Shown here piece by piece: positions 1 through 46,163 of a stretch of DNA of 46,163 nucleotides (positions within the stretch are counted from its first letter, which is position 1; each line of letters starts with the position of its first letter). The notes below the pieces were generated by a model. It saw nothing but the letters and a program-made list of their open reading frames with translations. It did no database searches and had not been told where the DNA came from. Both the position numbers and the translations under genes were made by a program. The DNA comes from Patescibacteria group bacterium (lineage in GTDB: Bacteria > Patescibacteriota > Microgenomatia > UBA1400 > PJMF01), in contig JACFOI010000007.1 in the NCBI GenBank assembly GCA_019454415.1, positions 1-46,163 of the forward strand, read 5' to 3'.

Positions 1-1932
1 TTGGCGCAGCTCGGTGACAGTACTGTCCGCGATCTGTGTCTCGAGATCCTGGTAGCTAATTCTAAAGCTGACATTCTGCTGGTACTGGTCGACAAACTCA
101 ACGGAAGCAATCAACGGCGAAACGCTCCGAATCGTTTCCAAAATGTTACCCACGTTAGTTTCCTCGGGGACAGTGAAGGTCATGTCTTCAATCACCGCGC
201 TGGTTTTGGCAAGTGGCCGGTAGTGAGGATAGCCGTGACTGACTTCAATCAGCTTTGCTACTGGAATATCGACGCTCACCATTTTATTTGGTAGCAGCGT
301 CAGCTCACCGAACACCACTTGTTCTTTGGTTGGCCCATCGACCAACAGGTGTGCTGTATTATTTCCTTCCTGCTTATAGCTCAGGCCGGTCACGTACAGT
401 GTTCGCAGCAAGACTTCCAGATCACCTTTGACACGGCGCAGCGGCCGACGGGAGACCATGGTCAGATGAAGTGCCTCAACGGGTAGCTGTTTCTCTACCG
501 GCGTATACGTATTCGCTAGCTCAAAAACGCCCAGATTCGGGTACTGAGTGTTCTGTTCCAGAATCTCAATGAGCGACGGAACCAACGAACGGCGTAAGTA
601 GACACGGTCATCCGTTAGCGGATTCTGCAGTTGCAGATGTTCTTCGAGGGTGTATCCCGACTGTCGGGCAATTTCGGCACTGACCATGGAGTAGGTGTAA
701 ACCTCTTGCCAGCCTATCGCAGCCAGGAAGTGCTTGATCCGATTTTCCAGGTCAAAGTTGGTGTGCTTTGGCTTGTCCAACGGAATCGGCGTAGACATCA
801 AGACACTTGGCAAGTTGTGATAGCCATAGATGCGGGCAATCTCTTCGATCACATCTGCCGGAATCCGAATGTCGGGGCGGAAAGTGGGCGGCTGAACAGT
901 GAACGTTCCTTTTTTCAAGCTGACGACGCAGCCCAACTCTTCCAGGATGGTGGCGATCTTGTTAACTGGCAGCTCGATGCCTAAGTAGTCAGTGATCCGC
1001 TCCAAGCTGACTTCCACTGTGGGCTGCGGCCGCTTTCCAGGGAACTGGTCAAAGACGGGGCTGGCCACGGTGGCTTTACACAAGACTTGGAACAGCTTGG
1101 TCCCCTCTTCCAGGACTGGTAGGGCTAGATGGGGATCCACATTTTTTTCGTTCAGCTGCGCGGCCACAGTCCGAATTGCATGACTCATAGAGCCAAACCG
1201 GATCTTCTCCGCGACCACGTCCTCGATCCAAAATAGAACATTTTTAGTGTCTGCTTGAATTGCAGTGTTGGCGGTTCCTTTGATGCCCGGCAAGTCGATG
1301 ATCACACCTTGATCGTTCTCAAAAACCAGTTCACCACCGACTGTGGTGTACTCGACCCCGTCGAGAGTCGTAAAAGGCTTACCCGCTTCCGCCTCTTTGA
1401 CAATGATAGTGCCGCCCAGCTCCATGACTTTGTCATAGTCGAAAGCATGACAAGGATGACCAAGTTCGTGAGTAATGTAGTTGGTAATATCAATCACTGC
1501 GTCGTGAACGTTGATCTCCACCTGGCGCAGTCGCTTGGCCATCCACTTGGGAGTTTCTGCTCGTTCGACGGCGGCCAGTGCCACACAAACAACCCGGTGA
1601 CAGAGCTTGGGGTCGTTGATGATAGTAGGCAGCTTGAGCTTTTTTGGCGCAGTTTTGGCATTGAACTTGATCGGGGCTGGCTCGAATGGTTTGAGGGCTG
1701 CTTTGATGCCGAACTGGTTGAGGATGACTGCTGCCTCGCGCGCAATGCCGCGCACTGACATCGAATCGACGCGATTGGTAGTCACTTCAATGTCGTAGAC
1801 TGGTTCACCCTCGCGCTCATAAATGCGTTCCACTGAGGGCCCACACAGCGATAGGTACTTTTGTATTTCAGTTGGGCTGGCCTCGGTCTCGAGGTGCTCG
1901 AGCAGCCAGTTGTGAGGGATTAAGATATTCAT
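1..1932 (-). CDS. pheT: Phenylalanyl-tRNA synthetase beta subunit, 3' end cut by window edge
   Basis: Reading leftwards from ATG at 1932, 644 codons stay open to the window edge; only the last few residues seem to be missing. The beta subunit pairs with PheS to charge tRNA-Phe in the cytoplasm. The N-terminal block (NILIPHNWLLEHL) runs through CGPSVER directly into YDIEVTTNRVDSMSVRGIAREA, normally found after residue 150. The EMAP/OB tRNA-binding domain usually inserted there (about 110 residues) is therefore absent. B3/B4 follows (HELGHPCHAFDYDKV), then B5 (FRPDIRIPADVIEEIARIYGY), the catalytic-like core and the start of an FDX-ACB domain (RPLAKTSAVIEDMTF). The start overlaps the stop of the upstream GNAT gene as TAATG, so translation is probably coupled. 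Identity is very secure; the domain loss is read directly from the translation. Confidence 0.96.
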   Translation of the reverse strand, partial: MNILIPHNWLLEHLETEASPTEIQKYLSLCGPSVERIYEREGEPVYDIEVTTNRVDSMSVRGIAREAAVILNQFGIKAALKPFEPAPIKFNAKTAPKKLKLPTIINDPKLCHRVVCVALAAVERAETPKWMAKRLRQVEINVHDAVIDITNYITHELGHPCHAFDYDKVMELGGTIIVKEAEAGKPFTTLDGVEYTTVGGELVFENDQGVIIDLPGIKGTANTAIQADTKNVLFWIEDVVAEKIRFGSMSHAIRTVAAQLNEKNVDPHLALPVLEEGTKLFQVLCKATVASPVFDQFPGKRPQPTVEVSLERITDYLGIELPVNKIATILEELGCVVSLKKGTFTVQPPTFRPDIRIPADVIEEIARIYGYHNLPSVLMSTPIPLDKPKHTNFDLENRIKHFLAAIGWQEVYTYSMVSAEIARQSGYTLEEHLQLQNPLTDDRVYLRRSLVPSLIEILEQNTQYPNLGVFELANTYTPVEKQLPVEALHLTMVSRRPLRRVKGDLEVLLRTLYVTGLSYKQEGNNTAHLLVDGPTKEQVVFGELTLLPNKMVSVDIPVAKLIEVSHGYPHYRPLAKTSAVIEDMTFTVPEETNVGNILETIRSVSPLIASVEFVDQYQQNVSFRISYQDLETQIADSTVTELRQ

Positions 1933-2447
1933 TATTCTCCTTGTTCGTCTGCGAACTGATCTAAGAAAGTCGTCACTTCGTAAAACTGCTGTTGGTCTGG
2001 GGCCTGCTCGTGCTCAGTGCGGTAGCGTTTGCCAGTTAAGAGCTCGCGAACGTGTTGGCGCGAAACAAGAGCTGGCGTGTTTTCTTTGCGGATACGACCG
2101 GTGACGTGTAGGACGCCTTTACTCTCCAAGTCTTTTGCCATCAACGCAAACAGCTTTTTGGCCAGGTCTTTGCCTCGATACGGTGGCTCGACTTCCTTAT
2201 TAACCACAGTTGCAATCGGGGGCTTAACGCTCTTATCGATTTTGTAGCTGAGGACGGCTGCTTCTCTCCCCTGCGGGTCTCTGGCAACCAATAAGTATGA
2301 CTCGATGCCGGCAAACTCACTGACTTTCTCCCAGCTGACCGACAAAGTTTCTGGTCCAGCTAAGGTCCGAATCTCAATGGTGGCACGACCGTCTCGCAAC
2401 TGATCTGCCAGCTGTGTTGAGAGTTGCTGATACTCGTTTTCTGGCAT
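1932..2447 (-). CDS. GNAT-like N-acetyltransferase between pheS and pheT
   Basis: This 171-aa protein carries a GNAT-like acetyl-CoA-binding segment, VVNKEVEPPYRGKDLAKKLF at about residues 80-100, in which PYRGKDLAKKLF resembles the Q/RxxGxG/A motif A followed by a helix. A beta strand with acidic and hydrophobic residues precedes it, as in GNAT folds. The C-terminal third (YRTEHEQAPDQQQFYEVTTF) fits the last strands. No signal peptide or membrane segment is visible, so it should be cytoplasmic. It sits inside the pheS-pheT operon: one base separates it from the pheS stop, and it overlaps the pheT start by one base (TAATG). The substrate is unknown. A role on the PheRS subunits, a ribosomal protein or a small molecule is possible, but only position suggests it. 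Motif A lacks the second glycine of the classic pattern, so family assignment is moderate. Confidence 0.75.
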   Translation of the reverse strand: MPENEYQQLSTQLADQLRDGRATIEIRTLAGPETLSVSWEKVSEFAGIESYLLVARDPQGREAAVLSYKIDKSVKPPIATVVNKEVEPPYRGKDLAKKLFALMAKDLESKGVLHVTGRIRKENTPALVSRQHVRELLTGKRYRTEHEQAPDQQQFYEVTTFLDQFADEQGE

Positions 2448-2448
2448 A

Positions 2449-3534
2449 CTAGAACTGCTCCAAGAATCTCATTTCACCACTATAGAAGAGACGAATATCA
2501 TCGATGTTGAGGCCCGGTTTGAGGGTGTAGGTTCGCTCTACTCCCCAGCCAAAAGCGAAGCCGGTGTACTCATCGGGATCGATTCCGCCGGCTTTCAAAA
2601 CATTCGGATGAACCATGCCCGCGCCGCCAACCTCGTGCCAGCCGGATTTGCAGAACTTGCACTTCACTTTGGCGGGTTTGCCGGTCTCGTCTTTACCGTC
2701 CACCAAGCCAGTGCCATGACAGATGTGGCAGCTGAAGTCGACCTCAAACGACGGTTCGGTAAACTGAAAGTGAAAAGGCCGGATCCGACTCTTGGTGCCA
2801 GGCCCGTAGAACTCCTGGGCAAAGTAGTCCAGGGTGCCTTTTAGATTTTGAATTGTGATGCCTTTGTCGACTACCAGGCCTTCAAACTGATGGAACATCT
2901 GGGTGTGAGTGGCATCCTGTTGGCGGCGATAGCAACGGCCGATGTTAATCATCCGAATTGGTGGTTGGGAGTTCAAGCGTTCCATCTCGCGAACTTGGCC
3001 GTTGGAAGTGTGAGTCGTCAGGACGACCTTGCCGAACTTTTTGTCGATGGGTGCGTCAACGAAGAACGTCTCCCACTCGTCCCGAGCCGGGTGATTGGGT
3101 GGCATGTTAAGCGCTTCAAAGACATAGTGATCCCAGTCAATTTCTTGGTAGCGAACGCGGGTAAAGCCGATCCGCTCAAAAATCCGAGTTACCTCCTCCA
3201 TCGCTTGTGAGACAGGATGGATGTGGCCGAGCTTGGGCGGCTGCCCAGGGATGGTCATGTCGGTCCACTCAGGCGCCAGATCTTGTTCAAGGGTGAGCTT
3301 ATTGATCTGTTTTTCGAGTGATTCTTTGAGCTCGTTCAAGATCTGCCCTGCTTCTTTGCGATCGTCAGGGGCAACCAGGCGGATATCTTTAGCAAGTTCA
3401 TTGAACTTGCCTTTTTTACCGAGATACTTGGTAGTTAGCTCTGCTGGCGGGGCTTGGTCGAGCGACAGCTCTGCACGAATATCCTCTGCCTTACGACGGA
3501 GGGCGGTGAGGGTGATGGTGATCTGTTCTGGCAT
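2449..3534 (-). CDS. pheS: Phenylalanyl-tRNA synthetase alpha subunit with two CxxC pairs
   Basis: The 361-aa protein has an N-terminal coiled-coil tRNA-binding arm (residues 1-90), then the class II catalytic core. Motif 2 is GRCYRRQQDATHTQMFHQFEG, close to the usual PheS form, and motif 3 is GFAFGWGVERTYTL. It activates phenylalanine and forms an alpha2beta2 enzyme with PheT. Four cysteines, C269, C272, C292 and C295, flank a short insertion (DGKDETGKPAKVK) just before motif 3 and look like a zinc ribbon; canonical E. coli PheS lacks this. The start is ATG 3534 with AAGGA about 6 nt upstream. A TATAAT lies only 11 nt before the ATG, directly after the terminator of the rplT operon, so pheS is the first gene of pheS-GNAT-pheT. 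Confidence 0.97.
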   Translation of the reverse strand: MPEQITITLTALRRKAEDIRAELSLDQAPPAELTTKYLGKKGKFNELAKDIRLVAPDDRKEAGQILNELKESLEKQINKLTLEQDLAPEWTDMTIPGQPPKLGHIHPVSQAMEEVTRIFERIGFTRVRYQEIDWDHYVFEALNMPPNHPARDEWETFFVDAPIDKKFGKVVLTTHTSNGQVREMERLNSQPPIRMINIGRCYRRQQDATHTQMFHQFEGLVVDKGITIQNLKGTLDYFAQEFYGPGTKSRIRPFHFQFTEPSFEVDFSCHICHGTGLVDGKDETGKPAKVKCKFCKSGWHEVGGAGMVHPNVLKAGGIDPDEYTGFAFGWGVERTYTLKPGLNIDDIRLFYSGEMRFLEQF

Positions 3535-3545
3535 ACAGTTCCTTG

Positions 3546-3551
3546 ATTATA
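3546..3551 (-). promoter_or_regulatory. -10 element for the pheS-GNAT-pheT operon
   Basis: On the minus strand this is a perfect TATAAT, 11 nt before the pheS ATG. No convincing -35 is visible; that position would fall in the terminator hairpin. A start site about 7 nt downstream would leave only a few nucleotides of leader and cut into the AAGGA. Confidence 0.55.
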
Positions 3552-3566
3552 GTGTCTTTTCAACGA

Positions 3567-3590
3567 AAAACCCCGCGGGTGCGGGGTTTT
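3567..3590 (-). terminator. Intrinsic terminator after infC-rpmI-rplT
   Basis: A 10-bp perfect stem, AAAACCCCGC with GCGGGGTTTT, encloses a 4-nt loop. On the minus strand it is followed by a T-run, as expected for ending the ribosomal-protein operon, whose last gene stops at 3626. The next minus-strand gene, pheS, then has its own -10 element. Confidence 0.85.
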
Positions 3591-3625
3591 GAACTTTCTG
3601 TTTTGGTTTTTTGGACGCGCTTCGA

Positions 3626-3976
3626 TTACCCCCGCACTTTTTCGACGATGGTTTTAAACGAAGCAAAGTCTGTGGCAGCAATGTCGGCCAGGATCTTGCG
3701 GTCGAGGGCGATATTAGCTTTCTTGAGCATTGGCACAAAGCGGGAGTAGCTGACGCCGCCGACCTGTTTCAAGGCTGCAGAGATGCGCAGGATCCAGAGG
3801 GATCGCATGTCGCGTTTGCGCAGCTTGCGGCCGATGTAGGCGTATTGACCTGCGTGCAGGTCAGCTTCTTTGGCACGTTTGTAGAGGCGGGTGTTGGCGC
3901 CACGGAAGCTCTTGGTGCGAGCCAGGACTTTCTTGTGGCGACGATGGCGGACGGTACCGGTTTTTGTTCTTGGCAT
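3626..3976 (-). CDS. rplT: 50S ribosomal protein L20
   Basis: The 116-aa sequence is a full-length L20. It has the basic N-terminal extension (PRTKTGTVRHRRHKKVLARTK), then SFRGANTRLYKRAKEA, the helical RKLRKRDMRSLWILRISAA segment and a C-terminal domain ending in KTIVEKVRG. L20 is an early assembly protein of the large subunit that binds 23S rRNA; in several bacteria it also represses the infC-rpmI-rplT messenger. It is the last gene of that operon here, 28 nt after rpmI, and a strong hairpin terminator follows. I saw no clear L20-binding pseudoknot upstream, but this was not modelled. Confidence 0.98.
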   Translation of the reverse strand: MPRTKTGTVRHRRHKKVLARTKSFRGANTRLYKRAKEADLHAGQYAYIGRKLRKRDMRSLWILRISAALKQVGGVSYSRFVPMLKKANIALDRKILADIAATDFASFKTIVEKVRG

Positions 3977-4004
3977 GATTCCTCTTTTTTCTCTTTTGCT
4001 GCGC

Positions 4005-4208
4005 TTATCTCAAACCAAGCATGTGCTTGATTCGGCGTGCCCATTTGCCGGTCACCTCGATTGGTTTACGGCTGTGGCGGATCGCTTTTTTACTTTTCTT
4101 ACGGCGTAAGTGGCGCATGTTTTGAGCACGGCGCAGGACTTTGCCGGTGCCGGTGATCTTGAAACGCTTAACTGCGCCTTTGCGTGTTTTTCGTTTGTAC
4201 TTCTGCAT
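4005..4208 (-). CDS. rpmI: 50S ribosomal protein L35
   Basis: This is a 67-aa, strongly basic protein of the expected length. It has the L35 pattern: KTRKGAVKRFKITGTGKVLR, then RHLRRKKSKKAIRHSRK, ending in RRIKHMLGL. It belongs to the large ribosomal subunit. The position between infC (20 nt upstream) and rplT (28 nt downstream) is the standard bacterial operon order, which supports the call as strongly as the sequence does. The ATG at 4208 has AGTGAGGCAGT before it, a usable Shine-Dalgarno. Confidence 0.97.
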   Translation of the reverse strand: MQKYKRKTRKGAVKRFKITGTGKVLRRAQNMRHLRRKKSKKAIRHSRKPIEVTGKWARRIKHMLGLR

Positions 4209-4228
4209 ACTGCCTCACTAACGATTTC

Positions 4229-4777
4229 TTACTTTTTCTTAATTGGCATCAACTGAGCCATCATCTTCTTGCCCAGCATTCTTGGTTGTATCTCGACAGT
4301 GGCAATGTCGGCAGTCTCGGCAAAAACACGGTCAAAGTGTTCGCGGCCGAACTCCTGCTTGGTAATCGCTCTACCCCGGAACTCCAGAGTTAAGCGCACC
4401 TTGTCACCTTTTTTTAAGAACTCGACGACGCGTTTGAGTCGAGTCTGGAAGTCACCTTCCCCGATAAACGGAGTGAAGCGGACTTCTTTGATATCTTGTG
4501 CCTTTGATTTCTTGCGGCCTTCAGCCATTTTTTGCTGAAGTTGATATCGGTACTTGGCCAGATCAATGATCTTGGCAATGGGTGGATTGGCAGTTTCAGT
4601 CACCAGCACCAGATCCTTCCCTTCGGTACGTGCGCGCTCCAATGCTTCTTGAGTAGACATGACCCCAATCATCTCGCCGATGTCGGTGAGGACCCGTAGC
4701 TCTGGAACCCGGATGTTGAAGTTGGCGGTAATCCGGAACTGCGGCTGAGGCCGTTGAAACGGTTTTTTTCTAATCAT
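4229..4777 (-). CDS. infC: Translation initiation factor IF-3
   Basis: The 182-aa protein has the IF3 N domain (FRITANFNIRVPELRVLTD, then MIGVMSTQEALERARTEGKD), a basic linker (YRYQLQQKMAEGRKKSKAQ) and the C domain (DIKEVRFTPFIGEGDFQTRL ending MMAQLMPIKKK). IF3 binds the 30S subunit, prevents premature 50S joining and checks the start codon. I chose ATG 4777, which gives MIRKKPFQRPQPQ and matches the family's N-terminus; the frame stays open to 4843, but that extension has no IF3 similarity. The rare AUU start known from E. coli infC is not supported, because the nearby ATT is out of frame. AGGAG lies about 18 nt upstream, rather far. It is the first gene of infC-rpmI-rplT. Confidence 0.96.
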   Translation of the reverse strand: MIRKKPFQRPQPQFRITANFNIRVPELRVLTDIGEMIGVMSTQEALERARTEGKDLVLVTETANPPIAKIIDLAKYRYQLQQKMAEGRKKSKAQDIKEVRFTPFIGEGDFQTRLKRVVEFLKKGDKVRLTLEFRGRAITKQEFGREHFDRVFAETADIATVEIQPRMLGKKMMAQLMPIKKK

Positions 4778-4828
4778 GAAATCGTTTTTTCGTCTGCTCC
4801 TGTTGGATGGCTTACGTAACGACCTTGT

Positions 4829-4834
4829 ATTATG
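4829..4834 (-). promoter_or_regulatory. Candidate -10 for the infC operon
   Basis: The minus strand reads TGGCATAAT here, an extended -10 (TGn) with CATAAT. It lies 51 nt upstream of the infC ATG, giving a leader of about 45 nt. No clear -35 is visible, so this is a weak call. Confidence 0.4.
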
Positions 4835-4857
4835 CCATAGCACCCTCGAGATTGCTA

Positions 4858-4893
4858 GGGGGAGGTCAAAAAAGATCTTGCTCCACCTCCCCT
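4858..4893. repeat. Inverted repeat between infC and the divergent membrane-protein gene
   Basis: GGGGAGGT at 4859-4866 is matched by ACCTCCCC at 4885-4892, with one extra G-T pair outside and an 18-nt spacer. No T-tract follows on either strand, so it is not a standard terminator. It lies upstream of both divergent genes and covers the possible -35 of the plus-strand promoter, so it could be an operator. Confidence 0.45.
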
Positions 4894-4907
4894 GACTTTG
4901 CTATAAC
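4878..4907 (+). promoter_or_regulatory. Promoter for the small basic membrane protein
   Basis: TTGCTC at 4878-4883 and TATAAC at 4902-4907 are separated by 18 bp. The -35 is weak (3 of 6) but the -10 is good (5 of 6). The leader would be about 45 nt and contains AAGGAAG just before the ATG at 4960. Confidence 0.45.
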
Positions 4908-4959
4908 TAATTCGCTGAAGAATCAGCGTAAAACGTGCTTGAAATTGCAAAGGAAGCCT

Positions 4960-5262
4960 ATGCCTGCCAAAGCCAAGAAGGCCACCCCCAGAAAAACTGC
5001 CTCAAGCGCCGCTTCTCGTCGAGTAGCTGCCCGCTCTGTCCGAGCTCCCCGCCCGGCTAGACCCATCGCCAAGATCCCACGCCCTCACCGGGAAGAGAGT
5101 ATCTGGACCAAACAGTACTTTTTGGAGCCTCAGATCGAGTTTTTCAGAAGACATACCAATGCCCAAGTTCTGCTGGCACTCTTTATCGGTGCTGCGCTCT
5201 TCTACTTCTTCATCGTCTGGTCAAACAGAGTGGAGATCTTCCCGGAACTTTTCTCCTGGTAA
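4960..5262 (+). CDS. Small basic single-pass membrane protein
   Basis: This 100-aa protein is not one I recognise. Residues 1-45 are rich in Lys, Arg, Ala and Pro (PAKAKKATPRKTASSAASRR) and look disordered, somewhat like a histone tail. One clear membrane helix follows at about residues 67-88 (VLLALFIGAALFYFFIVW), then a short tail ending in FPELFSW. By the positive-inside rule the basic part should be cytoplasmic, where it could contact nucleic acid or acidic membrane lipid. ATG 4960 is preferred over the longer frame from 4807 because AAGGAAG sits just before it and the extra N-terminal part is non-coding in character. It stands alone between divergent infC and a convergent nuclease gene. 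Confidence 0.72.
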   Translation: MPAKAKKATPRKTASSAASRRVAARSVRAPRPARPIAKIPRPHREESIWTKQYFLEPQIEFFRRHTNAQVLLALFIGAALFYFFIVWSNRVEIFPELFSW

Positions 5263-5301
5263 ACCAGGGTTTCCGGCGTTAAAAAGTACGACTCGTTTTC
5301 T

Positions 5302-6165
5302 TTAGAGAATAACGCTGTCTTCCTCAATGCTGCTGCCGTTTTGCAGGATAAAGACGTCCGTGTTGTAGCTGTTAACGCCCACGAACTCAGCTTCCCCACG
5401 CTGGATTTTCAGGTACGGTTCACAAGCGGAGCAGCTCTCCCCACCCGGACACTTGTAACGTTCGAGCTTGCGGGCCAGTTTGACTTGTTTGGCCAGCTCC
5501 AGCACTCGCTGGCGGGAGACTTCTAGATCAGGGAGTGTCTTTTCCGTCAGCTCATCCGAGTACTGCAGGTACCAATAGCAGGCATGTGCGACTTGACGTT
5601 TTTGGCAGTTGGCGACCAACAGTCGGTAAATCGGGAGCTGGAGGGAGTCATCTTTTTCTTCGTTTTTACCGGTTTTGAAGTCAATGATATTAACCATGTC
5701 TGTATCTGGCAAATACTCCAGCCAGTCGACCTTACCGCAGAGAATAATCTGGTCCTCCTCACTTAGCCAAAAATGCGGCAAGTCCATGTTAATCTTGACG
5801 GCCAGGTTTTTGAGGGGGCCTGGATGCTGTTCTACGCGCCGAATCATCTCTTCAGCTCTGGCACGATATCGGGCTTCCTGTTCGGGACTGGAAAACCCAC
5901 CCTTTTTTCCCGAGACTTTTTCCCAAGCAGTAGCCAGCTTCATCAACAGCGGTTGCCGGAAGCGTTGGTCTGTCGGTAGAGTTGAGAGTGACTCCACCAC
6001 GTCATGAACAGCTTGACCCAGAGCCAACGGCGGCGTCATCAAGGTCATCTTGTGCCCGGTTTCTGGACGTTTATAGACATTCTTGAGGTAATAAAGCTGC
6101 GGACAGGCTAGAAAATCGCACAGCGAAGAATGCGAAACCCAGACAGCAGAGTACTTATCAGGCAT
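5302..6165 (-). CDS. Fe-S PD-(D/E)XK nuclease of the RecB/AddB/Cas4 type
   Basis: The 287-aa protein shows the RecB-family nuclease order: a N-terminal LCDFLACPQLYYLK with C21, then LGQAVHDVVE (motif with His), then CGKVDWLEYL and IIDFKTGK for the metal-binding D-x(n)-D-x-K core, then QLPIYRLL (the QxxxY motif). Near the C-terminus are C239, C245 and C248 in a CX5CX2C pattern. C21 plus these three is the arrangement that holds a 4Fe-4S cluster in AddB- and Cas4-type nucleases. It probably cuts DNA ends, but no cas or addA gene is in view. It follows thrS by 20 nt on the same strand, so it is likely co-transcribed with it. AGGAAAG lies upstream of ATG 6165. Confidence 0.85.
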   Translation of the reverse strand: MPDKYSAVWVSHSSLCDFLACPQLYYLKNVYKRPETGHKMTLMTPPLALGQAVHDVVESLSTLPTDQRFRQPLLMKLATAWEKVSGKKGGFSSPEQEARYRARAEEMIRRVEQHPGPLKNLAVKINMDLPHFWLSEEDQIILCGKVDWLEYLPDTDMVNIIDFKTGKNEEKDDSLQLPIYRLLVANCQKRQVAHACYWYLQYSDELTEKTLPDLEVSRQRVLELAKQVKLARKLERYKCPGGESCSACEPYLKIQRGEAEFVGVNSYNTDVFILQNGSSIEEDSVIL

Positions 6166-6185
6166 AAAACGTCGTCTTTCCTGGT

Positions 6186-8009
6186 TTAGAGTGCTTTATC
6201 CTCGATCTCTTGGCCTAGTTTTTCGATGAAGTTTTGAAGCTGTAGGAGGCCGAGATCTTGGTTGCCGCGATGGCGGACACTAAGCATCTTATCCTCGACT
6301 TCTTGTTTGCCCAGAATAATCATGTATGGCACTTTCTCCTTCTCCGCCCGACGGATCCGTTTCTGCATACTCTCAGCCTCATTCCAGTTCTCTACCCGGA
6401 TTTTGGCCTGACGCAGCGCAGTGGAGACTTCCGCAGCATACTGATGCTGGTCTTCTGAGATCGGAATGACCACAGCTTGCACAGGCGCCAGCCACAACGG
6501 GAAGGCTCCCCCAAACTTCTCGATTAAGAACGCCATGGTCCGCTCAACTGCCCCAATCGAAGATCGGTGAACCACAATCGGCTCTTCTTCTTTACCTTCC
6601 TCATTGATGTAGCTGAGCTGGAAGCGTTTGGGCATCACAAAGTCATACTGGACGGTGAAGGCAGTCTCTTCTTTGCCATGCACGTTCTTCATCTGGACGT
6701 CAATCTTGGGTCCATAGAAGGCTGCTTCATCTTCAGCTTCAAAGTACATTGAACCACGTTGCTGTAACACTTGTCGTAGCACATTCTCCGCAAAGTCCCA
6801 GGCAGCGTCGTCTTTGTAGTACTTTTTGTCGTCCTGGCGATTGCCGAGTGACAGTCGGAAACGGTAGTCTTCACCGGGCTGGAGACCCCACAGCTTTAAA
6901 ACGTACTCGATCAGATCAATCACGCCGTTAATTTCCTCGACTGCTTGGCTCTTGCGGGCGATGATGTGGGCATCTGCCAAACAAAACGTCCGGACGCGCA
7001 TCAGACCAGTCAGCTCGCCGGACTTCTCATAGCGATACAGCTGGGCCAGCTCGGCTAAGCGCATCGGCAGCTCTTTATAGCTGCGCGGCTGTGATTTGTA
7101 GATCTCAAAATGATGTGGACATGTCATCGGCCGGAGCATGAACTCCTCGTCGTCAATCGTGATCGGCGCGTACATGGTGTCTTTGTAGTACGGGTAGTGT
7201 CCGGAAGTACGGTAGAGATCGAGCAAGGCGATGTCAGGGGTGTTGACGTGCAGATAGCCGCGGGCCAACTCTTCATCTACCACAAAGCGCTCGAGCTCAC
7301 GGCGGACTGTGGCGCCTTTGGGCGTCCAGAGCGGCAATCCCTTGCCCACCAAGTCAGAGAAGGTAAACAGCCCGAGTTCTGCACCTAGTTTGCGGTGATC
7401 ATTCTGACGTGCCTTTTCCAGTTGTGCCAGATAAGCATCGAGCTCTTCTTGAGAATTGAATGCTGTCCCATAGATCCGCGTCAGCATCTTATTTTTCTCG
7501 TCCCCATGCCAGTAGGCACCGGCGACCGAGAGCAGCTTGAATGCTTTGATGGCGCCGGTAGAGTCGGCGTGAGGTCCACCACAGAGGTCGACCATCGAAC
7601 CTTTCTCTCCGGGCTGACCCGTCCAGTAGATCGTGACTTTCTCACCGCGTTGCTCGATTTCGTCGACCCACTCGAGCTTGTACGGATTATTGGCAAATAG
7701 TTTCCGTGCTTCGTCTACAGAAACTTCCTGTCGGATCATTGGCAAGTTGCGGTTGATGATCTCCCGCATGCGCTTTTCAATCTTGGGAAAGTTTGCTTCA
7801 GAAATAACTACTTTGACTTCAGGAGAAGGGGTGCTGTCAAAGTCACAGTAAAAGCCGTCTTCGGTAGCCGGACCCATGGCAAGCTGGATTTCAGGATACA
7901 GCTCCTTGATGGCCTGGTGCAGAACGTGCTCGGTAGTATGCCGCAGTGCCCAAAGCTGCTGTTCGTCGACTGACTTATGGCTGAGCGCCTCGTCAAGTTT
8001 TTGTGACAT
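6186..8009 (-). CDS. thrS: Threonyl-tRNA synthetase lacking the TGS domain
   Basis: This 607-aa class II synthetase charges tRNA-Thr. It begins almost directly with the editing domain: HTTEHVL (HxxxH), GPATEDGFYCDF and CGGPHADSTGAIKAFKLLSV (the Cys/His editing site). The catalytic core has MTCPHHFEIYKSQPRSYKEL with the zinc-binding Cys, RLAELAQLYRYEKSGELTGL, and the C-terminal VHRSSIGAVERTM holding motif 3. The anticodon-binding domain starts at LAPVQAVVIPIS. The usual N-terminal TGS domain of about 60 residues is missing. The start at ATG 8009 is well supported by AGGAAGGAA about 4-12 nt upstream. A small gene lies 25 nt upstream and the nuclease 20 nt downstream on the same strand. Confidence 0.97.
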   Translation of the reverse strand: MSQKLDEALSHKSVDEQQLWALRHTTEHVLHQAIKELYPEIQLAMGPATEDGFYCDFDSTPSPEVKVVISEANFPKIEKRMREIINRNLPMIRQEVSVDEARKLFANNPYKLEWVDEIEQRGEKVTIYWTGQPGEKGSMVDLCGGPHADSTGAIKAFKLLSVAGAYWHGDEKNKMLTRIYGTAFNSQEELDAYLAQLEKARQNDHRKLGAELGLFTFSDLVGKGLPLWTPKGATVRRELERFVVDEELARGYLHVNTPDIALLDLYRTSGHYPYYKDTMYAPITIDDEEFMLRPMTCPHHFEIYKSQPRSYKELPMRLAELAQLYRYEKSGELTGLMRVRTFCLADAHIIARKSQAVEEINGVIDLIEYVLKLWGLQPGEDYRFRLSLGNRQDDKKYYKDDAAWDFAENVLRQVLQQRGSMYFEAEDEAAFYGPKIDVQMKNVHGKEETAFTVQYDFVMPKRFQLSYINEEGKEEEPIVVHRSSIGAVERTMAFLIEKFGGAFPLWLAPVQAVVIPISEDQHQYAAEVSTALRQAKIRVENWNEAESMQKRIRRAEKEKVPYMIILGKQEVEDKMLSVRHRGNQDLGLLQLQNFIEKLGQEIEDKAL

Positions 8010-8034
8010 ACGTTCCTTCCTGCCTCTTGCAGTT

Positions 8035-8337
8035 CTATTGTACTTGATTTCTTCCTATTCCTAACACCTGGCCGATTGTTTCCACTTTATGCCGGACTTC
8101 CTCAGCATAGTCACTATTTAGTGCCATGACTGCCTGAATGTGAGCCCACATCATCAAGCGGGTTGGCTCAGTAAGGCGAGCAATTTGGCGCTGAGCATCT
8201 TCAGCAGAGACGCCAAGCTCTTGGATACTCTCAACATAGACGCCTTTAGATAAAAGGAAAAGTTGGTACAACAGCCACTTGGCTTGGAGGCGCTCTTTGT
8301 CTTTGGATAGTACTGGTTTAGCCACTTCAACTGACAT
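8035..8337 (-). CDS. Small helical protein of unknown function upstream of thrS
   Basis: I do not recognise this 100-aa protein. It is soluble and mostly helical by composition, with segments such as KERLQAKWLLYQLFLLSKGV, VSAEDAQRQIARLTEPTRL and YAEEVRHKVETIGQVLGIG. It has no cysteine, no signal peptide and no membrane segment. GAAGAGAG just before ATG 8337 is a reasonable Shine-Dalgarno. It ends 25 nt before thrS on the same strand, so the two are probably one operon, possibly with the nuclease behind. The minus-strand TACAAT at 8037-8042, overlapping its stop codon, could give thrS an internal promoter. Confidence 0.72.
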   Translation of the reverse strand: MSVEVAKPVLSKDKERLQAKWLLYQLFLLSKGVYVESIQELGVSAEDAQRQIARLTEPTRLMMWAHIQAVMALNSDYAEEVRHKVETIGQVLGIGRNQVQ

Positions 8338-8361
8338 ACTCTCTTCACTGCATCGTTTTGC

Positions 8362-8481
8362 CCATAAAAAACCCCTCTAGAGAGGGGTTACGATGCGCAG
8401 GTTTTTGCTTACATCAAACCCCACTCCATTCAGTGGTGGTAACGGTTTGAATAGGACAAAGCATATGGTTGGTAAACACGA
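8362..8481 (-). ncRNA. Candidate small structured RNA
   Basis: On the minus strand a perfect TATAAT (8493-8488) is followed about 7 nt later by some 115 nt that end in a strong intrinsic terminator. The body can fold: CAAACC pairs with GGTTTG and inside it CCACT pairs with AGTGG around a 6-nt loop (about 8417-8453). No convincing open reading frame of its own lies there. It does not contain the GGAAG..GCAGCC core of SRP RNA, and it is too short for tmRNA. Its promoter overlaps that of the divergent gene at 8506, so the two may interfere. The identity is unknown and the call rests only on promoter, fold and terminator. Confidence 0.45.
8365..8396 (-). terminator. Minus-strand intrinsic terminator with outer inverted repeat
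   Basis: The 20-bp palindrome AACCCCTCTAGAGAGGGGTT (8370-8389) is followed on the minus strand by a run of six T, a classic intrinsic terminator. A further 7-bp repeat, GCATCGT (8350-8356) and ACGATGC (8390-8396), flanks it. No protein gene on the minus strand ends here, so it probably ends the candidate RNA described at 8362-8481. Confidence 0.75.
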
Positions 8482-8497
8482 GGACAGATTATACAAT
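8469..8497 (+). promoter_or_regulatory. Promoter of the glycosidase-like gene, leaderless
   Basis: TTGGTA (8469-8474), a 17-bp spacer and TACAAT (8492-8497) form a good sigma-70-type promoter. The ATG follows 8 nt after the -10, so the messenger should start at or within 1-2 nt of the start codon. No Shine-Dalgarno is present. Confidence 0.65.
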
Positions 8498-8505
8498 ACT
8501 TTGCC

Positions 8506-9993
8506 ATGGATGGAAGCCAGGTGCGTACTTGGGGAGTGAGTTTGCTGCTTGTAGCGGTAGTGCTGTGGGCTGGTGTGGGTGCTTTTTTGACTGATCCCTA
8601 CTTTCCGTGGACCACGGTGCGAGCTCCTTACAGGACATCTATCAAGAATGATGGCACTATTGAACTCGTAGAAGTACAACCACCTGTTTTCCGGCGCGAC
8701 TGGTTCTCGCGACTGACCGCCTATGTCAGGGCCGGCAGTCGGATTTTAATCTATCGTTGGATACCAGAAAGAAAACTGGGACACTCCACCGCCGAAGTAC
8801 TGGCAGTACTCCACGACCAGCGTTTCCAACCCGATAAGCCCTATGTCATCACCGGAGCCCACTACTCTGATCTCTATGTTCGTAACCTCGGAATTTTCTT
8901 CAATGAGCTTACTAATGAGCAGCTCGAACAGTCTCCTCAGGACCTTCAAAACCGCCAACGTCTGGCACTACAAACAGTTGCTCTCGACCTGGCTTTTCTA
9001 CGGGCAAACGGCCGGCTAGTCACGACGATTGCTCCTTTAGGCGGTAGCTCTTTCACAGGAATAAATATCTACACTGAGCCGTCCGACTCACTGTATGCCG
9101 TCTTATTTACTCTCAATAAACTCAAGCAGGCTGAACCCACTCGTACAGCCGCCAACTCACTACTGGCTGACAATAAAGAAGTCCTGCAGCGGGAGCTTCT
9201 CCGCTACCTGCAGACTGTCATTGATCCACGCACCCTGACTATCCGCAACGACATCCATCTCTCCGGAGCTCGTGATGGAGTCAAACGAACGGCCTCGTTT
9301 TACGATACCGTGATCGCTTGGCAAACAGTCCGCTTGGCAGACCAGCTTCAACTGATCCCTTTGCAAGATTGGCCCGCAGAGTTGCAGCCGCTGCTGGATG
9401 GAGCAGGCTGGAAACAAACAATCATTGACCGCTACTGGAATGCAGACAAGGGGTACTTCATCAATGACCTAAGCGAGAAAGCTGGAGGGAAGGCAGATGA
9501 TTTTGGAAGTGATAGCTTGGTTGTTCTTTCCACTGGTTTCCTGGATCCTGGCCAAGAACAGGACCGCCAAAAACTTGAGCGGATCGTGGAACACATCCAA
9601 CAAAACACCCTCGATCGCCCCTTCCCTCTCAAGTACTCCACGACCAACGGCCAGAATCGGATGCACTGGACGGTCAAGTACTTTGCTCCGGGATACATGG
9701 GGAAAGGAATCTGGAGTCACTGGGGAGTCGAGTATGTAAAGACACTTCTGGCACTTAGCCAGACGTCCGATCCGGCAGAATGTCTTCACCTTGAAGATGC
9801 CCGGGAGTTTTTGGATTTGTATGCACAGAATATCGCCGCCTTCGGCGGCTATCCTGAGCTCTACGGTCAGGATGGTAAACCCTACCAAACTCTTGCACTG
9901 CGCTCGGTCCTCCATTCCGGTTGGGTCGTTAACTATGAAGCAGCCCATGCGGCGCTAGAGTCGGACTTGAGGACTACTAGCTGTCAATTTTGA
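8506..9993 (+). CDS. Membrane-anchored protein resembling six-hairpin glycosidases
   Basis: This 495-aa protein has one N-terminal membrane helix at about residues 9-28 (WGVSLLLVAVVLWAGVGAFL) that acts as signal anchor, so the rest should lie outside the cell. The body alternates helices with short aromatic loops: DRYWNADKGYFINDL, DSLVVLSTGFLDP, GKGIWSHWGVEYVKTLLAL and a late YPELYGQDGKPYQ. That pattern is typical of (alpha/alpha)6-barrel glycosidases and related glucoamylase or trehalase folds. Candidate catalytic acids are E and D residues in HLSGARDGVKRTASFYD and YPELYGQDG, but I cannot assign them. It could remodel cell-surface glycan. It has its own leaderless promoter and is followed by tRNA-Val. 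The family call is by pattern memory only. Confidence 0.7.
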   Translation: MDGSQVRTWGVSLLLVAVVLWAGVGAFLTDPYFPWTTVRAPYRTSIKNDGTIELVEVQPPVFRRDWFSRLTAYVRAGSRILIYRWIPERKLGHSTAEVLAVLHDQRFQPDKPYVITGAHYSDLYVRNLGIFFNELTNEQLEQSPQDLQNRQRLALQTVALDLAFLRANGRLVTTIAPLGGSSFTGINIYTEPSDSLYAVLFTLNKLKQAEPTRTAANSLLADNKEVLQRELLRYLQTVIDPRTLTIRNDIHLSGARDGVKRTASFYDTVIAWQTVRLADQLQLIPLQDWPAELQPLLDGAGWKQTIIDRYWNADKGYFINDLSEKAGGKADDFGSDSLVVLSTGFLDPGQEQDRQKLERIVEHIQQNTLDRPFPLKYSTTNGQNRMHWTVKYFAPGYMGKGIWSHWGVEYVKTLLALSQTSDPAECLHLEDAREFLDLYAQNIAAFGGYPELYGQDGKPYQTLALRSVLHSGWVVNYEAAHAALESDLRTTSCQF

Positions 9994-10009
9994 GTGTATT
10001 TGTTAGAAT
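9981..10009 (+). promoter_or_regulatory. Promoter of tRNA-Val
   Basis: CTGTCA (9981-9986), 17 bp, then TAGAAT (10004-10009). Transcription would start about 6 nt before the tRNA. The -35 lies inside the last codons of the preceding gene. Confidence 0.6.
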
Positions 10010-10021
10010 ACGTAGTCTAAC

Positions 10022-10095
10022 GACCGCGTAGCTCAGTTGGTTAGAGCGCCACATTGACATTGTGGAGGTCAGGAGTTCGAGCCTCTTCGCGGTCA
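10022..10095 (+). tRNA. tRNA-Val (GAC)
   Basis: The sequence folds as a complete cloverleaf. The acceptor GACCGCG pairs with CGCGGTC, the D arm is GCTCAGTTGGTTAGAGC, and the anticodon stem CCACA/TGTGG encloses loop TTGACAT with anticodon GAC. The T arm is AGGAG-TTCGAGC-CTCTT and the discriminator base is A. CCA is not encoded, so it must be added by a nucleotidyltransferase. A T-rich stretch follows. Confidence 0.96.
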
Positions 10096-10105
10096 CCCTT
10101 TTCTT

Positions 10106-10342
10106 TTAACTCGCAGTAGCCAAGGCCGGCAATAAGATCCACATGGGTACGTAGTTCAGAAACCAGATCTCGGTTTCTTTTTCTTGGGAGAGTGTTTGTT
10201 CTTCGCTGTGGTAGATCACTTTTTCAGCGCCGGCTGTTTCAAAAGGTGGGAGTGTCCCGTGAATCCACACTTTGTGGCGGGTGCCTCCATCCACCTTTTC
10301 TGTCTGGTAACCAATGGCCCGATAGCGATTGTGTTCTGACAT
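10106..10342 (-). CDS. Small protein of unknown function
   Basis: This 78-aa reading frame is not recognised. Residues 1-60 are polar and could form short strands (RYRAIGYQTEKVDGGTRHKVWIHG is part of it in two pieces), and the C-terminus is hydrophobic (FLNYVPMWILLPALATAS), perhaps membrane-associated. In favour of a real gene is a TAGACT 7 nt before ATG 10342, the same leaderless layout seen for many neighbours. Against it are its short length and the lack of a known family. It runs towards the tRNA-Val gene and ends 11 nt from it. Confidence 0.45.
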   Translation of the reverse strand: MSEHNRYRAIGYQTEKVDGGTRHKVWIHGTLPPFETAGAEKVIYHSEEQTLSQEKETEIWFLNYVPMWILLPALATAS

Positions 10343-10349
10343 ATAAATC

Positions 10350-10355
10350 AGTCTA
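10350..10355 (-). promoter_or_regulatory. -10 for the 78-aa gene
   Basis: TAGACT on the minus strand lies 7 nt before ATG 10342. No clear -35 is present. If used, the transcript would be leaderless. Confidence 0.35.
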
Positions 10356-10400
10356 CACCTGTTTTTTGAAAAACCATAACTATAGGTTTTGGGTGGTGAT

Positions 10401-10409
10401 TGCTATAGT
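10401..10409 (+). promoter_or_regulatory. Extended -10 of the DUF2079 gene, leaderless
   Basis: TGCTATAGT is an extended -10 (TGn plus TATAGT). It ends 6 nt before ATG 10416, so transcription should begin on the A of the start codon. No Shine-Dalgarno is present. Confidence 0.55.
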
Positions 10410-10415
10410 GAGTAT

Positions 10416-11801
10416 ATGGAACGTTTACTGGAAAAATCTTCCCATGTTTTGGCCATATTGGTCTGTGTCGCTTTTATGATCTGCGGCGTCGCAGTCTCGC
10501 TGCATCGCTTTTGGCAGTACGAAACCCAGTACTATGACTTCGGCATCTTCGATACCGCGATTCGCAGGGTGGCGGTGTTTCAACCACCAGTGATTGATCA
10601 CTTTATTGTGGAAGATAAACTGATCTGGGCTGATCACTTTCACCCTGCTATTTTTCTGCTCAGTCCGTTGTACTGGTTAACTGACCGGAGTGAGGTAATC
10701 CTGATCGTTCAAGCAGTGGCAGTGGGGCTGAGTGCATACGTGCTCTATCGGATGAGTCAGGGAGTGCTTAAGAGTAATTTTTTGAGTTTGGCGGTCTTGG
10801 TCTCCTATGTTGCTTTTGTGGGACTGCAAAATGCGATTATCACTGACTTCCACGAAGTGACAGTGATGACGTTACCTTTAATGCTCTGTTACTGGGCTAT
10901 TCTGACAGAGCGAAAGCGCGCGTTCCTCTTCTTTTTTGTCTTAACACTGGCGTTTAAAGAACTACTCTTCATGCTGGGCATTGGCTTGGCAATCTTTGTC
11001 TTTTTCTACCGGCCGAAATGGCGCAAGTTAGCTTTGGCGGCAGGAGCGTACGCAGCACTGTGGGGGTTAATAACCATCAAGTTGATCATTCCCTACTTCT
11101 CGGAAGGACTTTACCAGTACACGCCGCCAGCGAGGAGCATCGGAGAGATCCTAGCGGCGTTAGTTTCACCGGCGGTCAAGCTGAAGACGACCTTCAACAT
11201 CTTCTGGAGCTTTTTGTTTCTGCCGCTCTTTTATCTGCCCACTCTTCCCATTTTGTTGATGAACCTCGCAAGTAGGTTTCTGTCTATCAACAGCAACCTA
11301 TGGGATCTAGGTTTTCACTACAACGCCGAGATTGCTCCGACACTCGCGGTCAGTGCACTGTTGATGATTGCTTTTCTGCAAAAGAAGCTGCCTCGTCCGG
11401 CAGTTCTGGGATTGGCTGTAGTACTGCTTCTCAATAGCCTGTTCTTATATCGCTTTGTGTTCCGCGGGCCGTTTGGCTTGGGTTATAACCCCGCCTTTTA
11501 TGCTCATACTCAAGACTTTGCCTATCTAAATGAGTTTCTGGCGAAAGTGCCGACTGGCAAAACTATCATGACGCAGAACAACTTGGCTGTCCGCTTTACC
11601 GATCGCAAGGTCAAGTTGCTGCGGCAGAACTATGAAGACTATCAGCCAGAACTGATTGTGCTTGATTTGCGCGACGGCCAAAATCCCAACAACTTGATGG
11701 GTGCGGGTGATGTCGCCAACATTCTGATGCGTTTGGAACAAGACCCCCACTACGAGGTCCTCTATCACGAGGGTCAACAGTACATCTTTCAAAAGAAGTA
11801 A
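10416..11801 (+). CDS. DUF2079-type polytopic membrane protein, GT-C-like
   Basis: This 461-aa protein has about ten membrane segments. Residues 30-80 contain the DUF2079 pattern: YYDFGIFDTAIRR, then DHFHPAIFLLSPLYWLT, which resembles the first loop of GT-C glycosyltransferases where an acidic pair binds metal and the lipid-linked sugar. A soluble C-terminal part (AYLNEFLAKVPTGKTIMTQN to the end) is typical of the family. The likely role is transfer of a sugar from a polyprenyl-phosphate carrier on the outer face of the membrane, but the substrate is unknown. I chose ATG 10416 instead of 10389, because the extended -10 at 10401-10409 excludes the longer start. It converges with the hydrolase gene. 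Confidence 0.85.
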   Translation: MERLLEKSSHVLAILVCVAFMICGVAVSLHRFWQYETQYYDFGIFDTAIRRVAVFQPPVIDHFIVEDKLIWADHFHPAIFLLSPLYWLTDRSEVILIVQAVAVGLSAYVLYRMSQGVLKSNFLSLAVLVSYVAFVGLQNAIITDFHEVTVMTLPLMLCYWAILTERKRAFLFFFVLTLAFKELLFMLGIGLAIFVFFYRPKWRKLALAAGAYAALWGLITIKLIIPYFSEGLYQYTPPARSIGEILAALVSPAVKLKTTFNIFWSFLFLPLFYLPTLPILLMNLASRFLSINSNLWDLGFHYNAEIAPTLAVSALLMIAFLQKKLPRPAVLGLAVVLLLNSLFLYRFVFRGPFGLGYNPAFYAHTQDFAYLNEFLAKVPTGKTIMTQNNLAVRFTDRKVKLLRQNYEDYQPELIVLDLRDGQNPNNLMGAGDVANILMRLEQDPHYEVLYHEGQQYIFQKK

Positions 11802-11827
11802 ATGGAGGGTTGCTGTGAGTGATCGTC

Positions 11828-13042
11828 TTAGCGCCGGGCGATCTTCTTAAACGCCTCAGCAAGCATCCCTGGCGCAACACTTGAAGAGCTATGGGTCGTC
11901 GTTTTCAACAGCAGCGCTCTTTCCTTTGCCTCATCTTCACCCAGAAAGTCTACAATCTCGTTCATCTTCACCAGCGCATCGTACTCCGGAACTAAGAACG
12001 AGACATCTACTCCGGCATCATACAGCGGTTTCAGCTCACGATAAGAACTGCCAGTGAGAAGTCCAGTAATCAGACGAGCTGAGCCCAACATCGCCTGGGC
12101 ATAGAGCCGCCAAGTGGCTTTTTCTGTTTCCTCTTGCTGTTCCGGTGTCTCGGTTTCTTCTATAGGCAAACCGGAATACGTTTCCTGAACATACTTCCCC
12201 AAAATTCGACCACGCTTGGTGAAAAGCTGACGGACAGTAGCCTGGTCTCCCCGTTGGGCAGCAATCCAGATAAGATCGTCATATTCATACAGTTTTTGTT
12301 TTTCTTCATCAGTCAGCCGGGCAAATCGTGCCTGGAGCGTATCCGGATTGTGCGTCTGATAGACACCGTCGATCTCGTTGGCAACTGGCGAGCCACCTGC
12401 TTTGCCTCGCTGGGACTCATCATGAAAGAAACGGGTAATGAGCCCTGCTTGCTCAGGGGCTGAGAGGAAGACAGCATCATCTTTTTTGGCACCTGGGGCT
12501 TTTAGAGGTAAGTACGCTACTGTCTCCAAGCCGAAGATATGTCCAGACTTTTCGGAACCAGCCAAAAGGATATCTTTCATCCGATAAACTCCCTGGGCCA
12601 GCTGGCGGAGATTCTTCCCAAAGCCTCCGGGAGACATCAGGACCAGGTGCAGTTTCTGAAGATCAGGATGATCTCCTTTAAGATCCGGTCGCATCTTGCG
12701 GACCAAAAACATCACTCGTGCCAACTCAACGGCGCCCAGGGAGTGTCCGTACAAGTGAATATCCTGTCTATCACTGAGTGCTTGAACGACTTTACGCGCC
12801 AAGAGAATGTGCCGATCTCTATCAGGCAGCTTCAAGGTGTCCGGAGAGATATAAGAGTTTCTGGCTTCAAACTGGGCGCCTGGGTAGTGTTCCTGGACTG
12901 CCTGAGCAACCTCGTCATAGATGGCTTTCATGCCTTGATCAGTTCCCATGATGCCAGGAAGATAGATGTGGAGAGATGAGTGCGATTCTGTTTCGTGAGA
13001 TTCGGCAGCAGGACGATAAGCAGCTTCAGGCGCAGAAGACAT
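11828..13042 (-). CDS. Alpha/beta-hydrolase-like protein with GHSLG elbow
   Basis: This 404-aa protein shows an alpha/beta-hydrolase start: HIYLPGIMGTDQGMK (strand plus oxyanion loop), then IHLYGHSLGAVELARV with the nucleophile elbow G99-H-S101-L-G103. That suggests a lipase, esterase or acyltransferase. Residues 190-330 form a helical insert with charged repeats (for example EETETPEQQEETEKATW), and SFLVPEYD near residue 355 may hold the acidic residue of the triad; a late His occurs in TTTHSSSS. No signal peptide is visible, so it is likely cytoplasmic. It starts 8 nt after the stop of the 141-aa gene, without a clear Shine-Dalgarno, so it is probably coupled to it. Confidence 0.75.
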   Translation of the reverse strand: MSSAPEAAYRPAAESHETESHSSLHIYLPGIMGTDQGMKAIYDEVAQAVQEHYPGAQFEARNSYISPDTLKLPDRDRHILLARKVVQALSDRQDIHLYGHSLGAVELARVMFLVRKMRPDLKGDHPDLQKLHLVLMSPGGFGKNLRQLAQGVYRMKDILLAGSEKSGHIFGLETVAYLPLKAPGAKKDDAVFLSAPEQAGLITRFFHDESQRGKAGGSPVANEIDGVYQTHNPDTLQARFARLTDEEKQKLYEYDDLIWIAAQRGDQATVRQLFTKRGRILGKYVQETYSGLPIEETETPEQQEETEKATWRLYAQAMLGSARLITGLLTGSSYRELKPLYDAGVDVSFLVPEYDALVKMNEIVDFLGEDEAKERALLLKTTTHSSSSVAPGMLAEAFKKIARR

Positions 13043-13050
13043 AGCCGTGG

Positions 13051-13476
13051 TTACTGTGAGATCTTATAGTTGTAGGTTTTGCGATGCTCTTCGTCGCGGG
13101 TTTTGACACGGTCGAAGCCATACTCTTCCATTGTAAACCGATAGCCTGCACCCATGCCAGTCACATACGAGCTGTTCATTGGGTCGACGTCAATTTTTTC
13201 GTTCGGCCGCTCCTCGGTCATCAGCACTGAGGCATGTTTGATGATTGGAGCACTATTATAGGCACGGTATCGATAGCCTTCATCTAGGGCAATATCCCAG
13301 GCTTGCGGTGAGAGCTCCCGAACAACAAAGTATCGTTTGCGTTTGAAGTTGTTATCTTCGTCAAAGGTTTCTACCACAAACCGTTTGTTGCGAATGGCCT
13401 GACCTGTGGAGTAGGTCTTCCATGAATAGTACAGATTGTAGATGAGGGCGAGGCTGGCTCGCTCGAACCCAGTCAT
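13051..13476 (-). CDS. Protein of unknown function upstream of the hydrolase
   Basis: I do not recognise this 141-aa protein. It appears soluble: a short N-terminal helix (ERASLALIYNLYYSWKTY) is followed by beta-rich sequence (RFVVETFDEDNNFKRKRYFV, YRYRAYNSAPIIKHASVLM), and then GMGAGYRFTMEEYGFDRV. There is no cysteine and no membrane helix. TAAAAT 6 nt before ATG 13476 fits a leaderless start. The gene is probably the first of a two-gene operon with the GHSLG hydrolase 8 nt downstream, which may hint at a shared function. Confidence 0.72.
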   Translation of the reverse strand: MTGFERASLALIYNLYYSWKTYSTGQAIRNKRFVVETFDEDNNFKRKRYFVVRELSPQAWDIALDEGYRYRAYNSAPIIKHASVLMTEERPNEKIDVDPMNSSYVTGMGAGYRFTMEEYGFDRVKTRDEEHRKTYNYKISQ

Positions 13477-13482
13477 ACCTGT

Positions 13483-13488
13483 ATTTTA
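13483..13488 (-). promoter_or_regulatory. -10 for the 141-aa gene, leaderless
   Basis: TAAAAT on the minus strand ends 6 nt before ATG 13476, placing the transcription start on the start codon. Confidence 0.45.
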
Positions 13489-13541
13489 CTCTATGAATCA
13501 GGGAAAGCACGGAGAGCTAGCGAGTGAGAAACAGAGTGACT

Positions 13542-14159
13542 TTATCCACCGGCGCGCGCCAGTTGGCGTTCGTGGTGCATCGTATCCCAAACGTTCTTCG
13601 TCTGGGCGTGACCCTTGGCATTGAAGTTGAGGGAACCCTGCTTGGCTTTTTTGCTGCCAAAAGTAGTGGCCCAGGTACGTGCGCTATGAATCTTCTGACG
13701 AAGCAGGATGATGAACTCTTTGAGTTTGGAGAAGAAGCCTTTCGCTCCTTTACCCGCCTCCCCTACTTCCACCACGTTAGACATGATGGCGATGTCGACG
13801 TCTTTGACCATACCTTCCAACTCTTGAGTAAGGAGGCGTAGTTCGTGGCGAATATCATCGATCTCTTTTTTGACCTGTTGTTTGCGGGCATCAAAGATAT
13901 CTTTTTGATCTACTGGATTTACCCGTCGGTGAAGCTCCTGGCGAAGGCGTTCTCGACGCTGTTGTTCGAGCAAGCGTTTTTGCTGTTCTGCAGGATTGAA
14001 GACTTCTTGGGAGGGGGTGTTTTGCTGAGGAAGACTGTCAGCTCCCTGGGTGGCGTCATCTGTACCCATGGCTCCACGAGCCTCAGCCAAGGCTCTGGCA
14101 AACGGGTTTACTCCAGATGGCTGTGGTCGGTTAGCTGGTGACTGACCAAAGTTATTCAT
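13542..14159 (-). CDS. Coiled-coil protein, DUF5660-like, CPR-restricted family
   Basis: The 205-aa protein starts with a disordered, Pro/Gln-rich segment (NRPQPSGVNPFARALAEARG), followed by a coiled coil at about residues 60-118 (KRLLEQQRRERLRQELHRR, then KKEIDDIRHELRLLTQELEG). The C-terminus is conserved-looking and basic: GKGAKGFFSKLKEFIILLRQ, then SARTWATTFGSKKAKQG and DTMHHERQLARAGG. From memory this resembles DUF5660, a family reported almost only from CPR bacteria; I cannot confirm it here. No membrane segment is seen. Its promoter is a perfect sigma-70 consensus, unique in this window, which suggests high expression. A 34-nt leader with a small hairpin separates the transcription start from the ATG. 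Confidence 0.78.
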   Translation of the reverse strand: MNNFGQSPANRPQPSGVNPFARALAEARGAMGTDDATQGADSLPQQNTPSQEVFNPAEQQKRLLEQQRRERLRQELHRRVNPVDQKDIFDARKQQVKKEIDDIRHELRLLTQELEGMVKDVDIAIMSNVVEVGEAGKGAKGFFSKLKEFIILLRQKIHSARTWATTFGSKKAKQGSLNFNAKGHAQTKNVWDTMHHERQLARAGG

Positions 14160-14178
14160 ATCTATCTACGCAAACAAT

Positions 14179-14193
14179 ACCTTCAAAGAAGGT
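14179..14193 (-). promoter_or_regulatory. Hairpin at the 5' end of the DUF5660-like messenger
   Basis: ACCTTC and GAAGGT pair across a 3-nt loop, just after the predicted transcription start. It may protect the messenger's 5' end. On the plus strand it is followed by five T and could also act as a weak terminator, though no plus-strand gene ends here. Confidence 0.4.
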
Positions 14194-14200
14194 TTTTGTT

Positions 14201-14229
14201 ATTATAGGCCTAATTACTCGAGATGTCAA
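14201..14229 (-). promoter_or_regulatory. Perfect consensus promoter, TTGACA-17-TATAAT
   Basis: On the minus strand TTGACA (14229-14224), a spacer of exactly 17 bp and TATAAT (14206-14201) give a full sigma-70 consensus. It drives the coiled-coil gene starting at 14159 with a leader of about 34 nt. Confidence 0.85.
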
Positions 14230-14256
14230 CTTATAGTGAAGTATAGCGTACTTTTT

Positions 14257-15234
14257 CTAAAGTGAAAGAAGGTGGCGGATGATCTTTTGCTTGGCTATGC
14301 TGTTAAAAATATAGCTCCGGTAGTCGGCATTTTCTTGCTGTTCCTTGGTCATTTGATCACCGAACACTTGCTTCATCATCTCGTCAATTTCTTTGTCCTC
14401 CACCGAAAGCTTCTCAGCTTTTCCAATCTCGGCCAAGATAAACTCAATCTGGAGAGAGGTGGCAGCTGCACTGAGGTATTCGAGGCGAAGCTGGTCGGCC
14501 GTCATGTTGCGAGACTTAAGGTAACTCTCAACTGACAGCTTGAGCTGATCCAGCTGCTCCAGGAGGCGGTGCAGTTCGCGATCAGCCTCTCGACGCACTA
14601 AAAGCTCAGCAATCTCTGGCTTAATCTCCTCCACCAAATGCTTAAAGATTTGGCGAGTGCGCAAGTCATCTTTCTGTTGGTCAGTCAAAGTGGTGGGCGC
14701 TTGGTCTGCTTTCTGGTCTTTCTGATCAGTCGTCTCGGCCTCTTTCGCCTTTTTCACCAGCTCAGCTTCTTGGTCTGCAATATCTTTTTCCGCAGCTTTT
14801 TTGGCTGCTTTGACGATATCTTGATACTTGCCCAGTTTGATGACTGGAGCCTCGGCAAAGCTGGCAACCAGCTTCCAGTCTTTCCCCTTCTCAATCTCTT
14901 CGGGGTCAATTTCCGGCTGAGAGATAGGGTGCTTGTCGGCTGCCTTGATTGCCTCGGCATAAGCCGTAGGCAGAACTTGCTGAAGGACGTGCTCTACCAG
15001 AGCACTTTGGTCCACCATCTTCTCAACCATCTCTAACGGAACTTTGCCTTTGCGGAAGCCGTCAGCCTTGGTATTTTGGGCGAGACGCCGTAGACTTTTT
15101 TGGTACGCAGGTTCGACATCCGACCACTTGAGGGTGATGTGAATGTGAGAGTTGGGGGCAATTGGCAGTCGTGGCTGCGGTTGGTCCTGGGTAGGTTCTT
15201 GAGTGGTTTTTTTGGATGCTGGGGTCTTAGACAT
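14257..15234 (-). CDS. tig: Trigger-factor-like chaperone without PPIase domain
   Basis: The 325-aa protein has a low-complexity N-terminus, then the trigger factor ribosome-binding domain with the signature GFRKGKVPLEMV at residues 59-70 that docks on ribosomal protein L23. After SFAEAPVIKLGKYQDI the usual FKBP-type PPIase domain of about 90 residues is missing. A Lys/Glu/Gln-rich linker (KKAAEKDIADQEAELVKKA) leads straight to the helical C domain (LRTRQIFKHLVEEIKPEIAE, LSAAATSLQIEFILAEIGKA) that forms the client cradle. It should still bind nascent chains at the exit tunnel. Usual family length is about 430 residues. TATAAT lies 7 nt before ATG 15234, so the messenger is leaderless. Confidence 0.88.
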   Translation of the reverse strand: MSKTPASKKTTQEPTQDQPQPRLPIAPNSHIHITLKWSDVEPAYQKSLRRLAQNTKADGFRKGKVPLEMVEKMVDQSALVEHVLQQVLPTAYAEAIKAADKHPISQPEIDPEEIEKGKDWKLVASFAEAPVIKLGKYQDIVKAAKKAAEKDIADQEAELVKKAKEAETTDQKDQKADQAPTTLTDQQKDDLRTRQIFKHLVEEIKPEIAELLVRREADRELHRLLEQLDQLKLSVESYLKSRNMTADQLRLEYLSAAATSLQIEFILAEIGKAEKLSVEDKEIDEMMKQVFGDQMTKEQQENADYRSYIFNSIAKQKIIRHLLSL

Positions 15235-15241
15235 GGTGGGA

Positions 15242-15247
15242 ATTATA
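15242..15247 (-). promoter_or_regulatory. -10 of the trigger factor gene, leaderless
   Basis: A perfect TATAAT on the minus strand ends 7 nt before ATG 15234. The -35 position reads CTGCGA, which is weak. Confidence 0.6.
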
Positions 15248-15304
15248 CCTCACCATCCTACTAGTCGCAGATACGGCTCAAATCTTCTATGATGGAAGAG
15301 AGGC

Positions 15305-16660
15305 ATGAAACGAGTTGCCAGTGTTTTACTAGTCCTTTTGAGTATGCTGACATATGGTGGGCTAGTTCTGGCCAATCAGGTGTACGCTCAGGCTGTCATC
15401 TTTGCCTCCCCCACCCCTGGCCCCTCGCCGGCAAACATCACCGTTGACTGTGCCCCAAACTCCATGCCGAGTTTGTCGGTCTTTGTCCCTTTGGGAATTG
15501 TCCTTGACCAACCGTCAGGAATCCGGATTGTGGGCGCTCCAGAGATCTTCCGGGGGAAGCGGGTCTGGCTGTTCTTTGAGAATACCAATCCTCCTACCGA
15601 TTTTGGTTTCTACACCTTCAGTCTTCCGCTCCACATCGATAGTGCTGGAAATGCTGACTTATCAGGCCAAACACTTAATCAACTGATGTCGATTTCTCCT
15701 GGCACGTATAAAATTTCCATTCGGGGCGGTCCAATCACCACCCAGAGTGATGGCGGGCCGCTTGTTGAGAACTACCCGATCTGTTTCGAGCAAACCACTT
15801 ACAACGTGGAGGTAACTGCCGGGACAGAAAGCTGTCTTGATCTTGGTGATACCTGTACCCCAGGTACTTCACCTAACCTCTGTTACGCGGCTCAGTACGC
15901 CTATTGTGATGACACGCAGAATCCACCACGAATCCGGCTGCCTGATCTCCCGCCGGTAATTTTGAACAACGCGCTCTGTGAGTATGTTTCTACACCGGGA
16001 AGTGTGACCTGTGCTCAAGCACTTGAAAGTCGGCCCATTACTTGTGGAATTGAGTACATGAGTCGGATTAATTCAGGGGACTCTTCTAGCCCAGTGGGTC
16101 AGATTACGATGTGTTGCGAAAGTACTTCGGAGTGTGGAAAAGCTCAGGGCTTGGATCAGGAGGCTGGTGAGGAGTCAATGGTTCCGTTCAATGCCTGCCG
16201 ACAGATTGCAATTCCGACCGGTGATCCTGCGCGGGCTGCTACCCAGAGAGAAAAACGTGATGCCTGCTGTAAATGTATGACTGGTGATCAGAGTTCATTT
16301 TTCGTGACGTCCGAACAGCGATGTTCGGGAGAAGTCGAGGCGGAAGAAGATCCGCTTCAGGCCGCCAACAGAGGCATCTACACCGCAGTCGGATGTATCT
16401 CTGCCGATGCTACAGCCGAGGGCGGCATGGTCACGACCCTAGTACGGATCGGGATTGGCCTAGCAGGCGGTGTGGCGCTATTGATGATCCTGGCAGGTAG
16501 CTTCATGTTTACTACTTCTCAAGGAGATCCGAAGCGCGCCAATGAAGCAAAAGAGCTGATTACTTCAGCAGTGATGGGGATCTTGTTTATTATCTTCTCC
16601 GTCACGATCCTGCAGTTCATCGGCGTGACGGTGCTGCATATCCCTGGCTTTGGAAGTTAG
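15305..16660 (+). CDS. Large secreted protein ending in a T4SS pilin (TrbC/VirB2-like) domain
   Basis: The 451-aa protein has a signal peptide (SVLLVLLSMLTYGGLVLA, cleavage probably near YAQA, residue 30). An extracellular region follows: a beta-rich part at about 40-180, then a cysteine-rich part. I count 18 cysteines, including pairs such as MCCES and DACCKCM, so disulfides are likely. The last 80 residues hold two membrane helices, VRIGIGLAGGVALLMILAGS and ITSAVMGILFIIFSVTILQF, separated by FTTSQGDPKRANEAKELI. This is the layout of VirB2/TrbC pilins, which are usually about 100 residues in total. GGAAGAGAGG precedes ATG 15305, with TATGAT 11 nt upstream. It may form or cap a surface pilus linked to the ATPase at 38480. 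Confidence 0.82.
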   Translation: MKRVASVLLVLLSMLTYGGLVLANQVYAQAVIFASPTPGPSPANITVDCAPNSMPSLSVFVPLGIVLDQPSGIRIVGAPEIFRGKRVWLFFENTNPPTDFGFYTFSLPLHIDSAGNADLSGQTLNQLMSISPGTYKISIRGGPITTQSDGGPLVENYPICFEQTTYNVEVTAGTESCLDLGDTCTPGTSPNLCYAAQYAYCDDTQNPPRIRLPDLPPVILNNALCEYVSTPGSVTCAQALESRPITCGIEYMSRINSGDSSSPVGQITMCCESTSECGKAQGLDQEAGEESMVPFNACRQIAIPTGDPARAATQREKRDACCKCMTGDQSSFFVTSEQRCSGEVEAEEDPLQAANRGIYTAVGCISADATAEGGMVTTLVRIGIGLAGGVALLMILAGSFMFTTSQGDPKRANEAKELITSAVMGILFIIFSVTILQFIGVTVLHIPGFGS

Positions 16661-16693
16661 CACGCAGGTATTTCAAAACCTAAACAGAACTAA

Positions 16694-16717
16694 AAATCCC
16701 CGCTTGCGCGGGGATTT
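16694..16717 (-). terminator. Bidirectional terminator between T4SS-pilin and RRM genes
   Basis: A 10-bp stem, AAATCCCCGC with GCGGGGATTT, has a TTGC loop. The minus strand ends in five T, ending the RRM transcript. The plus strand has ATTTCC and could end the convergent pilin transcript less efficiently. Confidence 0.82.
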
Positions 16718-16737
16718 CCTTGTTTCTTAAACAGTGT

Positions 16738-17151
16738 TTATCTGTCTCGGTTATCTCGACGGAAGTTGTCGCGTCGTCCACCACCGAAGCCTCCTCGGCC
16801 TCCGCGGTCTCCGCCACGATCACCGCGAGGTTGCCACTCGTTACGTGGTTTAGGTGGTTGCGCAACGTTCACTGCGATTTGGCGACCGTCAACTTCTCGT
16901 TGGTGTAAACCAGCGACAGCTGCTTGGGCCTCCTCATCGGTGGACATCGTTACAAAACCGAAACCTTTTGAACGGCCGGAGAACTTGTCGGTGAGAACAA
17001 AAGCTTCCTCAACAGTGCCGAACTCAGCAAATAACTGCTGAAGATCTTCACTGGTTAAGTTCCAGCTCAAGTTACCAACAAAAAGTTTTCTCGGGTTCAC
17101 ACCAGCTTGCGCTTGGGGTGCCGTTGCTTGATCTTGGGTATGATCTGACAT
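16738..17151 (-). CDS. RRM RNA-binding protein with RGG tail
   Basis: This 137-aa protein has one RNA recognition motif. RNP2 is KLFVGNLSW at about residues 22-30 and RNP1 is KGFGFVTM at about 62-69. A Gly/Arg/Asp-rich tail follows (RGDRGGDRGGRGGFGGGRR, ending DNFRRDNRDR). It binds RNA in the cytoplasm. Similar small RRM proteins in cyanobacteria and other bacteria often respond to cold, which is family knowledge. I chose ATG 17151 over the in-frame TTG one codon upstream. GAGGTGAG lies 9 nt before it, but that Shine-Dalgarno can be sequestered by the leader. The leader is about 145 nt and strongly structured, and the promoter faces that of the SAM hydroxide adenosyltransferase gene. Confidence 0.95.
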   Translation of the reverse strand: MSDHTQDQATAPQAQAGVNPRKLFVGNLSWNLTSEDLQQLFAEFGTVEEAFVLTDKFSGRSKGFGFVTMSTDEEAQAAVAGLHQREVDGRQIAVNVAQPPKPRNEWQPRGDRGGDRGGRGGFGGGRRDNFRRDNRDR

Positions 17152-17160
17152 CAAAAAATA

Positions 17161-17184
17161 CTCACCTCTTTTCTTAATGGTGAG
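17161..17184 (-). promoter_or_regulatory. Hairpin that masks the Shine-Dalgarno of the RRM gene
   Basis: On the minus strand CTCACC (17184-17179) can pair with GGTGAG (17166-17161), the core of the Shine-Dalgarno, across a 12-nt A-rich loop. This 6-bp stem would block ribosome binding and could act as a temperature or protein-controlled switch. Confidence 0.5.
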
Positions 17185-17201
17185 GATGGGAAAGAAAGTA
17201 T

Positions 17202-17246
17202 CAGCGGACCTGAACCCACGTTCCTACCTACTGCTCAGGGCCGCTG
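17202..17246 (-). promoter_or_regulatory. Long hairpin in the leader of the RRM gene
   Basis: CAGCGG (17202-17207) pairs with CCGCTG (17241-17246) and CCTGA (17209-17213) with TCAGG (17235-17239), with one mismatch between the two blocks and a 21-nt loop. No T-tract follows, so it is not a terminator. It lies within the predicted minus-strand leader. Confidence 0.55.
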
Positions 17247-17303
17247 TGATCAATGCTTTTTGCACACTGAGTACAGGGATGAACACTCAAATAACTGTAA
17301 TCT

Positions 17304-17342
17304 ATTATACAACATGCTCTGCAATAGGGAGCATGGTATACT
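17304..17342. promoter_or_regulatory. Divergent promoters around a palindromic operator
   Basis: A minus-strand TATAAT (17309-17304) for the RRM gene and a plus-strand TATACT (17337-17342) for the SAM hydroxide adenosyltransferase gene lie back to back. Between them the perfect inverted repeat CATGCTC (17313-17319) and GAGCATG (17329-17335) is centred on 17324 with a 9-nt spacer. It covers the -35 region of both promoters, so one bound dimer could control both. Confidence 0.55.
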
Positions 17343-17390
17343 CCTAGCGCGGTTTTCCTTGAGTAAATAGCGAAAAATAAAGGAGTTTTC

Positions 17391-18215
17391 ATGTCAACAC
17401 CGACTCTGTTACACGTCATCTGTGACTATGCTCCTGCCGGACTTGAGTTTGGTGAGATCAGCAGCCGGCTGCATCTCCACCTCTCTGATCCTCACGGAGT
17501 CCGGATTCACCCCACTTCCGTTCCCCCACTGGATACGATGGCCATTGGTTTTGTGACTGCGCAGTACGCGTTTGCTCCCCATCATGGTCGGATGGTGATC
17601 TATGGTAACGCTGCTCCTCGTCGTGATAAGAGCAAAGCCATGAAAAACAACCAAGATAACGGTATCAAGTATGCCCGGCTCGATAACGGCGTAGAGATCA
17701 TTAACGTCTACTCCGAGTTTGCGTTCGGTTTTGTCAAAGATCACATCGTTGAGTATCGCGGAATTGACAGCCCTGAAGGCGGCTCACAGTTCCGTTCTCG
17801 GGACTTCTTCCCGGAGCGAGTGGCTGAGATTGTTAACGGTAATCGCTCGATGTTGACCGACGAGCTCGATATCAATGCTATTCCTGACATCCCCAACAAC
17901 TTAGTCGCTTGGACGGATGGTTTTGGCAACATTAAGACCACCATGCGTCTCTCTGATCTAGAAGATCTGGGACTCAAGGTGGGTCAGAAAGTTCAAGTCA
18001 TTCTGAATGGTGTTTCAATGCTCGGTGTAGTCGCTGTGGGCGGCTTTTCTGTTGACCGAGGTGTCTTGGCAGTCAATGCTGGCTCTTCTGGCTATGAAGA
18101 CCCGTTTATCGAGCTGTTCCTGAGAGTCCATCACATGCGTGAGAAAACAGCTGCCGTCCGCTTTGACTACCCGGAGGGTGGTACTCCATTTGAGATCAAG
18201 CCGCTTGATGAGTAG
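17391..18215 (+). CDS. SAM hydroxide adenosyltransferase-like protein
   Basis: The 274-aa protein fits the DUF62 family (SAM hydroxide adenosyltransferase and its halogenase relatives). It shows an N-terminal alpha/beta domain (LLHVICDYAPAGLEF, VRIHPTSVPPLDTMAIGFVT, GRMVIYGNAAPRRD) and a C-terminal beta-barrel with VAWTDGFGNIKTTM, the usual DxFGN motif. Family members hydrolyse S-adenosylmethionine to adenosine and methionine, or use chloride or fluoride instead. The N-terminal TDFG signature is replaced by CDYAP, so the sequence is divergent and activity is uncertain. AAGGAG lies 8 nt before ATG 17391. Polyprenyl synthase follows after 17 nt, so they are probably one operon. Confidence 0.83.
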   Translation: MSTPTLLHVICDYAPAGLEFGEISSRLHLHLSDPHGVRIHPTSVPPLDTMAIGFVTAQYAFAPHHGRMVIYGNAAPRRDKSKAMKNNQDNGIKYARLDNGVEIINVYSEFAFGFVKDHIVEYRGIDSPEGGSQFRSRDFFPERVAEIVNGNRSMLTDELDINAIPDIPNNLVAWTDGFGNIKTTMRLSDLEDLGLKVGQKVQVILNGVSMLGVVAVGGFSVDRGVLAVNAGSSGYEDPFIELFLRVHHMREKTAAVRFDYPEGGTPFEIKPLDE

Positions 18216-18232
18216 GTTGAAGGGATAACCCG

Positions 18233-19312
18233 ATGCCCATGACCGATTACTTTGCCACTCACGCTCCTGCGATTTCTCAAGAAATCAAGGATTTCTTTGC
18301 CGAGCGGCGTAGAGCTGCCCGCGAACTCTCCCCCAATCTGGAACAAAGTATTGATATTTTGGAGGACTTTACGCTGCGTGGCGGTAAACAGATCCGGCCG
18401 ATGCTAGTACTGCTGGGATATGAGCTCGCTGGTGGAAAGATCAACAAAGCTGCTTATCAAGTAGCGGCTGCTGTTGAGATCTTTCATAAACATATCTTAA
18501 ATCTCGATGACATGGCTGACCGTGATGAGATGCGCTACAACGGTCCTACGATCTGGAAAAAGTACGAAGCAGTCTTTGAGGGCTGGAAAGACGCCCAGCA
18601 TCATGCGCGCAGCTTTGCCGAGATTGATGGCACCCTGCTGGGGTCTTTCGCCTTTGATCTTGTCCGGCGTGCGCAGCTCCCGGCAGAAATCAAGCTGGCG
18701 GTGATGGAGGTTCTGATTAATCGCATGTACTTTGAGACCGTGGCTGGTTGGCAGATTCACTATCATCAGAATCAGGAATCACTGGAAGCAGCAAACGAGG
18801 AAGTGTTTATCAAGGGGCTCGACCTAGTGACAGCCCGGTACACCTTTGTCGGCCCGTTGAAGATTGGTCTAATCCTGGCAGGAAAAACACCATCAAAGCT
18901 GAGGAAGGCGGTCGAAAGCTACGCCATGAAAGTTGGCCTCGCCTTCCAGATTACCGACGATATTTTGGGCGTGTTCGGAGATCCTAAAGAAACCGGGAAG
19001 TCGGTGGGGAACGACATCCGCGAAGGGAAAAAGACGCTTTTGCTCCAACGTGCCTATCAGGCAGCTCAGCCCGCTGATCAAGAGTTCCTGGCGGATGTCT
19101 GCGGCCGGGAGTTGCGTCCTCAAGAGTTGGAGCGCGCCCAACAGATTATTCGAGACACCGGCTCGCTGGAGTACTCTCTGCAGCTGGCTCACCAGCAAAT
19201 TGCTGTGGCCTCTCAGGATTTACAAGCAGTACAGCTTTCCGGCAAAACTGCCGAAGAGGCACGCAGTGTCTTGCGGGAGCTAGCAGAGTTTATCGGGCAG
19301 AGAAAAAAGTAG
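18233..19312 (+). CDS. Polyprenyl (farnesyl/geranylgeranyl-type) diphosphate synthase
   Basis: This 359-aa trans-prenyltransferase condenses isopentenyl diphosphate with allylic diphosphates, probably for carrier lipids or other isoprenoids. GGKQIRP (residues 50-56) binds the diphosphate. The first aspartate motif is DDMAD at 92-96 (DDxxD) followed by a basic residue. The second is DDILGVFGD at 242-250, where the usual last Asp of DDxxD is Gly, with D250 nearby. KKT (266-268) is the lysine of the family's conserved GKxT region. It has extra length near residues 110-125 compared with the 300-aa norm. AAGGGAT precedes the ATG. It is the second gene after the SAM-dependent enzyme, and tRNA-Cys converges 6 nt later. 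Confidence 0.93.
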   Translation: MPMTDYFATHAPAISQEIKDFFAERRRAARELSPNLEQSIDILEDFTLRGGKQIRPMLVLLGYELAGGKINKAAYQVAAAVEIFHKHILNLDDMADRDEMRYNGPTIWKKYEAVFEGWKDAQHHARSFAEIDGTLLGSFAFDLVRRAQLPAEIKLAVMEVLINRMYFETVAGWQIHYHQNQESLEAANEEVFIKGLDLVTARYTFVGPLKIGLILAGKTPSKLRKAVESYAMKVGLAFQITDDILGVFGDPKETGKSVGNDIREGKKTLLLQRAYQAAQPADQEFLADVCGRELRPQELERAQQIIRDTGSLEYSLQLAHQQIAVASQDLQAVQLSGKTAEEARSVLRELAEFIGQRKK

Positions 19313-19318
19313 GATGTG

Positions 19319-19392
19319 AGGCACGGGCGGGATTCGAACCCGCGAACGAAGGTTTTGCAGACCTCGCCATTGGACCGCTCTGGTACCGCGCC
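19319..19392 (-). tRNA. tRNA-Cys (GCA)
   Basis: On the minus strand the cloverleaf is complete. The acceptor GGCGCGG pairs with CCGTGCC (one G-T), the anticodon stem GAGGT/ACCTT encloses CTGCAAA with anticodon GCA, and the T arm is GCGGG-TTCGAAT-CCCGC. The discriminator is U, as expected for tRNA-Cys. CCA is not encoded. A36-A37-A38 is the MiaA recognition pattern, so it is a likely substrate of miaA/miaB in this window. Confidence 0.96.
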
Positions 19393-19433
19393 AAAAAAAT
19401 CAGACAAGTACGTTGCCCATTTTACCAGATAAA

Positions 19434-20537
19434 TTAGCGAACGCGGCGATAGAGATAGATGCCGACCGGGACGACTATTCCCAAAGCTACCAGGAGAATC
19501 AGACCTGCAGTCAGCAACCGATTGTTGTTGCCGCTTTGAGCTGTAGGAACAGCTGAGGGGCTTGGGCTGGCCCGCCGAATGGTCGGCGATGGTGAGACGC
19601 GAAGTGATCCCTCGTCGTAGAAAGTCCCTCCTGATGGCGTGGCAGTCGGACTGGCGGATGCAGTGGCGACTGGACTTGGGCTTGGGGACGGCGTTGGAGT
19701 GGGTCGCGGGCTGGCTGGAGCTGGCGTAGCAGCCGGAACATAGACTACTTGCGGAGTTGGTTTCGGTGAAGGTGGATTGCTGCAGTTTTCACTGGTGATG
19801 TTTAAGGGATTCCGGCAGCGGTTGTTGTAACAGCTGTAGTTGGCAGCACATTCGTTTTTGTCCGCACAGTACTCGTTGCAACCGCGGTGGATGCCTTGGT
19901 CTCCTACACCAGCGCTCGGCGATGGATTAGCACTTGCTGGCGCATAGTACTGCCCAATGGTGAAAGAACGCGAGGTAGTCATATCCAAGGTTACATTGGG
20001 AGCTCCGGCAACAGGAATGCTGGTTTCACTCGGGTCGAGAGTCACAGTGAATGAGCTGCCTTGATTCTTTCTAACCGTGATCGTCGCAAAGCGAACTTCT
20101 TGGCCATTGGTGTTTGCGATCTTCGACTTATCAAGTGGAGCGAACTGAGTGAAGGTGAACTCCACGCCATCACTAACGCCATTGATCTTGCTGCCGACTG
20201 GCTGAAGATTGAGTCCATTGTTCAAGTCAATGCTGACCTCGTTGCTATTAACGCCGGTGATTTTGCCGGTAACCTGAGTACCTACGAGCGCGTAGCCTCT
20301 ACTGTTGACATAAAAATCAACGTGGAACTCATTATTATTGACGGTCTGACCATTCATCCGCAAAAGAACGGTTTGACCTTGCGAAGCTTGTTGTTGAAGA
20401 TTCTGTTGCTGACCGATGTACTGCACTCCAAAAAGTAAACCAAAGGACAGCACCAACGCAGCCAGCGCTGTTACGACAATCGGCGCTTTTTTCGTCCGGA
20501 TTTTCTGAGGCACAGAACGTACTGAATCAGATGTCAT
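19434..20537 (-). CDS. Surface protein with cohesin-like domain, Cys motif and Pro/Ser/Thr stalk
   Basis: The 367-aa protein begins with a basic cytoplasmic stretch and a membrane helix at about residues 19-42 (IVVTALAALVLSFGLLFGVQ). A beta-rich domain follows at 55-195, whose pattern (FHVDFYVNSRGYALVGTQV, VEFTFTQFAPLDKSK, VRFATITVRKNQGSSFTVTL) resembles cohesin-like domains. Then comes a six-cysteine motif at about 217-253 (CNEYCADKNECAANYSCY and following), a Pro/Ser/Thr/Ala-rich stalk of some 90 residues, and a second membrane helix with a basic tail (LLVALGIVVPVGIYLYRRVR). It should be anchored in the membrane at both ends. It starts 2 nt after the dockerin-like gene, and no Shine-Dalgarno is visible, so translation is likely coupled. 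The cohesin call is moderate. Confidence 0.8.
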   Translation of the reverse strand: MTSDSVRSVPQKIRTKKAPIVVTALAALVLSFGLLFGVQYIGQQQNLQQQASQGQTVLLRMNGQTVNNNEFHVDFYVNSRGYALVGTQVTGKITGVNSNEVSIDLNNGLNLQPVGSKINGVSDGVEFTFTQFAPLDKSKIANTNGQEVRFATITVRKNQGSSFTVTLDPSETSIPVAGAPNVTLDMTTSRSFTIGQYYAPASANPSPSAGVGDQGIHRGCNEYCADKNECAANYSCYNNRCRNPLNITSENCSNPPSPKPTPQVVYVPAATPAPASPRPTPTPSPSPSPVATASASPTATPSGGTFYDEGSLRVSPSPTIRRASPSPSAVPTAQSGNNNRLLTAGLILLVALGIVVPVGIYLYRRVR

Positions 20538-20539
20538 GG

Positions 20540-21433
20540 TTACAATCCACTGCTCTGGCGATAATCATTAAAGAAGATCGCGTAATCCTGAATATCAGTT
20601 CGGCAGTCCCGATTAAGATCCGACGCGGCGTAGTTGCCGTTGCCGCACAGAGTCGGACTGGCAGATGCAGCAGGAGTAGGCGTCGCCGACGCAGATGGAG
20701 TCGGTGTTGGAGAGACTCCGGCATTATTCAGACATTGAGTGAGAGTATCCGACGGCGTGAAGCCACACTGTCCGTTTGCCTGAACTTTACACTCAGCTTG
20801 TTGGTAACATGCATACTCAGGCTTCCACTCACAAGTGGTGATGAGGTCAGCGGCGTTAGCCGCGACACAGAGTTGACCGCTACACCCGGCACGTTTACAT
20901 GCATCAGAGGTAGTTCCCCCTGCAACGGCAAACTGGTCAGTATCAGAACAGCTGTTGCTAGCATTCTTACAAGTAAATGTGTACGTACCAGTTTTCAAAA
21001 CCTGAAGCTTGCGAACCTCGGCAGAGTTAGGATTACTGAGAGTAATTGCCTCGGTTTTGCCGTTGGCAGTTACGGTTGCAGACATACGCGGATTACTCAA
21101 CAGAGCTGTTCCATTCTTGGCAAAACAGTTGACTTCCACGTACTCACCAGCCTTGAGCTCTAACTGACGTCCATCAATCCACGGGGTATCTTGGCCAGTC
21201 CACTTTCGGAACTGAACATTAACAGGAGCCTCGGAGCAAGTAACTGTATTTCCACCTCCACCCGTGTTACCACCGCCGGTGTTGCCGCCCCCACTCTCAC
21301 CATATGCCTGTCCCCGAATTTCCTGAGGACTTTGGGTGGCGCCGAGAGAAAACCAGATCACAAAAGCCGATGCTGCAACAAAAAGAAAAACAAGTAACGC
21401 CACCACGTATTTTTTTTGCATATGAATATTCAT
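20540..21433 (-). CDS. Secreted protein with eight-cysteine domain and dockerin-like C-terminus
   Basis: This 297-aa protein has a signal peptide or anchor (VVALLVFLFVAASAFVIWFS), a Gly/Asn-rich linker (GGGNTGGGNTGGGGNT), and an Ig-like beta domain (LELKAGEYVEVNCFAKNGTA, TGTYTFTCKNASNSC). Then comes a cluster with exactly eight cysteines: CKRAGCSGQLC, TTCEWKPEYACYQQAEC and QCGFTPSDTLTQC. From memory this is the eight-cysteine-cluster domain. A Pro/Ser/Thr stalk leads to DLNRDCRTDIQDYAIFFNDY, close to a single type I dockerin repeat (DxNxDxxxDxxDy). I chose ATG 21433: an extended -10, TGCTATGCT, lies 9 nt upstream and rules out the longer frame. It forms an operon with the cohesin-like gene. 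Confidence 0.85.
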   Translation of the reverse strand: MNIHMQKKYVVALLVFLFVAASAFVIWFSLGATQSPQEIRGQAYGESGGGNTGGGNTGGGGNTVTCSEAPVNVQFRKWTGQDTPWIDGRQLELKAGEYVEVNCFAKNGTALLSNPRMSATVTANGKTEAITLSNPNSAEVRKLQVLKTGTYTFTCKNASNSCSDTDQFAVAGGTTSDACKRAGCSGQLCVAANAADLITTCEWKPEYACYQQAECKVQANGQCGFTPSDTLTQCLNNAGVSPTPTPSASATPTPAASASPTLCGNGNYAASDLNRDCRTDIQDYAIFFNDYRQSSGL

Positions 21434-21442
21434 GTAGTTCTC

Positions 21443-21451
21443 AGCATAGCA
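21443..21451 (-). promoter_or_regulatory. Extended -10 of the surface-protein operon
   Basis: TGCTATGCT on the minus strand, an extended -10, ends 9 nt before ATG 21433. The leader would be 2-3 nt, and no Shine-Dalgarno is present. Confidence 0.45.
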
Positions 21452-21535
21452 GTCTTTTTTTCGACTTGTAAATAGGTGAGTGTAAGTTTTACTTGACCTG
21501 GGAACTGAATATAGTCGCGGCCCAAAAAATCTGTA

Positions 21536-21541
21536 TATAAT
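21536..21541 (+). promoter_or_regulatory. -10 of the DUF1189-like gene
   Basis: A perfect TATAAT lies 24 nt before ATG 21566. No fitting -35 is seen. The leader of about 18 nt contains GAAAGGG close to the ATG. Confidence 0.5.
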
Positions 21542-21565
21542 GATCCAAAGTTGTTGAAAGGGTTC

Positions 21566-22585
21566 ATGCAAAAAATCAAGACTTTTCTTCGCTCCTTTTG
21601 GCTATCTTGTACGTCTCCGACCTACTATGCGGAGATTATTCGCACGCACTTTAGTTTCTCACTGAAGTACTTACTTGTTTTTCAATTTTTAACGACTCTA
21701 GTTATCGCCACTTTTATTCTCGTTCCTCTTTCTCAAATTAATGTGCTCGGAATCCTGGATACGGTCAAAAACGTCTATCCTCAAGACCTGGAGATAACAG
21801 TGGATGATGGTAGGCTGTCAATTAATCAGCCTCTACCCTACCGTATCCCACTACCGGTGATCATGGAGGACCAGATGCGTCCGGAGCGATGGGCCGATGA
21901 CAAAGCTGATTTGAGGTATATAGCGGTTTTTGATAGTGACAGTAACATCCAAGGAGTCGACGATGTGCTGAGTGAAGACGCCTTTGTGGTGGTGACTGAA
22001 ACAACTATTTATACGCGCGACGGAGACGGGAAAGGGTTGCGAGTCAATCAAATCCCCGACGGGGAGTCTTTCCAACTTAACCCAGACATGGTCAATCAAG
22101 CGTTTGGGAAGATCACAGGCTCAACCTTCGTTCAACAGAAGCTGTACGTTCCGCTGCTTGGACTCTTCTTTATTGTTGTAGTCTTGCCAGTCATGATTGT
22201 GGCCAGCTTAATTCTGGTGGCCGTTTACGGATTCCTGGTGCTGATTATGACTCGATTGTTGAAAGGCTGGATGCTGGCTGGTCAAGTGTTGTCATACACC
22301 AAAGCAGTCCAAGTCTCGATTCACAGCTTAACATTGATCAACGTCCTGCATTTTGTGCTGAGGGGTTTGGGTGAAGGTAAGTGGCTGGATGGCGGCAACT
22401 ATGCGATAGCTTTCCTGCTCTGGACAGGTTTTGTCCTGTACCAGTCATTCCATATGGGAGGAAAAAACCATGTTACTGCTTCCCCAGTGCCCACAACATC
22501 CCGCACGAGAGCGTCTGCCCGATCCCGGAAGCCGGTGAAGGCCACTAAAGCTCCTCTAAAAGCTGCCAAGAAAACAAGGAGATAA
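21566..22585 (+). CDS. DUF1189-like membrane protein
   Basis: This 339-aa protein starts with FLRSFWLSCTSPTYYAEI, resembling DUF1189 proteins of Firmicutes. A first membrane helix follows (YLLVFQFLTTLVIATFILVP), an extracytoplasmic beta-rich domain at about 60-195 (LSINQPLPYRIPLPVIMED, YIAVFDSDSN, FVVVTETTIYTRDGDGKG), and then four membrane helices (VPLLGLFFIVVVLPVMIVAS and later ones). The tail is very basic (ASARSRKPVKATKAPLKAAK) and cytoplasmic. The function of the family is not known; roles in cell-envelope homeostasis have been suggested. The start at 21566 uses GAAAGGG and avoids an in-frame TTG upstream. The LysM gene follows on the same strand after 86 nt, with its own promoter. Confidence 0.75.
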   Translation: MQKIKTFLRSFWLSCTSPTYYAEIIRTHFSFSLKYLLVFQFLTTLVIATFILVPLSQINVLGILDTVKNVYPQDLEITVDDGRLSINQPLPYRIPLPVIMEDQMRPERWADDKADLRYIAVFDSDSNIQGVDDVLSEDAFVVVTETTIYTRDGDGKGLRVNQIPDGESFQLNPDMVNQAFGKITGSTFVQQKLYVPLLGLFFIVVVLPVMIVASLILVAVYGFLVLIMTRLLKGWMLAGQVLSYTKAVQVSIHSLTLINVLHFVLRGLGEGKWLDGGNYAIAFLLWTGFVLYQSFHMGGKNHVTASPVPTTSRTRASARSRKPVKATKAPLKAAKKTRR

Positions 22586-22639
22586 TCTCAAAATTTCTGT
22601 GTCTGAGGATGTAGTTGTCATCGGCCAACAGGCTCAGAG

Positions 22640-22648
22640 TGGTATAAT
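22640..22648 (+). promoter_or_regulatory. Extended -10 of the LysM gene
   Basis: TGGTATAAT, an extended -10 with perfect TATAAT, lies 23 nt before ATG 22672 and gives a leader of about 17 nt. Confidence 0.55.
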
Positions 22649-22671
22649 TTGCATCAAATACACATAGAGTT

Positions 22672-23703
22672 ATGACCGATACACACGAACACAACCGACC
22701 AGTAGATGATGAAGAACGCGAAGAGTTCGATGGTGAAGAGTTTGACGACGATGACCTCGACGAAGATGATGAGTTCGTGGAGGATTTGGCCGATGAAGAC
22801 GAGTTCCCTGATGAAAGCGCTGATGAAGATGAAGATATAGCGGCTACAGTTAACCTGGCGGTCGCTGATATCGATCTGCCTCCCACCTATACAGAGGAGG
22901 TTACTGGCAGAAGTCGTTGGTCTCACTATGCAGAGATTATGCGAGATCTGCATATCGGGAAGTTGAAAAAAGTCCTCCGAATTGGTGAGGTCTCCTTCCG
23001 GTCAGAGTATCGTCGCGGTACCTCGGTTGCGTTGGGACTACTGCTCTTGGCGCTGTTGATTGCTGTGAGTAACCAGGGGGCTGTTTCTGTGCCTGATACC
23101 AAGGATGGACAAGAAACAGGAGTACTCTCTGATGGAACTCCAACTCCGGATTCCCCGTCCTTCAGTGGTTCAGGAGAAGGTGGAGGAGTTGTTATTCAAG
23201 GCGTTGGGGAAAACATGGGTGGTGGAGTCCCGATTCAGCCCACGCCTGAAGTTCCCGGGACACGCCCACCCTATCATGTTGTTCAGCAAGGTGAAAACTT
23301 ATTCCGGATCGGACTACGATATGGATTCACTCCGGAAGAGCTGGCTCTCTACAACAGTATCCCGGATCCTAACTACATTGTGATTGGTCAACAGATTAAC
23401 TTGCCTCCGGGCCCAATGCCCGGCGCGACTGGTGGTGGCGAGCCCCCTGTGAACACTCAAGTTGGTGAAGTGACCTCGGTCGAAAACGCAATCCCGGCAG
23501 TTACGACAGAGCGCCCACGATCCAGCGATCCTCTGCTCCTGGGAACGATGCTGGATGCAAATCACTACGTGGTCAACCAAGGAGATACCCTCTTTAGCCT
23601 GTCCCAGCGCTTCAACGTGCCGATGGAACAGCTGATGGCGTGGAACGGTATTACTGACCCAAATGTGCTTACGATCAGTGACATCCTTCAAGTAAGTCCC
23701 TAA
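22672..23703 (+). CDS. Membrane protein with acidic N-terminus and two LysM domains
   Basis: Residues 10-56 of this 343-aa protein are almost all Asp and Glu (EEFDGEEFDDDDLDEDDEF), a very acidic cytoplasmic tail. A membrane helix follows at about 117-134 (SVALGLLLLALLIAV), then a Gly/Pro-rich linker and two LysM domains outside: YHVVQQGENLFRIGLRYGFT (about 200-245) and HYVVNQGDTLFSLSQRFNVP (about 297-342). LysM binds N-acetylglucosamine in peptidoglycan, so this protein probably ties the membrane to the wall. No catalytic domain is fused. The acidic tail might bind basic partners such as the Lys/Arg-rich tails nearby, but that is a guess. It is transcribed from an extended -10. Confidence 0.9.
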   Translation: MTDTHEHNRPVDDEEREEFDGEEFDDDDLDEDDEFVEDLADEDEFPDESADEDEDIAATVNLAVADIDLPPTYTEEVTGRSRWSHYAEIMRDLHIGKLKKVLRIGEVSFRSEYRRGTSVALGLLLLALLIAVSNQGAVSVPDTKDGQETGVLSDGTPTPDSPSFSGSGEGGGVVIQGVGENMGGGVPIQPTPEVPGTRPPYHVVQQGENLFRIGLRYGFTPEELALYNSIPDPNYIVIGQQINLPPGPMPGATGGGEPPVNTQVGEVTSVENAIPAVTTERPRSSDPLLLGTMLDANHYVVNQGDTLFSLSQRFNVPMEQLMAWNGITDPNVLTISDILQVSP

Positions 23704-23728
23704 CCTCTCGAGTTTCCTGGTTACTTTC

Positions 23729-23737
23729 TGGTACAAT
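23729..23737 (+). promoter_or_regulatory. Extended -10 of miaB, near-leaderless
   Basis: TGGTACAAT ends 9 nt before ATG 23747, leaving a leader of 2-3 nt. There is no Shine-Dalgarno. Confidence 0.5.
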
Positions 23738-23746
23738 TTGGCCGCG

Positions 23747-24919
23747 ATGACTGGAACGTATTACATTCATACTTTTGGCTGTCAGTCCAACAAAAGCGAT
23801 TCAGAACGGATTGCCGGCGACTATGAGGCGCGCGGATATCAACCGGTTGATGACTGGCGTCACTGTGATGAGCTAGTGGTCAACACCTGTGCGATTCGCC
23901 AGAGTGCTGAAGATCGCGCCAAAGGCTTTCTCCATAACGTCGTTGTCTACTTTCACGAACAGGGCCAACGCCGACCCAAGATTATCCTGACCGGCTGTAT
24001 GACTCATCATGGTCACCCGAAGCTCTACGAGATGTTGCCGATGGTGGATGAGATCCTGCCGATCAATGAGGTTGGTTTCAATCAAGCGGCTGTCCGTAAA
24101 GATTACCTGACCAAAGAAGGCAAAAAACACGCTTGGATTCCCATCTCGGCTGGCTGTAACTCATTCTGTACCTACTGCATCGTTCCCTACTCTCGCGGCC
24201 GGGAACAGTCGCGCTCACTGGAGTCGATCATTGAAGAAGTAGAGAGATTGGTGAAGGAAGGCTACTCGGAGATTACGCTGCTTGGGCAGAACGTGAACTC
24301 GTGGGGATTGGAAAAAGTTGGTATTGGTTTCCGCAAGCTGTTGATGGAACGGCCGGATTACAGTCGTGAAGACTTACCAGAAAACCAATCCCAGTATCTT
24401 ACGCCGGAGGGAACTCCACCTTTTGTCAAACTACTTCAGGCTGTTTCCGCCTATCCGCAGATTGAGAAGATCCGCTTTCTGACTAGTAATCCCTGGGATT
24501 TTCATGACGAGCTTATTGAAGAGATCGGCAAAAACAAAAAGATCGACCGCTTCATCCACTTGCCGGTCCAGTCCGGCAGTAACGGCGTCCTGTACAGGAT
24601 GAACCGTGGCTACACCAAGGAGCGATACCTGGAAGTTCTTAATAAACTCCGTGCAGTTGACTCGGCAGTGACGATCGGAACTGACATCATTGTCGGTTTT
24701 CCGGGTGAAACGGATGAAGAGTTTAACGAGACTGTCGAGCTGGCTAAACAAGCCAACTGGAAAGTAGGATTTGTGGCAATGTACTCCCCCCGTCCCGGTA
24801 CGGCCAGCTGGCGCATCTACCCTGACGACATTCCTCACACAGTTAAAAAACAACGCTGGGAAATCTTGGATAAAATAATTAACAAAGATAACCTGCATGT
24901 CCGACCTACTATTGTCTAA
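23747..24919 (+). CDS. miaB: tRNA-2-methylthio-N6-dimethylallyladenosine synthase without TRAM
   Basis: This 390-aa radical-SAM methylthiotransferase adds the 2-methylthio group to i6A37 of tRNAs reading UNN codons. The N-terminal UPF0004 domain has C12 (TFGCQSN), C48 (VNTCAIR) and C84 (LTGCMTH) for one Fe-S cluster. The radical-SAM motif is C137-NSF-C141-TY-C144 for the second. VGFPGETDEEF and MYSPRPGTASW are further family blocks. The C-terminal TRAM domain of about 60 residues, normally involved in RNA binding, is missing; the protein ends shortly after KKQRWEILDKII. ATG 23747 is used rather than TTG 23738 because TACAAT stands too close. miaA overlaps its end by 23 nt, so the two act together and are expressed together. 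Confidence 0.95.
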   Translation: MTGTYYIHTFGCQSNKSDSERIAGDYEARGYQPVDDWRHCDELVVNTCAIRQSAEDRAKGFLHNVVVYFHEQGQRRPKIILTGCMTHHGHPKLYEMLPMVDEILPINEVGFNQAAVRKDYLTKEGKKHAWIPISAGCNSFCTYCIVPYSRGREQSRSLESIIEEVERLVKEGYSEITLLGQNVNSWGLEKVGIGFRKLLMERPDYSREDLPENQSQYLTPEGTPPFVKLLQAVSAYPQIEKIRFLTSNPWDFHDELIEEIGKNKKIDRFIHLPVQSGSNGVLYRMNRGYTKERYLEVLNKLRAVDSAVTIGTDIIVGFPGETDEEFNETVELAKQANWKVGFVAMYSPRPGTASWRIYPDDIPHTVKKQRWEILDKIINKDNLHVRPTIV

Positions 24920-25952
24920 TCAAATTTTTTCAATTGTCGGGACCACCGCGACCGGAAAAACTGCGTTAGCTTTTCAGCTGGCAGAAGAAATCTGCAGACA
25001 GGATAAGGCTGCCGGAGTTACTATTCTGTCCGCGGACTCACGGCAAGTGTACAAAGGTCTGGAAGTCTGCAGTGGCGCTGATCTTCCCCCCAGCTGGGAG
25101 AAAACACTTCAGTTTGCGACTGACGGGTACAAGCATCCGGAGTTCCCGATCTCCTTTTTTGGTACCTCGGTAATTGAGCCCACAATGGAATGGTCCGTCG
25201 CCCATTTCAGACAGTACGCGCTGCCGCTGCTTGCCCAAAGTATTGATAGCGGTTTTACCGTTTTGGTGGTGGGCGGAACCGGTCTTTATCACGAACATCT
25301 TTTTTCTACTGATCCACAGCTGGATATTCCGCCTGATGAAGAGTTGCGAATGGCTGCTTCCCAGGTGAGCCTTCAAGATCTACAAGCCAAAGTGCAGTTG
25401 GAAGCGAGTGCTGCATGGGAAGAACTAAATGAGTCCGATCGTGCCAACCCACGTCGCTTAGTGCGGGCGTTGGAGCGCAGTGCTGCTCGAACAATGGAAG
25501 CAGAGAGCTCCCTCCCCTTAGAATTTCCACTTCAGCTCGACCAACTCAAACATGTGACCATCGGCATCGTTGACTCACCAGAGCACTTAAAAGAAAAGAT
25601 CAGCCAACGGATCACTGACCGTTTCCAGCAGGGTGTCGTCGAAGAAGTTGAGCGACTGATGAGTAGGTACGACGATCCACTTTGGAAACTGCCTGCATTT
25701 ACTTCCACCGGTTGCAGAGAAATTCGGATGTACATTGAGAGCCAGTTAGAACTCGAACAACTCAAAGAACTCTGGCTGCGCCGTGAGCTCCAGTATGCCA
25801 AACGTCAGCTCACTTGGTGGAAGAAACATCCCTATGCGACGAGTACTGATACTTTTCTGGCCAAGGTTCACCAATGGATTGACCTGAGTACAAATGAAGA
25901 TGAGGATTGGCAGACAGCGGTGACACAGTCATGTATACTTGGTCTATGTTGA
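24897..25952 (+). CDS. miaA: tRNA dimethylallyltransferase
   Basis: This 351-aa enzyme transfers a dimethylallyl group to N6 of A37, the step before MiaB. It has the P-loop GTTATGKT (residues 15-22), ILSADSRQVYKGLEVCSG with the catalytic D47, VVGGTGLYHEHLF, NPRRLVRALE, and the C-terminal YAKRQLTWWKKH. The FTSTGCREI block stands where most homologues have GYKE. The start ATG 24897 lies inside the end of miaB in another frame, a 23-nt overlap that suggests coupling. Its last codons contain the promoter and ATG of the AI-2E gene. Its prenyl donor would be dimethylallyl diphosphate. Confidence 0.96.
   Translation: MSDLLLSNQIFSIVGTTATGKTALAFQLAEEICRQDKAAGVTILSADSRQVYKGLEVCSGADLPPSWEKTLQFATDGYKHPEFPISFFGTSVIEPTMEWSVAHFRQYALPLLAQSIDSGFTVLVVGGTGLYHEHLFSTDPQLDIPPDEELRMAASQVSLQDLQAKVQLEASAAWEELNESDRANPRRLVRALERSAARTMEAESSLPLEFPLQLDQLKHVTIGIVDSPEHLKEKISQRITDRFQQGVVEEVERLMSRYDDPLWKLPAFTSTGCREIRMYIESQLELEQLKELWLRRELQYAKRQLTWWKKHPYATSTDTFLAKVHQWIDLSTNEDEDWQTAVTQSCILGLC
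25934..25939 (+). promoter_or_regulatory. -10 of the AI-2E transporter gene, leaderless
   Basis: TATACT inside the end of miaA ends 6 nt before ATG 25946, placing the transcription start on the start codon. There is no Shine-Dalgarno. Confidence 0.55.
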
Positions 25953-26986
25953 GTAAAGATCAGGAAGTTTCCATCAAGATAAGTCTCTCCACTCTCCTTT
26001 GGATTGCTGGTCTGATAGTCGGAGCATACTTTTTGTATCGTGTTCAACAGATCGTGATCACGATCCTTTTTTCAGTGATCGTGATGGCCGCACTTCGACC
26101 GGCTGAAAAGTGGTTAGTGCGTCGGCTGAAGTTTCCCAAGATCTTAGCAATTCTCGTGCTGTATGCATTGGTCATCCTGCTGATCTGTCTAGCATTCGCC
26201 CTGATCATTCCTTCGTTGGTGCACGAGCTACCGAACTTTGTGAGTGCTTTGGCTCTGCCACCATTTTTGGCGGACTTTGCATTCGGGAGTCTGAACGGGT
26301 TCGCATTGGATGGACTGAGTATCAGCGATTTGGGGACGATTATTCCTCAAATAGGTGTCTCATTTAACGCGGTCTATCGCATCATCAGCTCGACTTTCAG
26401 CGGCGTCTTCACCTTTGTCACAATCTTGGTGATGTCATGCTACATGATGCTCGACCGAGAGAACTTACATTTGAAAGTTGTTTGGTTTACCAGAGATAAA
26501 AAACATATAGAAATGGCCCGACAACTGTTGGATGACATTGAGATGCAGTTGGGTGGCTGGGTACGTGGCCAGTTGGCCTTGATGCTGATCATCGGTCTGA
26601 TCACGTATGTGGGTCTGCGGCTGCTCTCAATTCCCTACGCTTTACCACTGGCACTTGCTGCAGGTGCATTGGAAGTGCTGCCGAACTTAGGACCGACCAT
26701 CGCCGCAGTGCCAGCAATTGTCGTAGCCTACTTGACGCTTGGCCCGGCGATGGCACTTTTCGTGGTGTTGTTTTACATCCTAGTCCAGCAGTTTGAGAAT
26801 AACTTAATCGTGCCAAAAGTGATGAAAGACAATGCCGACGTTAATCCTTTGACGACGATCATCCTCATCTTGGTAGGTATAGAACTGGGTGGCGTAGTAG
26901 GAGCGCTGCTATCCGTCCCGATCTACATCGTTATTCGGAGTGTTTACTCGATGTGGTACCGGAATCACTACAAACTTCCGGCCTGA
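25946..26986 (+). CDS. AI-2E family transporter (PerM/TqsA type)
   Basis: This 346-aa protein has about eight membrane helices in the AI-2E family order: an N-terminal pair (WIAGLIVGAYFLYRVQQIVI, TILFSVIVMAALRPAEKWL), a helix with LAILVLYALVILLICLAFAL, and the conserved C-terminal half (LRLLSIPYALPLALAAGALE, VLPNLGPTIAAVPAIVVAYL, FYILVQQFENNLIVPKVM, LGGVVGALLSVPIYIVIRS). The family includes exporters of autoinducer-2, Na+/H+ antiporters and proteins of unknown cargo, so the substrate cannot be told. The first 7 nt overlap the miaA stop codon region. The start is set by a TATACT 6 nt upstream; the frame open to 25907 is not used. rnpB follows directly. Confidence 0.92.
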   Translation: MLSKDQEVSIKISLSTLLWIAGLIVGAYFLYRVQQIVITILFSVIVMAALRPAEKWLVRRLKFPKILAILVLYALVILLICLAFALIIPSLVHELPNFVSALALPPFLADFAFGSLNGFALDGLSISDLGTIIPQIGVSFNAVYRIISSTFSGVFTFVTILVMSCYMMLDRENLHLKVVWFTRDKKHIEMARQLLDDIEMQLGGWVRGQLALMLIIGLITYVGLRLLSIPYALPLALAAGALEVLPNLGPTIAAVPAIVVAYLTLGPAMALFVVLFYILVQQFENNLIVPKVMKDNADVNPLTTIILILVGIELGGVVGALLSVPIYIVIRSVYSMWYRNHYKLPA

Positions 26987-27005
26987 TTTTTCCTCGACTA
27001 TAACG

Positions 27006-27011
27006 TATAAT
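27006..27011 (+). promoter_or_regulatory. -10 of rnpB
   Basis: A perfect TATAAT stands 5-6 nt before the P1 helix of RNase P RNA. The -35 position (26983-26988, CTGATT) overlaps the stop codon of the AI-2E gene and is weak. Confidence 0.6.
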
Positions 27012-27015
27012 ACGG

Positions 27016-27356
27016 GTGTGTGGCCGAACGATGGCCTTCTCTTCCTTTGGAGGAGAGGGAGGAAAGTCCGGACAGCAGAACATAGGGTGTCTTGCGAAAG
27101 CAAGAGGGTTGGCTACTGCAAGGTAATCAACAACAGTCGAGCAACAGTGACGATACGGGTGGCGCCGTGTGAAACGACCAAGCTTCTGGGTACGGTCTTC
27201 CCTGTCAAGGAAGGTGCCGTGGCAATCCTCCCCGCTGCAACTGACGAACTTCACCTGAATCGAGATGTTCCGTATAGGTCGCAAGACCGAGGTGATAAAG
27301 CTGCAGGCATTAGAGAAATCATCGTAAGAACAGAATCCGGCTTACGAGCCACACAC
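27016..27356 (+). ncRNA. rnpB: RNase P RNA
   Basis: This is the catalytic RNA that trims the 5' leader from pre-tRNAs such as the two tRNAs in the window. It has the universal core at both ends: GAGGAAAGTCCGGAC at about 27057-27071 and ACAGAATCCGGCTTAC at about 27330-27345, which form the P4 region. A perfect 9-bp P1 helix closes the molecule: GTGTGTGGC (27016-27024) with GCCACACAC (27348-27356). TTGCGAAAGCAA is a GNRA-capped stem and GGTCGCAAGACC another. The total of 341 nt is usual for bacterial A-type RNAs. The ends are set by P1 and may be off by a few bases. Confidence 0.96.
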
Positions 27357-27365
27357 AATTTGCTT

Positions 27366-27405
27366 GAATAGTTGGCCAAAAGGTGGGGTAAAATGCTAAC
27401 TATTC
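27366..27405. repeat. Inverted repeat between rnpB and the MscS-related gene
   Basis: GAATAGTT (27366-27373) and AACTATTC (27398-27405) form a perfect 8-bp stem around 24 nt. No T-tract follows. The loop contains TAAAAT (27388-27393), a possible -10 for the next gene, so it may be a weak end for rnpB or an operator. Confidence 0.4.
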
Positions 27406-27426
27406 AGATATGCGATAAGGAGAGAT

Positions 27427-28119
27427 ATGGACGCTGTTCCTAGTTCCTGGCAAGACTCACTCAGTTTAGGTTTAACTTACACTGTTGCCCAAATCTCCAG
27501 TTACCTCCCTACTCTTTTGGCGGCTGTGGTGGTATTGGTGGTCGGCCTTATTCTCGCTAGATTAGTCCGAAGTATTGTCCTTCGCGGTCTGGGAGCACTG
27601 CGTGTTTCCAAAATCCTAGATAAAACTCCGATTGAGTTGTTCCTGAAGAATGATGAGTTGGGAGTAAAGCTGGAAGAAGGTATTGCCAATATTATTTATT
27701 GGCTGCTACTCTTCCTGGTACTTCACACCACAGTGTCGGTGCTCGGGCTTGTTCAGTTATCTGAAGTCTTGAACTTGATTCTGTACTATCTCCCGCACGT
27801 CTTCTCTGCGTTGGTGATCTTTCTGTTTAGTGTTCTGCTCGCAGGTGTTGCCGAGACGTTTGTGAAGAGCTCACTGCGACGGCTGGATATTCAAAGCGCC
27901 CGTTTGTTTGCCAAGGTTGCCAGCTACATGGTTGTGACTGTCGGGAGTCTGGCTGCAATTGCTGAGCTGGGAATTGCCAGTCAGTTTATCTTTATCTTGT
28001 TCCAAGGAGTCGTTGCTGCGTTTGCGTTGGGAACGGGACTGGCTGTTGGTTTGGGCGGCAAGTCAACGGTTGAGAAGATGCTCAACAACTGGCAGAAGCA
28101 AGACGAAAAGACTCAGTAG
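27427..28119 (+). CDS. MscS-related conserved membrane-helix protein
   Basis: This 230-aa protein has five or so membrane helices (YLPTLLAAVVVLVVGLILAR, NIIYWLLLFLVLHTTVSVLG, VFSALVIFLFSVLLAGVAET and more). It ends in FALGTGLAVGLGGKSTVEKM, which resembles the pore-lining TM3 helix of small-conductance mechanosensitive channels. The beta domain and C-terminal cage of MscS are missing, as in the conserved-TM-helix family (PF05552, from memory). It could be a minimal channel for osmotic shock or a structural homologue with another job. AAGGAG with 4-nt spacing gives a firm start at 27427. It converges with comM. Confidence 0.87.
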   Translation: MDAVPSSWQDSLSLGLTYTVAQISSYLPTLLAAVVVLVVGLILARLVRSIVLRGLGALRVSKILDKTPIELFLKNDELGVKLEEGIANIIYWLLLFLVLHTTVSVLGLVQLSEVLNLILYYLPHVFSALVIFLFSVLLAGVAETFVKSSLRRLDIQSARLFAKVASYMVVTVGSLAAIAELGIASQFIFILFQGVVAAFALGTGLAVGLGGKSTVEKMLNNWQKQDEKTQ

Positions 28120-28133
28120 GTTAGTCGTCATTT

Positions 28134-29648
28134 TCATAGTTCCCGGAAGTCTGCGGCTTCTTGAAGATATTCAGGTAGAATGGTGGCGGACTCTTCCAAA
28201 TCTGCAATAGTTTGGGCCACTCTGAGCAACGACCAGTATCCCCTGCTAGTTAAGTCCTTTTGGAATGAGATTTTACGCAGTGTTTGTTGTGCTTTGAAGG
28301 GAAGCTGCAAGCTTTCTTTGAGCTGCGTAGATGTTAACTGGTGAACGGTCGTACAGTTAAAACGTGCATATCGCTGCTGTTGATGCTGGCGGCAACGAGT
28401 AATGGATCGGCGAAGACTGTTGAGTGCGTCTCCATTATTTTGGGTGCTGTATGTGTCTGCAAACAGCTGCCGCTCTTGGTCAACGCGGAGCTGGAGATCG
28501 AAACGATCTAAAAGTGGTCCCGAGAGTTTTTGGCGATAGCGATCTACTGTTCCGGGTGAACAGGTACACGGTTTGTGACCTGATCCAAAGTAACCACAGG
28601 GGCAAGGATTGGTAGCGGCAACCAGAGTAGTGGCAGCGGGAAAGCTGGTCCGGCCACTACTCAGTGAAAGAGTGACTCGTTTTTCTTCGAGTGGTTGCCG
28701 GAGCATATCAAGCAGGTTTCCGGGAAACTCCAAAAGCTCGTCCAGAAAAAGAACACCGTGGTGTGCCAGCGAGAGTTCGCCCGGCTTGAGTGGATTCCCA
28801 CCACCTAGAAGGCCTGTTCGAGAGATTGAATGATGCGGAGAACGGAAAGGCCGTTCCTGCACCAGTGACTGGGGCGAAAGTCCAGCCACAGAATGTACGG
28901 CGGTGAGTTCTATGCTCTCCTGCTCATTGAGCGGAGGCAGTAATTCAGGCAGTGTTCTAGCAAGCTGCGTTTTCCCGGAACCGGGTGGACCTATCATCAG
29001 CAGATGATGGCCGCCTGCGGCGGCCAACACCAGTGCTCGTTTGACTTTTTCTTGACCAACAATTTGTGAAAAAACCGAAAGTGTGGAAGTAGCTGCAACA
29101 GACTGAAACGACTGGGGCAGCACGCGCTTCAACCTCAACTCTTCCCTCTTTCCAATCATAAATAGCTCCTTGAGATGTTCTATGACAAAGATTTCAATCC
29201 CACGAATGGTACTGACTTCGGGCCAGTTCAGTTTGGGAATGACAACTCTGCCGAATCCCAGTTTTTTCGCTCCGAGTACCAATGGCAGAACTCCTGGTAC
29301 TGGTTTGATCTGTCCGTCGAGGGCCAGCTCTCCCAGAAAGATCGTCCTTTCTGTAGAGAATGAAAGCTCCCCATACATCTTCAGCAGACCGATGATGATT
29401 GCCAGGTCAAAAGCTGTGCCCGACTTTGGTACTGAGGCAGGGGCCAGATTAACGATTGTCCGTTTACTTCGGACGCGAATACCGCAGTTATGCAAGGCAG
29501 ACGTAATTCGCTCTTTGGCCTCTTCGACCGCCCGCGACGCAAGTCCGATCAGGATAAACTGCGGAATACCTTGTTTACCATCCACTTCTACTTCCACAGG
29601 ATAAACATCCAGTCCCAAGTGAGCGGCTGTATAGGTGCGGGTGACCAT
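28134..29648 (-). CDS. comM: YifB/ComM family Mg-chelatase-like AAA+ ATPase
   Basis: This 504-aa protein matches the ComM/YifB family. The N-terminal Lon-like domain carries LGLDVYPVEVEVDGKQGIPQ, IRVRSKRTIVNLAPASVPK and FLGELALDGQIKPVPGVLPL. The AAA+ domain has Walker A GPPGSGKTQLART, and GVLFLDELLEFPGNLLDMLR holds Walker B. The segment NPCPCGYFGSGHKPCTC has four cysteines that look like a zinc site. The C-terminal Mg-chelatase domain has LTSRGYWSLLRVAQTIADLE. In Vibrio and Haemophilus, ComM is a hexameric helicase that extends branch migration when transformed DNA is integrated. Here it could serve DNA uptake, which CPR bacteria may depend on. TATAAC 7 nt before ATG 29648 gives a leaderless messenger. 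Confidence 0.96.
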   Translation of the reverse strand: MVTRTYTAAHLGLDVYPVEVEVDGKQGIPQFILIGLASRAVEEAKERITSALHNCGIRVRSKRTIVNLAPASVPKSGTAFDLAIIIGLLKMYGELSFSTERTIFLGELALDGQIKPVPGVLPLVLGAKKLGFGRVVIPKLNWPEVSTIRGIEIFVIEHLKELFMIGKREELRLKRVLPQSFQSVAATSTLSVFSQIVGQEKVKRALVLAAAGGHHLLMIGPPGSGKTQLARTLPELLPPLNEQESIELTAVHSVAGLSPQSLVQERPFRSPHHSISRTGLLGGGNPLKPGELSLAHHGVLFLDELLEFPGNLLDMLRQPLEEKRVTLSLSSGRTSFPAATTLVAATNPCPCGYFGSGHKPCTCSPGTVDRYRQKLSGPLLDRFDLQLRVDQERQLFADTYSTQNNGDALNSLRRSITRCRQHQQQRYARFNCTTVHQLTSTQLKESLQLPFKAQQTLRKISFQKDLTSRGYWSLLRVAQTIADLEESATILPEYLQEAADFREL

Positions 29649-29655
29649 AGAGAGA

Positions 29656-29661
29656 GTTATA
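29656..29661 (-). promoter_or_regulatory. -10 of comM, leaderless
   Basis: TATAAC on the minus strand ends 7 nt before ATG 29648. There is no Shine-Dalgarno in the remaining CTCTCT. Confidence 0.5.
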
Positions 29662-29723
29662 AAGTAGAGCTGTAACAGGAAGCTTTACTCCGCAGTTCGT
29701 GTCGTCGTGTATCCTAGGGTTTG

Positions 29724-31103
29724 TTATGGTCGCCGAATCAGGAAGTAACTTTGATTGCTCTCCAGTACAACAAAAGGAATTTGATCTCTTTCCAAGTCGC
29801 TTTTGTACTGTTGATTAATGATGAAGACATCGTCTGTCGATCCAAGGAGGGCAAGCATCTTTTGATAGGCACGTCCGTCCCAGTGGAGAGCGTCGATCGG
29901 CTTTCGGGAATAGAACACTGCAGCAGGATAAAAGGTATCCATCAAGTGAATCGTATCGTACTTCCCTGCTTTGAGTGAGATATCTTTTTCGACACTAAAG
30001 ACAGGCTCGGGCATGTACACCAGATTTGAGAACTGATGAAATTGGAAAACAGACAGCACGACAAAACCAGCCACAACGAGGTATGTCAAAAACTTCTTCT
30101 TGGGAAAGATACTGCGCAAAACAGTAAAGATAAAAAATGAGGTACAGAGAGCGACCGGTGGATAGAGCGGTAGCAAGTGCCAAACAGCTGTCTCACTGGA
30201 AAGCAGAAAAGGCACAAATCCCAGCAGCCAAACTAACAGCGTCACACTCTTGGTACGGGTGGACTTCTTCAACACTCCCGCGATTGCCAATCCCAGCGAC
30301 AACAGGAAAATCTTAAACCACTTGCCAACGCCGATTGCCAGGTACTGTGTTTTTGAAAGGATGGCTGACAGCGCAAAACTGTTGCTGGATCCACGTGTCC
30401 CAATCTCAATAAAATGATGAGTGAGAAAGTTGTGGTCCCGTAACTGGTTAGCCACGTACCACGGCAGGACGAGAGCAAAGTACAGAGCTAGTGCCTGAAG
30501 AATTTCTATAGCTTTGAACTCTTTTCGGCGAGTGTAGACAATGAAAATGATCACCGGCAGGAGGCCGAAGCCGACCAAAGTTTTAGTGAGTATCAGTGCA
30601 GCAAAGCTGAACGCACCCAGCCAGAGCGCTCGCTTGCCTTTGAGCAGCAATACATAGACCGTTGCAATCTCAAAAAAAAGAAACGGAACATCCAGGTTGC
30701 CGGACCGGGTGCGGATGACAAACCACAGGCTGGAGAATAACACTGCACTGGCTCCGATCCCGACTGCTCTTCCGCCCAGTTTTTTACCCAGCAAATACAG
30801 CAGGATCAAACAGCCCACACCTGAGATCACTGAAGTCAGACGAGCGGTAAACTCCGAGACACCAAGCCCGGCCATCGTTAATGCCATCAGGATATAGCCA
30901 AATGGCGGATGGTCGATGAAGATCTGGTTATTAAATGTCAGGGTGAGCGGATTTTTGGAAATGATCAGGTTTCGTGCGATCTGGCTATACCATGCTTCAT
31001 CGTAACTGGTGAGCGCGGTGTAACCCAGATGAAACGTGAAGAGATAAAGAAGAATCCCAGTAACAACGATGAGCCCAACGTGTTCAAGGCTTAGTTTACG
31101 CAT
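29724..31103 (-). CDS. GT39-type membrane glycosyltransferase (ArnT/PMT-like)
   Basis: This 459-aa protein has about eleven membrane helices. The first outer loop holds YTALTSYDEAWYSQIARNL with D35-E36, the acidic pair of the GT39/PMT family that binds the divalent ion and the phosphate of the lipid-linked sugar. IFIDHPPFGYILMAL is the next family block. The final 90 residues are a soluble domain (VFSVEKDISLKAGKYDTIHL, VFIINQQYKSDLERDQIPFV). It probably transfers a sugar from polyprenyl phosphate to a protein or glycan outside the membrane. I chose ATG 31103, not 31112: TACAAT stands 7 nt before 31103 and overlaps the earlier ATG. It lies just downstream of gapA. Confidence 0.9.
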   Translation of the reverse strand: MRKLSLEHVGLIVVTGILLYLFTFHLGYTALTSYDEAWYSQIARNLIISKNPLTLTFNNQIFIDHPPFGYILMALTMAGLGVSEFTARLTSVISGVGCLILLYLLGKKLGGRAVGIGASAVLFSSLWFVIRTRSGNLDVPFLFFEIATVYVLLLKGKRALWLGAFSFAALILTKTLVGFGLLPVIIFIVYTRRKEFKAIEILQALALYFALVLPWYVANQLRDHNFLTHHFIEIGTRGSSNSFALSAILSKTQYLAIGVGKWFKIFLLSLGLAIAGVLKKSTRTKSVTLLVWLLGFVPFLLSSETAVWHLLPLYPPVALCTSFFIFTVLRSIFPKKKFLTYLVVAGFVVLSVFQFHQFSNLVYMPEPVFSVEKDISLKAGKYDTIHLMDTFYPAAVFYSRKPIDALHWDGRAYQKMLALLGSTDDVFIINQQYKSDLERDQIPFVVLESNQSYFLIRRP

Positions 31104-31110
31104 GAAGAAC

Positions 31111-31116
31111 ATTGTA
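31111..31116 (-). promoter_or_regulatory. -10 of the GT39 gene, leaderless
   Basis: TACAAT on the minus strand ends 7 nt before ATG 31103. It sits in the short gap between gapA and the GT39 gene and decides the start of the latter. Confidence 0.5.
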
Positions 31117-31124
31117 CACGGTGT

Positions 31125-32168
31125 CTACCGTCCGACTTGCTCCACTAACCGACAGCAGTAGCCGAACTCGTTGTCATACCAAGCGATCACTTTGACCAAG
31201 TCGCCGTCGATCACCTGGGTTAGCTCCAAGTCAACGATGGCGCTTTCCGGGCGACCGATGATGTCGCGGGAAACTAGTGATTCACCAGCTTCGCTGACGG
31301 CCAGGATACCCTTCCAGCGGGGTTGCTGCGTGGCATCACGCATGGCTTGATTGACTTCTTCCACAGAGGTCTTGCGTTTAGTGACAAAGACCATGTCCGA
31401 AAGTGAGCCGACAGGTGTAGGAACACGCATTGATAAACCATCGAACAGACCTTTGAGCTCCGGAATGACTTCGGTGGTAGCAATCGCCGCGCCCGTTGAG
31501 GTCGGGACGATGTTCAAGGCTGCGGCGCGGGCGCGGCGCATATCTCTGTGAGAGTTGTCATGCAAATTCTGGTCATCAGTGTATGAATGAATGGTCGTCA
31601 ACATTGCCTTGGCCACTCCAAATACTGAGTGCATGACTGCTGCGACTGGCGAGATACAGTTGGTGGTGCAGGAGGCGTTGGACATGATTGCACCTGGTTC
31701 GCCTGTCTCATTAACACCAATGACATTGGTGGGAACTCCCTCACCCTTAGCTGGTGCAGAGATGATCACTTTTTGTGCACCTCCCTGCAAGTGAAGGCCA
31801 GCTTTATCAGCCGAGGTAAAGACACCAGTGGACTCGATCACTGTTTGAACTCCTAAGCTTCCCCAAGGAATCTTAGCCGGATCGCGTTGCGCGGTGACCG
31901 TAATGGTTCGTCCACCGATAGAAATCGTCCCGATGACAGAGTTCTCCTCGGTCACTTCTTTGGGCGACTGGGTTTCAGTGTAGGTGATAGGTTCAGTAAA
32001 AATACCGTAGTTCGAGTCGTACTTAAGTAAATGGACCCAGTCCTTAACTGGCATAGATCCAGAGGTATTGATCGCCTTCAACTCCAGTCTGTCACGGTGA
32101 TACATCCACCAGATTCGGAATGCTGTCCGACCAATTCGACCAAAACCGTTAATGCCAAATGTATTCAT
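31125..32168 (-). CDS. gapA: Glyceraldehyde-3-phosphate dehydrogenase
   Basis: This 347-aa enzyme oxidises glyceraldehyde-3-phosphate to 1,3-bisphosphoglycerate in glycolysis. It has the NAD-binding start GINGFGRIGRTAFRIW, the active-site SNASCTTNCISP with C167, and HSYTDDQNLHDNSHRDMRRA. PTSTGAAIATTEVIPEL and WYDNEFGYCCRLVEQV complete the family signature. Length is normal. GGAGGATC 5 nt before ATG 32168 is one of the strongest Shine-Dalgarno sites in the window, in contrast to the leaderless neighbours. TATACA at 32196-32191 is the likely -10, overlapping that of the divergent HD gene. The GT39 gene follows after 21 nt. Confidence 0.98.
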   Translation of the reverse strand: MNTFGINGFGRIGRTAFRIWWMYHRDRLELKAINTSGSMPVKDWVHLLKYDSNYGIFTEPITYTETQSPKEVTEENSVIGTISIGGRTITVTAQRDPAKIPWGSLGVQTVIESTGVFTSADKAGLHLQGGAQKVIISAPAKGEGVPTNVIGVNETGEPGAIMSNASCTTNCISPVAAVMHSVFGVAKAMLTTIHSYTDDQNLHDNSHRDMRRARAAALNIVPTSTGAAIATTEVIPELKGLFDGLSMRVPTPVGSLSDMVFVTKRKTSVEEVNQAMRDATQQPRWKGILAVSEAGESLVSRDIIGRPESAIVDLELTQVIDGDLVKVIAWYDNEFGYCCRLVEQVGR

Positions 32169-32190
32169 AGTGATCCTCCGCGGCTCTCTC

Positions 32191-32198
32191 TGTATACT
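32191..32198. promoter_or_regulatory. Overlapping divergent -10 elements of gapA and the HD gene
   Basis: TGTATACT holds TATACA for gapA (minus, 32196-32191) and TATACT for the HD gene (plus, 32193-32198). Four bases are shared, so the two promoters cannot be occupied at once. Confidence 0.45.
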
Positions 32199-32255
32199 GT
32201 GTCAGAATCAACACCTACTCTATCATTTCTTCTCGGAACGATTCCAGACCAAAAT

Positions 32256-32981
32256 ATGCAAGATCTTCCTAATCTTCGTCCGTTGTGTAGCGACCCTTTC
32301 TCCCCAGCAGACCTGCTGGATGCCCTTCGTGGACATGGTGAGTTGGCACGCTTGATGGCAGCTTCGGCTGAAGTCTGGGAAGGATACACGGTTGAACAGC
32401 ACACTGAGATGGTCATGAATGTTTTTGAAAAGTTTTGGGGGCGATTTTTTGATCAGGAGGGAAAAATCTTCTGGCGACTTCTGTTGTTGACGCATGACAT
32501 CGGTAAACCGGTAGCAGTTGAGAAGTACGGCACAAAAGACCGCCAACATGAGACCACTTGGCCGATCATGAAAGAGGTGATGGCTGCTGCCCAGTGTAGC
32601 GAACTTGAACTGAAACGAGCAAAAGTACTGCTGCAGCAGGATGTTCTGGGAGAGTACTTTAAGGATAAAATAGATAAAGACAATGCAGTCCAACAGGTTC
32701 TAGATATTCAAAAACAAGGACAGTGGACAATTGAAGAGGCGTTATTCCGGTTGAAAGTTTTTTTCTGTTCTGATGCTGGTGGCTACACCACTTTTGCGGG
32801 TGGGATCTACTCACTTGATTACCTTTTTGAAGTTGATGAAGACCAAAAAGTGATGGAGTTCTCAAATACACACAACGACCGGCCTGAGTATCAACAGTTT
32901 ACGACTTTTGGGAAGTTTCAGTTGCTTGCCGCAGCTGCTTCAGCCTCATCGGCGGCCTCAATGGCCGGTAAGCTGCGGTGA
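32256..32981 (+). CDS. HD-domain phosphohydrolase-like protein
   Basis: The 241-aa protein has HD-superfamily features: YTVEQHTEMVMNVFEKFWG with an early His, then LLLLTHDIGKPVAVEKYG with the HD pair, and DRQHETTWPIMKEV with the third His. Such enzymes hydrolyse phosphate esters of nucleotides or RNA ends with a metal. The substrate is unknown. I start it at ATG 32256; the frame is open from 32031, but that region lies in gapA antisense. No Shine-Dalgarno is seen before 32256, so the start is uncertain. Its last 64 nt overlap the end of pgk on the other strand, and the Ala/Ser-rich tail (LLAAAASASSAASMAGKLR) is just the complement of the pgk tail. Confidence 0.8.
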   Translation: MQDLPNLRPLCSDPFSPADLLDALRGHGELARLMAASAEVWEGYTVEQHTEMVMNVFEKFWGRFFDQEGKIFWRLLLLTHDIGKPVAVEKYGTKDRQHETTWPIMKEVMAAAQCSELELKRAKVLLQQDVLGEYFKDKIDKDNAVQQVLDIQKQGQWTIEEALFRLKVFFCSDAGGYTTFAGGIYSLDYLFEVDEDQKVMEFSNTHNDRPEYQQFTTFGKFQLLAAAASASSAASMAGKLR

Positions 32982-33973
32982 GCCAAGTAGTGCATCATCG
33001 CTCCGCCCCCTGAGCTGATGTGACTGAAGTTTCCCGGTTCTTCCAGATCAAGAACTGTTAAGGCAGACTCGGTGTCCCCGCCCCCGATCAGACTGAATGC
33101 ACCAGTCTGGGTAGCACCGATCACGGCTCCGGCTACAGTTTTCGTTCCCTCAATGTGTTCACCGTCTTCAAACTTGCCCATTGGACCGTTCCAGACAATG
33201 GTTTGAGCTTGCGAAATCCGAGCTGCAAAGTCTTGTGCAGCTGTTTCGGAGATATCGAAAGTATCTTCCGTAATCCCGGCAATCACCATTTTTTGTTTGA
33301 GCGCATCACTGTAGTTGAGCTGACTCTGATTGGCTTCGACTGCCAGCTTTCCTCCGACTAAAATGACATCGACCAGGTCGGCCATCTTCTCCAGAAGAGG
33401 CAGCTTGGTCTCCAGCTTTGCTCCGCCTAAGATAAAGACAAACGGTCGGGCAGGATCGTTCAAGATCCGGCGAAAGGCGTGCATCTCTCTCTCAAACTGG
33501 AATCCGAACACCGTGGGCAAAACCTGGGGCAAGGTCACGATAGAAGTATGCTTGCGATGGGAAGTAGCAAATGCGTCATTCACAAATAAGTCATGGCCAG
33601 CGGCCAGCTCTCGGGCAAAGACCAGACTCCCTTCTTCCTCGCGGCTGTCAAAACGGAGGTTCTCTTTGATGGTCAGCCACGAACGCAGCTCACCTTCCTC
33701 AAAGTTACTCATGGTCGGTTGTTTGAGTAGTCCCCGGTAGAGGAGCTCAGCAATCGGTTCAAGTGAAAAATCCACACTCTTTTCCGGTTCATGACCGCGG
33801 TGAGCAATCACGGTCACGTCCTTAGCTTTACGCTGCCAAAGGTCAATCAGCGTATCAAATCCATCCTCCATCCGCGTTGTATCAAAGAGACCGTCCGCAT
33901 TTCGGGGTAAATCAAGATCCAGTCGGACAAGAACGGAAAGTTGGCCGGGGTCTATGTTGCGAAGAAACTGCAT
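32918..33973 (-). CDS. pgk: Phosphoglycerate kinase, short form
   Basis: The 351-aa protein makes ATP from 1,3-bisphosphoglycerate. Usual Pgk has about 390-400 residues. It keeps TIKENLRFDSREEEG, LFVNDAFATSHRKHTSI, FVFILGGAKLETKLPLLEKM, IVWNGPMGKFEDGE and LIGGGDTESAL, and the final SSGGGAMMHYLA. Some positions differ: the usual RVDFNVP near the N-terminus reads VRLDLDLPRN, and GGGDS is GGGDT. The C-terminus has an Ala/Glu tail (EAADEAEAAAASN) not typical of the family, which overlaps the HD gene. TATGGT with TGA in front lies 6 nt before ATG 33973, so it may be leaderless, although pyrH stops only 71 nt upstream. Confidence 0.96.
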   Translation of the reverse strand: MQFLRNIDPGQLSVLVRLDLDLPRNADGLFDTTRMEDGFDTLIDLWQRKAKDVTVIAHRGHEPEKSVDFSLEPIAELLYRGLLKQPTMSNFEEGELRSWLTIKENLRFDSREEEGSLVFARELAAGHDLFVNDAFATSHRKHTSIVTLPQVLPTVFGFQFEREMHAFRRILNDPARPFVFILGGAKLETKLPLLEKMADLVDVILVGGKLAVEANQSQLNYSDALKQKMVIAGITEDTFDISETAAQDFAARISQAQTIVWNGPMGKFEDGEHIEGTKTVAGAVIGATQTGAFSLIGGGDTESALTVLDLEEPGNFSHISSGGGAMMHYLAHRSLPAIEAADEAEAAAASN

Positions 33974-33979
33974 GGCACC

Positions 33980-33988
33980 ACCATATCA
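33980..33988 (-). promoter_or_regulatory. Extended -10 of pgk, leaderless
   Basis: TGATATGGT on the minus strand ends 6 nt before ATG 33973. The hexamer itself is weak (4 of 6), so this is a lower-confidence member of the leaderless set. Confidence 0.35.
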
Positions 33989-34044
33989 TGCTCTGCTGTA
34001 TAGCGGCAACGATAAGCTCTGCCCTCTCTCTATTTAGACAAAAT

Positions 34045-34785
34045 TTAAGCAAACTCGGTTTTGACGTCGTTGCTGACGTAGGTACCGATGTCCTCACCCT
34101 GAATTGCTTTTTCCAAGTTGTTGTCTTTGAACAGCTCGAAGACCATCACCGGCATGTTGTTATCACTACTCATGGCCAACGCGGCAGTGTCCATCACTTC
34201 AACTCCGGGCATGGAGATCGCGTCTGCAAAGCTCAAAGTTTTGAAACGTTTGGCGTCAGGATTCTGGACAGGATCCTTGTCATAAATGCCGTCGACTTTG
34301 GTCGCTTTCATAAAGACGTCACAGTGTAACTCCAGTGCATGAAGCGACGCACCGGTGTCCGTCGTCACGTATGGCACGCCGGTGCCGGCAGCCAGAATCA
34401 CGACGCGACCTTTTTCCATATGTCGGATAGCGCGGCGACGAATGAAACGTTCAGCAACTGATGGCATTTCCAGTGCAGACTGGACGCGCGTCGGGACGCC
34501 AATTTTTTCCAGCGCATCCTGCAGTGCTAAGGCGTTCATCACCGTTGCCAACATTCCCATGTAGTCAGCAGTAGCTCGATCAATTCCGTTTTTCTCCCCT
34601 GCCATGCCGCGGAAGATATTTCCCCCACCGATCACTACGGCGATTTCGACACCTTCATCGTGGATTTTCTTGATTTGTTCAGCCACCGTCATGGCTGCTC
34701 TGGGATCTATACCGTACTCTCGTTCTCCAATCAAAGACTCTCCACCCACCTTGAGCATGATTCGTTTGAAACGAGCATTTGGCAT
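34045..34785 (-). CDS. pyrH: UMP kinase
   Basis: The 246-aa protein is a bacterial UMP kinase of the amino-acid-kinase fold, making UDP from UMP and ATP. It has RIMLKVGGESLIGEREYGID, VVIGGGNIFRGMAGEKNGID, ADYMGMLATVMNALALQDAL, and LAAGTGVPYVTTDTGASLHA. It ends with LEKAIQGEDIGTYVSND. ATG 34785 is clear, with GGAGG 4 nt before it; the frame open to 35004 lies inside the FemX gene. In many bacteria pyrH lies next to frr or tsf, but here it follows the FemX-like gene by 10 nt, so the two are probably co-transcribed. pgk comes next on the same strand. Confidence 0.97.
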   Translation of the reverse strand: MPNARFKRIMLKVGGESLIGEREYGIDPRAAMTVAEQIKKIHDEGVEIAVVIGGGNIFRGMAGEKNGIDRATADYMGMLATVMNALALQDALEKIGVPTRVQSALEMPSVAERFIRRRAIRHMEKGRVVILAAGTGVPYVTTDTGASLHALELHCDVFMKATKVDGIYDKDPVQNPDAKRFKTLSFADAISMPGVEVMDTAALAMSSDNNMPVMVFELFKDNNLEKAIQGEDIGTYVSNDVKTEFA

Positions 34786-34795
34786 ACTGCCTCCC

Positions 34796-35827
34796 TTATT
34801 TTCGGAACTTTGCTTTAAGACGTAAAAACGTCCAACGCAGATTCTCCGCCAGCCGGAATACCGGATACATGGATGAATTAATAACAACGTCGTACGAGCC
34901 GATGAACTCCACCAGCTCGCCGCCAAACCCTTTTTTGAAACGATGAAAGCCGAACCACGGATCTTTCTCATCCGGCTCGGGACCAAGTGCGCCCCACATA
35001 TCAAACATCTTGCAGCCGTTGGCTTTGCCGAACTTGATCATCTCCCACATCATTAAGTTGCTGGCCATCACGTCACGATGAATACTGCGAGAGGCACCAT
35101 ACGGATAGTACAAGATACCATTGAAGATAAACATGATCCAGGAAACGAGCACTGTTCCCTGGTAGTTAGCCTCAAAGATCCGCATTGTGCCGGTTTTGCC
35201 GAGGGTCTGCCACATGTCTCTAAAGTACTGCGGCGAGTGGGCGTAGAATCCCTGACGGCTAGTTGTCTCTGCCAGAATCTCAAGATGACGCTCCAGCCCT
35301 TCCTCAGTGCTGTTTTCATAGATCTCTACCCCTTTTTTGAAAGCAAGGTTAACGTTGTAGCGGGTCTTACTGGACAGCTGGGCAAATAGCTTTTCCTCAG
35401 AGGGGCGAAGGTCTAGCTGGAAGGTGTATTTGGTAAAAAGTGGCCGGCCAGGCTGTGCACCTTGAGAGACTAAGAACTTTTTAACTTCATCAAAGGCAGA
35501 GACGCCGTTGACAGGTTGGGCGACATTTGGCTCCATCTTGACAAAGATCGCTCCGTGGCGTTTGCCCAGCTGTTGCACAGCACTCATCTGTTCTTCGTCA
35601 GGCATCGGCCCTTTTGGAAAGTAGCCGGCGGTCCCGTTGAAGTGTGGGATTTTATGAAAAAAGATCTGTAGCGCGTGGACCAGTTTGCCGTTATCAAAGA
35701 AACCGACGCGCTCAACCTCTACTCCGGTTTTCTTCCGGAACTCTCCCCATGCCCATGACTGTAAAGGATGTTGCACCGTTTGGTCGTAGATGGGACGTTC
35801 TTCTTCACGAATCGGTCTGAGGAGCAT
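34796..35827 (-). CDS. FemX/FemAB-like aminoacyl transferase
   Basis: The 343-aa protein has the FemAB pattern: two GNAT-like halves, with HPLQSWAWGEFRKKTGVEVE near the start, GYFPKGPMPDEEQM in the first domain, TRYNVNLAFKKGVEIYEN in the middle, and LYYPYGASRSIHRDVMASNL with FDMWGALGPEPDEKDPWFGF near the end. Family members add amino acids from aminoacyl-tRNA to the peptide of lipid II to build interpeptide bridges. This suggests a Gram-positive-type wall with a bridge, or other aminoacyl transfer. The start at ATG 35827 has TATAAT with TGT in front 9 nt upstream and no Shine-Dalgarno, so it is near-leaderless. pyrH follows after 10 nt. Confidence 0.92.
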   Translation of the reverse strand: MLLRPIREEERPIYDQTVQHPLQSWAWGEFRKKTGVEVERVGFFDNGKLVHALQIFFHKIPHFNGTAGYFPKGPMPDEEQMSAVQQLGKRHGAIFVKMEPNVAQPVNGVSAFDEVKKFLVSQGAQPGRPLFTKYTFQLDLRPSEEKLFAQLSSKTRYNVNLAFKKGVEIYENSTEEGLERHLEILAETTSRQGFYAHSPQYFRDMWQTLGKTGTMRIFEANYQGTVLVSWIMFIFNGILYYPYGASRSIHRDVMASNLMMWEMIKFGKANGCKMFDMWGALGPEPDEKDPWFGFHRFKKGFGGELVEFIGSYDVVINSSMYPVFRLAENLRWTFLRLKAKFRK

Positions 35828-35836
35828 AGCCTCGAC

Positions 35837-35845
35837 ATTATAACA
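35837..35845 (-). promoter_or_regulatory. Extended -10 of the FemX-pyrH operon
   Basis: TGTTATAAT on the minus strand, an extended -10 with perfect TATAAT, ends 9 nt before ATG 35827 and leaves a leader of about 3 nt. Confidence 0.6.
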
Positions 35846-35877
35846 AGTTCTCTGGAGGACAGATACTTGTTTTTATC

Positions 35878-35886
35878 TGCTATAAC
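35878..35886 (+). promoter_or_regulatory. Extended -10 of the 125-aa gene
   Basis: TGCTATAAC, an extended -10, lies 24 nt before ATG 35911 and gives a leader of about 17 nt. Confidence 0.5.
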
Positions 35887-35910
35887 AGAAGATAAAGAGC
35901 GATAGAGCGT

Positions 35911-36288
35911 ATGCCAAATAAAATTGAAGCATCGGGACTAAGTAAACTGCTCGTTCGCTATATCCGCGCGACCAGCGTCCAGAATGCTTTGTTGGCCAAC
36001 TATGACTGGTCAGCCGAACACGATCAGGAAGTGATGGACATGGCATTGCTGACTGAGGAGCAGCTGACTCAAGCACTGGCGCACCTAGAAACTGAAGAGT
36101 TAATTGAAATTATACTGATGCTGGGGGCAAACTTTGGAGATACGACTGAAGAGGAAGTCAACGACCGGCTGATAACTCTGACGCTGCAGATGCTGAATGA
36201 GTACGAAGGGTACCACGATGAAGACGAGTTGCCCGGAGGACAGTTTAGGAATGATCCTGATGGCCAAGATGACTCTGGGACAGAATAG
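35911..36288 (+). CDS. Acidic helical protein of unknown function
   Basis: I do not recognise this 125-aa protein. It is acidic and probably all-helical: SGLSKLLVRYIRATSVQNAL, LTEEQLTQALAHLETEELIE and LMLGANFGDTTEEEVNDRLI. The C-terminal 25 residues (DEDELPGGQFRNDPDGQDDS) are disordered and very acidic. There is no signal peptide, membrane helix or cysteine. It is transcribed away from the FemX operon from its own extended -10, and its stop directly abuts the stop of the convergent helicase gene (36288/36289). Its acidity and size would fit an adaptor or regulatory protein, but no function can be claimed. Confidence 0.75.
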   Translation: MPNKIEASGLSKLLVRYIRATSVQNALLANYDWSAEHDQEVMDMALLTEEQLTQALAHLETEELIEIILMLGANFGDTTEEEVNDRLITLTLQMLNEYEGYHDEDELPGGQFRNDPDGQDDSGTE

Positions 36289-38340
36289 CTATTTCTTGAG
36301 GAATGCTTCAATATCTACGTCCCCGCTCAGCACGTCGTCCAATGCACTGTCATCGAGCGGGACGAAACGGCGTTCTTTACCGATCTTGCTGAGTCTCTGA
36401 TTCAAAGCCTTCAAGCCATACCGATCCTCCTCATGATCGACGTCCTCATCAAAGCGCTCTTTCCACTGTGGCGGCCGGTCATAGTTTTCTGCATAGGAAC
36501 TAAAACTGGACGGTCGGGTGTAGTCTGCTGCTTCGTGTTTGACCAATGACTCAGGGATGTCATGAAGAAACCGACTTGGCATGGCACTGGTAATGCTGCC
36601 GTACACCAGCCGTCGCCGTGCATATGTCAGGTAGAGCTTACTTTTGGCGCGAGTGATTCCGACGTAGGCTAACCGTCGTTCCTCTTCCATCTGCTCTTTA
36701 TCCAAGATAGAGCGTGAGTGCGGGAAGAGGCCTTCTTCCATGCCCACCATATAGACAATCGGAAACTCCAGCCCTTTGGCAGAGTGTAAGCTCATCAGCG
36801 TCACCACGTCTTCTTTACCTTCCACGGTGACGTCGGCCATGGTTTCGTCTTGAATCAAGGCAATATTTTCCAAAAAGGCATCGATCTGTTGAAACTGACT
36901 GGCAACTGACAGTAACTCCTGAACGTTTTCCAGTCGACTCAAGTCATCAGGATCTTTGGGATCATAGCGATCAGTGTACTGAGTGACTTCCAGGATTTTT
37001 TGAAGTGCTGCGAGCGGCAGCACGTTCTCTACGCTGGTAATTTCATTTTTGGCTAACTCAGCAAGGGTATTGTTTTTCCAGTTAAAGAAAGCTTCCAGTT
37101 TGCGTTTGCCCAGCTTGGTCGCACGCTCCAGACTAACCGAGTCATTGGGATTGATGAATAGCCGCAAGTATGCCAAGACGTCTTTGACTTCTTTCCGCGC
37201 GTAGAACTTGACGCCGCCGACGATCCTGTAAGGAATACCAGCTCGGATAAATGCTTCTTCAAAGCTGCGGGATTGGGCGTTGGTCCGATACAAGACCACC
37301 TGGTCGGCATAGCTATTGTCCAGGTTTTTCGTCTTGATGTACTGAACAACTTTGCGAGCCTCATCTTCTCCGCTATCCGCTTCATAGACGATGATCGGAT
37401 CCTGATCGGTGTTCTCGGTCCAGAGTTGCAGAATAGGGTGCGAGGTATTCTGGGAGATAACATGGGTCGCAGCATCCAGAATAGTCTGGGTCGAGCGATA
37501 GTTTTGTTCAAGGCGGTACTCTTGGATATTCGGAAAGTCTGTAGTCAGGTTCAACATGTTCCGATAGTCTGCACCTCGCCAGGCATAGATAGACTGCGAG
37601 AAGTCGCCTACTACATATAAGTTATTCTGCGGAGCACTCAGCAGCTTGCTCAGAACGTACTGGGCTTTATTAGTATCCTGGTACTCGTCGATTAGGACGT
37701 GAGACAAGATGTGCTGATACTTTTCCAAGACCTCGGGGTGAAGGGTGAACAGCTCAATGGCTTTCAACAGCAGATCATCGAAGTCTACGGCGTAGTTCCG
37801 GGCAAGCTCTTCCTGGTACAGTTTATAGGCGCGGGCGACGAACTCCTGATACTTGCCCTTGGCTGCACGAGCATAGTCATCACTACTCAGCATCTCATTC
37901 TTAGCTGAAGATATGGTTGCTTTGACAGCTCTGGGATGGAACTCTTTCTCGGACCAAGAGTTGTTCTTGTAGATTTGTTTGAGCAGGTCGAGTTGATCGT
38001 CACTGTCCAGAATCAAAAAGTGTGCTGGCAGGCCGATCAGGAAACCATCCTTGCGAAGAATCTTGGCACAGATCCGGTGAAAGGTGCCAGCAAACGGGAG
38101 CTCTTGGCCAGTAATCCTAAACATCCGCTCTGCAATCTCTTGAGCAGCTTTGTTGGTAAAGGTTACCAGCAGAATAGAGCTGGCCGGAACCTGTTGTTCG
38201 CCAATTAGCCAAGCCGCGCGGGTGGTCAGGACGCGGGTCTTGCCGGAGCCAGCCCCAGCCAACACAATCGCTGGCCCCTGCGGGTGAAGGACCGCGCGGC
38301 GTTGTTGTTCGTTGAGCAGCTCAAGCAGTTCACTAGTCAT
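36289..38340 (-). CDS. UvrD/PcrA-like superfamily 1 DNA helicase
   Basis: The 683-aa protein is an SF1A 3'-5' helicase. Motifs in order: Q motif LNEQQRRAV, Walker A AGAGSGKT (28-35), LLVTFTNKAAQEI (Ia), HVLIDEYQDTNKAQY (Walker B, II), VVGDFSQSIYAWRGA (III), RLEQNYRSTQTIL (IV), VTLMSLHSAKGLEFPIVYMV (V) and RRLAYVGITRAKSKLYLTYA (VI). Such helicases act in excision and mismatch repair and in removing replication blocks. I start it at ATG 38340 (MTSELLELLNEQQ), because the helicase domain begins right there; the frame is open to 38430 but adds no recognisable sequence. The C-terminus (DSALDDVLSGDVDIEAFLKK) is acidic and may bind partners. Confidence 0.96.
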   Translation of the reverse strand: MTSELLELLNEQQRRAVLHPQGPAIVLAGAGSGKTRVLTTRAAWLIGEQQVPASSILLVTFTNKAAQEIAERMFRITGQELPFAGTFHRICAKILRKDGFLIGLPAHFLILDSDDQLDLLKQIYKNNSWSEKEFHPRAVKATISSAKNEMLSSDDYARAAKGKYQEFVARAYKLYQEELARNYAVDFDDLLLKAIELFTLHPEVLEKYQHILSHVLIDEYQDTNKAQYVLSKLLSAPQNNLYVVGDFSQSIYAWRGADYRNMLNLTTDFPNIQEYRLEQNYRSTQTILDAATHVISQNTSHPILQLWTENTDQDPIIVYEADSGEDEARKVVQYIKTKNLDNSYADQVVLYRTNAQSRSFEEAFIRAGIPYRIVGGVKFYARKEVKDVLAYLRLFINPNDSVSLERATKLGKRKLEAFFNWKNNTLAELAKNEITSVENVLPLAALQKILEVTQYTDRYDPKDPDDLSRLENVQELLSVASQFQQIDAFLENIALIQDETMADVTVEGKEDVVTLMSLHSAKGLEFPIVYMVGMEEGLFPHSRSILDKEQMEEERRLAYVGITRAKSKLYLTYARRRLVYGSITSAMPSRFLHDIPESLVKHEAADYTRPSSFSSYAENYDRPPQWKERFDEDVDHEEDRYGLKALNQRLSKIGKERRFVPLDDSALDDVLSGDVDIEAFLKK

Positions 38341-38458
38341 GGTGTCACAGTCTGTAGGCGTACTTGAAATGGTATCGGAGAAGACCATACTAGCATACCC
38401 GTTTTGGTTTTTGTTTGGAAAAAAGCACAAGACTGTTGATCCGTTCCGACTTGATTAC

Positions 38459-38467
38459 TGTTATACT
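38459..38467 (+). promoter_or_regulatory. Extended -10 of the T4SS ATPase gene
   Basis: TGTTATACT is an extended -10 ending 12 nt before ATG 38480, leaving about 6 nt of leader. No Shine-Dalgarno is visible. Confidence 0.5.
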
Positions 38468-38479
38468 TTCTGTGCATCT

Positions 38480-40651
38480 ATGTCATCTGCTCCTCGAGCT
38501 ACTTTGGAACTTCGAACTGCCCGTGAAAGCGTACAGACGCCGGAAGCGGCAGCTCAGTTTCTGGCAGCTCTGCCTAACCCGCCCCATGGTCTTCTCAAGC
38601 AGTGGACTGCGGGCACACCTTTTGTCTTAGAGTTTTTCAATCAAGGACAAACTATCTACGAGTTAGTAACGCTGCCTGAATCGCTGGTGGAGTATGTCAG
38701 CAGTCAACTGACGGCTGCTTATCCGGAAATCTTAATTAAACGCCTCGAGCATAATCCGCTCCAAGAGTTTTCGCTGGATCTACCCAAGTCTGCGGGTGAG
38801 GTCTTTTTCAGTGCCCCGTCACAGTACCCTATCAAAACTTTTCGTGAGACTGGTGAAAATGACCCGCTCTCCACTCTGCTGTCTGCGCTGGCGAAGCTCA
38901 TCGAAGGCGAAACAGCCTTGGTCCAGTTGTATGTCCGCAAGAGTCGAGAGAAGTGGAAAAATAAGGTTCGCCCTACCGGGGGCAGCTCTGCCGAAGGGGT
39001 TCCCGCGTCGGTCCTGCCAGCTACGCATCAAGCAGCGGTCAGCCGCAAGCTGGCGCTGCCTTCTTTTGAAGTCAGCTTCCGGTTCCTTGCTCAAGCAGCC
39101 ACCCAGGAAAGGGCCGATCAAATCGTTGACTCTCTCGCTACTGCGTTGACTGCTCTCCAATCTGAGACAAACAGCCTGGTCTTCAAACGACCACTGATCG
39201 GTAAAAAACGTCTGCTACGGGACATCCTGGAGCGAACGAATACCAGCTTGGTCCCCGGTGTTCACAACTGGCAGTACTTCTCGATTGATGAGCTGGCGAC
39301 CATCTGGCATATGCCCAACAAACAGCTCTCCACGATCAGAAACATTGCTTGGGGAAAGAACTTGCTCGGTGAGCCACCCGAGAACCTGCCGACCTACGTT
39401 CATACTCCGGAAGCCGAACGGATGAATTTGAACCTCTTCGCCCGAACTGAGTTTAAAAACCAAGAACAGATCTTCGGTATTCGGAAGCTGGATCGTCGCC
39501 GCCACATGTATGTGATCGGGAAAAGTGGTACTGGTAAGTCCACCTTGCTGGCCAACATGATCATTAACGACCTTAAACATAACGAGGGGTTAGCAGTGGT
39601 CGACCCTCACGGTGACTTGATCGAAACAGTGCTCAACTACATCCCCCGTCATCGCATCAACGACGTGATTATCTTTGACCCCGCTGACCCTCACGCTGTG
39701 GTCAAGATGAACTTGTTTGAAGGTGGCTCACTCGTCCATCGAGAGCTGATTGCCTCAGGCATTGTTGCCATCTTCCAAAAGATGTATGCCAACTCTTGGG
39801 GTCCCCGGTTGGAGTATATTTTGCGAAATGCTTTGCTGACGCTGCTGTCAAAAAATGCCAAACTTGAGGATGTTTTACGGATTCTGACCGATGCCAAGTA
39901 TCGAGAACGCGTCGTTGAGAATCTTGATGACCAAGTCCTTAAGAACTTCTGGGAAGCGGAGTTTAATACCATGCAGGAACGACTGCGGACCGAGGCCATC
40001 TCACCGATTTTGAATAAAGTCGGACAGTTTGTCACTTCTCCGCTGATTCGTAACGTGGTCAACACCAACACCAGCTCCTTTGACATTGAAGACGTGATGA
40101 ACCAAGGCAAGATCCTGTTGGTCAACGTTTCCCAAGGAAAGCTGGGGGAAGATAACATGGCCTTGCTGGGTGCGATGATTATTACCAAGATTCAGCTGGC
40201 AGCGATGAATCGCGTCTATATGCAGGAAGAAGAACGCCGAGACTTCTACCTCTACATTGACGAGTTCCAGAACTTTGCCACCACCAGTTTTATCAAGATT
40301 CTGTCCGAGGCTCGCAAGTATCGGTTGAACTTAGTCTTGGCGAATCAGTATATGGCGCAGATCCCTGAAGAGGTCAAAGCGGCGATCTTTGGGAATGCCG
40401 GCAGCATGGTCAGCTTCATTCTGGGTGCAGGCGACGCTGAGTACATGCAAAAAGAGTTTGGCGGAAAGTACACACAGGAGGATTTAGTCTCGCTCGGTCG
40501 TTATCAAATCGTCACCAAACTGATGATTGACGGACAAGTCAGTCATCCCTTCCCTGCCGCAACGTTATCGCTAGCGTCCTCGCGCAATCAAAACCGTGAG
40601 AAAGTCCTCACCGTTTCTCGCGAGCGATACGCAAAAAAGAAGAAAACGTAA
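38480..40651 (+). CDS. VirD4/TraD-like type IV secretion ATPase
   Basis: The 723-aa protein has an N-terminal half of unknown fold (about residues 1-310, with PALIKRLEHNPL-like amphipathic stretches) and a C-terminal RecA-like ATPase. GIRKLDRRRHMYVIGKSGTG contains the Walker A GKSGTGKST (about 346-354). VVDPHGDLIETVLNYIP and FYLYIDEFQNFATTSFIK (Walker B, about 590-600) follow, and then YRLNLVLANQYMAQIPEEVK and FILGAGDAEYMQKEFGG. This matches the conjugative coupling-protein family (TraD/TraG, AAD-binding). No N-terminal membrane helices are visible, unlike classic VirD4, so it could be a soluble form. It may power the pilus that uses the pilin-domain protein at 15305, or DNA transport. It stands alone with its own promoter. 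Confidence 0.88.
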   Translation: MSSAPRATLELRTARESVQTPEAAAQFLAALPNPPHGLLKQWTAGTPFVLEFFNQGQTIYELVTLPESLVEYVSSQLTAAYPEILIKRLEHNPLQEFSLDLPKSAGEVFFSAPSQYPIKTFRETGENDPLSTLLSALAKLIEGETALVQLYVRKSREKWKNKVRPTGGSSAEGVPASVLPATHQAAVSRKLALPSFEVSFRFLAQAATQERADQIVDSLATALTALQSETNSLVFKRPLIGKKRLLRDILERTNTSLVPGVHNWQYFSIDELATIWHMPNKQLSTIRNIAWGKNLLGEPPENLPTYVHTPEAERMNLNLFARTEFKNQEQIFGIRKLDRRRHMYVIGKSGTGKSTLLANMIINDLKHNEGLAVVDPHGDLIETVLNYIPRHRINDVIIFDPADPHAVVKMNLFEGGSLVHRELIASGIVAIFQKMYANSWGPRLEYILRNALLTLLSKNAKLEDVLRILTDAKYRERVVENLDDQVLKNFWEAEFNTMQERLRTEAISPILNKVGQFVTSPLIRNVVNTNTSSFDIEDVMNQGKILLVNVSQGKLGEDNMALLGAMIITKIQLAAMNRVYMQEEERRDFYLYIDEFQNFATTSFIKILSEARKYRLNLVLANQYMAQIPEEVKAAIFGNAGSMVSFILGAGDAEYMQKEFGGKYTQEDLVSLGRYQIVTKLMIDGQVSHPFPAATLSLASSRNQNREKVLTVSRERYAKKKKT

Positions 40652-40701
40652 CAGGATTAGAGAGTCCAAGTACTGGAAAAAAAGCAGGCAGCTCCCTAAG
40701 G

Positions 40702-40707
40702 TATACT
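40702..40707 (+). promoter_or_regulatory. -10 of tpiA, leaderless
   Basis: TATACT ends 7 nt before ATG 40715. The intervening TAGCTTC holds no Shine-Dalgarno. Confidence 0.55.
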
Positions 40708-40714
40708 TAGCTTC

Positions 40715-41419
40715 ATGAAGTACATCATTGCCAACTGGAAGTGTAATAAGAACGAGGATGCCACTGATGAGTGGGTCCACTATCTTTTTGAGTCGAAAGT
40801 CGTTGAGCAGGCCCACGGACTGACAGTAGTGCTCTTGCCGTCGTTTCTCTATCTACGCCAACTCTGGGGTCGGGTCGAGGGTCTACACCTGGGAGTACAA
40901 ACGGTTTCACCCTATCCGAACGGAGCTTATACCGGAGCTGTTTCGGCACTTCAAGCAGCGCAGTGGGCCGAGTTTGTCATGCTCGGTCACGCAGAACGCC
41001 GGAAGTACTTTGCCGAAACCGATCAAGTGGTGAGCCAGCAGGTTCGTCAAGCGCTTGAAGCAAAGTTAACCCCGATCATTGCGGTGGATCAACATAACTG
41101 GGCAAAACAACTCAGCCTGTTAGACGTCGATGAGCTCAAGTCCTGTATCGTGATGTACGAACCGCCGGAAGCAATTAGCTCCGGAGGAGGCGAAGCTGTT
41201 GATCTTAATCAAGTAGTCCCTGCCATTGAGCAGCTCAAAGCAGAGTTCAAGGTGAAAGCTGTTTTATATGGTGGCTCCGTGTCCGCCAAAAATATAGCAA
41301 CGTATCTGAAACATCCGAGTATCGATGGAGTGGTTCCCGGAGCTGCGAGCTTGGATCCATCGGAGTTTATTGATTTGGTGCGGACCGCCCACGCAGCAGT
41401 CAATCAGAAGACATCATGA
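40715..41419 (+). CDS. tpiA: Triosephosphate isomerase
   Basis: The 234-aa TIM barrel interconverts dihydroxyacetone phosphate and glyceraldehyde-3-phosphate. It keeps [11 protein letters not shown] with N7 and K9, [15 protein letters not shown] with the catalytic H92, [12 protein letters not shown] with the catalytic E149, [12 protein letters not shown] and [15 protein letters not shown]. Two positions are unusual: HSERR reads HAERR, and the flexible loop YEPVWAIGTG reads [10 protein letters not shown], which is more like archaeal or short TIMs. It is about 15 residues shorter than E. coli TIM. It is leaderless, and its stop overlaps the start of the GT2 gene as ATGA. Confidence 0.96.
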
Positions 41420-42132
41420 AATTGAGTTCGTTGACTGCCTTTTTCCCCTGTTATAACGAAGAGGCAAACGTTGAGTTGATGGTTCAACAGCTAGAGAAAG
41501 TGCTGCCACGTTTTGCCAGAAAGTACGAAATTCTGGTTATCAACGATGGCAGTACCGACAGAACTGGCAAGATCGCGGACCAACTCAGCAAGAAGTTTCC
41601 GGCAGTCAGAGCTATTCACCATCCCACTAACTTGGGGTATGGCGCCTCACTGCGGACTGGCTTCAACCACGCCAAGTATGACTGGACTTTCTTCACAGAT
41701 GGGGACATGCAGTTTGACGTCTCTCAACTCGAAGAGTTCCTGCCCTATACTGCCGACTTTAACGTCATTATCGGCTATCGCAAACACCGGGCCGACGGTG
41801 GAGTTCGGGCGTTTAACGCGCGCCTCTTTAAGTTGTATATCGACCTTCTTTTCCGTTTGCATGTTAAAGATATTGACTGTGCTTTCAAACTGCTGAACAC
41901 GCAGCTGATCCAGTCGCTGCATCTGCAATCAACGGGCGCTTTTACCAGCGCCGAGATGCTCTATCGCTTGAAAAAACGAGGCGAAAAAATGAAGCAGCTT
42001 CCGGTTGATCACTTCCCGCGAAAGTTCGGAACTCCGACCGGGAATAACCCCAAGGTAGTGATCAAAGCGGGAGTCGAAGCGTTTAAGGTGTACTTCCACG
42101 CCAAACTTGAACAACTACAGTCCGCCGGTTAG
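41416..42132 (+). CDS. GT2 glycosyltransferase, dolichyl-phosphate-sugar-synthase-like
   Basis: The 238-aa protein is a GT-A transferase. [20 protein letters not shown] is the nucleotide-binding start, [16 protein letters not shown] follows, and the DXD-type motif is [34 protein letters not shown] with [17 protein letters not shown] resembles the acceptor region of polyprenyl-phosphate mannose or glucose synthases. It has no membrane helix at the C-terminus. It likely charges polyprenyl phosphate with a sugar on the cytoplasmic side, for use by the GT39-like proteins nearby. It overlaps tpiA by 4 nt (ATGA), so translation is coupled. Its last 18 nt overlap the end of the convergent membrane-protein gene. 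Confidence 0.92.
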
Positions 42133-43878
42133 CGAACGGACGTCGTAGATCCGATAGTTTCGGGAGCTCACCGCAATAGGATATTTATTACTGAAGTAGG
42201 CTTCATTCGCCCGCATGAACTGACGTTCCTCAGGGCCAATGGCAACATAGCTGACGTTGTACTTCTTCATCAGCTCTTCGGCAGCCGGGCCGCCCTGGAA
42301 CATAGTCCCGATATCCCGTTCACGCTGTTGATAGAGGAATCCAAAGTTAAACGCCCAGCCGGGATACCCCAGCAGAATCGAGCGAGCTCCCCACTCCATG
42401 ACTGGGTGGTTATGAGAAGTCGCGGTCAAGAACACGGCCCTAGGGTGTGTCTTTTGCTGAATCTCTTCTCCGAGTTCAATGTCTTCATAGCTGGCCATCT
42501 GCAGGGAGTTTTTATCAAAACGAGCCAGCCTCCACATCTCCATGATCCCGCTGCCGATCAACAACACGGCCAGCAACATCGCGACCACTTTAGGTAGCTG
42601 GCTCTTCTCTCGCCACAGCTGTTGAAGAACCAGCACGGCCATAGGACTAAAGAAGAGATATGCCCACATGAAGAGCTTAGAGTTGTCCCAGTGGATCGGC
42701 TGAAACAAGATCACATTGGCCAGTGCAAAAACGACCCAGCCAGTGCCGAGGAAAGCAAGACGAAACGTATCAAGCTTTTTGCGCGCGATCGAAAAGCCAA
42801 TCAAAGCCATCGGAACCATTACTCCCCAGATTTCCCACCACATCTTCAGCCAGTTAAAGATCCGCTCCAACAGACCATTTCCTACCGGAGCAGTCCAGCC
42901 GATCAGAATCCGCATGAACTGAGGGTTCTCGATGCCGCCTTTGACAAAGGTGACATACAAGACACTGGAAAGGATGCCTGCTGGAATCACATACCAGAGC
43001 CACTTACGCCACTGCTTGATCGTCAGGAGGCCCAACAGCCCGCTGCCGATCACTAGGACGATGAAGCTGTGCATATGAGTAATCGGCAGAAGTCCCGCGC
43101 CTAGACCGCAAGCGACCAGGACATACTTTTGATACTTCGTCAGGTGTTCCTTGGGTTTTTTGGCGACGCGTAAGAATACCCAGAGGACTCCTGCCATCAC
43201 CCAGACTGTGATGCACATCCCCAGCAAAAAGGCACGTTGGGGAATCAACATCCCGTTAAACCAGTTTCCGGCCAGCCATTGATACTGTTTTTCTAAACGA
43301 GTGTAGTCTTTGGTCGGATACAGCAGAGACTCGAGCGTTGGTTTGTTCAGCCAGTCTGCCAGGAAGCGCAGAAAGCCAAGTCCGGAGGAACAGAAAAAAA
43401 CAATCACACTGGTAACTGCTGCTTTCTGGGTACGCAGCAGCTGGTAGAAGAGGACATACAATCCGTAAGTCAGGGCAATTCCATACAGCATCGAAGGAAC
43501 CAGCATCGACACCGTCAGGCTCAAGCCGCTGCGGAGCAGTAGACCACTGACCAGATTGGTCAGGAACCCGTAGGTCAACTTTCCGCCCGCGTAGTAGGGA
43601 TGATAGGCAAACCAGTCACCTGGATCTTTGAAGGCAAAGATGTTGACCATGGCAATGTGGAGCGACCAGTCGCCCCAGACATGGACGTGCCCAGCCCAGA
43701 GTCCATTGGCACGGTATCCGAGCATCTGAGAAAAGATGTAGACAAAGTAAACACCAAACGTGAGGGTCAAAAGAAGAAGCGGCCCACGATGGCGACGTAT
43801 CACCTGTTTCACACTCTGAAATGTATACGTTAAATGCTCCGTCGGCAAGTCGAAGGCAGAACTTCTCTGTACCCGACT
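42115..43878 (-). CDS. Large polytopic membrane protein, GT-C-like
   Basis: This 587-aa protein has about twelve membrane helices, such as PLLLLTLTFGVYFVYIFSQM and LVPSMLYGIALTYGLYVLFY. The first outer loop (HVHVWGDWSLHIAMVNIFAF, then FAYHPYYAGGKLTYGFLTNL) resembles that of GT39/GT83-like transferases. The soluble C-terminal domain (IELGEEIQQKTHPRAVFLTA, YNVSYVAIGPEERQFMRANE) is also typical. The role is probably sugar transfer outside the membrane, with donor and acceptor unknown. The start is uncertain: the ATG at 43953 overlaps the upstream gene by 62 nt, so I prefer GTG 43878, 13 nt after that gene's stop; a further GTG lies downstream. It is the third gene of the PEGA-SH3, GT39-like operon. 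Confidence 0.8.
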   Translation of the reverse strand, partial: SRVQRSSAFDLPTEHLTYTFQSVKQVIRRHRGPLLLLTLTFGVYFVYIFSQMLGYRANGLWAGHVHVWGDWSLHIAMVNIFAFKDPGDWFAYHPYYAGGKLTYGFLTNLVSGLLLRSGLSLTVSMLVPSMLYGIALTYGLYVLFYQLLRTQKAAVTSVIVFFCSSGLGFLRFLADWLNKPTLESLLYPTKDYTRLEKQYQWLAGNWFNGMLIPQRAFLLGMCITVWVMAGVLWVFLRVAKKPKEHLTKYQKYVLVACGLGAGLLPITHMHSFIVLVIGSGLLGLLTIKQWRKWLWYVIPAGILSSVLYVTFVKGGIENPQFMRILIGWTAPVGNGLLERIFNWLKMWWEIWGVMVPMALIGFSIARKKLDTFRLAFLGTGWVVFALANVILFQPIHWDNSKLFMWAYLFFSPMAVLVLQQLWREKSQLPKVVAMLLAVLLIGSGIMEMWRLARFDKNSLQMASYEDIELGEEIQQKTHPRAVFLTATSHNHPVMEWGARSILLGYPGWAFNFGFLYQQRERDIGTMFQGGPAAEELMKKYNVSYVAIGPEERQFMRANEAYFSNKYPIAVSSRNYRIYDVRSLTGGL

Positions 43879-43891
43879 CACTAGAAAATCA

Positions 43892-45547
43892 CTAGAAGTC
43901 GCGGAAGAGGACGCACTTCCCTTCGGCAGACAAGTAGACGGAGTACGGAACACCTTTGATGGGTCGGTACACTGTCATCATTCCCTGGAGATCTTCTTTT
44001 TTGACTGAAGCAAACTGAATGTCGTCAACTTGCTCTGGGGTTGTCGTCCGCATATCCCAGATTTTGATTCTTTTATCCAGCGACTCATATAGCTGTTGAT
44101 CAGGTTTCCGTTGAGCGTAAAAAAGGTAAAAAATATAAGGCTGAGTAATCTGCAGAGTTACTACTCGGGAGGTACAACGTTCTTCTTCCAGTAAAGCGCG
44201 CATACTCGCCCCCAAGTCATCATTGAAGTAACGGCGTAGTTGGTCCGGGTATCGTCCAGTTGCCTGCCGCAGATAAGCCAAAAAGACAGCCACGTTAATC
44301 AAGACAATCAGTCCCATCATATCGAGCGCCAACTGCTTGTGAACTGCTTTAGTCAACAGCGCGTAGAGACGCTCTGCGCCGATGGCCATCACTACCACTA
44401 CTACGGGTAATAAGTGGACCGAACGCAAGAAATGGTAGCTGTCTCTGGCCAGCGCTGGTGAGACTGGTGAAAGCACGATCCAAAAAAGCAGCAGCAGTGC
44501 TTGAAGTTCAGTGAAGTGGACTGGCCGATGTCCAAGAAAGTGCTTTGTTCCCAACCCCGTACGATAGAACAGCGCGCCAATGCCCACCAAGAATGGTACG
44601 GCCAGTACCAGCGGGAAAAGAGGAACACCAGGCATCTGGTACATCGGATGCTTATTACCCTCACCAAAAAAGTAGCGATACGAAAGATACTGCAGATAGT
44701 TGCGTTTGAAGTTGCCCACTACATTCGGGCGTCCCATGATGGTGATCTCGTTAAAGCGCGCGTTGTACTTTTGCGGCTGAGTAATGGTGATCCACAGCAT
44801 TGGTCCGGCAACGAGGAGATAGACAATCCAGATCATGAAGTAAGACAGACGGAGATGTGGACGCACTAACCACACCAGTATTCCCGCTCCTGCTAGAAAG
44901 ACCGGAATATGCAGATTCATCGTTGAATAGGCGTGAGTTAGCAGGCTCGCCACCAAGCCGACTCCTCCACCCCAGAGTAAACGCTGTTTCCAGGAAAGTG
45001 ATTTAGGCAGCTCAAGCCAAGCAAAAAAAACAACTAGAAATGCACAGACAAAAAACGGGACCGGACTGGGCGGAATGGCAAAGTGACTGAGGTAGATGCT
45101 CCACCCTGCCAGGCCCAGAATGAGCGTAGCGAGTAAAGCAAACCATCGTGACAAACCGACTCGCCTTCCCAGAAAGTACATCGCTACTACCGACGCACAG
45201 CCAAAAAGTGCCACCACCAGTCGAATCGTCGTTACCGATAGCCCAAGCACTTTCACAAAAGGAACAGTCACATAGGTGAGCAGTACAGGTGGCCAGTCAT
45301 CAAACGCTTGGAGTAAGAGGGGCCAGGAGTTGCCACGATGATCACGACCATTAATTCCCAAGGTATAGGCGTCGTAGCCGTTAACGGCTTCATCCTGATC
45401 CAGGCCAGGAGGAAAGGTAGTCAGCCACAAGATACGACTCAAAAAACTGGCCGTAAGTACCACCACCACTGCGCCAACAAACAAAAACTGCTCTGGTTTT
45501 CGCAGTTTTTTGTTGAGGGTGGCGAGCATAGAAGACACTGTAGGCAT
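43892..45547 (-). CDS. GT39-like membrane glycosyltransferase
   Basis: The 551-aa protein has about eleven membrane helices. After the first helix (FLFVGAVVVVLTASFLSRIL) comes TTFPPGLDQDEAVNGYDAYT, in which D50, D52 and E53 form the acidic motif of GT39 and related GT-C enzymes. WPLLLQAFDDWPPVLLTYVT contains a second conserved aromatic/acidic patch. The C-terminal soluble part starts near RYPDQLRRYFNDDLGAS and ends GKCVLFRDF. It should transfer a sugar from a lipid carrier on the outer face. I chose ATG 45547, with AGGGAG upstream, instead of TTG 45568, which would overlap the PEGA gene. It lies between the PEGA-SH3 gene and the 587-aa protein, all on one strand with gaps of 13 nt. Confidence 0.87.
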   Translation of the reverse strand: MPTVSSMLATLNKKLRKPEQFLFVGAVVVVLTASFLSRILWLTTFPPGLDQDEAVNGYDAYTLGINGRDHRGNSWPLLLQAFDDWPPVLLTYVTVPFVKVLGLSVTTIRLVVALFGCASVVAMYFLGRRVGLSRWFALLATLILGLAGWSIYLSHFAIPPSPVPFFVCAFLVVFFAWLELPKSLSWKQRLLWGGGVGLVASLLTHAYSTMNLHIPVFLAGAGILVWLVRPHLRLSYFMIWIVYLLVAGPMLWITITQPQKYNARFNEITIMGRPNVVGNFKRNYLQYLSYRYFFGEGNKHPMYQMPGVPLFPLVLAVPFLVGIGALFYRTGLGTKHFLGHRPVHFTELQALLLLFWIVLSPVSPALARDSYHFLRSVHLLPVVVVVMAIGAERLYALLTKAVHKQLALDMMGLIVLINVAVFLAYLRQATGRYPDQLRRYFNDDLGASMRALLEEERCTSRVVTLQITQPYIFYLFYAQRKPDQQLYESLDKRIKIWDMRTTTPEQVDDIQFASVKKEDLQGMMTVYRPIKGVPYSVYLSAEGKCVLFRDF

Positions 45548-45560
45548 TTGTGAGCGCTCC

Positions 45561-46163
45561 CTACTCAACCTTCACGTACTGGAGACTAACCCATCCGACT
45601 TTATCACCGAACTGAATCTTGACCCAACCATCACGTACTTCTTTGAGAAACTGGTAGCTTGATCCGACGGGTGCTTTGCCAATCTCGCTCGAGCTGGAGT
45701 TGGACTCTGCCCGAACACGGAGAACTTCCTGACCCTCTTCACTATAGCCAGTGGGCTGGATCGTTACTTTGGTTCCGTTCACCAGGACGTTTGCACTGGT
45801 CGAAGCGCTGCCACTGGCGTTCAAGTTACTGGTACCAGAGACCACGTTGGCGCTCATGCTGGCCGTTCCCATGTAACCGGAAGGTGAAGCTTGAAAGTCT
45901 TGTTTCCCTAACTTGACGGTGACCAGTAAACGGTAGCCTTCCAGAATATTGATCGGTTTGGCAATTGACTCATAGCTGGGCAGTTTGACCTCAAACTGAT
46001 GTTCACCTTTGGATAAGTTCTCGACCGTCACTGGCGCAAAGCCTTTAGCCTCACCGTCGACATAAATAATGCCACCGTCCGGAATAGTTGTGATCGAAAG
46101 CTGAGTCGCCTTTTTATCACGGAGCGCTTCCGTCTCAAAGATAACCCCGCCACTCGTTTCCGG
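45561..46163 (-). CDS. PEGA and SH3b surface protein, 5' end cut by window edge
   Basis: The visible 200 residues are the C-terminal part; the frame stays open to the right edge. It contains a PEGA domain: ITTIPDGGIIYVDGEAKGFA, then VTVENLSKGEHQFEVKLPSY and EGYRLLVTVKLGKQ. A Ser/Ala/Asn-rich linker (SANVVSGTSNLNASGSASTS) follows, and then a bacterial SH3 domain at the end (VLRVRAESNSSSSEIGKAPV, GWVKIQFGDKVGWVSLQYVK). Both domains occur in extracytoplasmic proteins; PEGA is found in surface-layer-like proteins and SH3b often binds the cell wall. It is the first visible gene of an operon with two large glycosyltransferase-like membrane proteins, which suggests an envelope role. The N-terminus lies outside the window. 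Confidence 0.88.
   Translation of the reverse strand, partial: PETSGGVIFETEALRDKKATQLSITTIPDGGIIYVDGEAKGFAPVTVENLSKGEHQFEVKLPSYESIAKPINILEGYRLLVTVKLGKQDFQASPSGYMGTASMSANVVSGTSNLNASGSASTSANVLVNGTKVTIQPTGYSEEGQEVLRVRAESNSSSSEIGKAPVGSSYQFLKEVRDGWVKIQFGDKVGWVSLQYVKVE

What the first reader, a model, noticed from the sequence alone, without database searches (positions are those of the whole stretch)
17152..17300. RRM protein messenger with long structured, self-masking leader
Most neighbours seem leaderless, yet this gene has about 145 nt between its predicted start site and its ATG. The leader holds a hairpin of 11 pairs with one mismatch (17202-17246) and a 6-bp stem that pairs CTCACC with the Shine-Dalgarno GGTGAG (17161-17184). 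The product is an RRM-RGG protein, so autoregulation or temperature control is plausible.
Basis: partly seen in the sequence, partly recalled or inferred. Interest (0 to 1): 0.72.

Follow-up and report, generated by a model that had tools for sequence, protein, structure and literature searches.

The report
Structured leader controlling bacterial RRM protein
In a tiny, uncultured bacterium (Patescibacteria/CPR), the message for a small RNA-binding protein starts with a long folded leader that is kept almost letter for letter in a distant sister species, and is therefore very probably a switch that sets how much of the protein is made, perhaps read by the protein itself.

Summary
On the minus strand, the RRM-RGG gene (ATG at 17151) has a perfect TATAAT at 17304-17309 and no credible nearer promoter, giving a leader of about 145 nt; several neighbours have their -10 box 12-17 nt before the ATG. 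The leader has hairpin I (17250-17270), hairpin II (17202-17246; 13 pairs, one mismatch) and a 6-bp stem masking the Shine-Dalgarno (17161-17184).

Conservation makes it more than a fold. In the only same-genus genome found, fourfold-degenerate sites are saturated (33% identical), yet hairpin II matches at 44 of 45 bases, loop included. Stems I and SD persist while loops diverge. Base-pair covariation cannot be tested in this genus (two sequences), but is clear in RRM-gene leaders of two other lineages. A 5'-terminal box (AGUWW about 6 nt after TATAAT) recurs in RRM leaders of 20 of 49 genera in the order.

Best reading: a cis-regulatory leader gating translation, hairpin II being a recognition element, most likely for the RRM protein itself (untested). 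Simple thermometer melting is not supported: predicted masking persists from 5 to 60 C.

The parts
17304..17309 (-). -10 box TATAAT of the RRM gene (predicted)
   Evidence: Perfect hexamer; also present upstream in G001 (145 nt) and G015 (177 nt); no mapped transcription start
17277..17296 (-). 5'-terminal box AGTTATTTGAGTGTTCATCC at the predicted transcript start
   Evidence: 14-nt core TTGAGTGTTCATCC identical in G001; AGTWW at this position in 34 of 79 RRM-leader -10 boxes against 4 of 175 others; 20 of 49 genera in the order
17250..17270 (-). Hairpin I, TCAGTG...CATTGA
   Evidence: 6-bp stem kept in G001, loop replaced and shortened
17202..17246 (-). Hairpin II, 13 pairs, one mismatch, 17-nt G-rich loop AGTAGGTAGGAACGTGG (17216-17232)
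   Evidence: 44 of 45 bases identical in G001, the one change turning G-C into G-U; single copy in the genome; not found in other genera
17179..17184 (-). Anti-SD arm CTCACC
   Evidence: Pairs with 17161-17166; kept in G001
17161..17168 (-). Shine-Dalgarno GAGGTGAG, masked
   Evidence: Predicted unpaired fraction 0.17 at 37 C; 0.02 in G001; masked by a different helix in G015
16738..17151 (-). Gene for a 137-aa single-RRM protein with a C-terminal RGG tail
   Evidence: PF00076, 75.7 bits; in 78 of 88 genomes of the order
16692..16719 (-). Intrinsic terminator between the convergent genes
   Evidence: 12-pair stem followed by T-rich tail

Best explanation
The 145-nt leader is a cis-acting RNA regulator of translation of the RRM-RGG protein. 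Default state: the SD is held in a stable local hairpin, so initiation is weak. Hairpin II is the recognition element that sets the output, its loop (tandem UAGG) being a landing site for a trans factor. The likeliest factor is the RRM protein itself, giving feedback control of an RNA chaperone that stands in for the missing cold-shock-domain proteins. Shown: conserved leader, stems and loop, SD masking in silico, no CSD or CsrA gene found in the genome. Inferred: that it regulates translation, the identity of the factor, and the sign of the effect. Rough confidence: conserved cis-regulatory RNA 0.85; acts on translation initiation 0.6; feedback by the RRM protein 0.4.
For: Long leader with a strong -10 box, kept in G001 and G015. 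Hairpin II 44/45 identical where fourfold sites are only 33% identical. Single copy, in cis to the RRM gene in both genomes. Stems I and SD kept with diverged loops. G015 masks the same SD with a different helix, CCTC-t-TTTC/GAAA-t-GAGG. RRM leaders in other lineages are structured too, with covariation: g4 hairpin, 3 of 8 pairs changed on both sides and 100% of cells paired; f11 hairpin, 5 of 9 pairs. RRM-specific 5' box across the order. No CSD protein in 42 of 42 family genomes, no CsrA in G000.
Against: Only two sequences of this leader exist in the data, so its own stems lack a covariation test: one G-C to G-U change in hairpin II, one compensatory pair in a possible 5' stem. SD masking is not enriched over shuffles across RRM leaders as a group (mean 0.37 against 0.34), and for G000 itself 8 of 40 shuffles mask as well. 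No binding or expression data. The UAGG-type recognition is an analogy with hnRNP A1 and Musashi, not a test.
Confidence: 0.5

Rival explanations
1. Cold-responsive leader without protein feedback: the RNA changes fold, or is stabilised, in the cold and raises synthesis of the RRM chaperone, as described for cyanobacterial rbp and bacterial csp genes.
For: CSD proteins are absent from the family while RRM is nearly universal. Cyanobacterial class I rbp genes are reported to carry conserved 5'-UTR boxes for cold response (PMC9333190, citing Maruyama 1999). A 5'-terminal box exists here too.
Against: Predicted fold and SD masking hardly change with temperature. Sequences of the cyanobacterial boxes could not be compared, the papers not being held.
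Confidence: 0.25
2. Classical RNA thermometer: the SD hairpin melts on warming and frees the ribosome site.
For: SD paired in a local hairpin next to the start codon.
Against: Predicted unpaired fraction of the SD 0.13 at 5 C and 0.21 at 60 C in G000, 0.06 or less in G001 throughout.
Confidence: 0.05
3. Hairpin II senses a small molecule (riboswitch aptamer) or another protein or RNA, not the RRM protein.
For: The whole loop is conserved, as in aptamers. No Rfam family matches it.
Against: Confined to one genus and one gene for an RNA-binding protein; CsrA, which binds GGA loops, was not found.
Confidence: 0.15
4. Transcription attenuator: hairpin II or the SD hairpin ends transcription early.
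For: Hairpin II is strong (-23 kcal/mol).
Against: No terminator-like site in the leader by scan; the stretch after hairpin II (ATACTTTCTTTCCC) lacks a T run and is not fully conserved.
Confidence: 0.04
5. The conserved block is a DNA site or peptide-coding stretch and not an RNA element.
For: A TTG-started frame ends at the same TAG in loop II in both genomes (sequences).
Against: The middle of that frame is shifted between the genomes and its residues are not kept; the block sits about 50-95 nt downstream of the predicted start and forms a 13-pair hairpin in both.
Confidence: 0.05

Closest known systems
Leaders of cold-regulated cyanobacterial rbp genes (rbpA1 of Anabaena, rbp1 of Synechocystis)
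   Same: Single RRM with Gly-rich tail; conserved 5'-UTR boxes reported for class I genes (PMC9333190); 5'-UTR linked to cold expression (titles cited in PMC6091082)
   Different: Box sequences could not be compared; hairpin II and the masked SD are not described there as far as I know; cold response untested here
cspA-type cold-shock mRNA leaders
   Same: Long leader of an RNA chaperone with a conserved element at the transcript's 5' end (from general knowledge)
   Different: The protein is an RRM protein, not a cold-shock-domain protein; no CSD gene found in the genome
Autoregulated ribosomal-protein and RNase E leaders
   Same: A conserved hairpin in the mRNA leader of an RNA-binding protein, single copy, in cis
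   Different: The presumed binding protein is of the RRM class; binding not shown
Engineered Musashi-1 repression in E. coli (PMC10942595)
   Same: An RRM protein represses translation in a bacterium by binding a stem-loop bearing two UAG cores
   Different: Engineered, eukaryotic protein, site placed after the start codon; here natural, and binding is only proposed

Membership tests
Cyanobacterial-type cold-regulated rbp leader | Gene codes for a single-RRM protein with Gly-rich C-terminus | tested here: met
   PF00076 hit and RGG tail
Cyanobacterial-type cold-regulated rbp leader | Conserved cold boxes in the 5' UTR of the cyanobacterial sequence type | not testable with these tools
   Source papers not held
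Cyanobacterial-type cold-regulated rbp leader | Transcript or protein rises in the cold | not testable with these tools
   No expression data; uncultured organism
RNA thermometer (ROSE, fourU type) | SD-masking helix opens over the growth temperature range | tested here: not met
   In silico masking stable from 5 to 60 C
RNA thermometer (ROSE, fourU type) | Match to a curated thermometer family | tested here: not met
   No Rfam match in the leader
Known riboswitch or ribosomal-protein leader family | Covariance-model match in Rfam 15 | tested here: not met
   None at gathering; at E<=10 only a chance snoRNA hit on the other strand; none in 20 related loci
cspA-type leader | Downstream gene encodes a cold-shock-domain protein | tested here: not met
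   RRM gene; no CSD in G000
Autoregulatory protein-binding leader | Conserved structured element in cis, with the SD or start region inside a fold | tested here: met
   Hairpin II conservation, SD hairpin in G000, G001 and G015
Autoregulatory protein-binding leader | The encoded protein binds the leader | not testable with these tools
   Needs a binding assay

The most novel reading that the evidence does not exclude
Across this class of Patescibacteria, RRM-protein mRNAs form an undescribed regulatory set: a shared 5'-terminal AGUWW box plus fast-evolving, clade-specific structured leaders, through which an RRM chaperone that replaced cold-shock-domain proteins controls its own translation.
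Probability: 0.3. Interest if true: 0.78.

Novelty: new variant of a known kind. Interest (0 to 1): 0.57.

Why it matters
Regulation by RNA is almost unexplored in Patescibacteria: searches pairing these bacteria with RRM or cold-shock proteins, or the candidate phyla radiation with structured RNA and riboswitches, found nothing in the library. If right, the leader would be a natural bacterial case of an RRM protein governing its own mRNA through an SD gate, and would suggest that lineages without cold-shock-domain proteins, cyanobacteria and these, arrived at RRM chaperones with regulated leaders. It also shows that leaders of one gene can change wholesale between genera while staying structured, which helps explain why family databases miss them.

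Tried and rejected
Rfam search of window and leader: no family. Exact, mismatched and covariance-model searches for hairpin II beyond the genus: nothing. Thermometer by melting: rejected in silico. Pseudoknot between loop II (GGUAGG) and the anti-SD arm: pairing no better than shuffled loops, 1093 of 2000 as good. CsrA as the loop-II reader: gene not found. Terminator or attenuator: no site. SD masking as a general property of RRM leaders: not above shuffles. A TTTTCCC motif enriched in RRM leaders looked promising but is not conserved between G000 and G001.

Full report
WHAT WAS CHECKED. The gene lies on the minus strand: ATG at 17151, 137 aa, one RRM domain (PF00076, 75.7 bits) and an RGG tail. 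The window is contig C32 of a 1.08-Mb genome, 94.8% complete; the matching contig of the same-genus genome G001 carries the record name Patescibacteria group bacterium UBA924. A perfect TATAAT sits at 17304-17309, so transcription probably starts near 17296-17298 and the leader is about 145 nt. Several neighbours have their -10 box 12-17 nt before the ATG and look leaderless; others do not.

IS IT MORE THAN CHANCE? Folding alone says little (z -1.8). Comparison says a lot. Contig C7 of G001 is largely syntenic with the window from 16166 onwards. Over 26 homologous frames, fourfold-degenerate sites are 33% identical, i.e. saturated (two of these frames overlap RNase P RNA and inflate the figure slightly). 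In that background the leader holds 39 consecutive identical bases, and hairpin II as a whole is 44/45, the single change turning a G-C into a G-U pair. The other identical runs of at least 30 bases in the same comparison are a tRNA, RNase P RNA and a 71-base stretch of the RRM gene itself. Hairpin I keeps its stem (TCAGTG/CATTGA) while its loop is replaced; the SD hairpin keeps CTCACC/GGTGAG while its loop drifts. In G015 (75% protein identity) hairpin II is absent but the same SD is masked by a different helix. RNAalifold on the two leaders gives hairpin II and the SD hairpin, plus a 5' stem with one compensatory pair; hairpin I is not in that consensus because the alignment slips in its loop.

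HOW GENERAL IS IT? The RRM gene is found in 78 of 88 genomes of the order. Its leaders are usually 50-180 nt from a good -10 box. Sequences differ between genera, but there is structure. In genus g4 a hairpin near the 5' end has all cells paired and three pairs changed on both sides. In family f11 a hairpin with a conserved GATGAT loop has five pairs changed on both sides. The most widely shared element is at the predicted 5' end: AGTWW about 6 nt after the -10 box in 34 of 79 RRM-leader boxes against 4 of 175 others, and 23 of 50 against 1 of 17 when only extended -10 boxes outside long frames are compared. By genus it is in 20 of 49 in the order (7 of 15 families) and 5 of 20 in a further class-level sample. 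These counts are not phylogenetically independent. Hairpin II itself was not found outside the genus.

HOW IT PROBABLY WORKS. The SD is masked in G000, G001 and G015 and, in silico, at every temperature from 5 to 60 C. A melting thermometer is therefore unlikely; something must open or reinforce the hairpin. Hairpin II, whose whole loop is kept, is the natural place for a trans factor. The gene codes for an RNA-binding protein, and the loop AGUAGGUAGGAACGUGG shows two UAGG units of the kind hnRNP A1 and Musashi RRMs like (general knowledge; UAG as the Musashi core in PMC10942595). Feedback by the RRM protein is thus my first choice, at about 0.4. Neither binding nor the sign of the effect is shown. 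No CsrA and no cold-shock-domain protein was found in the genome; the latter is absent from all 42 genomes of the family and found above cut-off in only 11 of 88 in the order. An RRM chaperone filling that place, as in cyanobacteria, would need regulated supply.

COMPARISON WITH WHAT IS KNOWN. [quoted passage not shown]). The present leader resembles that kind in outline; membership cannot be claimed, since the box sequences could not be compared and cold response is untestable here. No Rfam family matches, and no held paper pairs Patescibacteria with the RNA recognition motif.

LIMITS. Two sequences only for this leader; no mapped start; all folding is thermodynamic prediction; start codons of the comparison genes were chosen by rule; E-values and shuffles ignore relatedness. 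SD masking is not enriched across RRM leaders in general, so the gate is claimed only for this genus and G015.

Noticed in passing
window 16754-16824 (-): 71 bases coding for the RGG tail are identical in G001, and the RRM gene's fourfold sites are 67% identical (other genes about 30%, ribosomal-protein operon 46%). The G-rich RGG-coding RNA may itself be a binding site, compare PMC11789052 on RGG-coding G-quadruplexes in autoregulation.
   Followed up: partly
window 27016-27360 (+): RNase P RNA (RF00010, 89.4 bits, E 8e-28), just below Rfam's gathering score of 100 and so missed by a default scan; it overlaps a spurious 144-aa frame.
   Followed up: yes
L064, L067-L070, L072, L074-L076, L078, L083 (family f11): RRM leaders start GTTAAATCATCT(T)AAC and carry a covarying hairpin with a GATGAT loop, complementary to the ATCATC near the 5' end: a possible kissing interaction or pseudoknot.
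   Followed up: partly
L007, L012, L037, L039, L043 (family f5): RRM leaders with GGCAC that can pair with the SD region GGAGGTGCC (stem invariant, loop variable) or, in predicted folds, with GTG of the 5' box: a possible two-state switch.
   Followed up: no
L013, L014, L015, L021, L025, L031, L036 (family f1): Leaders with CTGAG...CTCAG...CTGAG, which allows two mutually exclusive hairpins before the SD.
   Followed up: no
order-wide genomes G000-G087: Cold-shock-domain proteins above cut-off only in 10 genomes of family f11 and one of f2, although RRM proteins are nearly universal.
   Followed up: partly
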